Origin: Verrucomicrobiota bacterium
GTDB taxonomy: Bacteria; Verrucomicrobiota; Verrucomicrobiia; Chthoniobacterales; UBA10450
Assembly (NCBI GenBank): GCA_003220075.1
Contig: QHRJ01000041.1
Span: 1-38,481 of the forward strand
Length of the DNA: 38,481 nt
Reading direction: 5' to 3'
A program made the position numbers and the translations under genes. Positions 1-38,481 of the stretch are shown here, piece after piece; the stretch's first letter is position 1; each line of letters opens with the position of its first letter. Under the pieces are notes generated by a model, which saw only the letters and a list, made by a program, of their open reading frames with translations, was not told the origin of the DNA and did no database searches.

Positions 1-52
1 AAGAAGCCAACGCATCGTGAATCTCCCCGCCGAAACCGCCCTCAGGCGATCA

Positions 53-529
53 TTAGAACCGCAATGACGACTCATAACTCACAGGCATGCTATCCAGCAC
101 ATAACGCGGAGGCGTGGCCGTCCGGTGAGTCGAGAGATGCGAACGCGGTTGACTGACGGTAATGCGAGTGGAGACCGGCGAAGCCAGACTCCAGCCACCA
201 TCGGTTACGCTTTGGGCTGGAACAATGGGAGCAACGCGGGCGACATTCGGGGTCGGCGGGGTCTGATAAATCTTGAGCGAGATCACTGCCGCGCAAAGCA
301 ACACTGCCAGCACCGCCACCTGATAGGATGCAAGGCGCGCAACATTCAGGCTCATCATGAAATCCTGCGCCCGACCAAACGCGATTTTCCAGAGCGGTTG
401 GCGGAGCAATTCATCGCGTTGCCGGCGATGAAATTCGTGCAGGAAATTCTCGAAATAACCGGGAGGCGGTTGCTCGTATTTTTTCAACCGCAACAGCCTG
501 CCAATTTCGTTGTCGTCGAACTCGTCCAT
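53..529 (-). CDS. Hypothetical single-TM protein downstream of an ECF sigma factor (possible anti-sigma-like partner)
   Basis: 158 aa ORF with a central hydrophobic segment (YQVAVLAVLLCAAVISLKI). It lies directly downstream of, and co-directional with, the sigma factor ORF. Confidence 0.7.
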   Translation of the reverse strand: MDEFDDNEIGRLLRLKKYEQPPPGYFENFLHEFHRRQRDELLRQPLWKIAFGRAQDFMMSLNVARLASYQVAVLAVLLCAAVISLKIYQTPPTPNVARVAPIVPAQSVTDGGWSLASPVSTRITVSQPRSHLSTHRTATPPRYVLDSMPVSYESSLRF

Positions 530-541
530 CTTCTTTTGTCT

Positions 542-1138
542 TTACGTCACCGGGTTCTTGCGAAACTCGTCCAGATAATTTTGCAATTGCCGGTTCGCGT
601 AGAAGAGCCGGGAACGTACCGTTCCTTCAGAAACGTTCAAGATTTTACTGATCTCGGCGTGGGGCATTCCCTGAATATGGAACATAGTCACAACGGCTCT
701 GTGTTCATCAGACAGTTTCATCATGGCCTCGTTCAATCTTCGCTGGAGCTCGGACAGATCGGCCTCCCGCACCGGACTGCTGGTTTGGGTGAGCTCGAGA
801 AATTCCTTATCGTTCTGAATGCTCGCGTCCACATCGTCGAGGCTGAGGTGAAAACGGCGGCCGCGTTTCTTTAAAAAATTCAGCGTCATGTTCACCGCGA
901 TGGAATGGATCCAGGTGTAGAAAGAGGATTTGCCACGGAAACCGCGGATCGATTTGTAGGCCTTGGAAAAGATATCCTGGAGCAGGTCGTTCGTATCCTC
1001 GTGATTCGAGGTCATGTTATAGACCAGGCCGTACAGGCGCGGGGTGTATTTCACCACCAGCTGATCGAAGGCGCCGGCATCCCCATCCTGGGTACGCGCG
1101 ACCAGCTGCTGATCTTCATCGGTTCGTGGCTGGTCCAT
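542..1138 (-). CDS. RNA polymerase sigma-70 factor, ECF subfamily
   Basis: Region 2 (FDQLVVKYTPRLYGLVYNMTSNHEDTNDLLQDIFSKAYKSIRGFRGKSSFYTWIHSIAVN) and region 4 (ISKILNVSEGTVRSRLFYANRQLQ). The ORF runs to 1234; MDQPRTDED at 1138 is the likelier start. Confidence 0.93.
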   Translation of the reverse strand: MDQPRTDEDQQLVARTQDGDAGAFDQLVVKYTPRLYGLVYNMTSNHEDTNDLLQDIFSKAYKSIRGFRGKSSFYTWIHSIAVNMTLNFLKKRGRRFHLSLDDVDASIQNDKEFLELTQTSSPVREADLSELQRRLNEAMMKLSDEHRAVVTMFHIQGMPHAEISKILNVSEGTVRSRLFYANRQLQNYLDEFRKNPVT

Positions 1139-1246
1139 TGCCCCTCTTTTTCTTTTAACATTCGGGCCGGGAACCGACGACAACAAATCAGAGATTCGAC
1201 GCGGCGCAGCGAGAACGGAACTCATTTTTTTCAATGGACGAGGCGA

Positions 1247-1942
1247 TTAACGCCGGTCGCGCACCGAGAGGAGCCAGAGCAAATTCCCGAGCGCGGCGAT
1301 GAAGGCAGCGACGTAAGTGAGCGCGGCGGCGTTGAGCACATTGTTTACCCCGGCGACCTCAGCTCCCGGCTGCACAATCCCCATCTGCTGCAAAATTATT
1401 TTGGCCCGACGCGAGGCGTCGAACTCGACCGGCAATGTGATCAACTGAAACACCAGCAGGATGGCGTAACAATAAATGCCGAGCGTGATCAGGCCCGTCA
1501 GGTGAAACCACAGACCGCCAATGAGGATAAAGGGGAGCAACTGCGACGCTGCCATGGTAACGGGCACGACCGCCATCCGCGCTTTTAGTGGCGCATAAGA
1601 TTTCGCATGCTGAATGGCGTGGCCGGTTTCATGCGCGGCAATCCCGAGCGCGGCCACCGACGGGGTGTTGAAAACGCTCGATGACAAACACAACCGCTTC
1701 GTCCTCGGATCGTAGTGATCGCCCAGAAAATCGTTCGTCTCCACCACATCGACATCGTGAATTTGTGCCGCCTGCAAAATCTCGCGTGCGCATTCCGCAC
1801 CCGTGATGTTGGAGCTCGCGCGCACCTTACTCCAGCGCCCAAAGGCCCTGCTTACCCGAAACTGCGCCCAAATACCGACGATCAAAGGCACGCCGAGATA
1901 AAGCAAAAAGTGACTGCCGCCGTATCCGATTGGGTAGAACAT
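1247..1942 (-). CDS. Neutral zinc metallopeptidase, YugP-like membrane protease
   Basis: HETGHAIQHA zinc motif, multiple TM segments, NTPSVAALGIAAHETGHAIQ typical of the family. Confidence 0.9.
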   Translation of the reverse strand: MFYPIGYGGSHFLLYLGVPLIVGIWAQFRVSRAFGRWSKVRASSNITGAECAREILQAAQIHDVDVVETNDFLGDHYDPRTKRLCLSSSVFNTPSVAALGIAAHETGHAIQHAKSYAPLKARMAVVPVTMAASQLLPFILIGGLWFHLTGLITLGIYCYAILLVFQLITLPVEFDASRRAKIILQQMGIVQPGAEVAGVNNVLNAAALTYVAAFIAALGNLLWLLSVRDRR

Positions 1943-2011
1943 TCCTGTTTTAAGTGTGTCTGCTAATTAGACGCCGGCAATCTCGCTTCGTTCATTTCGC
2001 TTCAATCTGCC

Positions 2012-2096
2012 GTCATCCCGAGCTACGTCGAGGGATCCCGCCGCGTAAGCTTTGAGGTAACTTCAACGGGATCCCTCGACTTTCGCTCGGGATGAC
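2012..2096. repeat. Dispersed palindromic repeat, family A (GTCATCCCGAGC...GCTCGGGATGAC), copy 1
   Basis: Outer arms gtcatcccgagc / gctcgggatgac and inner arms gagggatcccg / cgggatccctc. Related copies at 21718-21811 and 24593-24709. Confidence 0.9.
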
Positions 2097-2114
2097 CGAA
2101 ATTGTTTGCGCTGC

Positions 2115-3266
2115 TCAAATTTCTAGCTGTTTTGGAAACTTCGAGAGAATTCGACAGCCATCTCTTTCCACAATCACCACATCTTCAATCCGCGCACCGC
2201 CGATTCCCGGATAATACAAACCTGGCTCAACCGTGAGACATTGTCCCGCTTTCAACACCACTTTTTGCAAACGCGGATATTCATGAATTTCGAGCCCAAG
2301 CCCGTGCCCGGTCCCGTGAAAAAATCCGACGCGGCGCCCATTACGCACTTCAGTGGGAAAACCGCGGTCATTGAATAGCTCTGTAATAGCCTGGTGAATG
2401 CTCATTCCGTCCACGCCCGCTTTGATTCGTTTCAAGGCTAACGCCTGACCAGCCTTGACCGCTCCCCAAAGTTTGCGCTGTTGCTCGCTGGCGCGACCGC
2501 GCACCACTGTTCGCGTCATGTCGCCCCAGTAGCCGGTCTGGGCGTCGCGCGGAAATATATCGAAAATGATCAACGAATTTGCCTGGATTGGACCGAATCC
2601 GCGCTCGTGCGGATCGCACGCCTGATCGCCCCCCGCCACGATTGTGTTCGTGGGCACACCGCCGGCGCGTAAAATTGCGCTGTCTATTTCCGCGCGCAGA
2701 ATTTCCGAGGTCAATGTTTTGCCGGACCACTTCAATTTTTTCCCCGCTCCCACCGTTGAAGCCTTCAGGATTTCCATCCCGCGCTTCATCCCCGTTTCCG
2801 TGATCCGCAAGGCGCGCTCGAGCAGCCGAATTTCCTCCGCTGTTTTCTTCTCCCGCGCCGGCCAGAAAAGCCCGTTGCTCGTTTCCAGCGCGATCCCCCT
2901 CCGCCTAATCTCGTTAGCAAAACCCAGCGGAAAATTCGCCGGCACCTTCGCCCGCTTTACTCCACGTTTCGTTAGAAAATGCGCCACGACTTTTTCGTAG
3001 GGCGGCGCCTTTTTTGCCTTGCCCTGAACTTCGTGTTCGAGCTGGCTGAACATGACAAACTCGTCCGCCTTCGCATTTTTCTTCGCCCGATCGATCTCCA
3101 GATCGCTTAGGACAAGTGTGCGCTTCCCGTTTTGCTGAAGAAAAATGAACGGATCGCCAATGAAGATCCGCGTCGCGTAAAGCATATCTGCATCGGTATC
3201 GCTGGGCGCGACAATTAGGCGGGCCGGTTGGGGTTTGGTTGGCATATTCTTTAAATTGTAGGGCAA
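2115..3266 (-). CDS. Xaa-Pro aminopeptidase / M24 family metallopeptidase
   Basis: M24 motifs: FDIFPRDAQTGYWGDMTRTVV, GFFHGTGHGLGLEIHEYP, LTVEPGLYYPGIGGARIEDVVIV. Confidence 0.93.
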   Translation of the reverse strand: MPYNLKNMPTKPQPARLIVAPSDTDADMLYATRIFIGDPFIFLQQNGKRTLVLSDLEIDRAKKNAKADEFVMFSQLEHEVQGKAKKAPPYEKVVAHFLTKRGVKRAKVPANFPLGFANEIRRRGIALETSNGLFWPAREKKTAEEIRLLERALRITETGMKRGMEILKASTVGAGKKLKWSGKTLTSEILRAEIDSAILRAGGVPTNTIVAGGDQACDPHERGFGPIQANSLIIFDIFPRDAQTGYWGDMTRTVVRGRASEQQRKLWGAVKAGQALALKRIKAGVDGMSIHQAITELFNDRGFPTEVRNGRRVGFFHGTGHGLGLEIHEYPRLQKVVLKAGQCLTVEPGLYYPGIGGARIEDVVIVERDGCRILSKFPKQLEI

Positions 3267-3346
3267 CCGCGCCGGTTGCCAATGTTTTCAATAGTAGAGG
3301 CGGTTCACCGAACCGCCCGCGGGCGATTGAGGTCAATCGCCCCTAC
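3258..3346. repeat. Multi-hairpin dispersed repeat, family B (GTAGGG...CCCTAC)
   Basis: Outer gtaggg/ccctac encloses three hairpins: ggcaaccgcgccggttgcc, ggcggttcaccgaaccgcc, gggcgattgaggtcaatcgccc. Confidence 0.8.
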
Positions 3347-3357
3347 CTGCAAAGGCG

Positions 3358-6300
3358 TTAAGTCCTTCGCACATCCAATTGCCGCCGCAAAATCCAGTGC
3401 AACAACCCGAGCAGCGCAAGGCTCGATCCGATCAACACGATGGTGTTGAAGACGAACACATCCACCTTCATTCCGAGATACCGCTTATACTGACCGAAAA
3501 ACACATTAGGTTTTCCGCCCCGCCGATAATCGCTTTGTTCCATCTCCGCGTTCGAAATCAAATCGGATACTTTTTGGTTCAGATAGAGCGTCTCCGCCGT
3601 TACGGGACCGTTGGCATCCTTGAATTGGCTGCGATCAAACGACTGCTTGCCATCGAGCACCTGATCAATCACCCCAAGATACCGATCCAACTCGTCCGGC
3701 GTTTTCGCCTCCAAGCCCGACAGCATCGCCAATGTATCCTTTAGATCATTCAAGCCTCTCCTTGATTCTGGCCGAGTATCATGACGAGCCACGATCCGAT
3801 CGATCTCGCGCTGGGTTCGGTCCTGCCGGCGCGTCACCGGATTCAGTTTGGCCTGCGCCACAATCATTTCCTCGTAGGACCAGCGCATGGCGATGAACTG
3901 GCAAATGAATGGCACCTGCAATTTGCTGTCCATTTTCTTGTTCTGTTCCTTGTTCGGATGCTCCGAAAACCAGCGCGTGAACGTGTAGACGAGGGCGAGG
4001 TTGCGGTTCATGTCTTCATATTTGATAAGCGCCCCACCCATGATGATCTGCGGAATCAAGACCAGCGGCACGATGTTGGCGGCCGTCTTCGGATCCGAAA
4101 CGAGGGAGGAAATCACCAGGCCGAGAGCGACCCCACCCATCGCTGTCATGAACACGATTCCGAGGTAAATCCAAAACATCCCCCGGATTTCGAGAATGTA
4201 ATTGCCGATCAAGACAAAGAGGATGCATTGCGCCAGCGCGAAGACGCCGAGCGAAACCGTTTTTGCGAAAACATAGTAAGGCAGCCTGACATTGAGATTG
4301 CGCTCCCGTTGCAGAACCACCCGATCGCGAATGATATCGTCGGCGCTGTTGGTCAGGCCGAGGAACATCGCGACGATAAGTGTAAGGAAGAGAAACGTCG
4401 GGATGTGATAGGCGGAGGCGAAATCGTAGGTGCCGCTGTCGGAGTAGCGCAGCAAACTCGCGATCAGAAAGGCCAGCACCGGTGCGACCCCGATGGTGAT
4501 GACGAGATTGCCGCGATTGCGCAGCTTGCTGATGAAGGCGCGCTTCAGCAGAGTGCGCAACTGTGTCCATTCGTCGTGCCAGCGAAACGGCACCCGTTTT
4601 TTCTTTTGCACCGGCACGCTTGGCAACGGCGCCACTGGCTCCTTGCGCAAGGAAACCTGCTTGACATCCTGGATCAGGCGGAACGCTTCATATTTGTCCC
4701 GCCAGAATTCCGGTGCATAACGCCGCGACGGCACCAGTTGGCCGCGATTGTTCTCCTCGTAAATAATGTCGCCACTCAGATCGCGCAGCGGCGTTTCCAA
4801 AACGTCGAAAATAAATTCCGGCCGGGTTGTTCCGCACGATGGACATGCACCCAGATCGGCGCCGAATTGATGCTGGTGTTCCGCTTCCGCAAAATAACGC
4901 AGCATCTCGGTCGGCGTCCCGAAAAAAACCAGTCGCCCGCCCTTGTCGAGCAGGATGGCCTTGTGAAACATCTGGAAAAGTTTCGAGCTCGGCTGGTGAA
5001 TGGTGACGATGATGATCTTGTTGTGCGCCATCGACCGAATGATCTCGAGGACGTGTTCGGAATCTTTCGAGCTGAGGCCCGAGGTCGGCTCGTCGAAAAG
5101 ATAAATGTCCGCCGAACCGATCATGTCGAGGCCGATATTGAGTCGTTTGCGTTCACCACCGCTCAGCATTTTCCTGACCGCGGTCCCCACGACGGCATCG
5201 CGCCGCTCGCTCAAACCGAGCTCGACCAACTTTCCTTCCAGGCGGCGCGTCCGGTCGCGTCGTGACAAATGCGGCGAGCGAATCGCGGCCGCGAACTGCA
5301 AATTTTCGCCGATCGTCAGATGCTCATCGAAAGCGTCTTCCTGCGGGATGTAACTGACGTAGCGCTTCAGCTGATCGAGATTCGGATAAAGGGGCTGGTT
5401 ATTGAGCAGGACCTGGCCGCTCGCCGGCTCTAGTTGCCCGGCCAACACCTTGAGCAACGTGCTTTTCCCCGAGCCGCTCGCCCCCATCACGCAAACCAAT
5501 TCCCCGCGCACCACATTGAAGGAAATTCCCTCCAGTCCGATATCCCCGCTGCCGAAGCGGTGCGTGATTTCGCTCACCTCCAGGGTACGAATGATATTGC
5601 GCTCTTCCTCGATGATGCGCTCGGAAAAATTGCATTTCAAAAACTGCCCGACATCGATGCGAATGGTGTCGCCATCTTTTAACGGCGAAGTGGTGCGCAC
5701 ATTGGTCTCGCCCACCACGATCGGGCGATCGGCCTCGAGCACTTCCAAGGTCCCGACACGTTTGTCATAATCGCAAAAAATCTTCAGCAACACATCGCCC
5801 GCCGTCCCCGGCGAAAGCAAAATGTCGTCCTCTTCGAGCAGGCTCGGATTATTCGAGACCAGATACTCCGACTTGGAAGCTTTGAGTTGAAACCGACCAC
5901 CCAGCGCCCGGGCGCGACGGCGCAGATCGAGCAGATCGAGCTCGCTGTCATTGTGAAAAACGATCCGGTCCTGCAAGGTCGCTTCCACCAAAGTCCCGGC
6001 ACGCAACCGCGTGCCGTTGAGTTCGGCATCCACGTCCTTCAACGCCTTCACCTTCACTTTTAATCCAAAAGTGACTTCCAACGCAGTCTCACGTGTCCGC
6101 GCCCGCTCCAGCTCGACTTCATCGGAGTCACGATTCACCCGGATGAAAATTTGCGGGAGCGAGACGTTTTTCTTGGCGTTGAAATATTGCGCCAGGTCCT
6201 GATAACTGAGCACCTGGTCGCCCACCAGAATGCGTTGGCCTGGATAAATGCGGCAAAACCCGCCCCGCACCAATGGCCGGCTTCGCACCGACACACTTTG

Positions 6301-6972
6301 CGAGCTGTAATTTTTCAAAAGGATCAAATCGTGATAACGAAAGGCCAGCAGCCGGTCGCTGGCAGCGAGACTTTTCAACATCACGTCCGATTGGCCGTTG
6401 TTGCCAAACGAGATCGATTCCAGGGGCGAGGAGCCGCGCTGGTAGACCGTGGGATCCGACTCCTCGCTCGCGTTCAGCTGATAAACGATGTCAATCGCCT
6501 GCGCCGCCATCCCTAGCTGCGACATGAAAGAATAAAATTGCACCACCTGCTCCTGCTTGAGGCCGGCTTGCGAGATCAGATCGTAGAGCTGCACCCCCAG
6601 CATAATCTTGCGGTCGGTGCTCAGCTGAACGCTGAGCTTTTGCGCCATCGCCGTTAAGTCCTGCTGCTCGTAAAGCGCCTGCCGAAACAGTTGCCGTAGT
6701 TCGGAGTAAACTGCTTCCGGATAATCGTAACGCAGAAAGCCAAGGCTGGAGTCGATTTCTTCTTCCAGCAAAACGCCGTCCGCTTTCGAAAAACTGGCCA
6801 GCACCTGGATCAGCAACGGCAGCAAATTCGGTCCTTCCGAAACGCTCCGCGGTTTGCGCATGGCCCGGCGCATCCAGCGCCGACCTTTCCGCTGCATGCG
6901 ATACGCAAAAGGGGTCACGCGTTGCACTGCGCGATCAATTTTATCGGCTACCTGGGCTAACAATTCGGCCAT
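3358..6972 (-). CDS. ABC transporter with fused ATPase and permease (ABCG/White-like), with N-terminal TerB-like and FHA-like regions
   Basis: Walker A GASGSGKST, signature LSGGERKRL, Walker B IYLFDEPTSGL, then an ABC2-type membrane domain. N-terminus has an ADGVLLEEEI TerB-like motif. The ORF extends to 7209 but the first 79 residues are repeat-derived; MAELLAQVADKI at 6972 is the likely start. Confidence 0.9.
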   Translation of the reverse strand: MAELLAQVADKIDRAVQRVTPFAYRMQRKGRRWMRRAMRKPRSVSEGPNLLPLLIQVLASFSKADGVLLEEEIDSSLGFLRYDYPEAVYSELRQLFRQALYEQQDLTAMAQKLSVQLSTDRKIMLGVQLYDLISQAGLKQEQVVQFYSFMSQLGMAAQAIDIVYQLNASEESDPTVYQRGSSPLESISFGNNGQSDVMLKSLAASDRLLAFRYHDLILLKNYSSQSVSVRSRPLVRGGFCRIYPGQRILVGDQVLSYQDLAQYFNAKKNVSLPQIFIRVNRDSDEVELERARTRETALEVTFGLKVKVKALKDVDAELNGTRLRAGTLVEATLQDRIVFHNDSELDLLDLRRRARALGGRFQLKASKSEYLVSNNPSLLEEDDILLSPGTAGDVLLKIFCDYDKRVGTLEVLEADRPIVVGETNVRTTSPLKDGDTIRIDVGQFLKCNFSERIIEEERNIIRTLEVSEITHRFGSGDIGLEGISFNVVRGELVCVMGASGSGKSTLLKVLAGQLEPASGQVLLNNQPLYPNLDQLKRYVSYIPQEDAFDEHLTIGENLQFAAAIRSPHLSRRDRTRRLEGKLVELGLSERRDAVVGTAVRKMLSGGERKRLNIGLDMIGSADIYLFDEPTSGLSSKDSEHVLEIIRSMAHNKIIIVTIHQPSSKLFQMFHKAILLDKGGRLVFFGTPTEMLRYFAEAEHQHQFGADLGACPSCGTTRPEFIFDVLETPLRDLSGDIIYEENNRGQLVPSRRYAPEFWRDKYEAFRLIQDVKQVSLRKEPVAPLPSVPVQKKKRVPFRWHDEWTQLRTLLKRAFISKLRNRGNLVITIGVAPVLAFLIASLLRYSDSGTYDFASAYHIPTFLFLTLIVAMFLGLTNSADDIIRDRVVLQRERNLNVRLPYYVFAKTVSLGVFALAQCILFVLIGNYILEIRGMFWIYLGIVFMTAMGGVALGLVISSLVSDPKTAANIVPLVLIPQIIMGGALIKYEDMNRNLALVYTFTRWFSEHPNKEQNKKMDSKLQVPFICQFIAMRWSYEEMIVAQAKLNPVTRRQDRTQREIDRIVARHDTRPESRRGLNDLKDTLAMLSGLEAKTPDELDRYLGVIDQVLDGKQSFDRSQFKDANGPVTAETLYLNQKVSDLISNAEMEQSDYRRGGKPNVFFGQYKRYLGMKVDVFVFNTIVLIGSSLALLGLLHWILRRQLDVRRT

Positions 6973-7045
6973 TGCTATTTGGGTGTAAATGTTACTCCAA
7001 GCCCCGGTCGACGCAATGATCGTGCCTCCTGCTTCGCCGCTCCGT

Positions 7046-7235
7046 GGCACAGCCATCTGGCTGTGGCTCCAATGATTGTCCGTTGCGCTGCAAGCAGAGC
7101 GGATCGGCCGCTGCCATGCCGGAACATAGGCTTTTAGCCTGTGCGCCCAGCGGAGTTGGACTCCGCTGATGCCAATCAGACAGCGGACAGGAATGACCGC
7201 TGGGCACACAGGCTGGGAAGCCTATGTTCCGCCGG
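7046..7235. repeat. Large cloverleaf-like inverted repeat, family C, copy 1
   Basis: Arms ccggaacataggcttttagcctgtgcgcccagcgg / ccgctgggcacacaggctgggaagcctatgttccgccgg, internal hairpin cggagttggactccg, flanking hairpin cacagccatctggctgtg. Related copy at about 26879-26991. Confidence 0.85.
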
Positions 7236-7369
7236 GTTAGCCGCACAGGCGAATCGAACGCCATCCCCGATTCGGTGTCGAATCCCAAAGGCGTGACTCC
7301 TGCTCATTGCATTGCCAAGCTGCTCATGTAACTTTTCTAGCGCGGCAAGATTTCCGCGCACCGAACCTA

Positions 7370-9400
7370 ATGGCGCAACCTGACCGCAACTCCTCGCGCG
7401 ACAACAAACGCAACAACGAGCCGAATTTCAACTGGCGCGGCATCGTTCTGATTGCCATTGCCTTTGGCCTCATCGGCATGGCTCTACTCGTTCGCAACGG
7501 CGGTTACCAGAATGTAGAGGACGTCCCCTACAACCGCTTTATCGAGCTGCTCGATAACAAGCAGATCATTAGCGACAAAAATCTCCCAGTCACCCTGCTC
7601 GTTCAGGAAGGCCAGCCCACCCGAGCCCTCATCGGTTATTACCGCAAACAAACCGCCGGCGCGGAACAGGCAGTGAAGTTCCGCACCACGGTCGATCTGA
7701 ATTTCAGCCCCGACCTCGAGAAGCGGCTTAGTGCTGCCGGCATTCAACCGGCCATCCGCACCGAATCGAACCTGTTCGCCCAGACCGTTCTCAGTTTTCT
7801 TCCGATCGCACTCTTTCTCCTCGTTCTCTATTTCCTGTTCCGCCAGCAAATCCGTATGGCCGGTAAAGGCGCCCTCAACTTCGGCAAATCCAAAGCGCGC
7901 ATGCTGGCCCGCGACAAAAACAAGATCACTTTCCGCGACGTCGCCGGAGTTGAGGAAGCCAAGGATGAAGTGCAGGAGCTGGTCGAGTTTTTGCGTGATC
8001 CGAAGAAGTTTCAGAAACTCGGGGGGCGCATTCCAAAAGGCGTGCTTTTGGTCGGGCCACCCGGCACCGGCAAAACCTTGTTAGCCCGCGCCATCGCCGG
8101 CGAGGCCGATGTCCCATTCTTTTCCATCAGCGGTTCCGATTTCGTCGAGATGTTTGTCGGCGTCGGCGCCAGTCGCGTCCGCGATATGTTTGAGCAGGGA
8201 AAGAAATCCGCGCCCTGCATCATTTTCATCGACGAAATTGACGCAGTCGGTCGCCATCGCGGCCATGGCGTCGGGGGCGGCCACGACGAGCGCGAACAAA
8301 CCCTCAATGCCTTGCTCGTCGAGATGGACGGATTCGATACTCAGGAAGGCGTTATTATCATCGCCGCTACTAACCGGCCCGATGTTCTCGATCCCGCTCT
8401 GCTTCGCCCCGGCCGTTTCGATCGCCAGATAACCGTTAATTTGCCCGATGTAAAAGGCCGCGAGGAAATTTTGCGGGTCCATTCCAAGAAAGTGAAGTTG
8501 GCCGAAGGGGTCGATCTCGCGGTGGTGGCGCGCGGCACGCCCGGTTATTCCGGGGCGGAATTGGCCAACGTCATCAATGAGGCTGCCTTGCTGGCAGCGC
8601 GGCGCAACTTGAAGGGCATCACGTTGGCTGAGCTGGAAGAAGCGCGCGACAAAGTCCGCTGGGGGAAGGAACGCCGCAGCCTGGCTTTAAGCGAGAAAGA
8701 AAAAACCAACACCGCTTACCACGAAGCCGGTCACGCGCTTCTTCTTGAATTACTCGAACACACCGAGCCGCTCCACAAAGTTACGATTATCCCGCGCGGG
8801 CCATCGTTGGGCAGCACCATGTGGTTGCCCGAAGAAGACAAATACACTAACCGCAAAGCCGAACTACTGGCCAGTCTCGCCGTCAGCATGGGCGGCCGCG
8901 TGGCCGAGGAGCTTGCTTTCGGCGATGTCACCAATGGCGCCCGCGGCGATATCAAAATGGCTACCGCCACCGCGCGCCGGATGGTGTGCGAATGGGGCAT
9001 GAGCGAAAAATTGGGAATGGTCGAGTACGGCGACCACGAAGATTACGTTTTCCTCGGGCGCGACATCTCTCGCGCACGCGACTACAGCGAAGCCACCGCC
9101 GAGGAAATCGATCGCGAAGTGCGCACGCTCCTCGATGAAGCGTACCAGAGGGCGAAGCAAATTCTCACCGCCAATCGTGACAAGCTCGACGTCATCGCCA
9201 AAGCGTTGCTCGAGTTCGAAACTCTCGACGGTTCGCAAATCAAAGAGATCGTCAAGTATGGCCGCATGCTCAACCCGCCACCGGGAATCGCCCCGCGCGG
9301 CGGCGAAAAAATGGAGCCGGAGAAACCGCCCAAACAGGTCGTCGTCGCCCCGGACGTCACTCCTCCGCTTCCCGGCGCCCTCGGCGGCGCCCCGGCGTAA
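7370..9400 (+). CDS. ftsH: ATP-dependent zinc metalloprotease FtsH
   Basis: AAA Walker A GPPGTGKT, Walker [17 protein letters not shown] region [26 protein letters not shown] zinc site. Likely start MAQPDRNSS at 7370. Confidence 0.97.
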
Positions 9401-9633
9401 AACGCTCCGCTGTCCTCGGCCTTCGATGTTGGTTGTTCGACGTTCCGTCTTCCTCTCATGCTCGATTTTTGAGCGAAATTTTACCTCTTCTGTAGCGGCG
9501 GTCCATGACTGCGGAACCCCAATCACCATTCCCCGACCACTATTCATCCTCTGCCCGTCCCCTGCTTCCTGGCGCGTTCCAGAAATAGACGAAAAACTGT
9601 TCGCGATTAAATACGAACTTTCGTATATATCTC

Positions 9634-9640
9634 GTTAGGC
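9634..9640 (+). other. Isolated attC/attI-like core site GTTAGGC at the left boundary of the cassette array
   Basis: atctcGTTAGGC shares 12 nt with the right end of the attC at 10046-10052. No complementary left half is visible upstream. Confidence 0.5.
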
Positions 9641-9700
9641 CTTGTCAATCTCGATTTCCTCAAATCGAATCTAACCGAAACTGAGGAAGAGCTTCGGCTG

Positions 9701-9934
9701 TTGTGCGCCCGGCTTAAGACGGGCGAGAACGTTCTGTTTGATGATTTTCACCTCGCGATGGCGCACATTTACCACCACCTGAACTCAGCTTGGAATGGCC
9801 GCTACACCACAGACCAGCGATGGCGCGACTGCTCCGATCAAGATTTTTCCGACTGGCAGAAGTTTCCTAAAGACCTACCGCTTATCGGCGACGATGACTA
9901 CTATGATTTGCCCGAATACAACGCCGAGACCTAA
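9701..9934 (+). CDS. Hypothetical protein, cassette 1 gene (start uncertain)
   Basis: 77 aa ORF from TTG. The frame stays open back to 9611 and reads ...LVNLDFLKSNLTETEEELRLLCARLKTGENVLFDDFHLAMAHIYHHLNSAWNGR, suggesting the true N-terminus abuts the GTTAGGC site. No ATG is present. Confidence 0.55.
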   Translation: MCARLKTGENVLFDDFHLAMAHIYHHLNSAWNGRYTTDQRWRDCSDQDFSDWQKFPKDLPLIGDDDYYDLPEYNAET

Positions 9935-10052
9935 CCAGTCGCTGCAGCCGACGCCTGGCCGGCTTGTTTCCTTCCTTTATCATGATTAAAATACTTCTAG
10001 AGTTCGCCAGTCGCGCTCTCGCTAGCCGCGGCTGAGCTTGATCTCGTTAGGC
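9929..10052 (+). other. Integron attC recombination site (attC1)
   Basis: R'' ACCTAAC (9929-9935) fits RYYYAAC and R' GTTAGGC (10046-10052) fits GTTRRRY. L'' GCTGCAGCCG pairs with L' CGGCTGAGC (reverse complement GCTCAGCCG), leaving one extrahelical base, as in attC sites. Confidence 0.85.
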
Positions 10053-10055
10053 CGC

Positions 10056-10607
10056 ATGCAGGGAGTTGAAGAAATACAGGTTCGTCCGTTTTCAAGTCGT
10101 GAAGAATACGAGCTGATGCTGGATTACTTTTATAAGGCGGATGATCTGTTTTTACGCGGGATGGGCGTAGACCGCTTGAAACTTCCTGAAAGAGACAAGT
10201 GGCTTGATGCTCTTTTAGCCGACCATGAGAAACCAGACAGGGAAAGAGACCGGTTTTACCTGGTTTGGATACTTCGAGGACGGCGTGTTGGACACTCAAG
10301 TATCAATAAGATCGTCATTGGCGACGAGAGCTTTATACATTTGCATTTGTGGAATTCACAATTGAGAGGAGCAGGTCTGGGGACCGAATTTGTGCGCCGA
10401 TCGGCCAACTTTTACTTCGAACGATTCAATCTGCAAAAACTCGTTTGCGAACCGTGGGCAGAGAATCCTGCTCCCAATCGAGTGCTAGAGAGACTCGGAT
10501 TCGCATTCGTTAGGCGCTATAGGACGACTCCCGGTGTCATTGCGTACGAACAAGATGTGAATCGCTATGAGTTGAGAAGACCAAACCTATCGCTCCAGCC
10601 CGCCTGA
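10056..10607 (+). CDS. GNAT family N-acetyltransferase, cassette 2 gene
   Basis: GNAT-like features (LWNSQLRGAGLGTEFVRRSANFYFERFNLQKLVCEPWAENPAPNRVLERLGFAFVRRY). ATG lies 4 bp after the attC1 GTTAGGC. Confidence 0.85.
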   Translation: MQGVEEIQVRPFSSREEYELMLDYFYKADDLFLRGMGVDRLKLPERDKWLDALLADHEKPDRERDRFYLVWILRGRRVGHSSINKIVIGDESFIHLHLWNSQLRGAGLGTEFVRRSANFYFERFNLQKLVCEPWAENPAPNRVLERLGFAFVRRYRTTPGVIAYEQDVNRYELRRPNLSLQPA

Positions 10608-10715
10608 GGCGGGCTCTACCTCGCCATGTGTTCGATTGTCGATCTTAGCTAGCGTGATTCAACCTGCTGCTACTTGCGCATGCCGGAGTCGCAGCTGAGC
10701 TTGTTCTCGTTAGCC
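10580..10715 (+). other. Degenerate integron attC site (attC2)
   Basis: R''-like accaaac; L'' gctccagc vs L' gctgagc (reverse complement GCTCAGC, one extra base); right end gcagctgagcttgttctcGTTAGCC is homologous to attC1 cggctgagcttgatctcGTTAGGC. The left end (aacctatcgctccagcccgcc) also aligns with attC1 (aaccagtcgctgcagccgacgcc). Confidence 0.65.
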
Positions 10716-10730
10716 TCAACCCGCCACGCA

Positions 10731-11300
10731 ATGAAAACCATTATTGCAATGTCATTCCTCGCCGTCTTATGCACAATGGCCCACGCACAAGACCCGGTGA
10801 AAACGAAACCCGCCGAGATATGGTTAAAGGTAGATCCAGGACAGTACATCATCATTTGCTGGAATAGTGGTCACGCCAAGACCACGCCGGTCCACCCTTT
10901 TACTGTCGAAGAGGTCGGCGCACGCGATAATCGACCACCGAAAGAAGATCTGGTCCTAAAGCTCTTTGACTTCCGGTTTGAGCTCGATGGCACTTTGCAT
11001 CAGGGAACGCAAGTTACCCGAATCGAAACCCCCTGGCCCCAGCATGCACGAGGTGGACATCTACCGTCTTCTCCAAGGCAGAACCGTGGCCGATCTAAAC
11101 GCCTGGCGGAAGCAGCAGGGCCATGGGGCTGTACCGGCGCAAGCCCTGGGCGGTGCACTCGACAGTCATGACATCCACAGGGTGGTATGGTTGCGAAAGA
11201 ATTCCCCCCCGGGGCGGTACGTGCTGCACTGTGAGATGCCTGTCGAAACAGTGAGTCACCCATGCCGATGTCGGAATGGTGCGTGAGATCGAGATCAAAT
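10731..11300 (+). pseudogene. Secreted hypothetical protein, cassette 3 gene, with two apparent frameshifts
   Basis: MKTIIAMSFLAVLCTMAHAQ signal peptide. The reading continues as HEVDIYRLLQGRTVADLNAWRK... in a second frame after about 11035, and as THADVGMVREIEIK* in another frame ending at about 11300. Confidence 0.6.
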
Positions 11301-11374
11301 GAGATTTGGTTATCAGTTATCAGGAAGAAGACTTGTCAAGGGATCGACTTACTCTGATGTCTGACCTCTGACCT

Positions 11375-13522
11375 CTAGCGCAGCAATTTCTCGAGCGAGG
11401 CGTCCGGTTCGGCGCCGAGCTCGGTTGCTTTGGTGTAGTGCCGCTTGGCCAGTTCTTTCGACGGCGGAGAGGCGGTAGCGTAGATAACAGCAAGATTAAA
11501 ATGAGCATCGGCGTAGTCCGGTTTGACCGCGATGGCTTCGAGCATCTCCTTTTCCGCCGCTTCCTGCCAGCCTTTCTGGCTGGCGGTAATCCCTAGGTAA
11601 TTGTGGGCGGCAGCGCTCTTAGGATTAATCGCTAGCGACTTGGTTAATTCGTTGAGGGCGTCGTCGAACTTACTTTGGCGATAGTAAACGATGCCCAACG
11701 TAGTATGCGCAAACTCATCCTTCGGCGCGATAGCTACTGCCTTCTTTAAGGTAAGTTCAGCTGCTTTCAGCTTGCCCGTCCTGAAGTAAACGACCCCGAG
11801 GTTCGAAAGGGAATAAAGATTGTTCGGGTTCTTGGTTAGTAGTTCCTGATATTGGCGCTCGGCCGCGTGATACTTCCCGTGATCGAAGTTTTCCTTCGCC
11901 TGTTTCGCGACATCCATTAGATCGCTCGGCACATTCGGTTTGAATCCGTTTTGCAAATTAGCTTCCGGCTGGGCCGTGTTATCCGTTGTCTCGACAATCG
12001 GTTCGCCCGGCTGATTGCCGGTTGCAGGCTTGGCGTAAGTAAAACTCGCCTTAACCGTGTTTGGACTTTCGTCCGAAATCGAAATGACCGGCTGGCGAAG
12101 TAGGGCCAGCTCTTCGTCGGTTAATTTCGTCACTGGTTGCGCCAGGAGCGCGATCTGTTCGTTCAAGGTATCCGATTTGATCTTTAGTTTATCGAACTCC
12201 GCCACCATCAATTTCTTGGCCTGCTCGCGACGCGCTTCTTCCTGCCGCTCACGCACCACAATATTACGCAAGATCTGGTTCTCGCGGGTCAGCTTCGCGG
12301 TCTCATCGGCGTTCGCACCGGTTAACTTCGCTTTCTCGAGTTGACTGGAAGTGTCCTCCAGTTGGCTGCGCAGTGAAGCCACCGCGACCTCAAAGTCTTT
12401 GTTCTGTTTTTCGCTTGCCGCCAGTTGCGCGCGCAGATCCTCCAACTGCTTCCTCGCGTCAGCTAGTTCCTGTGCTTTTTTCGGCTTATCCTCGCTGACC
12501 TCGCGCACCGTCTGTTCGGCGGTCGCGAGTTTCTCCTTTAGTTCGCTATTCTCGGCCAACAGAACCGCGACGCGATGCTCTGAATCTTTCAATCCGGTCA
12601 GCTGGCCCAGAGCGTCGTCGCGCTCTTTTGAGATCTTTGCAATCTGCGAGTTGGCGTCAGTCAATCTCGCGTTCTGCGAATCCCGTTCCTTTTCCGCCGT
12701 GGCGCGACCTTCCTCAGCGGCGGTGAGGGCCTGCTTCAACTGCGCAATCTGTCCTTTCAACGCTGCCTGCGCTTTCATGTCGGCGTTGCCGGTCTCCTGA
12801 ATTTTCTTCAACGAAGCCTGCGCTTCTGCCAGCTGGCCACGGACGCCTTTCTCTGCATTCTTCGTGTGTTCCAGCTCCTGTTGCGCCTGTTCCAGCTTCG
12901 AATTCGTTTCCTTCAATTTCGAATTCAGCTTCTCCTTTTCTTCCTCCACTTCGCTGACTTTGGAACGCGATTGTTGTAGTTCCGCTTCCAATTGATCGAC
13001 CTTATCCCGCAACTTTCGCGTCGCGTTCTTAATCGCGGCGTCGCTTGCAGGTGGCGCCAGCGCCGGGGCCGCGGCTTCTCGTTCCTTCGGAGGCGGCGAA
13101 GTTTGACCCGCCGGCTGCACAATTATCGACGGCTTCGATTTACCAATTTCGACCGTCGGCTCGGTGGATCGTTGTGGTGAAGGCTGAGTCTCAGCCGGCG
13201 GCGCATTGGTCGCGGCCAGATCCTGCTGCGTTCCAGATTTGCTCTGCACCCGCAGAATGCTTTCGGAAATCTTACGGCTGCGGTATTCGACGATGGCCGG
13301 CTGCCACTCCGAGTGCGTTTTCTTTAGCTCCTCGAGCAGGCTGCCGGCTAAGCGGTATTTTGCCAGGGCCCGCGTATATTGGTTGTCGCGCTCAAGTTTT
13401 TCGCCCTGCTGCGCGGTCATGTAGGCCTTGAGAAACGTCTCGCTCGGGTCGTCACTCTGCGATTGCGCGCTGGCGACGACGAACAACAGTCCTGCGAGTA
13501 GGAGCGAACCAAGTCGGGTCAT
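11375..13522 (-). CDS. Secreted coiled-coil / TPR repeat protein
   Basis: Signal peptide MTRLGSLLLAGLLFVVASAQ, long Glu/Lys/Gln coiled coil, C-terminal TPRs (NNLYSLSNLGVVYFRTGKLKAAELTLKKAVAIAPKD). The ORF extends to 13585. Confidence 0.88.
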   Translation of the reverse strand: MTRLGSLLLAGLLFVVASAQSQSDDPSETFLKAYMTAQQGEKLERDNQYTRALAKYRLAGSLLEELKKTHSEWQPAIVEYRSRKISESILRVQSKSGTQQDLAATNAPPAETQPSPQRSTEPTVEIGKSKPSIIVQPAGQTSPPPKEREAAAPALAPPASDAAIKNATRKLRDKVDQLEAELQQSRSKVSEVEEEKEKLNSKLKETNSKLEQAQQELEHTKNAEKGVRGQLAEAQASLKKIQETGNADMKAQAALKGQIAQLKQALTAAEEGRATAEKERDSQNARLTDANSQIAKISKERDDALGQLTGLKDSEHRVAVLLAENSELKEKLATAEQTVREVSEDKPKKAQELADARKQLEDLRAQLAASEKQNKDFEVAVASLRSQLEDTSSQLEKAKLTGANADETAKLTRENQILRNIVVRERQEEARREQAKKLMVAEFDKLKIKSDTLNEQIALLAQPVTKLTDEELALLRQPVISISDESPNTVKASFTYAKPATGNQPGEPIVETTDNTAQPEANLQNGFKPNVPSDLMDVAKQAKENFDHGKYHAAERQYQELLTKNPNNLYSLSNLGVVYFRTGKLKAAELTLKKAVAIAPKDEFAHTTLGIVYYRQSKFDDALNELTKSLAINPKSAAAHNYLGITASQKGWQEAAEKEMLEAIAVKPDYADAHFNLAVIYATASPPSKELAKRHYTKATELGAEPDASLEKLLR

Positions 13523-13681
13523 GCGGGGACGAGCGCCTAGAATAACCCGGCGCGCGCCGCTTGCAATGCTAAGGAGAAGCACCACGGCGTTGCTGTCAGC
13601 GAAGAGTGTGCCAAGCTCTGACGGTTTGGGGGGTTTGCCTTTGCAATCGGAAATCTAAAACCTAGAATCTGAGATTCACCC

Positions 13682-13754
13682 GGTGGCCATAGCTCAATGG
13701 TAGAGCCCCAGATTGTGGTTCTGGTTGTTGCGGGTTCGAGTCCCGTTGGCCACC
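13682..13754 (+). tRNA. tRNA-His (GTG)
   Basis: Acceptor GGTGGCCA/TGGCCACC including G-1, D-arm agctcaatggtagagc, anticodon loop around gtg, T-arm gggttcgagtccc. Confidence 0.93.
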
Positions 13755-13826
13755 CTGTTTTTCAGCGTGAGAGGGTCTGCGCCTGCGACTTTTCACATCT
13801 CACTTCTCACCAATCACCTGAACCTT

Positions 13827-13903
13827 GTGCCTGTAGCTCAACCGGATAGAGCTTCTGACTTCGGATCAGAAGGTTGGGGGTTCGAATCCCTCCAGGCACG
13901 CCA
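13827..13903 (+). tRNA. tRNA-Arg (TCG), CCA encoded
   Basis: Acceptor GTGCCTG/CAGGCAC, anticodon arm TTCTGA-CTTCGGA-TCAGAA, T-arm gggttcgaatccc, followed by G and CCA. Confidence 0.93.
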
Positions 13904-13915
13904 TCTCCTCGTCCC

Positions 13916-14587
13916 ATGAATCTTTCACGCCGCGAACTCGACAACACCGTCGTTAACATCGAGCTCACCCTTGCCAGCATCATCCAAGGCGTCGCGCTCT
14001 ATTTCCTGACCGAGAACGCGCGTACCGCGTTATCGCTCAATAACTGGCCAGCCCTTCTTTATATGAGCGCGGGCTTGTGCGTGATCTTTATCTTTTGGTC
14101 GCGCTCGATTATTCACACCCTCACCCTTATCAAGTGTCCACTCGAGTTTGGTCATAACTTTTTCTACATCGCCTGCGCCCTGGGCGAAGCCATTCTCTTC
14201 ACCCGGCTCGAGCGACCGCTGGCCTGGTTCCGCTTGAGCACCGCCTATGCCGCATTCGTTTGGCTGCTTTTCGTCTATGATGTGCGGTTGATTCGGGCGC
14301 GTCTGCGCGAAGCCGCTAACGAGGCCGAGAGGTCCCTCTATCAGCGCACGATGGAGGATCAATCGCTCAATATCCGGGTGCTGGTGCCCTTGCTTTTCTT
14401 TTTCAACCTCGGCTGCGCTCTCGCGATTAACCATTGGCCGGACTTTTTCATCGATCGCGCCGGCAACGTTTGGTTAATCGCCGCCCAGTTGCTCTCGTTT
14501 CTCATTTATCTCTTTTATGTGATACGGTTCTACAACAGGCTTGCTCCCTTTATCTTGCGCAGCCACGAAGCGACGCGCCAATCCTGA
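13916..14587 (+). CDS. Hypothetical multi-pass membrane protein
   Basis: 223 aa from MNLSRRELDNT with several hydrophobic spans. The upstream extension is tRNA read-through. Confidence 0.75.
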   Translation: MNLSRRELDNTVVNIELTLASIIQGVALYFLTENARTALSLNNWPALLYMSAGLCVIFIFWSRSIIHTLTLIKCPLEFGHNFFYIACALGEAILFTRLERPLAWFRLSTAYAAFVWLLFVYDVRLIRARLREAANEAERSLYQRTMEDQSLNIRVLVPLLFFFNLGCALAINHWPDFFIDRAGNVWLIAAQLLSFLIYLFYVIRFYNRLAPFILRSHEATRQS

Positions 14588-14660
14588 TCGCGTTCCCGTT
14601 TTTCAACAACATGGACGCGCAGGTGCAACTCGACCTGGTCGTCAAATACAGTGTATATAG

Positions 14661-15617
14661 TTGCTTTTACCTGTGAAAGCGCTCACGGCCCGTTCCCGTT
14701 CCATTCTAAAATCACCCGCTCGCAGTCGATCGCGTTGGAGCGTGCCGAGCGTGGATCAAGTGATGGCGGAAGAACGAGCCGCCGCCTTCGCCCGGCGAAG
14801 CATCAAAACGTCGAGCAAGCTCGAGGGCCTCAAGTTAGTGGTTTCGATGATGGACCTGACCACGCTCGAAGGCAGCGATAGTCCGGGAAAAATCGCGTTC
14901 CTTTGCCGCAAAGCGATGCAACCACTCGATCCCCACTACCAGGTGCCGAGCTGCGCGGCCGTTTGCGTCTATCCAAATCTGGTTAGAATCGCGAGAAAAT
15001 TTCTCGAACGCTCCAGCGTCAAAGTCGCCTCGGTCGCGACTGCGTATCCGGCCGGATTGATGCCGGCAAAATTGAAACTCCGGGAAGTTCGTGGAGCGGT
15101 TCGTGATGGCGCCGACGAGATCGACATGGTGATCAATCGCGCAAGTTTTCTGGCGGGCGAATACGACCGCGTTTTCGACGAGATCGCGGCGACCAGGGGG
15201 GCGTGCGGGGCCGCGCATTTAAAGACTATTCTCGAAACCGGTGAGTTGCAGACCTACGATAACGTTCGCCTGGCCAGCGAAATTGCGATGCGGGCCGGAG
15301 CGGATTTCATCAAGACTTCAACGGGAAAAATTTCACCTGCCGCGACCATGTCGGTAACGTTGGTGATGTTGGAAGCAATTCGCGATTATTTTTACGAGAC
15401 CGGGATTCGGATTGGCATGAAACCGGCCGGCGGAATTCGCACTGCCAAGGAAGCGCTGGCCTACCTCGTGATGGTCAAGGAAACATTGGGCGACGATTGG
15501 CTCACACCCGCTCTTTTTCGCTTTGGCGCCAGCACACTCCTGAACGATGTCCTGATGCAACTGGTAAAAGTAATCGACGCCAACTACCAGAGCGCGGATT
15601 ATTTTTCCTTGCCTTAA
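14661..15617 (+). CDS. deoC: Deoxyribose-phosphate aldolase
   Basis: SCAAVCVYPNLV, VASVATAYPAG, DEIDMVINRASFLAG, LKTILETGEL, ADFIKTSTGK, GMKPAGGIRTA motifs. The start may be internal (about 14751-14763). Confidence 0.93.
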   Translation: MLLPVKALTARSRSILKSPARSRSRWSVPSVDQVMAEERAAAFARRSIKTSSKLEGLKLVVSMMDLTTLEGSDSPGKIAFLCRKAMQPLDPHYQVPSCAAVCVYPNLVRIARKFLERSSVKVASVATAYPAGLMPAKLKLREVRGAVRDGADEIDMVINRASFLAGEYDRVFDEIAATRGACGAAHLKTILETGELQTYDNVRLASEIAMRAGADFIKTSTGKISPAATMSVTLVMLEAIRDYFYETGIRIGMKPAGGIRTAKEALAYLVMVKETLGDDWLTPALFRFGASTLLNDVLMQLVKVIDANYQSADYFSLP

Positions 15618-15621
15618 CTTT

Positions 15622-17157
15622 ATGCCACGACGGAAACCAAGCACGTCGCAGCTCGCGATTGTCGATCGAAACGGCGAGGCCGACGAACGGCCGGTCGCAA
15701 AAAGGCCTTTGGATTTCGGCGAGCGTTGGAGTTACGCGCCCGCGCCAGAAGCGAGCAACTACATTAAACTGCACGACCGCTATCAGCTTTTCATTAACGG
15801 CAGATTCGTGGCGCCGAAGTCTGGCAACTATTTCGACTCCATTAACCCGGCCACAGAAGAGAAACTGGCGGAGATCGGTGCTGCTAATGAAAAGGATATT
15901 GATCTCGCGGTAAAAGCGGCGCGACGCGCTTACAGAAATGTCTGGTCAAAAATGCCGGGACGCGAGCGGGGAAAATACCTTTTTCGTATTGCGCGCTTGA
16001 TTCAAGAAAAGGCGCGCGAGCTGGCCGTGCTTGAAACAATGGACGGCGGCAAAACCATCAAGGAATCGCGCGACATCGATTTGCCGTTGGTGGCGGCACA
16101 TTTTTTTTACTACGCAGGCTGGGCCGACAAATTGGAATACGCTTTTCCCGGCCGAAAAGCGCGGCCACTCGGCGTCGCCGGTCAAATCATTCCGTGGAAT
16201 TTTCCGTTGCTGATGGCGGCGTGGAAGCTGGCGCCGGCGCTTGCTTGCGGAAACACCTGTGTCCTGAAGCCGGCCGAGACCACTTCCATCACCGCTCTTC
16301 ATCTCGCCCAAATTTTGCAGGAAGCGGAATTACCCGATGGCGTGGTTAACATCGTAACTGGCGCCGGCAAAACTGGCAGCGCACTCATCAATCACACCGA
16401 TATCGACAAGATTGCGTTTACTGGTTCGACTGAAGTTGGGAAACGAATCGCGTCAGCTGTCGTTCGGACGAAGAAAAAATTGACCCTCGAGCTTGGCGGC
16501 AAAGCGGCCAACATCATTTTCGACGACGCGCCAATCGATCAGGCGGTGGAAGGAATTATTGCCGGAATTTATTTTAATCAGGGCCACGTTTGCTGCGCCG
16601 GTTCGCGTTTGTTCGTGCAGGAGAGCGTTTTTTCAAACGTCATTCGCAAGTTGCGCGATCGCATTTCCACGCTGCGAGTAGGCGATCCACTCGACAAAAA
16701 CACCGACATCGGCGCGATTAATTCCCGGGCGCAACTGGACAAAATTTGCGAGCTGGTGGACAGCGGATTGAAACAAGGCGCGCAACTGGTGCAATCACGC
16801 GCCCGTTTACCAGCTAAAGGCTACTGGTATCCACCGAGTTTCTTCACTGGGGTAACCGCCTCGCATCGGATCGCGCTGGAAGAGATTTTCGGCCCGGTTC
16901 TGAGTGTAATGACTTTCCGCACGCCGGAGGAAGCAATCGCACGTGCCAACAATACCCCTTACGGATTAAGCGCCGGCGTCTGGACGGACAAGGGGAGCAA
17001 AATTTTCAAGATCGTAAACCAACTGCGCGCAGGCGTGGTTTGGGCGAACACCTACAACAAATTTGATCCCTCCAGCCCATTCGGTGGCTACAAAGAAAGC
17101 GGTTTTGGCCGCGAAGGCGGGCGGCACGGTTTGCTACCGTATCTCACTCTCAGTTAA
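15622..17157 (+). CDS. Aldehyde dehydrogenase (NAD-dependent family)
   Basis: IIPWNFPLLMAAWKLAPALACGNTCVLKPAE, FTGSTEVGKRI, LELGGKAANIIF, NQGHVCCAGSRLFV catalytic Cys, FGGYKESGFGREGG. Confidence 0.95.
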   Translation: MPRRKPSTSQLAIVDRNGEADERPVAKRPLDFGERWSYAPAPEASNYIKLHDRYQLFINGRFVAPKSGNYFDSINPATEEKLAEIGAANEKDIDLAVKAARRAYRNVWSKMPGRERGKYLFRIARLIQEKARELAVLETMDGGKTIKESRDIDLPLVAAHFFYYAGWADKLEYAFPGRKARPLGVAGQIIPWNFPLLMAAWKLAPALACGNTCVLKPAETTSITALHLAQILQEAELPDGVVNIVTGAGKTGSALINHTDIDKIAFTGSTEVGKRIASAVVRTKKKLTLELGGKAANIIFDDAPIDQAVEGIIAGIYFNQGHVCCAGSRLFVQESVFSNVIRKLRDRISTLRVGDPLDKNTDIGAINSRAQLDKICELVDSGLKQGAQLVQSRARLPAKGYWYPPSFFTGVTASHRIALEEIFGPVLSVMTFRTPEEAIARANNTPYGLSAGVWTDKGSKIFKIVNQLRAGVVWANTYNKFDPSSPFGGYKESGFGREGGRHGLLPYLTLS

Positions 17158-17189
17158 ATCGCAGCGCCTCCTTCTTTCTCCAAGAAATT

Positions 17190-20051
17190 GTGAGAGCGAT
17201 CTTAATATCGTTAGCTGCGATCTTTGGCGTGACTGCGATTGCCGGCCTAACGTGGCTTTGCCAGCGCGACCCCGAAATCAACTTCCTCCGGCCGGATAAA
17301 CGTGCCGAATGGATCTTTTTTCCGTCCGCGGTCGAGGTCAAGGCACGTGGCGTGGCCAACCTGGACACACTTTTTCGTCATGACTTCACCCTCCAGCGAC
17401 CGGCGCTAAGAGCACTCCTTACCGTTCGAGCAGCGAAGCAGGTACAGTTGACAATAAATGATCGAAAGGTCGATCTCGTTGCCAATCACAATTGGAAGGA
17501 TGCCTCGACGGTTGAGGTTTCCGGGTTGCTGCACGAAGGCCGGAACCGAATTGAAGCCAGAGTATTTAACGACAACGGTCCCCCTGCTTTATGGTTATTG
17601 CTTAGCGGCGATCAATTCTCACTCCGGAGCGACCAGAATTGGATTGCTTCATTCGCGGGCTCGTCCTGGCGAGCGGCTGCTCTTGCTACTTCACCAAGAC
17701 CGCCAGGCCGGGGCAATTCGATTGATACTAGCGAGCGAACGATAGCTAGTCTCACTAAAGTCTGGCCGCTCTGGCTGCTGTTCGGTGCCGTTGCGCTGGT
17801 TTTTTGGGTGGGAGGGAACTGGTGGCTTAATCGCCATTCCATGGACGTTGATTGGATGACGCTCGTCATGGTCTTCGGTTTTGTTCTCTTGTGGCTGATC
17901 CTTTTTTGGCATAACGCGCAAATTCTCCCCGCAGTCGTTGGATTCGATGCCATGCAGCACCTTAATTACATCAAGTATTTACAGGAACATCACAGTCTTC
18001 CCCTGCCCGCACAGGGAATGGAGATGTTCCATCCTCCGCTTTACTACATCATTTCGGCGGTTGTCCTTTCTTTATTCCATCTATCTGCGACTGATCCTTC
18101 GGCAATCTTACTGCTGCGCGCGCTCACGACGCTGTTTGGTATCGCGCAGTTCGTCCTAGTCTTCGCCGCTTTGCGACTGATTTTTCCAAATCGCCCCAAA
18201 CTTCAATTGGTTGGCGGCGGTCTGGCGGCTTTTCTGCCAATGCAACTCTACATGTCGCATTATCCCACGAACGAGACCTTGGCAGCACTTCTCGTTTCCG
18301 CTTCCCTTTATTTTGCGCTTCGGATGGCGAAGGGCGGTGCGGCAACGTGGAAAAGCTATTGCGTTCTGGGGCTGTTGATAGGTGCTGCACTGCTAACAAA
18401 GGCGACCGCTGTTTTGGTAGTCCCCTTTATCGTCCTGGCTCTTGCCCGTCAACTGACCTGCCAGCGAGCATCCGTTACAAGGTGGGCCGGAATGCTCGGC
18501 AGCATGCTCTGCATTGCGATCCTGATCTGCGCTTGGCACTACATTCGGATTTCGCAATACGGGAGCCCACTCATCGGCGGCTCGGATCCCGTGATCGGCG
18601 TTTTCTGGTGGCAAGACGATGGCTATCACACAGTCTCTTACTTCGCCCGTTTTGGTGAGAGTCTGGTCCACCCATTATTTAGCGCAACCGCATCATTCTT
18701 TGATGGGCTCTACTCTACTTTGTGGGGGGATGGATTATGCAGTGGAGTATCGGACTTATCGATACGCCCGCCCTGGAACTATAACCTGATGTGCGCCGGC
18801 TATCTTCTTTCGTTATTGCCTACTCTTCTTCTTTTAGTCGGCGTAATGACATCCTTATGGCAACTATTTCGTGAGCCGCGCTCTGACATTTTTATTTTCG
18901 TTGGTTTTTCCCTGGCTGTAGCCATGGGACTGCTCTATTACAATCTTAAGGTCCCATGCTATGGCTCTGCCAAAGCATTTTATGGATTGAGCGCTCTCGT
19001 CCCGCTCGGTTTCTTCGCAGCAGTCGGATGGAATGTTGTCACCGACGGAAGAAAATGGCGTCAACTACCAATCGCGATTCTGCTGACAGTTTGGGCGATG
19101 AATAGCTTTGGTTCGTTCTGGATTTACGATCCGGTAGCACAACATGTCATCACTGCGATGCATCTTTGGGCAGGCAAAAAGCCGGATGCGGCACTAGGGG
19201 AAGCTAAAAAGGCGGTAGCTGCCGATCCTTCTGATGCCGCAGCAAGAATAGCCCTGGCCACCACCTTGGAGGATGCGAGACAATCCAGCGAAGCTCTGCA
19301 GGAAGCCGAGCATGCGACAGAGCTTGCGCCGCTGGATGGGGCAACTCACTTGAAACTTGGGACGCTGTTGTTCAAGCAGAACAAGCTGGAGAGAGCAATC
19401 GAGGAGGCCCGTCTGGCCGTGGCTTACGCGCCGGAAAATACGCGTGCCCATTTACTTCTTCTGGTTTCTTTGTTTTATCACGATGAAGATCCGGTCGATG
19501 CGGCGCGCGAGGCTCTGGCGATTTCGCCTTACGATGCTGAGCTCCATCGTGTGCTAGGTGTAGCCCTGACGCGAAAGACGGAGTCGATAGACGCTTTTAA
19601 TCAACTAACTTACTCTGTCCTGCTTAGACCGGACCGGATGGAAGCACATTCGGAGCTTCACCGTGCCCTGCTCGCACTCATCAATTCCCTTGATGCCGCA
19701 AAGCTTCTTCGCCAAGCGGCTTCCTCGATTCCCGATTCAGCCGTCGCGCTGGACGAACTGGCCTGGGTCTTCGCTACTCACCCAAGTGAGGAGTTGCGTG
19801 ACGGCCATGAAGCGGTCCGTCTGGCCGAGCATGCTTGTGCTCTGACAAAACGGACGAACCCAATCTTCCTCGCAACTTTAGCTGCCGCTTACGCCGAGAC
19901 CGGAAACTTTGGTCAAGCGATCAGCACAATTCAGGAGTCAATCTCGAAAGCCCGTTCAAACAATAACACGGACGGAATCGCGTTAGGTGAGAAGTTTCTC
20001 GGTTTTTTTCAATCGAACACACCTATTCGCCAAGATCCAAACTCGAAATAA
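17190..20051 (+). CDS. Large membrane protein with GT-C (GT39-like) glycosyltransferase core and C-terminal TPRs
   Basis: Multi-TM region with GFDAMQHLNYIKYLQEHHSLPLPAQGMEMFHPPLYYIISA, and a C-terminal TPR region (AALGEAKKAVAADPSDAAARIALATTLEDARQSSEALQEAEHATELAPLD). Confidence 0.8.
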   Translation: MRAILISLAAIFGVTAIAGLTWLCQRDPEINFLRPDKRAEWIFFPSAVEVKARGVANLDTLFRHDFTLQRPALRALLTVRAAKQVQLTINDRKVDLVANHNWKDASTVEVSGLLHEGRNRIEARVFNDNGPPALWLLLSGDQFSLRSDQNWIASFAGSSWRAAALATSPRPPGRGNSIDTSERTIASLTKVWPLWLLFGAVALVFWVGGNWWLNRHSMDVDWMTLVMVFGFVLLWLILFWHNAQILPAVVGFDAMQHLNYIKYLQEHHSLPLPAQGMEMFHPPLYYIISAVVLSLFHLSATDPSAILLLRALTTLFGIAQFVLVFAALRLIFPNRPKLQLVGGGLAAFLPMQLYMSHYPTNETLAALLVSASLYFALRMAKGGAATWKSYCVLGLLIGAALLTKATAVLVVPFIVLALARQLTCQRASVTRWAGMLGSMLCIAILICAWHYIRISQYGSPLIGGSDPVIGVFWWQDDGYHTVSYFARFGESLVHPLFSATASFFDGLYSTLWGDGLCSGVSDLSIRPPWNYNLMCAGYLLSLLPTLLLLVGVMTSLWQLFREPRSDIFIFVGFSLAVAMGLLYYNLKVPCYGSAKAFYGLSALVPLGFFAAVGWNVVTDGRKWRQLPIAILLTVWAMNSFGSFWIYDPVAQHVITAMHLWAGKKPDAALGEAKKAVAADPSDAAARIALATTLEDARQSSEALQEAEHATELAPLDGATHLKLGTLLFKQNKLERAIEEARLAVAYAPENTRAHLLLLVSLFYHDEDPVDAAREALAISPYDAELHRVLGVALTRKTESIDAFNQLTYSVLLRPDRMEAHSELHRALLALINSLDAAKLLRQAASSIPDSAVALDELAWVFATHPSEELRDGHEAVRLAEHACALTKRTNPIFLATLAAAYAETGNFGQAISTIQESISKARSNNNTDGIALGEKFLGFFQSNTPIRQDPNSK

Positions 20052-20093
20052 ATCTCAGCCCGGGCTGCTTCAGACAACATAGGCAATGGATTG

Positions 20094-20211
20094 CCCCTCA
20101 CCTCAATCCTCTCCCCAAGGGGGAAGTCGGAATTACTCAGCGCGAAGCCTTTCGGGGGCACGCGCCCCTCGCCTCTCCCTTTCACAAAGGGAGAGGATCA
20201 AGGTGAGGGAT
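20094..20211. repeat. Palindromic repeat, family D (CCCTCACCTCAATCCTCTCCC...GAGAGGATCAAGGTGAGGG)
   Basis: Long imperfect inverted arms with inner hairpin ctctccctttcacaaagggagag. Confidence 0.85.
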
Positions 20212-20545
20212 TTCCTCGTCGCTTCAATGTCGACCAAATCGTTTCAAGAACACTGTCCAGTTCCCGATTGATCTGATGGTTCCAAAATCGCAGAACCAGA
20301 ATATTTTTGCTCGCAAGAAAGCTCGTCCGTTCCTGATCTAACGACTCCCTGCTCGCGAAATTGTGGCTGCCACCGTCAAACTCAACAGCGAGGCGCGCTT
20401 CAGGACAGTAAAAATCAATTATGTAGCGATCCACCGGATGTTGTCGCCGAAATTTCCAACCCTGAAGTTGTCGATTGCGAAGGTGACGCCATAAGAGTCG
20501 CTCATGCCTAGTGGTACCTTTCCTTAGCTGACGCGCTCGGGTCAT
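20198..20545 (-). CDS. DUF559 domain protein (Vsr/restriction-endonuclease-like fold)
   Basis: LRKGTTRHERLLWRHLRNRQLQGWKFRRQHPVDRYIIDFYCPEARLAVEFDGGSH, hallmark DUF559 sequence. Its stop codon lies inside the family D repeat. Confidence 0.92.
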   Translation of the reverse strand: MTRARQLRKGTTRHERLLWRHLRNRQLQGWKFRRQHPVDRYIIDFYCPEARLAVEFDGGSHNFASRESLDQERTSFLASKNILVLRFWNHQINRELDSVLETIWSTLKRRGNPSP

Positions 20546-21688
20546 TTAGGAGAGCCTATCGGACTGACGGTCTGGCGGCGCCAGTTCGCTTTCGCTGAAA
20601 TCGGCACGCGCATCCAAATAAAGCAGGACAAATGCAATGCCAAGAATTGGCCGCATCAGCGCCCGGACTAAGCTGCTGATAGCCATGCTGCCGATTAACA
20701 CGGCATCGGCAACCTCGGGCGCCTTCAGATTCTGCCACATTTTCATTATTTCTTCAGGAGACGAAGTCGAGACGCTCTGCAACTTCGGCAAGATTAGCGG
20801 AATTTCCGCGCCAGCGCTTAATCCAAGCACGATCAGGACCCAGAGCGATGCGAGCAAAGCGCCGCGCCAAAGGGGACGGGTTGATTTCCGCGGCCGGCGT
20901 CGATTGCGCGCCAGCATTTTGCTTTCGCGCAATGCAGCAGCGCCTTCGAGGTTCGAAATGTAAGCAGACTGTTGCCAGAAGAGGAAGTTCACCCACAAAC
21001 GTGCGACCATCATCACCTGCATCGCCAAAATCAGGAGTGCCAGGAGAAGAGAGAGGATCGTTGGACTCTCGCTGGCAAGACTTAGGATGATCGCGACCGG
21101 GATAGCGGTACAAAGGAAATAACTTCCGTAAACAATGAGACTGAGCCGGGCAAACCGGAGAAAAAAATTGGCCGCCTGCCGGAGGAGTTGGCGTACCCGC
21201 ACCTTGCGTCCTTCGAGCACATCGACCGTGGCGATCTGGATACCAGCAAGAAAGACCGGCCAATCCACCACCAGCGTGATAAAAGCGAACAACGCAATGA
21301 CCCTGGCTCGCGTCAGGCCCTTCGCCCCTTCCAGTTGCGGAAAAATCCCATATACAGGACTAGTGAGCTCCAGCACGAGCGTCGGGATCGCGATCAACAG
21401 AGTCACAACAAAAAACGGCAGGAACGCCGACTTATAGATGCGGAAACTGTCCCGAATGATTTCGCCAAAACTGCGCCGCCGCACCAAGCGATGACCTGTC
21501 TGTGCTGGCAAAGGCGGCGGGCCGAACAATTCCGGAATGGTATTGGCCGTCGTCCAGACGCTGTCCGATTCGCGGCGCACTTCATTTGTCGGCAGCAGGC
21601 GGCCTTCACGTTTCCAGTCGCCAAGTGTGCCGAGCTCAACCGGCCCGTATTCCTTTTCGCCGACGCGCACGAGCCATCGATCTGCCAT
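20546..21688 (-). CDS. GYF_2 domain membrane protein
   Basis: N-terminal WLVRVGEKEYGPVELGTLGDWKREGRLLPTNEVRRESDSVWTTANTIPELF is GYF_2-like, followed by several TM segments. Confidence 0.8.
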   Translation of the reverse strand: MADRWLVRVGEKEYGPVELGTLGDWKREGRLLPTNEVRRESDSVWTTANTIPELFGPPPLPAQTGHRLVRRRSFGEIIRDSFRIYKSAFLPFFVVTLLIAIPTLVLELTSPVYGIFPQLEGAKGLTRARVIALFAFITLVVDWPVFLAGIQIATVDVLEGRKVRVRQLLRQAANFFLRFARLSLIVYGSYFLCTAIPVAIILSLASESPTILSLLLALLILAMQVMMVARLWVNFLFWQQSAYISNLEGAAALRESKMLARNRRRPRKSTRPLWRGALLASLWVLIVLGLSAGAEIPLILPKLQSVSTSSPEEIMKMWQNLKAPEVADAVLIGSMAISSLVRALMRPILGIAFVLLYLDARADFSESELAPPDRQSDRLS

Positions 21689-21717
21689 AGCCAGACTTAT
21701 CGCGAAACGGCAACGCT

Positions 21718-21811
21718 GTCATCCCGAGCGGAGTGAAACGAAGTGGACGGATCCCGTTGCGTTACCTAAAAGGTTCCATTGCGGGATCCCTCGACTTTCG
21801 CTCGGGATGAC
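21718..21811. repeat. Dispersed palindromic repeat, family A, copy 2
   Basis: gtcatcccgagc...gctcgggatgac, with inner ggatcccgttgcg / gcgggatccc. Confidence 0.9.
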
Positions 21812-21836
21812 GGAAATAGTTTAGCTTCTCCATTTC

Positions 21837-22751
21837 ATGAAACTACTTTTGATCGACGGACATTATTACGTTTACCGCTCGTTTTTCGCGATCCCGAACC
21901 TGAGCAACTCGCGCGGCGAGCCAACCAACGCGATTTTCGGTTTCACCAAAACGCTGCGGCTGATGCTGAAACATTTGCAGCCGCAACTGGGGGCGGTGTT
22001 TTGGGACGAAGGTTTGCCGCAGCGCCGGGTGGAACTGCAGCCCGCTTATAAGGAAACGCGCAAAGAAATGCCTGGGCCGATGATTCCGCAGTTGGATTTT
22101 ATCCGGAGCACAATCACGCCATTGCTTGGATTCGCCAGTATCGCGCTGCCCGATACCGAAGCGGACGATTTGATGGGCTGTTATTCAATCGCAGCCTGCA
22201 AGGAGAACATCGAGGTGGTGCTGGCGACGAACGACAAAGACCTTTATCAGCTCGTTGGCCCGTGCGTCAAAGTTTACACGACGGCCAAGGCCGATCTGGC
22301 TTCGCCGAAAGACGCCTTCGCCTTGCTTGGAGAGGAAGATGTCACGACAAAATGGGGCGTGCCGCCAGAATTAATCGGCGATGTCCTAGCGATTTCAGGC
22401 GATACGGTCGATAACATTCCCGGGGTCGGAATTGGGCGAAAAATCGCGGCTGCCCTGATTCGTGAGCATGGAGGGCTGAAGGCTTTGCTGGGCAATCTTG
22501 CTGCAGTAAAGAGCCTTAAAACGCGGGAGAAATTGCAAAACGGACGCGAGCAAATCTTGCAAAACCGGAAAATGGTCGAGCTTGATTGCAAAACGGAACT
22601 ACCAGTGGGGATCGGTCAACTCCGCATCCGGCCGGATTACCCGCGGCTAATCGCGGCCTTGGAAAAATGCGAGTTTAAATCGCTCTTGCAGGAAGTCCGT
22701 GAGGAAGCGGCGAGGCAGGCTGCCACGGTCCAAGAGGAGCTGAGGCTATAA
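21837..22751 (+). CDS. Stand-alone 5'-3' exonuclease / flap endonuclease (PolI N-terminal-domain-like)
   Basis: LLIDGHYYVYRSFFAI, ALPDTEADDLMGCYS, VLATNDKDLYQLV, GDVLAISGDTVDNIPGVGIGRKIAAALI. Confidence 0.93.
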   Translation: MKLLLIDGHYYVYRSFFAIPNLSNSRGEPTNAIFGFTKTLRLMLKHLQPQLGAVFWDEGLPQRRVELQPAYKETRKEMPGPMIPQLDFIRSTITPLLGFASIALPDTEADDLMGCYSIAACKENIEVVLATNDKDLYQLVGPCVKVYTTAKADLASPKDAFALLGEEDVTTKWGVPPELIGDVLAISGDTVDNIPGVGIGRKIAAALIREHGGLKALLGNLAAVKSLKTREKLQNGREQILQNRKMVELDCKTELPVGIGQLRIRPDYPRLIAALEKCEFKSLLQEVREEAARQAATVQEELRL

Positions 22752-22814
22752 GGGCCAAAAATTTTTCGCAAAAACCCGAGAAATTTCGAACGGCCCCGAA
22801 AAGCCTGCTGTCAA

Positions 22815-23066
22815 ATGAGTCAGGTTAAGGCGATTCGGGTAGTCGCACGTTGCTGTATTTGCTGTTTCTCCTTGGCGTGCGCTGCCCGAATCTTTTTTTG
22901 GGGGGATTCGCGATATCTGAAATACCCCATTGCGCCTGGTCTTCAGCCGAGTTTGATAGATAGCCTGATGACGGTGCGGAAACAGTCCTCAATGCCGAGT
23001 CACGCCTGCGACCCCGGACGGCAGCGGAAACGTTCCGCCCTGGCAACGGCGGCGCCACAAAGATGA
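22815..23066 (+). CDS. Small putative exported protein, possibly coupled to nadC
   Basis: 83 aa ORF with an N-terminal hydrophobic/Cys-rich region. Its stop overlaps the nadC ATG (ATGA). Confidence 0.35.
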   Translation: MSQVKAIRVVARCCICCFSLACAARIFFWGDSRYLKYPIAPGLQPSLIDSLMTVRKQSSMPSHACDPGRQRKRSALATAAPQR

Positions 23067-23908
23067 GTGAAGGTGATCCGATCGACCTCGCGCTTCGCGA
23101 AGATATCGGCGCGGGGGACGTAACAACGAGGTTACTCGTACCGGACGATAGTCGCGCCTACGCGCGGATTTTGCCGCGAGAAAAAGCCATTATTGCCGGG
23201 ACGATGACGGCAGCGGAAGTTTTTCGCCGGGTTGATCCAGGATTAAAGATTTCCGTGGAACTGACGGACGGAACGGCCGTGCTTGGTGGCGAAACCATTC
23301 TCAAAATTCAAGGACCGGCCAGGAGCATTCTTACCGCCGAACGGGTCGCCTTGAATTTTTTGCAGCGACTTTCCGGCATCGCGACGCTAACCCATGAGTA
23401 TGTGGAGGCGATTGGAAAAAATCCTGCCAAAATCATGGATACGCGAAAGACAACGCCCGGTCTGCGCGCGCTGGAAAGAGCGGCTGTCGTCGCCGGCGGC
23501 GGCACAAATCATCGCTTCGGCTTGTTCGACGCGATTCTGGTAAAGGACAATCACCTGGCGGCAGAGCAGGATTTCGAAAAACTCGCGGCCGCGATTCGGC
23601 AGGCGAAGGGGCAGAATCCGTCGATTAAAATCGAAGTAGAGGCAGATAACCTCGAGCAGGTGCGCACGCTGGTGCAAATGGAGGGTGTCGACGTCATCTT
23701 GCTGGACAACATGGAGACGGCGAAAATGCGGGAAGCGATTGCGCTCGGTCGCAAGCACAACGTTAAATTCGAAGCTAGCGGCGGAATCAATTTAAGGACG
23801 GTCCGGCGCATCGCTGCCACCGGTGTAGATTACATTTCCGTTGGCGCGCTCACGCATTCGCCGCGCGCCATCGATTTGTCGCTCGAGCTCACCCATGTTG
23901 GTAGCTGA
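23063..23908 (+). CDS. nadC: Nicotinate-nucleotide diphosphorylase (carboxylating)
   Basis: ALREDIGAGDVTTRLL, LNFLQRLSGIATLT, IMDTRKTTPGLRALERAAVVAGGGTNHRFGLFDAILVKDNHL, FEASGGINLRTVRRIAATGVDYISVGALTHS. Confidence 0.97.
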   Translation: MSEGDPIDLALREDIGAGDVTTRLLVPDDSRAYARILPREKAIIAGTMTAAEVFRRVDPGLKISVELTDGTAVLGGETILKIQGPARSILTAERVALNFLQRLSGIATLTHEYVEAIGKNPAKIMDTRKTTPGLRALERAAVVAGGGTNHRFGLFDAILVKDNHLAAEQDFEKLAAAIRQAKGQNPSIKIEVEADNLEQVRTLVQMEGVDVILLDNMETAKMREAIALGRKHNVKFEASGGINLRTVRRIAATGVDYISVGALTHSPRAIDLSLELTHVGS

Positions 23909-24503
23909 CCGTTTGAGCGGCGAGAAATTACGCGCCCAGCTCGGCCCGTGCACGATTGGCCGCGAGATTGTTGTCCTCGAGGAAACAACCTCGACCAACG
24001 ACATCGTGTTGCAAATGGCGAACGGCGGTGCGCCGGAAGGTCTTGTTGTTTTTGCGGAACATCAAAGCGCCGGGCGTGGCCAGCGCGGCAATGTTTGGGA
24101 ATCGGCCGCCGGACAAGGTCTTTGGCTTTCAGTCCTACTTCGGCCAAAGATTGCGATTAGCGATCCGGTGCACTTGGCACAGCGTACAGCCCAAATAGTG
24201 GCGGCAGCAATCCAGGGCCAATTCTATCTCTCCGCCACCGTGAAGTTGCCTAACGACATTTATATCGACGATCGCAAAGTGGCAGGGGTGTTGGTAGAAA
24301 TGCGCGCCCAAGCGAAGGCACCGCACCTTGCCGTTCTCGGGATTGGCGTGAACGTGAACCAAATGCCGCACGATTTCTCGGAAGAACTTCGTAAACGTGC
24401 AATCTCACTCGCAATCGCTCGCCGCGGGCCAATCGACCGCACTTCCTTTGCCGTCGCATTGCTGCGCAATCTCGATCGGTTCTATCGCGCGGGGTCACTC
24501 TAA
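23895..24503 (+). CDS. birA: Biotin--[acetyl-CoA-carboxylase] ligase, catalytic domain only
   Basis: EETTSTNDIVLQ, AEHQSAGRGQRGNVWES, VKLPNDIYIDDRKVAGVLVEM, GIGVNVNQMP. No N-terminal HTH. Confidence 0.92.
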   Translation: MLVADRLSGEKLRAQLGPCTIGREIVVLEETTSTNDIVLQMANGGAPEGLVVFAEHQSAGRGQRGNVWESAAGQGLWLSVLLRPKIAISDPVHLAQRTAQIVAAAIQGQFYLSATVKLPNDIYIDDRKVAGVLVEMRAQAKAPHLAVLGIGVNVNQMPHDFSEELRKRAISLAIARRGPIDRTSFAVALLRNLDRFYRAGSL

Positions 24504-24526
24504 GCTGTCGCTTAGAAGGAAATATT

Positions 24527-24586
24527 GTAGGGCAGGCGTTCCCGCCTGTCGATTCAGAGATGAGCAAGCGACGCGCTTGGCCCTAC
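24527..24586. repeat. Multi-hairpin dispersed repeat, family B, second copy
   Basis: gtagggc...gccctac enclosing gcaggcgttcccgcctgt and caagcgacgcgcttg hairpins. Confidence 0.75.
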
Positions 24587-24592
24587 ACTGCC

Positions 24593-24709
24593 GTCATCCC
24601 GAGCCGCGAAGGCGGCGAGGAACCTCGCATTCGGAGATTAGGGCACACAGAGGGCCAGTTAGCGTGATCCATGACCGTATGAGATGTCCCTCGCTTCGCT
24701 CGGGATGAC
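24593..24709. repeat. Dispersed palindromic repeat, family A, copy 3
   Basis: gtcatcccgagc...gctcgggatgac outer arms, directly abutting a family B element. Confidence 0.9.
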
Positions 24710-24716
24710 ACCGTTT

Positions 24717-25653
24717 TTACTTCGCAATGATCCCGTAATTTTGCAGCGCCTTCAATTTTTTTAAGGCGCGACCGGATGCAATTTGCTCTCGCGCCATCGC
24801 GATTCCCGCATTCATCTCGCTGGCCAAACCCGCCACGACAAATCCCGCCGCCGCATTCGCAATCACCAACTCGCGCTTTGGCCCCGTCTCCGTGCCCGCG
24901 AGAATTTGGGTGATCGTTTCAGCCTTCGTCTTAGCGTTCCCGCCAGTCAGTTCTGGCAATGTTGCTTGCGGAATCCCCGGTTCCACTAACGATCCAGGCA
25001 CGCTCGCAATCGAGTTGCCGCAGGACATCGGCGAACAGCATTGTCAGGTGAGGAGAGAAAACGCCAATCAGCTGGCGTTTTGGTCGCGCGGGATTCAGGA
25101 GCGGACCAAGCAGGTTAAAAATTGTGCGTTGATGCGTTCTGGCCAATTGCTGCCGCATTTCCGCCAGCGCCCGAAACGCCGGATGATAGGTTCGCGCGAA
25201 AACAAATCCGCAGCCGAGCCGTTTGATGCATTCGCGCAAACCATCCGGCTCGAGATCAATCGCGACCCCGAGCGCTTCCAGGACGTCGGCGCTGCCGCTG
25301 CGCGAAGTAACGCCGCGGTTGCCGTGTTTCACAACTGTCGCTCCGCCTGCCGCCAGAACGAACGTTACCGCCGTCGAGACATTGAATAGATCGATGCCGT
25401 CCCCGCCTGTTCCGCAAACATCGATAATCGGTCCGCCAACTTCCTCAATTTCCAAGGGCACCGCGCGCTCCAGCAGCACGCGTACAAAACTCGCGATCTC
25501 GCTCGCGCTTTCGCCCTTGTCATGGAGCACGGTCAGAAAATCAGTTTTCGTTTTTGCTTCAATCGAATCGGAAAGCAAAAACGCCGCCGCTTCCTGCACG
25601 TCAAAAGCAGAGAGATCATTACCCGCGCGGATTTTTTCAATCAGCGAAATCAT
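24717..25653 (-). pseudogene. trpD: Anthranilate phosphoribosyltransferase, frameshifted with apparent internal deletion
   Basis: N-terminal ORF 25653-24931 (VGGPIIDVCGTGGDGIDLFNVSTAVTFVLAAGGATVVKHGNRGVTSRSGSADVLEALG) and C-terminal ORF 25028-24717 (LPELTGGNAKTKAETITQILAGT..RELVIANAAAGFVVAG) are in different frames. The segment normally between VxxG and GG(D/N)A is largely missing. Confidence 0.85.
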
Positions 25654-25665
25654 CGCGCCGCCGCC

Positions 25666-26772
25666 TCACGCCGCCCGCGGCGTCATTTCGCCCAGCCATT
25701 CCCGGTAAAGCATCGGCGAAATTTCCGAGGGCTTGATTTCGCTGCGGCCACCCCAAAAAACGTTGGTGTAGGATACCGGAATATTTTTCGCGGCCAGATG
25801 CGCATCGATCGCCGCTTTGTGTTCGAGGAGACGCATTTTATCGGTGCCATGCGCGACGGCCATGATGTTGACGTTGCGAAACTCCGGCCCGCCTTCGCGC
25901 CAGTAACAGTGGGTCAAAATATGGTGACGACCGACCTCACCACCCGCTTTAATCTCCCGGCCGGGCGGCACCGCCCAATGAAACAGCGCGTTAAATCGGG
26001 TTACCCGCACTCCTCCAACGCTCGGCTTGACGTGTTCCAGAAAAGTGGAAAAGCGCCCGATGATTTTGCGGGCATTCAACTCTTCAGCCACACGATAAAA
26101 TTCTTCGAGGGAGACGCCCGCCTCTCCCGCGCGCGAGGCCCACGGCGTCGGTCGAATTTCCTCCGGCGCGAACTCCCGTTTCAGCGCCAGCAAAACTTTC
26201 CACTCGCGCTCGCTTAAAACGACCGCGCGCACTTCAATCATCTTCGCCGGTGATTCTGCCCGGCTTCCGGGCTCAATTGTCTTGCGACGGACATGGCCGA
26301 CGCCAAGAGTGAAAATTCCTTTCGCCGGCATAATCCGAAAACGTTCCCCGCCGACTTTGCCGGCCAGCAACCGACAGTGCTCATCGAGCGAAAAACCAAG
26401 TGGTACCTTCACTGTTGTCCACAATTTGTAATCTGAGCCTGCGGTCAGAGTGTCGGTTGATCGCAAAACGACGTGACCGGAAAATGGGTCCCGCTGAAAC
26501 ATGAAGTCGAAAGCGGCGTCGATTTTTTCTTCGGGAACTTTCCAGGCCACCAGCGCGCCATCCGCCAGATTTGTCGCGAGCAATGTCTGACGCACCCGCC
26601 GAATTGTCCCCGCGCGCAGCATCGCCGCGATCCGCGCCATCACAACATCGGCGTCGACGCCACTACGCTGCGCGATTTCCTGAAACGGTTCGCGAACGAA
26701 CCCTTCGATTTTGTCCTCCGAGATGGCCAGAATCTCTTCGTTAGTCGAATCGTTGTGCTCGACTGGGAGCAT
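25666..26772 (-). CDS. Siroheme decarboxylase-like protein (two fused Lrp/AsnC-type AhbA/AhbB or NirDL-like halves)
   Basis: Two HTH/AsnC-like repeats; C-terminal ILTHCYWREGGPEFRNVNIMAVAHG resembles the Ahb/Nir HCYxR...N.MVHG motif. Likely start MLPVEHNDSTNEE at 26772; ORF residues upstream are repeat-derived. Confidence 0.75.
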   Translation of the reverse strand: MLPVEHNDSTNEEILAISEDKIEGFVREPFQEIAQRSGVDADVVMARIAAMLRAGTIRRVRQTLLATNLADGALVAWKVPEEKIDAAFDFMFQRDPFSGHVVLRSTDTLTAGSDYKLWTTVKVPLGFSLDEHCRLLAGKVGGERFRIMPAKGIFTLGVGHVRRKTIEPGSRAESPAKMIEVRAVVLSEREWKVLLALKREFAPEEIRPTPWASRAGEAGVSLEEFYRVAEELNARKIIGRFSTFLEHVKPSVGGVRVTRFNALFHWAVPPGREIKAGGEVGRHHILTHCYWREGGPEFRNVNIMAVAHGTDKMRLLEHKAAIDAHLAAKNIPVSYTNVFWGGRSEIKPSEISPMLYREWLGEMTPRAA

Positions 26773-26878
26773 GCGGCTTAATCTCGCACAAATTACGGGG
26801 AGCGCAGCCTGCCAGCCTGCACGCGAGAAGGATTGACTTAAACAAATCGAACTCCGCAAGAATCTTTTCGGCCAGCAC

Positions 26879-26991
26879 GGGAACACCGGCCTGCGGCCTG
26901 TGCGCCAAGCGGAAATTCTGTCCGCTTTCGGTTTGCATGGAAGCGGAGTGCAACTCCGCTGGGCGCACAGACCTGGAGGTCTATGTTCCAC
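26879..26991. repeat. Cloverleaf-like inverted repeat, family C, copy 2
   Basis: ggaacaccggcctgcggcctgtgcgccaagcgg / agcggagtgcaactccgctgggcgcacagacctggaggtctatgttcca; shares ggaacata, cctgtgcgcccagcgg and the cggagt..actccg hairpin with copy 1. Confidence 0.8.
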
Positions 26992-27107
26992 ATCCGCCGA
27001 AAAGAGCAGACTGGCAGCTTCCGCCTGCTACCTTCGGCATCTTGCCGAATGCTCTTCGATTGTGGAAAAGTTCGTTGCCGAATACTTGCGCTCCCTAACC
27101 GAACACG

Positions 27108-27767
27108 ATGATTAAAGCAATCTTCTTCGACGCCGTCGGAACGCTCTTTTATTTAACAAAAACCGTTGGCGATCATTACGCATTCGTCGGCGAAGAAGTT
27201 GGCTTGACGTTAAATGCAAAGAAATTGGATGCCGCGTTCTACTCCGCCTGGAAACAAATGCCCCCGCGTGCAGCGATCAATGGCCCGCGCGAAAACGACG
27301 ATAAAGATTGGTGGCGCGAGCTCGCCGGTCTTGTGCTGGAAGAAGCCGCGCCCACCATTGACGAATTAGATCGGGACAATTTTTTTGAAGTCGCTTACGA
27401 GCATTTCGCCGAGGCCGGCGTGTGGGAGTTGTATCCCGAGGTCGTCGACGTCCTCCAGCAATTGGGACCGCGCTTTGAGCTGGCCATCATTTCAAACTTC
27501 GACGGCCGATTGCGCGTCATTCTGGAGCGTCTCGGCATTTCGAGATATTTTCGCCACGTCTTCGTCTCGAGCGAGATCGGCGCCGACAAACCCGATCCGG
27601 AAATTTTCCGTCGCGCGCTCAAGTTTCTTGAGCTACAACCCGGCCACGTCTTGCACGTTGGCGATGATCCCGAGCGCGATTGGACCGCCGCGACCGACGC
27701 TGGCTTATCGATTTTTCAGCTGGATCGAGAAAAAAATTCGCTACGCGACTTGGCGGCAATCCTGTAG
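27108..27767 (+). CDS. HAD-superfamily hydrolase
   Basis: IKAIFFDAVGTLF motif I, AIISNFDGRL motif II, GADKPDPEIFRRAL motif III, HVGDDPERDWTAATDAG motif IV. Confidence 0.93.
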   Translation: MIKAIFFDAVGTLFYLTKTVGDHYAFVGEEVGLTLNAKKLDAAFYSAWKQMPPRAAINGPRENDDKDWWRELAGLVLEEAAPTIDELDRDNFFEVAYEHFAEAGVWELYPEVVDVLQQLGPRFELAIISNFDGRLRVILERLGISRYFRHVFVSSEIGADKPDPEIFRRALKFLELQPGHVLHVGDDPERDWTAATDAGLSIFQLDREKNSLRDLAAIL

Positions 27768-27876
27768 TGGCGGCCTGCTCGCGAAGGCTTTCGATGTCTA
27801 TGACCGCCGATTTCCTCCACTTGGAGGGACGCGCACCGTCGCATTCCATTTCTTGGGGAGGAATCGTCCGTCCTAC
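27763..27876. repeat. Possible third family B-like multi-hairpin element
   Basis: tgtag...ctaca outer ends with inner hairpin tcctccacttggaggga; begins within the HAD stop codon region. Confidence 0.45.
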
Positions 27877-27923
27877 AAATGTTGCCTCGACCTTCAAATC
27901 GGATTAGAAAACGGTTCGCCTGC

Positions 27924-27973
27924 GGGTCGGTAGCTCAATCGGTAGAGCAGCCCCGAAAGCTTTCGGGGTTGGT
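27924..27973 (+). pseudogene. tRNA-like 5' half with palindromic anticodon arm
   Basis: GGGTCGG acceptor strand, D-arm gtagctcaatcggtagagc, then CCCCGAAAGCTTTCGGGG palindrome replacing a normal anticodon loop; the T-arm is degenerate. Confidence 0.65.
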
Positions 27974-28011
27974 TGCGATTCCGATGGCAGACTACTAAGG
28001 CTAAAATTTCC

Positions 28012-28083
28012 GGGTTGGTAGCTCAATGGTAGAGCAGCGCCCTTTTAAGGCGTTGGCTGCGGGTTCGAGTCCCGCCCAACCCA
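28012..28083 (+). tRNA. tRNA-Lys (TTT)
   Basis: GGGTTGG/CCAACCC acceptor, D-arm tagctcaatggtagagca, anticodon arm GCGCC-CTTTTAA-GGCGT, T-arm cgggttcgagtcccg. Confidence 0.92.
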
Positions 28084-28341
28084 GTTTTGTATGGCTTGGG
28101 TTTATATCCTGCGCTTCTGGACGGCATTACGTCGGATCGACTGAGGATCTCGAGCGTCGTTTGTCAGAACATCGGCGCGGCGGAAATCACACCACTCATC
28201 GATTCGGAAACGATCCGGAACTGATCGCTTTTGCTCGTCTCGATTCAATTGCCGAGGCGCGCGGATCTTTGAAATCCAATTAAAACGCAGAAAGAATCCG
28301 CGCATCGCCATTGCCGCACTTATATCGCTGAGTCAAAAAAT
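28084..28341 (+). pseudogene. GIY-YIG nuclease-domain ORF, frameshifted
   Basis: ATGGCTTGGGTTTATATCCTGCG (MAWVYILR) in one frame, then ASGRHYVGSTEDLERRLSEHRRGGNHTTHRFGNDPELIAFARLDSIAEAR in another, then KRRKNPRIAIAALISLSQK in a third. Confidence 0.75.
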
Positions 28342-28342
28342 G

Positions 28343-28401
28343 AGAGCAGCCCCCGAAACAATTTTTGGGGTTGGTCCCGGGTTCGAGTCCCGGCCGACCC
28401 A
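28343..28401 (+). pseudogene. tRNA-like 3' half complementary to the 27924 half
   Basis: agagcagcccccgaaacaatttttggggttggtcccgggttcgagtcccggCCGACCCa. The CCGACCC end pairs with GGGTCGG at 27924-27930; no 5' half immediately upstream. Confidence 0.65.
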
Positions 28402-28408
28402 ATTACTC

Positions 28409-28820
28409 CTAAGCCACCGCCTGATTTCTCGTCATCAAGTTCATATGACGCAGCCGTTCCGCCAACACTTTCATCACGCGTCGCGAAAGAGGGCGTCTGT
28501 TGAACGAGAAAATGGAAACGGCGCTCATCGATCCTGGCCAGGCGCGCTGGCATGGTTGCAACCACCGTGGCGGCGCGCGGGCTTGAATCCGCCAGCGCTA
28601 TTTCTTCGAGCAACGCGCCCGGAGTTCCACTCTCGACCAGAATCTCGCCCACGAACACATCGGCCGACCCTTCGAGTACGACATACATACAATCACCTGT
28701 CTCGCCCTCCTGAAACACGGTCTGACCGGGAGCGAGGCGCACCGGATCGTCGTCCCGACGAAATAATTCAGCCGGATTAATGGGAAAATTTGAGGCTGCC
28801 CGCCGCAACGAAATAATCAC
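28409..28820 (-). pseudogene. Cyclic nucleotide-binding domain (CRP-like) protein with C-terminal frameshift
   Basis: LAPGQTVFQEGETGDCMYVVLEGSADVFVGEILVESGTPGALLEEIALADSSPRAATVVA. After about 28480 another frame reads RVMKVLAERLRHMNLMTRNQAVA*, the expected continuation. Confidence 0.75.
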
Positions 28821-28967
28821 AAGTTATGTTTGTGTGATGGAAACGGGCAGGCGTGGCCCATGACACTTACGACTTCGCATCAACGCATGACAACTATAAG
28901 TCCAGTCGTCCCGGCCCGACCCAACTCACACTTTTCGGTCATGTTCGGCTCTCTATAATCAACGCCA

Positions 28968-29471
28968 ATGGATATCTCCACGCTCGCGAATTTGATTAAC
29001 GCCATCGCGGTCACCGCGGGCGTCATTTTCGCAGCAGCGCAAATCCGGCAGTATCGGCAACGGCGGCAGCGCGACGCCATGCTTGAATTGGTACGGTCAT
29101 TTCAGAGCCCGGCGTTTACCGCCGCATTGCGTCGCGTCCTTTCCTTGCCCGATGGAGCCGACGCTGCAAAAATACGAGAAGTGCTCGGACCCGATGGCGA
29201 AGATGCGGTCTATTTAGTCTCGCTCACTTGGGAAAGCCTCGGTGTGCTGGTTTTTCGCCGCGAAGTGACGCTTGATTTAGTGGACGATTTCTTCAGCGGT
29301 CCTCTGGTGATCTCATGGCAGAAATTGAGGGTTTATTCCGAAGAATGGCGGCGCACTCTGAATCGGGAGACTGGTAACGAATGGTTTCATTGGCTCGCGG
29401 AAAGAATGTTGGAGCGCGAAAAAACTTCGCCGCCGATTCCTGCATACGAAGCGCACCGCAATTGGCGCTAA
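28968..29471 (+). CDS. Hypothetical protein with N-terminal TM (DUF4760-like)
   Basis: LANLINAIAVTAGVIFAAAQIRQYRQRRQRDAMLELVRSFQSPAF. Confidence 0.7.
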   Translation: MDISTLANLINAIAVTAGVIFAAAQIRQYRQRRQRDAMLELVRSFQSPAFTAALRRVLSLPDGADAAKIREVLGPDGEDAVYLVSLTWESLGVLVFRREVTLDLVDDFFSGPLVISWQKLRVYSEEWRRTLNRETGNEWFHWLAERMLEREKTSPPIPAYEAHRNWR

Positions 29472-29519
29472 CGCCAGCTCGCGCTAAAAAGTCTGCAATG
29501 ACGCCATCCCCGACAAACC

Positions 29520-29564
29520 GAGTTAACATTTTAATGTCGCATATGCGACAGCAAATGTTAACTC
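29520..29564. promoter_or_regulatory. Nested perfect inverted repeat (possible operator or mini-element end)
   Basis: GAGTTAACATTT (29520-29531) / AAATGTTAACTC (29553-29564), enclosing the 16-bp perfect palindrome TGTCGCATATGCGACA (29535-29550). Confidence 0.8.
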
Positions 29565-29587
29565 TATGACCGCTCCAAGAAATTATT

Positions 29588-30463
29588 TTATGAATGGCTG
29601 AGAGCGCGTGCTTCCGTCCGCAACAATTCCAAAAACGATTCCGCAATCGGCGGTAATTTGCCCGTCCACAACGCGGCCACTACTAGATTTGGGAATCCGC
29701 GCAAAGGCAACGCTCGCGTTCGCGCCGGCGCCCGGCCTCCCGGCGGCAGAACACTGAGAGCAATGCCAAACCCCACCGCCACATAAGGCGCGACCAATTC
29801 CAGCGAGCCCGCTTCGATACTCGTCGGCCAAACCAGCTCTTCCGCGGCCAATCCGCGCCGGAACAGTTTCGTCAGCGCTTCATTCTCAGGCAACGCGATT
29901 AACAGTTCGGATGCGGTCCGTTTCAGAATCTCGCGGGCAGACCTGGCGTCATGATTTTCCGGAACGAGCAATATCAGTGACACCTGCAGCAGGGCTTCGC
30001 TTCGAATTCCCATGGCCGGTTTGCCTTCCAGCTCCGTAATCGCGAGATCGATTTGCTGCTTCTTCAGCAGCGCTTCGGCCATGGCCTGATTGGCATCGTG
30101 CAGACGCAATTTCAAATGCGGAAAGCGCCGACGATGTCGGACCAACAAATTCGGAAGATGATCGCGCAGGATGGTGGTCAAGGCGGCGAGCCGCAAGCGT
30201 TGAGCGGTTTCGCCACGCAAGCGCTCTGATGTTTCCTGAACGCGCGAAAAGAATGGCGCGGCAAACTCGTAAAGCTCGCGACCAGCGGGCGTGAGTTGAA
30301 AGGGCCGTCGTTGAAACAATTTCAAGCCGAGATCTTCTTCCAAACGCAGAATCTGCGCACTAATCGCCGGCTGTTGAATGCCGTACGGCATCTTCCGCGC
30401 CGCTTCCGTGATCCCGCCATGCGTGGCGATGAAATAAAATAATTCGAGATGATGAATGTTCAT
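29588..30463 (-). CDS. LysR family transcriptional regulator
   Basis: N-terminal HTH MNIHHLELFYFIATHGGITEAARKMPYGIQQPAISAQILRLEEDLGLKLFQRRPFQLTPAGRELYEF. Confidence 0.93.
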   Translation of the reverse strand: MNIHHLELFYFIATHGGITEAARKMPYGIQQPAISAQILRLEEDLGLKLFQRRPFQLTPAGRELYEFAAPFFSRVQETSERLRGETAQRLRLAALTTILRDHLPNLLVRHRRRFPHLKLRLHDANQAMAEALLKKQQIDLAITELEGKPAMGIRSEALLQVSLILLVPENHDARSAREILKRTASELLIALPENEALTKLFRRGLAAEELVWPTSIEAGSLELVAPYVAVGFGIALSVLPPGGRAPARTRALPLRGFPNLVVAALWTGKLPPIAESFLELLRTEARALSHS

Positions 30464-31788
30464 CAGGCAGCGCGCCGTTCTTCCGCGCGAGCAGTACGAA
30501 AATTCTGCAGGAACCGCCGGCTGCGTTCACGCACGAAATCCGGATGATAAAGGCGGCGTCCCAGATTTTCGAAACCGCGGCGCAATTCTGCGACGCTCAT
30601 CGCGGCCGGCTGAAAATTAATGTCAAAAAGAGTGCAGCGATTCCAGGCGCGTTCATTCAAGAGCCGCCCCGATCGTCGAAAACGCTCGTACAATGGTGTG
30701 CCGGGAAAGGGAGTGAGAAAGGTGATTTGCACATCGTAGAGACCGCTTTCGCGAACGAAATCGAAAACGTCGTCGAATTGCTCGTTGCCGGCACCATCCA
30801 GGCCGATAACAAAGCAGCCGTTGACGGTGATGCCGGTGCGCTGAATGCGCTCGACCGCGGCGCGATAATTTTCCCACTGACGCGCTTTCCAATCACTCCG
30901 CTGCTCGACTCCGTACAGGACTCGCTGCGATGGGCTTTCAAAACCTATCAAGACCTGGGCGCATCCAGCCCCGCGCATCAACCGCAGCAACTCTGGATCT
31001 TGCGCAATCGACAAATCCGTTTCGGTAAACCAGCGAATGTTTTCGCGCGCAAGCGCTCGCATCAGTTGCTTGGAATGGGCTCGATTCACAAAGGTGTTAT
31101 CGTCGGCAAACTCAACGAATGGATCGCGCCATAGCTCTTTCAGTCGCCGAATCTCTGCAATCACCCGATCGACCGGCTTCACTTTGAATTGCGGGGAAAT
31201 CCGGATAGACGCGGCGCAGAATTCGCAACGCCACGGACAGCCGCGCTGAGTTTGCACGGTAAATCGCGGGTAACGATCGGGCGCAAGCAACTCGAATCGC
31301 GGCACTGGAGATTGTGCCAAGTCGAACGGTCTCAATCGGCCATCGTAAATCGCATTCAATTTTCCCATCTCCAAATCGTGGACGATCTCGGGCCAGCTCG
31401 ATTCGCCTTCTCCAATCACAATGGCGTCGGCGTGCCTTGCCGCTTCCTCGGGCAAAGCAGATACGTGGAGCCCGCCAAGAATCACTTTTGTGCCGATCGA
31501 CTGAAATCGGGCGGCCAGCCGGTAAGCTTCGTTGGCGGTTGCGGTTAAGGTCGAGATCGCGACTGCATCGAAATCGCGAGTCAGATGGTCCAAGTCCACA
31601 TCGCGCACTTCCAAATATTCCACCGTAATGTGCGGCGGCGTCATTCCCGCCAGGGTAAGCAAACCGAGACTGGGCAACGCTTCGATGGCGTTCTTGCGCC
31701 GGGAAACGCCCGGGAAGGTAAGGCCAAGGTTTAGCAGCTCCACGTCGCAAAGACGAAGACCGCTCATGGCGATGAATCCGATTTTCAT
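30463..31788 (-). CDS. B12-binding-domain radical SAM protein
   Basis: RGCPWRCEFCAAS (CxxxCxxC), preceded by a B12-binding-like region (VILGGLHVSALPEEAARHADAIVIGEGE). Start MKIGFIAMSGLRL at 31788; ORF extends to 31896. Confidence 0.92.
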   Translation of the reverse strand: MKIGFIAMSGLRLCDVELLNLGLTFPGVSRRKNAIEALPSLGLLTLAGMTPPHITVEYLEVRDVDLDHLTRDFDAVAISTLTATANEAYRLAARFQSIGTKVILGGLHVSALPEEAARHADAIVIGEGESSWPEIVHDLEMGKLNAIYDGRLRPFDLAQSPVPRFELLAPDRYPRFTVQTQRGCPWRCEFCAASIRISPQFKVKPVDRVIAEIRRLKELWRDPFVEFADDNTFVNRAHSKQLMRALARENIRWFTETDLSIAQDPELLRLMRGAGCAQVLIGFESPSQRVLYGVEQRSDWKARQWENYRAAVERIQRTGITVNGCFVIGLDGAGNEQFDDVFDFVRESGLYDVQITFLTPFPGTPLYERFRRSGRLLNERAWNRCTLFDINFQPAAMSVAELRRGFENLGRRLYHPDFVRERSRRFLQNFRTARAEERRAA

Positions 31789-32219
31789 TGCGCCCTCCAG
31801 TTCATAAGCAACATCAGGATTCCCGCGGTGGCGCTGATCACCGGCAAAGGGAAAAGGATTCGAAACCGCATGCGCCAAGCGGTGAGAAAACAGCAAATTG
31901 GCATGGTGACTGCGCTCGCAATCATCAACACCGCCGCGGTTCCCGGAACCGTCAGCAAAACGCGACCGGTGAGACCAAAAAGGATGTTAGTAAATCCCAG
32001 GCCGAAAAACGAAATGTGACCAAGCCGCAATAGGCGACGCCGATAGCAAGAGTAGCCGCCGAGCCATTCCTCGCGCTGAAAAAAGAGTCCGATCACCGCG
32101 CCGGATATGACGCCCGCGAGTGTGGCGACCCAACCGGTCCATAAGTTCCACTCCGTAAATGGCGTTTGCACGGAACTATTGTGCCGCAATTCACTGAATC
32201 GCCGTAATCGATAATACAT
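31785..32219 (-). CDS. Small multi-pass membrane protein coupled to the radical SAM gene
   Basis: 144 aa with about four hydrophobic spans. Its TGA overlaps the ATG of the radical SAM gene (ATGA). Confidence 0.75.
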   Translation of the reverse strand: MYYRLRRFSELRHNSSVQTPFTEWNLWTGWVATLAGVISGAVIGLFFQREEWLGGYSCYRRRLLRLGHISFFGLGFTNILFGLTGRVLLTVPGTAAVLMIASAVTMPICCFLTAWRMRFRILFPLPVISATAGILMLLMNWRAQ

Positions 32220-32254
32220 GATCTAACATCGATTCAGACGATGAGTCGGCATCG

Positions 32255-33017
32255 ATGATCGATCAGAATTTTTCAATTCACGCCTGCTGCGACAAGCGCG
32301 GATGCTTGGGGGTGAGAAATATCAGTTGCCGAATCTGTGTAGCTTGCGCCGCTGGAATCTTTGCCAACGATCATCGTTCCGCCTTAGCGATAGATAAGCC
32401 AGGCACGCAAAACCGAGTTCTGCTCGTTCACGGCATCGCGGATTCCGCTGCATCGATGCGAATACTAAGGGCGCGGCTCGCCCGAGATGGTCGCGAAACA
32501 CTCGCAATAGACCTAAAGCCAGGTGACGGCCGAATCAGTCTGGAAGCGTTATCGCTGCAATTGCGACTACATCCAGACACAATTTTCGGTCAGGGAAAGG
32601 ATCGATCTTGTCGGCTTTAGCATGGGTGGATTGGTTTGCCGCTACTATATTCAAATGCTTGGAGGCAGTTCGCGAGTCGATCGCCTCGTCACCATTTCAG
32701 CACCCAATCACGGCACTTTGCTCGCCCGTCTGAGTGATCGCGCCGCTTGCAAAGAAATGCGCCCAATTAGCGAGTTCCTGCGGAAGCTTAACGAAGATTG
32801 TTCGATCTTGGGTAACCTGAATGTTACCTCGTTCTGGACGCCCTTGGACCTCGTTATCATCCCCGCGAAAAGCTCACGCCTGCCGATCGGGATCAACAAA
32901 CCAATTCCAGTGTTGGCTCATCCATTGATGATTTTGCAGCGAAGACCGCTTGAGGAAGTCGCGAGCGCGCTTTCCCAACCACTAGTGCGCCTCCGCAGAG
33001 CATCGTCCTACCAGTGA
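32255..33017 (+). pseudogene. Alpha/beta hydrolase (lipase-like), frameshifted
   Basis: NRVLLVHGIADSAASMRILRARLARDGRETLAIDLKPGDGRISLEALSLQL in one frame, then DYIQTQFSVRERIDLVGFSMGGLVCRYYIQMLGG (GFSMGG nucleophile elbow) in another; shift near 32565. Confidence 0.8.
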
Positions 33018-33082
33018 AACGTCGCGAGCACGCCTTGGTAGGGCGAGACTCCGTCGAGCAGCTGGTCGGTTTGAGGCCTTCA

Positions 33083-33622
33083 CTAAATAGATAGTTCCGG
33101 CTGCTTGCCAGAGTAATCGAGCTTTCCATCTATCACTCGTGCTGCAGATGTGAAAGGATGCGTCTCGGTTTTGTTCTCGTTGATGATGTGAATGACTTCG
33201 ATCCCTTGGACCTTCAAGTAATCGGCAATCAGACCGCGATGGCATCTCCACCATACCGCTTCGGCGCACATGATTGCGGCCGCGCCATGGCGGTCTGCAA
33301 TTTCCTGCAACCGTGCAATTCCACGGGCGAATTCCGCTATTTCCATGTGGTCGGCGTAACCGCGAAATGATTCGTTGCGCCAGGCGGTGTTATGCGAATC
33401 CTTCCTTGCCCTTCGTCGCCCGCCCAGTTCCGGAAAATGTTCGTAATCAATCCCGTCCTGTCTTAGGGATTTCGCCAGCTCTTCTTTGTTAAACTGCGGA
33501 TACCGCTTCGAGCCTGGCAAGAGCCGGACATCAGCGACGAGCTTGATTCCATTTGCCTGCAACGCGCCAATAAACTCCTCGATTGTTCGAGTGGAATGTC
33601 CGATTGTCCAAATCCTCGTCAC
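33083..33622 (-). CDS. DUF488 family protein
   Basis: IWTIGHSTRTIEEFIGALQANGIKLVADVRLLPGSKRYPQFN and CAEAVWWRCHRGLIADYL. Confidence 0.93.
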   Translation of the reverse strand: MTRIWTIGHSTRTIEEFIGALQANGIKLVADVRLLPGSKRYPQFNKEELAKSLRQDGIDYEHFPELGGRRRARKDSHNTAWRNESFRGYADHMEIAEFARGIARLQEIADRHGAAAIMCAEAVWWRCHRGLIADYLKVQGIEVIHIINENKTETHPFTSAARVIDGKLDYSGKQPELSI

Positions 33623-34855
33623 CTTTTGATCAGTCGCCCGGAAGTTTTGAAAGCGCGAATCGGTTCTGCCTTTTCCAAAATACCTGAATGGTTCATCCGC
33701 CAGGTGATCATCCCGTTTGTTATTACCCGATTAGCTCTCTTACTGGTTGGATGGCTGGGGGTTCGTTTACTCCCGCTTCCTGTCACCTTTCCCTCAGCCT
33801 GGGAGATCGGCACTGATGGCAACAAGCACACCGTGGTGGATCACATTACTCCAACTTCTCATCCCTGGGTGAACATGTTATCGCGCTGGGATGCTGGGTG
33901 GTATGTCGAGATTGCGCGCGACGGTTACTACTATGAGCCCGGCTCTCCCAGCAATACTGCTTTCTTCCCACTTTACCCGTTGTTTATCCGGGCTATTCAT
34001 GCGCTGCTTTTTCTCCCGGCGAACGACTACTGGTGGTTAGTAACCGCCATCGCACTGTCGAATACTGCGTTACTTATTGGTCTTACTTACTTCCGCGCTC
34101 TTCTTGCGATAGACTTCGGCGAGGAAATCGCTTCCTGCTCAATTATCTACCTTCTAATCTTTCCGACGACCTTTTTCTTCTCTGGCGTCTATAGCGAATC
34201 ATTGTTCCTGGCATTGACGGTTGGAGCGTTTTATTACGCCCGGACCAATCGGTGGTTGCTGGCCTGCAGTTTCGCCGCTCTGGCAACCCTCACTCGCTCC
34301 CAAGGAATCATCCTAGCTCTTCCTTTGTTGATTGAGTATTTCCGCGAACGGAGCTTCACCTTGCGAAAGGTAGGTTGGAACATCACGGCTTTTGCGCTAA
34401 TTCCGGCTGCAGCCTTTACTTTCGCACTGTTTTTAAAGCTGAGGTTCGGGAGCTGGACCGTCATGTTCGACGTCCAGGGCATCTGGAGACGGCACTTGAT
34501 GTGGCCCTGGCATCCTCTTGTCTGGTTCCTACGGCACGCGCCAGCGTTAAGTCCGGAGCACCACGATAGACTCGATTTTTGTTTCCTGCTTTTACTGCTA
34601 GGCGGGGCTATAGCTGGCTTGCGACAATTGAGCGTCTCTTACAGCGTGTACCTTTGGACAGCTGTCGCGTTCTTTTCTTGCTGGGGCATGTTCGGGTCCA
34701 TACCGCGCTTTGATCTCGTCACTTTTCCTCTCTTTGTCGTCCTCGCGCTCATCGGCGCTCGTAGTCGCGCCTTTCATCTCGGCTACGTCGTCGCCTCAAC
34801 CATGCTGGCTGCCCTGTTCATGCTGATGCATTCCCAGTGGAACTGGGTTGCCTAG
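33596..34855 (+). CDS. PIG-V-like GT-C mannosyltransferase family membrane protein
   Basis: RWDAGWYVEIARDGYYYEPGSPSNTAFFPLYPLFIR, then multiple TMs with PTTFFFSGVYSESLFLALTVGAFYYARTNRW. The start may be downstream of 33596. Confidence 0.8.
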   Translation: MSDCPNPRHLLISRPEVLKARIGSAFSKIPEWFIRQVIIPFVITRLALLLVGWLGVRLLPLPVTFPSAWEIGTDGNKHTVVDHITPTSHPWVNMLSRWDAGWYVEIARDGYYYEPGSPSNTAFFPLYPLFIRAIHALLFLPANDYWWLVTAIALSNTALLIGLTYFRALLAIDFGEEIASCSIIYLLIFPTTFFFSGVYSESLFLALTVGAFYYARTNRWLLACSFAALATLTRSQGIILALPLLIEYFRERSFTLRKVGWNITAFALIPAAAFTFALFLKLRFGSWTVMFDVQGIWRRHLMWPWHPLVWFLRHAPALSPEHHDRLDFCFLLLLLGGAIAGLRQLSVSYSVYLWTAVAFFSCWGMFGSIPRFDLVTFPLFVVLALIGARSRAFHLGYVVASTMLAALFMLMHSQWNWVA

Positions 34856-34924
34856 CACGTGCACGTGGAAGAAGTTTTTTTTGACTTGCGTTCCGGCAAG
34901 GAGCCGCCGAAGCATTGTACGTTT

Positions 34925-35617
34925 ATGAGAACCGAAAAAAACCTGCGTGCCTTGGATGATTTGATTCGCGAGCGATCGATCCTGCGGCATCCATTCTACC
35001 GTGCCTGGAAACGCGGCGAATTGACCCGCTATCAGCTTGCCGCCTATTCCCGCGTTTACTATCCGCATGTCGCGGCTTTCCCAACTTATCTGGAGAACGC
35101 GATTAAGTGTGCAGTTGATTCCTCCACCAAGCGTGCTCTGGAGGATAATTTGCTCGACGAACTGACTAATCCCGCGCCGCATCCCGAGCTGTGGCTTGAT
35201 TTTGCGACAGCGACCGGACAAGACCGAGACAAAGTCAAACGCGCCAAACCTCTTGCGAAAGTAGCCAGTACCATCTCCACCTTCGATCGTTTAACTAGCC
35301 AAGGCATCGCCAGCGGACTCACCGCGCTTTATGCCTATGAATCCCAGCAGCCAGAAGTAGCCGGTGAGAAGATGCGCGGGCTGCGTGAATCCTATAAAAT
35401 AAAAAGTCCTGAAGCATTGAGCTATTTTGCCGTTCATGCCACGGCTGATCTGGAGCATCGCGCCTCCGAACGCGCCGCGCTCGTTCGCTGCCTCGATGCT
35501 GGCGCCCCGCCGGGCGCAGTCATGAACTCGGCGGAAAAAGCGCTTGATGCTTACTGGAATTTACTGGACGGCGTTTGCGAAGAAGCAGGCGTGCGGTTAA
35601 CTGAACCCTTACCATGA
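34925..35617 (+). CDS. CADD/PqqC-like heme-oxygenase-fold protein (putative non-canonical pABA synthesis)
   Basis: HPFYRAWKRGELTRYQLAAYSRVYYPHVAAFPTYLENAI, LLDELTNPAPHPELW, ALYAYESQQPEVAGEKMRGL, YFAVHATADLEHR. Possible GTG start at 34859; MRTEKNLRALD at 34925 is likelier. Confidence 0.9.
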   Translation: MRTEKNLRALDDLIRERSILRHPFYRAWKRGELTRYQLAAYSRVYYPHVAAFPTYLENAIKCAVDSSTKRALEDNLLDELTNPAPHPELWLDFATATGQDRDKVKRAKPLAKVASTISTFDRLTSQGIASGLTALYAYESQQPEVAGEKMRGLRESYKIKSPEALSYFAVHATADLEHRASERAALVRCLDAGAPPGAVMNSAEKALDAYWNLLDGVCEEAGVRLTEPLP

Positions 35618-36135
35618 AGACCACCATAGTAACTACCATTTTTCTGACGGCAGCATCACTCGTCATGGCACAAACCACACCCCAAGTCGGCGCGGCCGCG
35701 CCCGCGGTCACTCTTCCTTCCAACGACGGCAGGCAAGTTAGTTTGAATGATTACAAGGGCAAATGGGTCGTCCTCTATTTTTACCCAAAGGATTTTACCA
35801 GTGGTTGCACCCTGGAAGCGCAAAACTTTCAGCGCGATCTGACTAAATACCAAAACGCCAGTGCGATCATCCTCGGGGTCAGTGTAGACAACGCCGAATC
35901 GCATAAGAACTTTTGTGCAAAGGAAGGATTGAACTTTAAGCTCCTGGCCGATACCGATGCCAAGGTGTCGGAGGCCTACGGCTCGGTGAAGGATTACGAC
36001 GGAAAGAAGATGTCGGCCCGCAATACATTCATCATCAGTCCGGAAGGGAAAATCGCGAAAGTATTTACGGGAGTAAAACCACAGACCCACAGCGAGGAAG
36101 TACTGCAAGCTTTGGCTGAACTAAAGAAAAGTTGA
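35614..36135 (+). CDS. Exported peroxiredoxin (Bcp/AhpC-TSA family)
   Basis: Signal peptide MKTTIVTTIFLTAASLVMAQ; YFYPKDFTSGCTLEAQNFQ with peroxidatic Cys. Confidence 0.93.
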   Translation: MKTTIVTTIFLTAASLVMAQTTPQVGAAAPAVTLPSNDGRQVSLNDYKGKWVVLYFYPKDFTSGCTLEAQNFQRDLTKYQNASAIILGVSVDNAESHKNFCAKEGLNFKLLADTDAKVSEAYGSVKDYDGKKMSARNTFIISPEGKIAKVFTGVKPQTHSEEVLQALAELKKS

Positions 36136-36138
36136 CTT

Positions 36139-36327
36139 ATGGCGACTCGAAAATCGATCGACTGCCGCGACCATCCCAGCGAGAAAAACTGCTCGTTGAA
36201 GATTTCCGGCACCGAGGAAGAAGTTCTCGATGCCGCGGTGCAACACGCCGTCTCGGCCCATGGGCACGAAAATTCGGCGGAATTGCGCGGAGAGATTCGC
36301 TCGCTGCTGAAAGACGAAAGCGACTAG
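36139..36327 (+). CDS. DUF1059-like small protein
   Basis: KSIDCRDHPSEKNCSLKISGTEEEVLDAAVQHAVSAHGHENSAELRGEIRSLLKDE. Confidence 0.75.
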   Translation: MATRKSIDCRDHPSEKNCSLKISGTEEEVLDAAVQHAVSAHGHENSAELRGEIRSLLKDESD

Positions 36328-36423
36328 GCGAGTCCGCCGCACCTTGTCCGTCTGACTTTTTGTTGGGAAACGAAACGGTGATCGAACCCGAGTCCGTCCG
36401 GGAGAAAAAACTTACCCGGAACT

Positions 36424-36828
36424 TTGCAAACTCGTCTCTTTGATCATATCGATCTGCGCGTGCGAAACCGGACGCGAGCGCAGGAGTTTTTCGCCAAAAT
36501 CTTGCCGGCGATTGGATTTACTCTCGACAAAAGCGCGGAAGAGTGGGGCGCATTTGAAAAAGATGGCGGAGGCAAACCGTCGGAATTTTTCGGGTTTACT
36601 GAAGATGCTAATCATTGCCCAAACGAGACACGGATCGCTTTTTGGGCGGAGACGCGCGAACAGGTAGATCGCGTGGCCAAAATTGTGCGCGAAGCCGGCG
36701 GACAAAACCTGGAAGGGCCGCAAATCTGGCCTGAGTACAGTCCTGGTTATTACGCGTTATTTTTTGAAGATCCCGATGGAAACAAGCTGGAGGTCTGCTG
36801 TCGCGGGAGCGCAATCGTTGCGGACTGA
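36424..36828 (+). CDS. VOC family (glyoxalase/dioxygenase-like) protein
   Basis: FDHIDLRVRNRTRAQEFFAKILPAIGF and YYALFFEDPDGNKLEVCCR. Confidence 0.92.
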   Translation: MQTRLFDHIDLRVRNRTRAQEFFAKILPAIGFTLDKSAEEWGAFEKDGGGKPSEFFGFTEDANHCPNETRIAFWAETREQVDRVAKIVREAGGQNLEGPQIWPEYSPGYYALFFEDPDGNKLEVCCRGSAIVAD

Positions 36829-36851
36829 AGCAGATCAGGGGAAGATTACGG

Positions 36852-37391
36852 GTGCCTCATTCCACGGCTGACCTCAAGATTCTGCGGCCGCAAAACCGCG
36901 TTCGTTATCTCAAGCTGATCGCGCTTTTTAAGATCGGCAAAGGAATCCTGCTTCTCGTGCTCGGGATTTCGATCCTTTTTTTGAATTCGCGCGCCGTGTG
37001 GATGGACAACATTTCGGATTGGGTGGCAGATGAGATCTTGCTCAAGCATAGCAAAGCGGTGCATTACTTACTCAACCGCTTACAGGCGATGCTGGCTGGT
37101 GGCGGCGTCTGGCGCGCAACCGGCTTCCTTAGCCTCTTTTATTCCGCGGTCCTATTCACCGAAGGCGTTGGCGTCTATTTACAAAAAAGATGGGCGGAGT
37201 ATCTCATGGTCTTCGCGACCGGAGCATTGATTCCGCTGGAAGTACGTCACATTTACTATCGGCCCAGCTTCACTGCCGTCATTATTCTCGCGGCCAATTG
37301 TTTCATCGTTTGGTTTTTGTACCGAGTCTTGAAACGCGAGCCGGCTCACGCTGCGACAACTCCGCCGGAAGTTGCGGTCGAGACACGTTAA
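36852..37391 (+). CDS. DUF2127 family membrane protein
   Basis: YLKLIALFKIGKGILLLVLGISIL, YLQKRWAEYLMVFATGALIPLEVRHIYYRPS. Confidence 0.85.
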   Translation: MPHSTADLKILRPQNRVRYLKLIALFKIGKGILLLVLGISILFLNSRAVWMDNISDWVADEILLKHSKAVHYLLNRLQAMLAGGGVWRATGFLSLFYSAVLFTEGVGVYLQKRWAEYLMVFATGALIPLEVRHIYYRPSFTAVIILAANCFIVWFLYRVLKREPAHAATTPPEVAVETR

Positions 37392-37959
37392 CAGGGCGAA
37401 GTCCAAATTGCGCGAGCACTTCGGTCGTGCGCTCCATCGGCAGGCCGATCACATTCGTAAACGAACCTTCAATCGATGCGATAATACTGCGGCCAGCAGC
37501 TTGCGCGGCGTAGGCGCCAGCTTTGTCGATCGGATTTACGACGCGAAAGTAATTGGCGATATCGCTCTCGTTCAGCCTGCGGAAACGAACCTGTGAGATC
37601 TCAGCGAAGCTGATTTTTTTTTGTGGACCGACTATGCAAACTCCCGTGCAGACATCGTGCGTTCGTCCGCTCAACCGTCGCAGAATCACGCCCGCATGAT
37701 TCAGATCACGCGGCTTGCCGATGATTTCCCCTTCGAGTGCGACAAGGGTATCGGCCGCGAGAACGATCCGATGCGGGTGAACATGGGACACGCCCAATCC
37801 TTTGCGGGTGGCGTTCGCGATTGTCAGCTCGCACAAAGATAAATGTGCCATCGCCACTTCGTTGACGGCGGGGCCTATGACTTCGAATTCATACCCTGCC
37901 CCCGTCAAAAGGGCGCGGCGCCGCGACGAATTCGATGCAAGAATAAATGGCGACGACAC
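37303..37959 (-). CDS. maf: Maf family nucleotide pyrophosphatase
   Basis: FILASNSSRRRALLTGAGYEFEVI, VLAADTLVALEGEIIGKP, YFRVVNPIDKAGAYAAQAAGRSIIASIEGSFTNVIGLPMERT. Confidence 0.95.
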   Translation of the reverse strand: MSSPFILASNSSRRRALLTGAGYEFEVIGPAVNEVAMAHLSLCELTIANATRKGLGVSHVHPHRIVLAADTLVALEGEIIGKPRDLNHAGVILRRLSGRTHDVCTGVCIVGPQKKISFAEISQVRFRRLNESDIANYFRVVNPIDKAGAYAAQAAGRSIIASIEGSFTNVIGLPMERTTEVLAQFGLRPVNVSRPQLPAELSQREPARVSRLGTKTKR

Positions 37960-37974
37960 TGCAGGCCGTCCTGA

Positions 37975-38481
37975 TTACGGAGTGGCGGACGGCATTGGCA
38001 CGACCCGCGGCGCCGCCGGGATTTTCTCCGCCGGATTATCCGGCGCATTTTTCCCGCCGAAAATATCAGGCATTTTCATCTCTGTGTAATCCGCCGGAAC
38101 GGAAAATTCGCTGTTCGGAATCGGATCGCGCTTGACTGAAACCAGGGTCATAACGACGTGCCCTCTTACCGTATCCATCTCAATCTTCACTGGAACGCCG
38201 GGCAGGTCCCTAAAATCTGGAACGTTCGTGCCAGAGTTCGCCAAAGCGGACGGTTGGGCCATTTTCATTTCTTTCATGATCGCGGCTGCGTCCGGGTAGT
38301 TGGTGGCGATGTAATACGTCGCTTTGCCCACAGCCGTGTCGGTGGTGAATACATCCGTCGGCATGCCGTTCACAGTTTCCTTGCGGCCAAGCGGAGTCAG
38401 CTTCGATTTTTGCTCAGCCGGAGTAGCTCCGGCAAACTTCTTAACCATTTCCGCTGCCGCTTTCATTTTGTCGCCTGAAAT
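37975..38481 (-). CDS. DUF4412-like hypothetical protein (partial; 5' end beyond window)
   Basis: KSKLTPLGRKETVNGMPTDVFTTDTAVGKATYYIATNYPDAAAIMKEMKMAQ. The ORF appears to continue past the window edge. Confidence 0.6.
   Translation of the reverse strand: MSGDKMKAAAEMVKKFAGATPAEQKSKLTPLGRKETVNGMPTDVFTTDTAVGKATYYIATNYPDAAAIMKEMKMAQPSALANSGTNVPDFRDLPGVPVKIEMDTVRGHVVMTLVSVKRDPIPNSEFSVPADYTEMKMPDIFGGKNAPDNPAEKIPAAPRVVPMPSATP

Follow-up and report, generated by a model that had tools for sequence, protein, structure and literature searches.

An orphan attI site behind ftsH heads a small integron cassette array in a Verrucomicrobiota genome and recurs across its family

Sedentary chromosomal integrons are characterized by a species-typical attC family, such as the VCRs of Vibrio. 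Integrons have been described with one attI adjoining intI, and a single attI per integron has been stated as such (PMC3607928). In the reverse-oriented chromosomal integrons of Treponema, intI is transcribed toward attI (PMC3607928), and in archaeal integrons attI lies directly downstream of intI (PMC9668308). Clusters of attC sites without an integron integrase are known as CALINs (Cury et al., as given in PMC8618304), for which off-target insertion, intI loss, and rearrangement are the listed origins (PMC8618304). CALINs outnumber complete integrons, and action in trans on their cassettes is considered possible (PMC9668308). IntegronFinder does not seek attI outside class 1 (PMC9024848). 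Finally, class 1 and 2 integrons include delta-attI-type cassettes, which end in part of an attI instead of an attC (PMC12901181).

The stretch of DNA analyzed here (the window, 38,481 nt) is contig C321 of a 2.79 Mb MAG (G000) with 370 contigs and 85% completeness. Like a CALIN, it has two attC-bounded cassettes and no intI on the contig, and the original prediction of an integrase-less, CALIN-like island fits the formal definition of two or more attCs with no integrase nearby. However, that description missed a conserved attI at 9582–9641, which heads the array and sets it apart from a CALIN; the origins listed in PMC8618304 include no population of retained attI sites that still receive cassettes. 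As in delta-attI-type cassettes, attI sequence is found away from its usual place, yet here the attI is whole, stands at the head of the array, and is bordered by host DNA on the left.

On the plus strand, the host gene upstream of the platform is ftsH (7307–9400; NCBIfam TIGR01241 FtsH_fam, 831 bits, E 6e-250), with orthologues in 30 of 35 relatives. It is followed by the orphan attI, termed attI57 (9582–9641, +, 60 bp), an imperfect palindrome (ATAGACGAAA..GTTCG..CGAAC..TTTCGTATA) and then the core GTTAGGC at 9634–9640, the cassette entry point. Cassette 1 (9635–10046, +) spans the attI core to the attC1 core, both GTTAGGC, and has an ORF of 77 aa with a TTG start (9701–9934, +, in the open frame 9611–9934) that has no Pfam or NCBIfam match and hence no known family. 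Next come attC1 (9929–10052, +, bottom strand folding), cassette 2 (10047–10709, +) with a GNAT-family acetyltransferase ORF (10056–10607, 183 aa; Pfam Acetyltransf_3, E 3e-11), and attC2 (10580–10715, +). ATGs lie 4 and 16 bp past the cores, just as predicted. The last gene (10731–11302, +, its end judged by eye) encodes a secreted protein in a broken reading frame (10731–11171 and 10960–11286), with no attC behind it, as the covariance model R1 gives no match past 10715. A TPR-repeat gene (11375–13585, minus strand; Pfam TPR matches) forms the right-hand host flank. An Rfam scan of the window returned tRNAs only and no attC family.

The first ~95 nt of the last gene resemble the platform's last gene in two relatives, G004 and G009 (blastn 79–81% over 95–112 nt), and the remainder is unlike. 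This shared part encodes a signal peptide, after which unrelated, frame-broken sequence follows, and the gene is either a chimera or the product of assembly errors in C-runs. A "cupin" label for the relatives' last platform gene was dropped, the fragment tried having no Pfam match.

The attC sites were evaluated with R1, built from 32 attCs of the window genome and its relatives, with the window sites left out; its alignment has compensatory changes in 9 of 24 pairs. Both attCs of the original prediction were recovered, attC1 at exactly its predicted coordinates (119.7 bits, E 5.3e-35) and attC2 at 39.1 bits (E 3e-10), while the next match in the window had an E of 0.19. With cores ACCTAAC ... 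GTTAGGC, attC1 folds on the bottom strand by pairing R' with R'' and L' with L'', leaving in the L'' arm the extrahelical base that had been proposed from L-box pairing. Its folding energy by itself is not significant (z −1.2), so its identity rests on the covariance model and not on stability. It is the top-scoring attC of the genome and of a 124-nt type also found at C19:8250–8373, C193:1437–1560, and C36:1730–1852. The second site had been considered a degenerate relative; it is an attC by R1, but it carries an extra GCCCGCC-TGA-GGCGGGC hairpin, has a related site at C173:1536–1661, and, judging from its sequence, is its own hairpin-bearing subtype rather than degenerate. R and L boxes, a bottom-strand stem, an extrahelical base, and a variable middle were all observed in the window.

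Across the window genome, R1 gave 35 matches at E ≤ 0.01, which puts its attC sites at about 35. When this genome was searched with the 3' part of the attCs from the window, 26 matches were obtained, compared to one for the reversed pattern, and they were clustered on C19 and other contigs; real attC arrays are therefore present in this genome. Similar to sedentary chromosomal integrons, the attCs within one genome are alike, with the 124-nt type near-identical on several contigs. Unlike in those integrons, the cassettes form small arrays scattered among many contigs and several attI platforms, in addition to a larger array on C19. This 12.1 kb contig (L014) is nearly all cassette array, with more than 12 attC matches of 48–193 nt, and probably represents a fragment of a larger chromosomal integron.

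A profile of attI57 (R2) was made from 25 sites, with the window copy left out. It matched the window at 9582–9641 (67.8 bits, E 2.5e-20), the sole independent match in 38 kb, and there is no attC upstream of the first core. The site is 95% identical over 60 bp to one on contig C99 of the same genome, which lies directly behind the C-terminal remnant of a broken intI and ahead of a cassette with an attC. Across 52 stand-alone loci, conservation is limited to about −53 to +7 of the core (GTTAGRY), and the flanks are near 0 bits. Among 40 loci used in neither training set, the 4 kb downstream contained 56 attCs, all 56 of them co-oriented, and one attC lay upstream. Cassettes begin at a GTTRRRY core, the site stands at the head of the array, and a cognate intI adjoins it in some genomes, with 11 of 107 strong sites within 1.5 kb of one. 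From sequence, then, the 60-bp site behaves as an attI in its position, polarity, and cassette turnover, and it would be expected to bind IntI and recombine.

These observations bear on whether an IntI encoded elsewhere could have inserted the cassettes off target into a non-attI site (attG), the likeness over 60 bp being incidental. Such insertion is a proposed CALIN origin (PMC8618304), and the use of attG by IntI1 is cited in PMC12901181. Against this, the profile match reaches exactly to the core, the same site is found behind intI genes, and it is conserved at the ftsH locus in five genomes; we regard off-target insertion as strongly disfavoured, with very little probability left to it.

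In six genomes (G061, G070, G101, G001, G011, and G012), attI57 lies 26–48 bp behind the 3' end of a largely complete intI, in the same orientation. A tree of IntI took in four of these six, and they form one clade (support 100/100) with the IntI of G023, which has a shortened attI57-like site behind its gene. This arrangement, with attI directly behind the intI 3' end and in the same direction, is that of the Treponema and archaeal integrons; it differs from the window and from 96 of the 107 strong sites, which have no intI within 1.5 kb. The idea that the clade's intI is itself a cassette with attI57 as its attC was dropped, since an upstream core was found only at G001:C84 and was absent in the five others. 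By inspection, other IntI of the family are paired with attI of different types, located on the divergent side as is usual. Examples are G015:C14, G015:C18, G020:C2, G013:C76, and G006:C76 (L154, L153, L158, L159, and L140), where the sites seem to share one layout of paired arms of differing sequence, then ..TCTCGTTAG. The attI arms appear to change along with the IntI lineage.

The original prediction had seen no integron integrase, and C321 indeed has no match to TIGR02249 or PF13495. No intI adjoins the window attI, as it would in a complete integron, and no intI remnant was detected by HMM in the 2 kb upstream. The absence does not extend to the whole genome, as a search of the rest for intI and attC returned, besides the attCs counted above, one broken intI on C99 (L021, 2608–3299), with its N- and C-terminal pieces kept and its middle replaced by a GIY-YIG-like ORF. 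Two further candidates, on C176 and C347, were rejected as partial, sub-threshold matches, that on C176 resembling XerD. Over 3.4 kb, C99 shares 99.4% identity with G021:C9, from a MAG of another genus, which may reflect transfer or cross-contamination of one of the two MAGs. This possible contamination leaves the window unaffected, because its ftsH synteny is common within the genus.

At least one attI57 (E ≤ 1e-4) was observed in 63 of 83 family genomes, and the 107 strong sites are spread over 53 of the 83. The window genome has three. Two or more were found in 31 genomes, 15 of which are without any intI; seven sites but no intI were found in G064 (97% complete, 50 contigs), and the five of G015 (98% complete) all lie away from its intI genes. 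Some sites lie in the middle of 300–400 kb contigs, so MAG gaps do not explain the absent intI there. HMM searches of the 2 kb upstream found no intI remnant at 53 of 61 loci. Outside the family attI57 is rare (4 further genomes in a sample of the order). Exact attI-pattern matches in named genomes were all in Verrucomicrobia/Spartobacteria MAGs, in agreement with the predicted Verrucomicrobiota background, and viral contigs had none. A co-oriented long ORF precedes 42 of 51 orphan sites, a count from crude stop-to-stop ORFs that we estimate at about 32 of 41 once orthologous loci are collapsed. Two contigs each have a pair of sites 0.5–2.7 kb apart (G063:C40:715–773 and 1172–1230; G075:C107:3853 and 6571), and a strongly palindromic copy at G009:C284:28304–28360 matches on the other strand too; these are possibly tandem platforms.

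A longer mobile unit (more than about 60 bp) carrying attI57 was rejected, given that copies within a genome have no common flanks. A related proposal is that the 60-bp palindrome is a REP- or MITE-like repeat that spread by itself and was adopted by integron integrases as a docking site. The imperfect palindrome, the likeness of copies in one genome over about 60 bp only, and the lack of an intI remnant at most copies all suit such a repeat, but the site ends in an integron core, immediately follows intI in one clade of IntI, and is accompanied by an intI remnant at the ftsH locus. We consider this origin improbable; it concerns the spread of the sites, not their function, and is compatible with the explanation preferred below.

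The history of the window's own platform can be followed among relatives. The order ftsH, attI57, cassettes, and TPR gene was found in G000, G004, G009, and G002, and G010 has ftsH and attI57 at a contig end (C125), making the position common to five genomes of the genus. In G003 and on another G010 contig (C98), the TPR gene directly follows ftsH and there is no attI57. First cassettes are unlike between G000, G004, G009, and G002, with flanks 85–99% alike, while G002 and G010 share theirs. Cassette content is thus variable at a fixed platform rather than in strict synteny, and the prediction of a cassette array stands. On G009:C35 (L106), no attC is left to separate the first cassette from the last gene; about 1118–1135 nt past the end of ftsH, R'' (ACCTAAC) is joined straight to sequence that elsewhere follows R', as if the attC had been deleted between its outer boxes.

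The spacer between ftsH and attI is homologous (76–84%) in G000, G009, G002, and G010 and contains no intI, which implies that intI was lost before these four split. Any later change of first cassette must then have come from an integrase acting in trans, or from another allele by homologous exchange. The G004 spacer differs from those of the other genus genomes, and its first-cassette difference may have come from homologous exchange. In G093, from another genus, attI57 behind ftsH is accompanied by a divergent remnant of an intI N-terminus, indicating that the ftsH locus once was, or adjoined, a complete integron.

The same comparisons speak to the possibility that the locus is a relic, an old integron that lost intI and left attI and cassettes as fossils, with no insertion afterwards. 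The G093 remnant would be expected in that case, as would the broken last gene of the window, the attC lost in G009, and the lack of an intact intI of the matching clade among those found in the window MAG. It does not account for species that differ in first cassette at this attI although their homologous spacers, free of intI, date the loss earlier, nor for a 60-bp attI conserved while all flanking DNA diverged, and attC1 still scores highest in its genome. A relic is unlikely in our judgment.

Cassettes were also observed to differ in location. The window's GNAT cassette has a 93% identical copy in another species, G007, where it lies downstream of another orphan attI57 that is flanked upstream by something other than ftsH. 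At the DNA level the two are homologous (90.7%) over 10031–10804, starting from the cassette boundary, and in G007, too, the GNAT gene is followed by a homologue of attC2. Close copies of this one-gene cassette are patchily present in 7 of 83 family genomes.

The explanation we favor, at a probability of roughly three in four, is an orphan integron platform, in which the attI would have lost its neighbouring intI and been served by an IntI acting in trans from another locus. The ftsH locus would formerly have had an intI, which was lost as attI57 was kept, and the stand-alone attI at 9582–9641 would have received at least two cassettes, each ending in an attC. Cassettes would have kept entering at the GTTAG core by attI × attC recombination, with an integrase acting in trans from another place in the present or a former genome, most likely one of the IntI clade with attI57 directly behind its genes. 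Their expression probably relies on transcription of the co-oriented upstream gene, here ftsH, and read-through from a host gene is a plausible promoter source. Several points weigh against this orphan platform. The window MAG (85% complete) has only a broken intI, on a possibly contaminating contig, and several genomes with many attI57 sites show no intI at all that could act in trans. Cassette differences between species could stem in part from homologous recombination through conserved flanks, and intI loss is documented for few orphan sites, most of which show no intI remnant.

Searches of the open-access literature turned up nothing on stand-alone or multiple attI sites, and no lineage described as having many of them; most of those here stand alone, often with more than one in a genome. 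For this Spartobacteria-like family of soil Verrucomicrobiota as a whole, we put at even odds that its integron is a distributed system, in which numerous orphan attI sites, each with exchangeable cassettes and most of them downstream of a co-oriented host gene, would be served in trans by one or a few, sometimes transient, integrases. The attI57 profile makes stand-alone attI testable in other genomes. If the orphan-platform explanation is true, some CALINs may be functional platforms whose attI went unnoticed, and capture platforms could multiply independently of the integrase gene and place cassettes behind different host genes.
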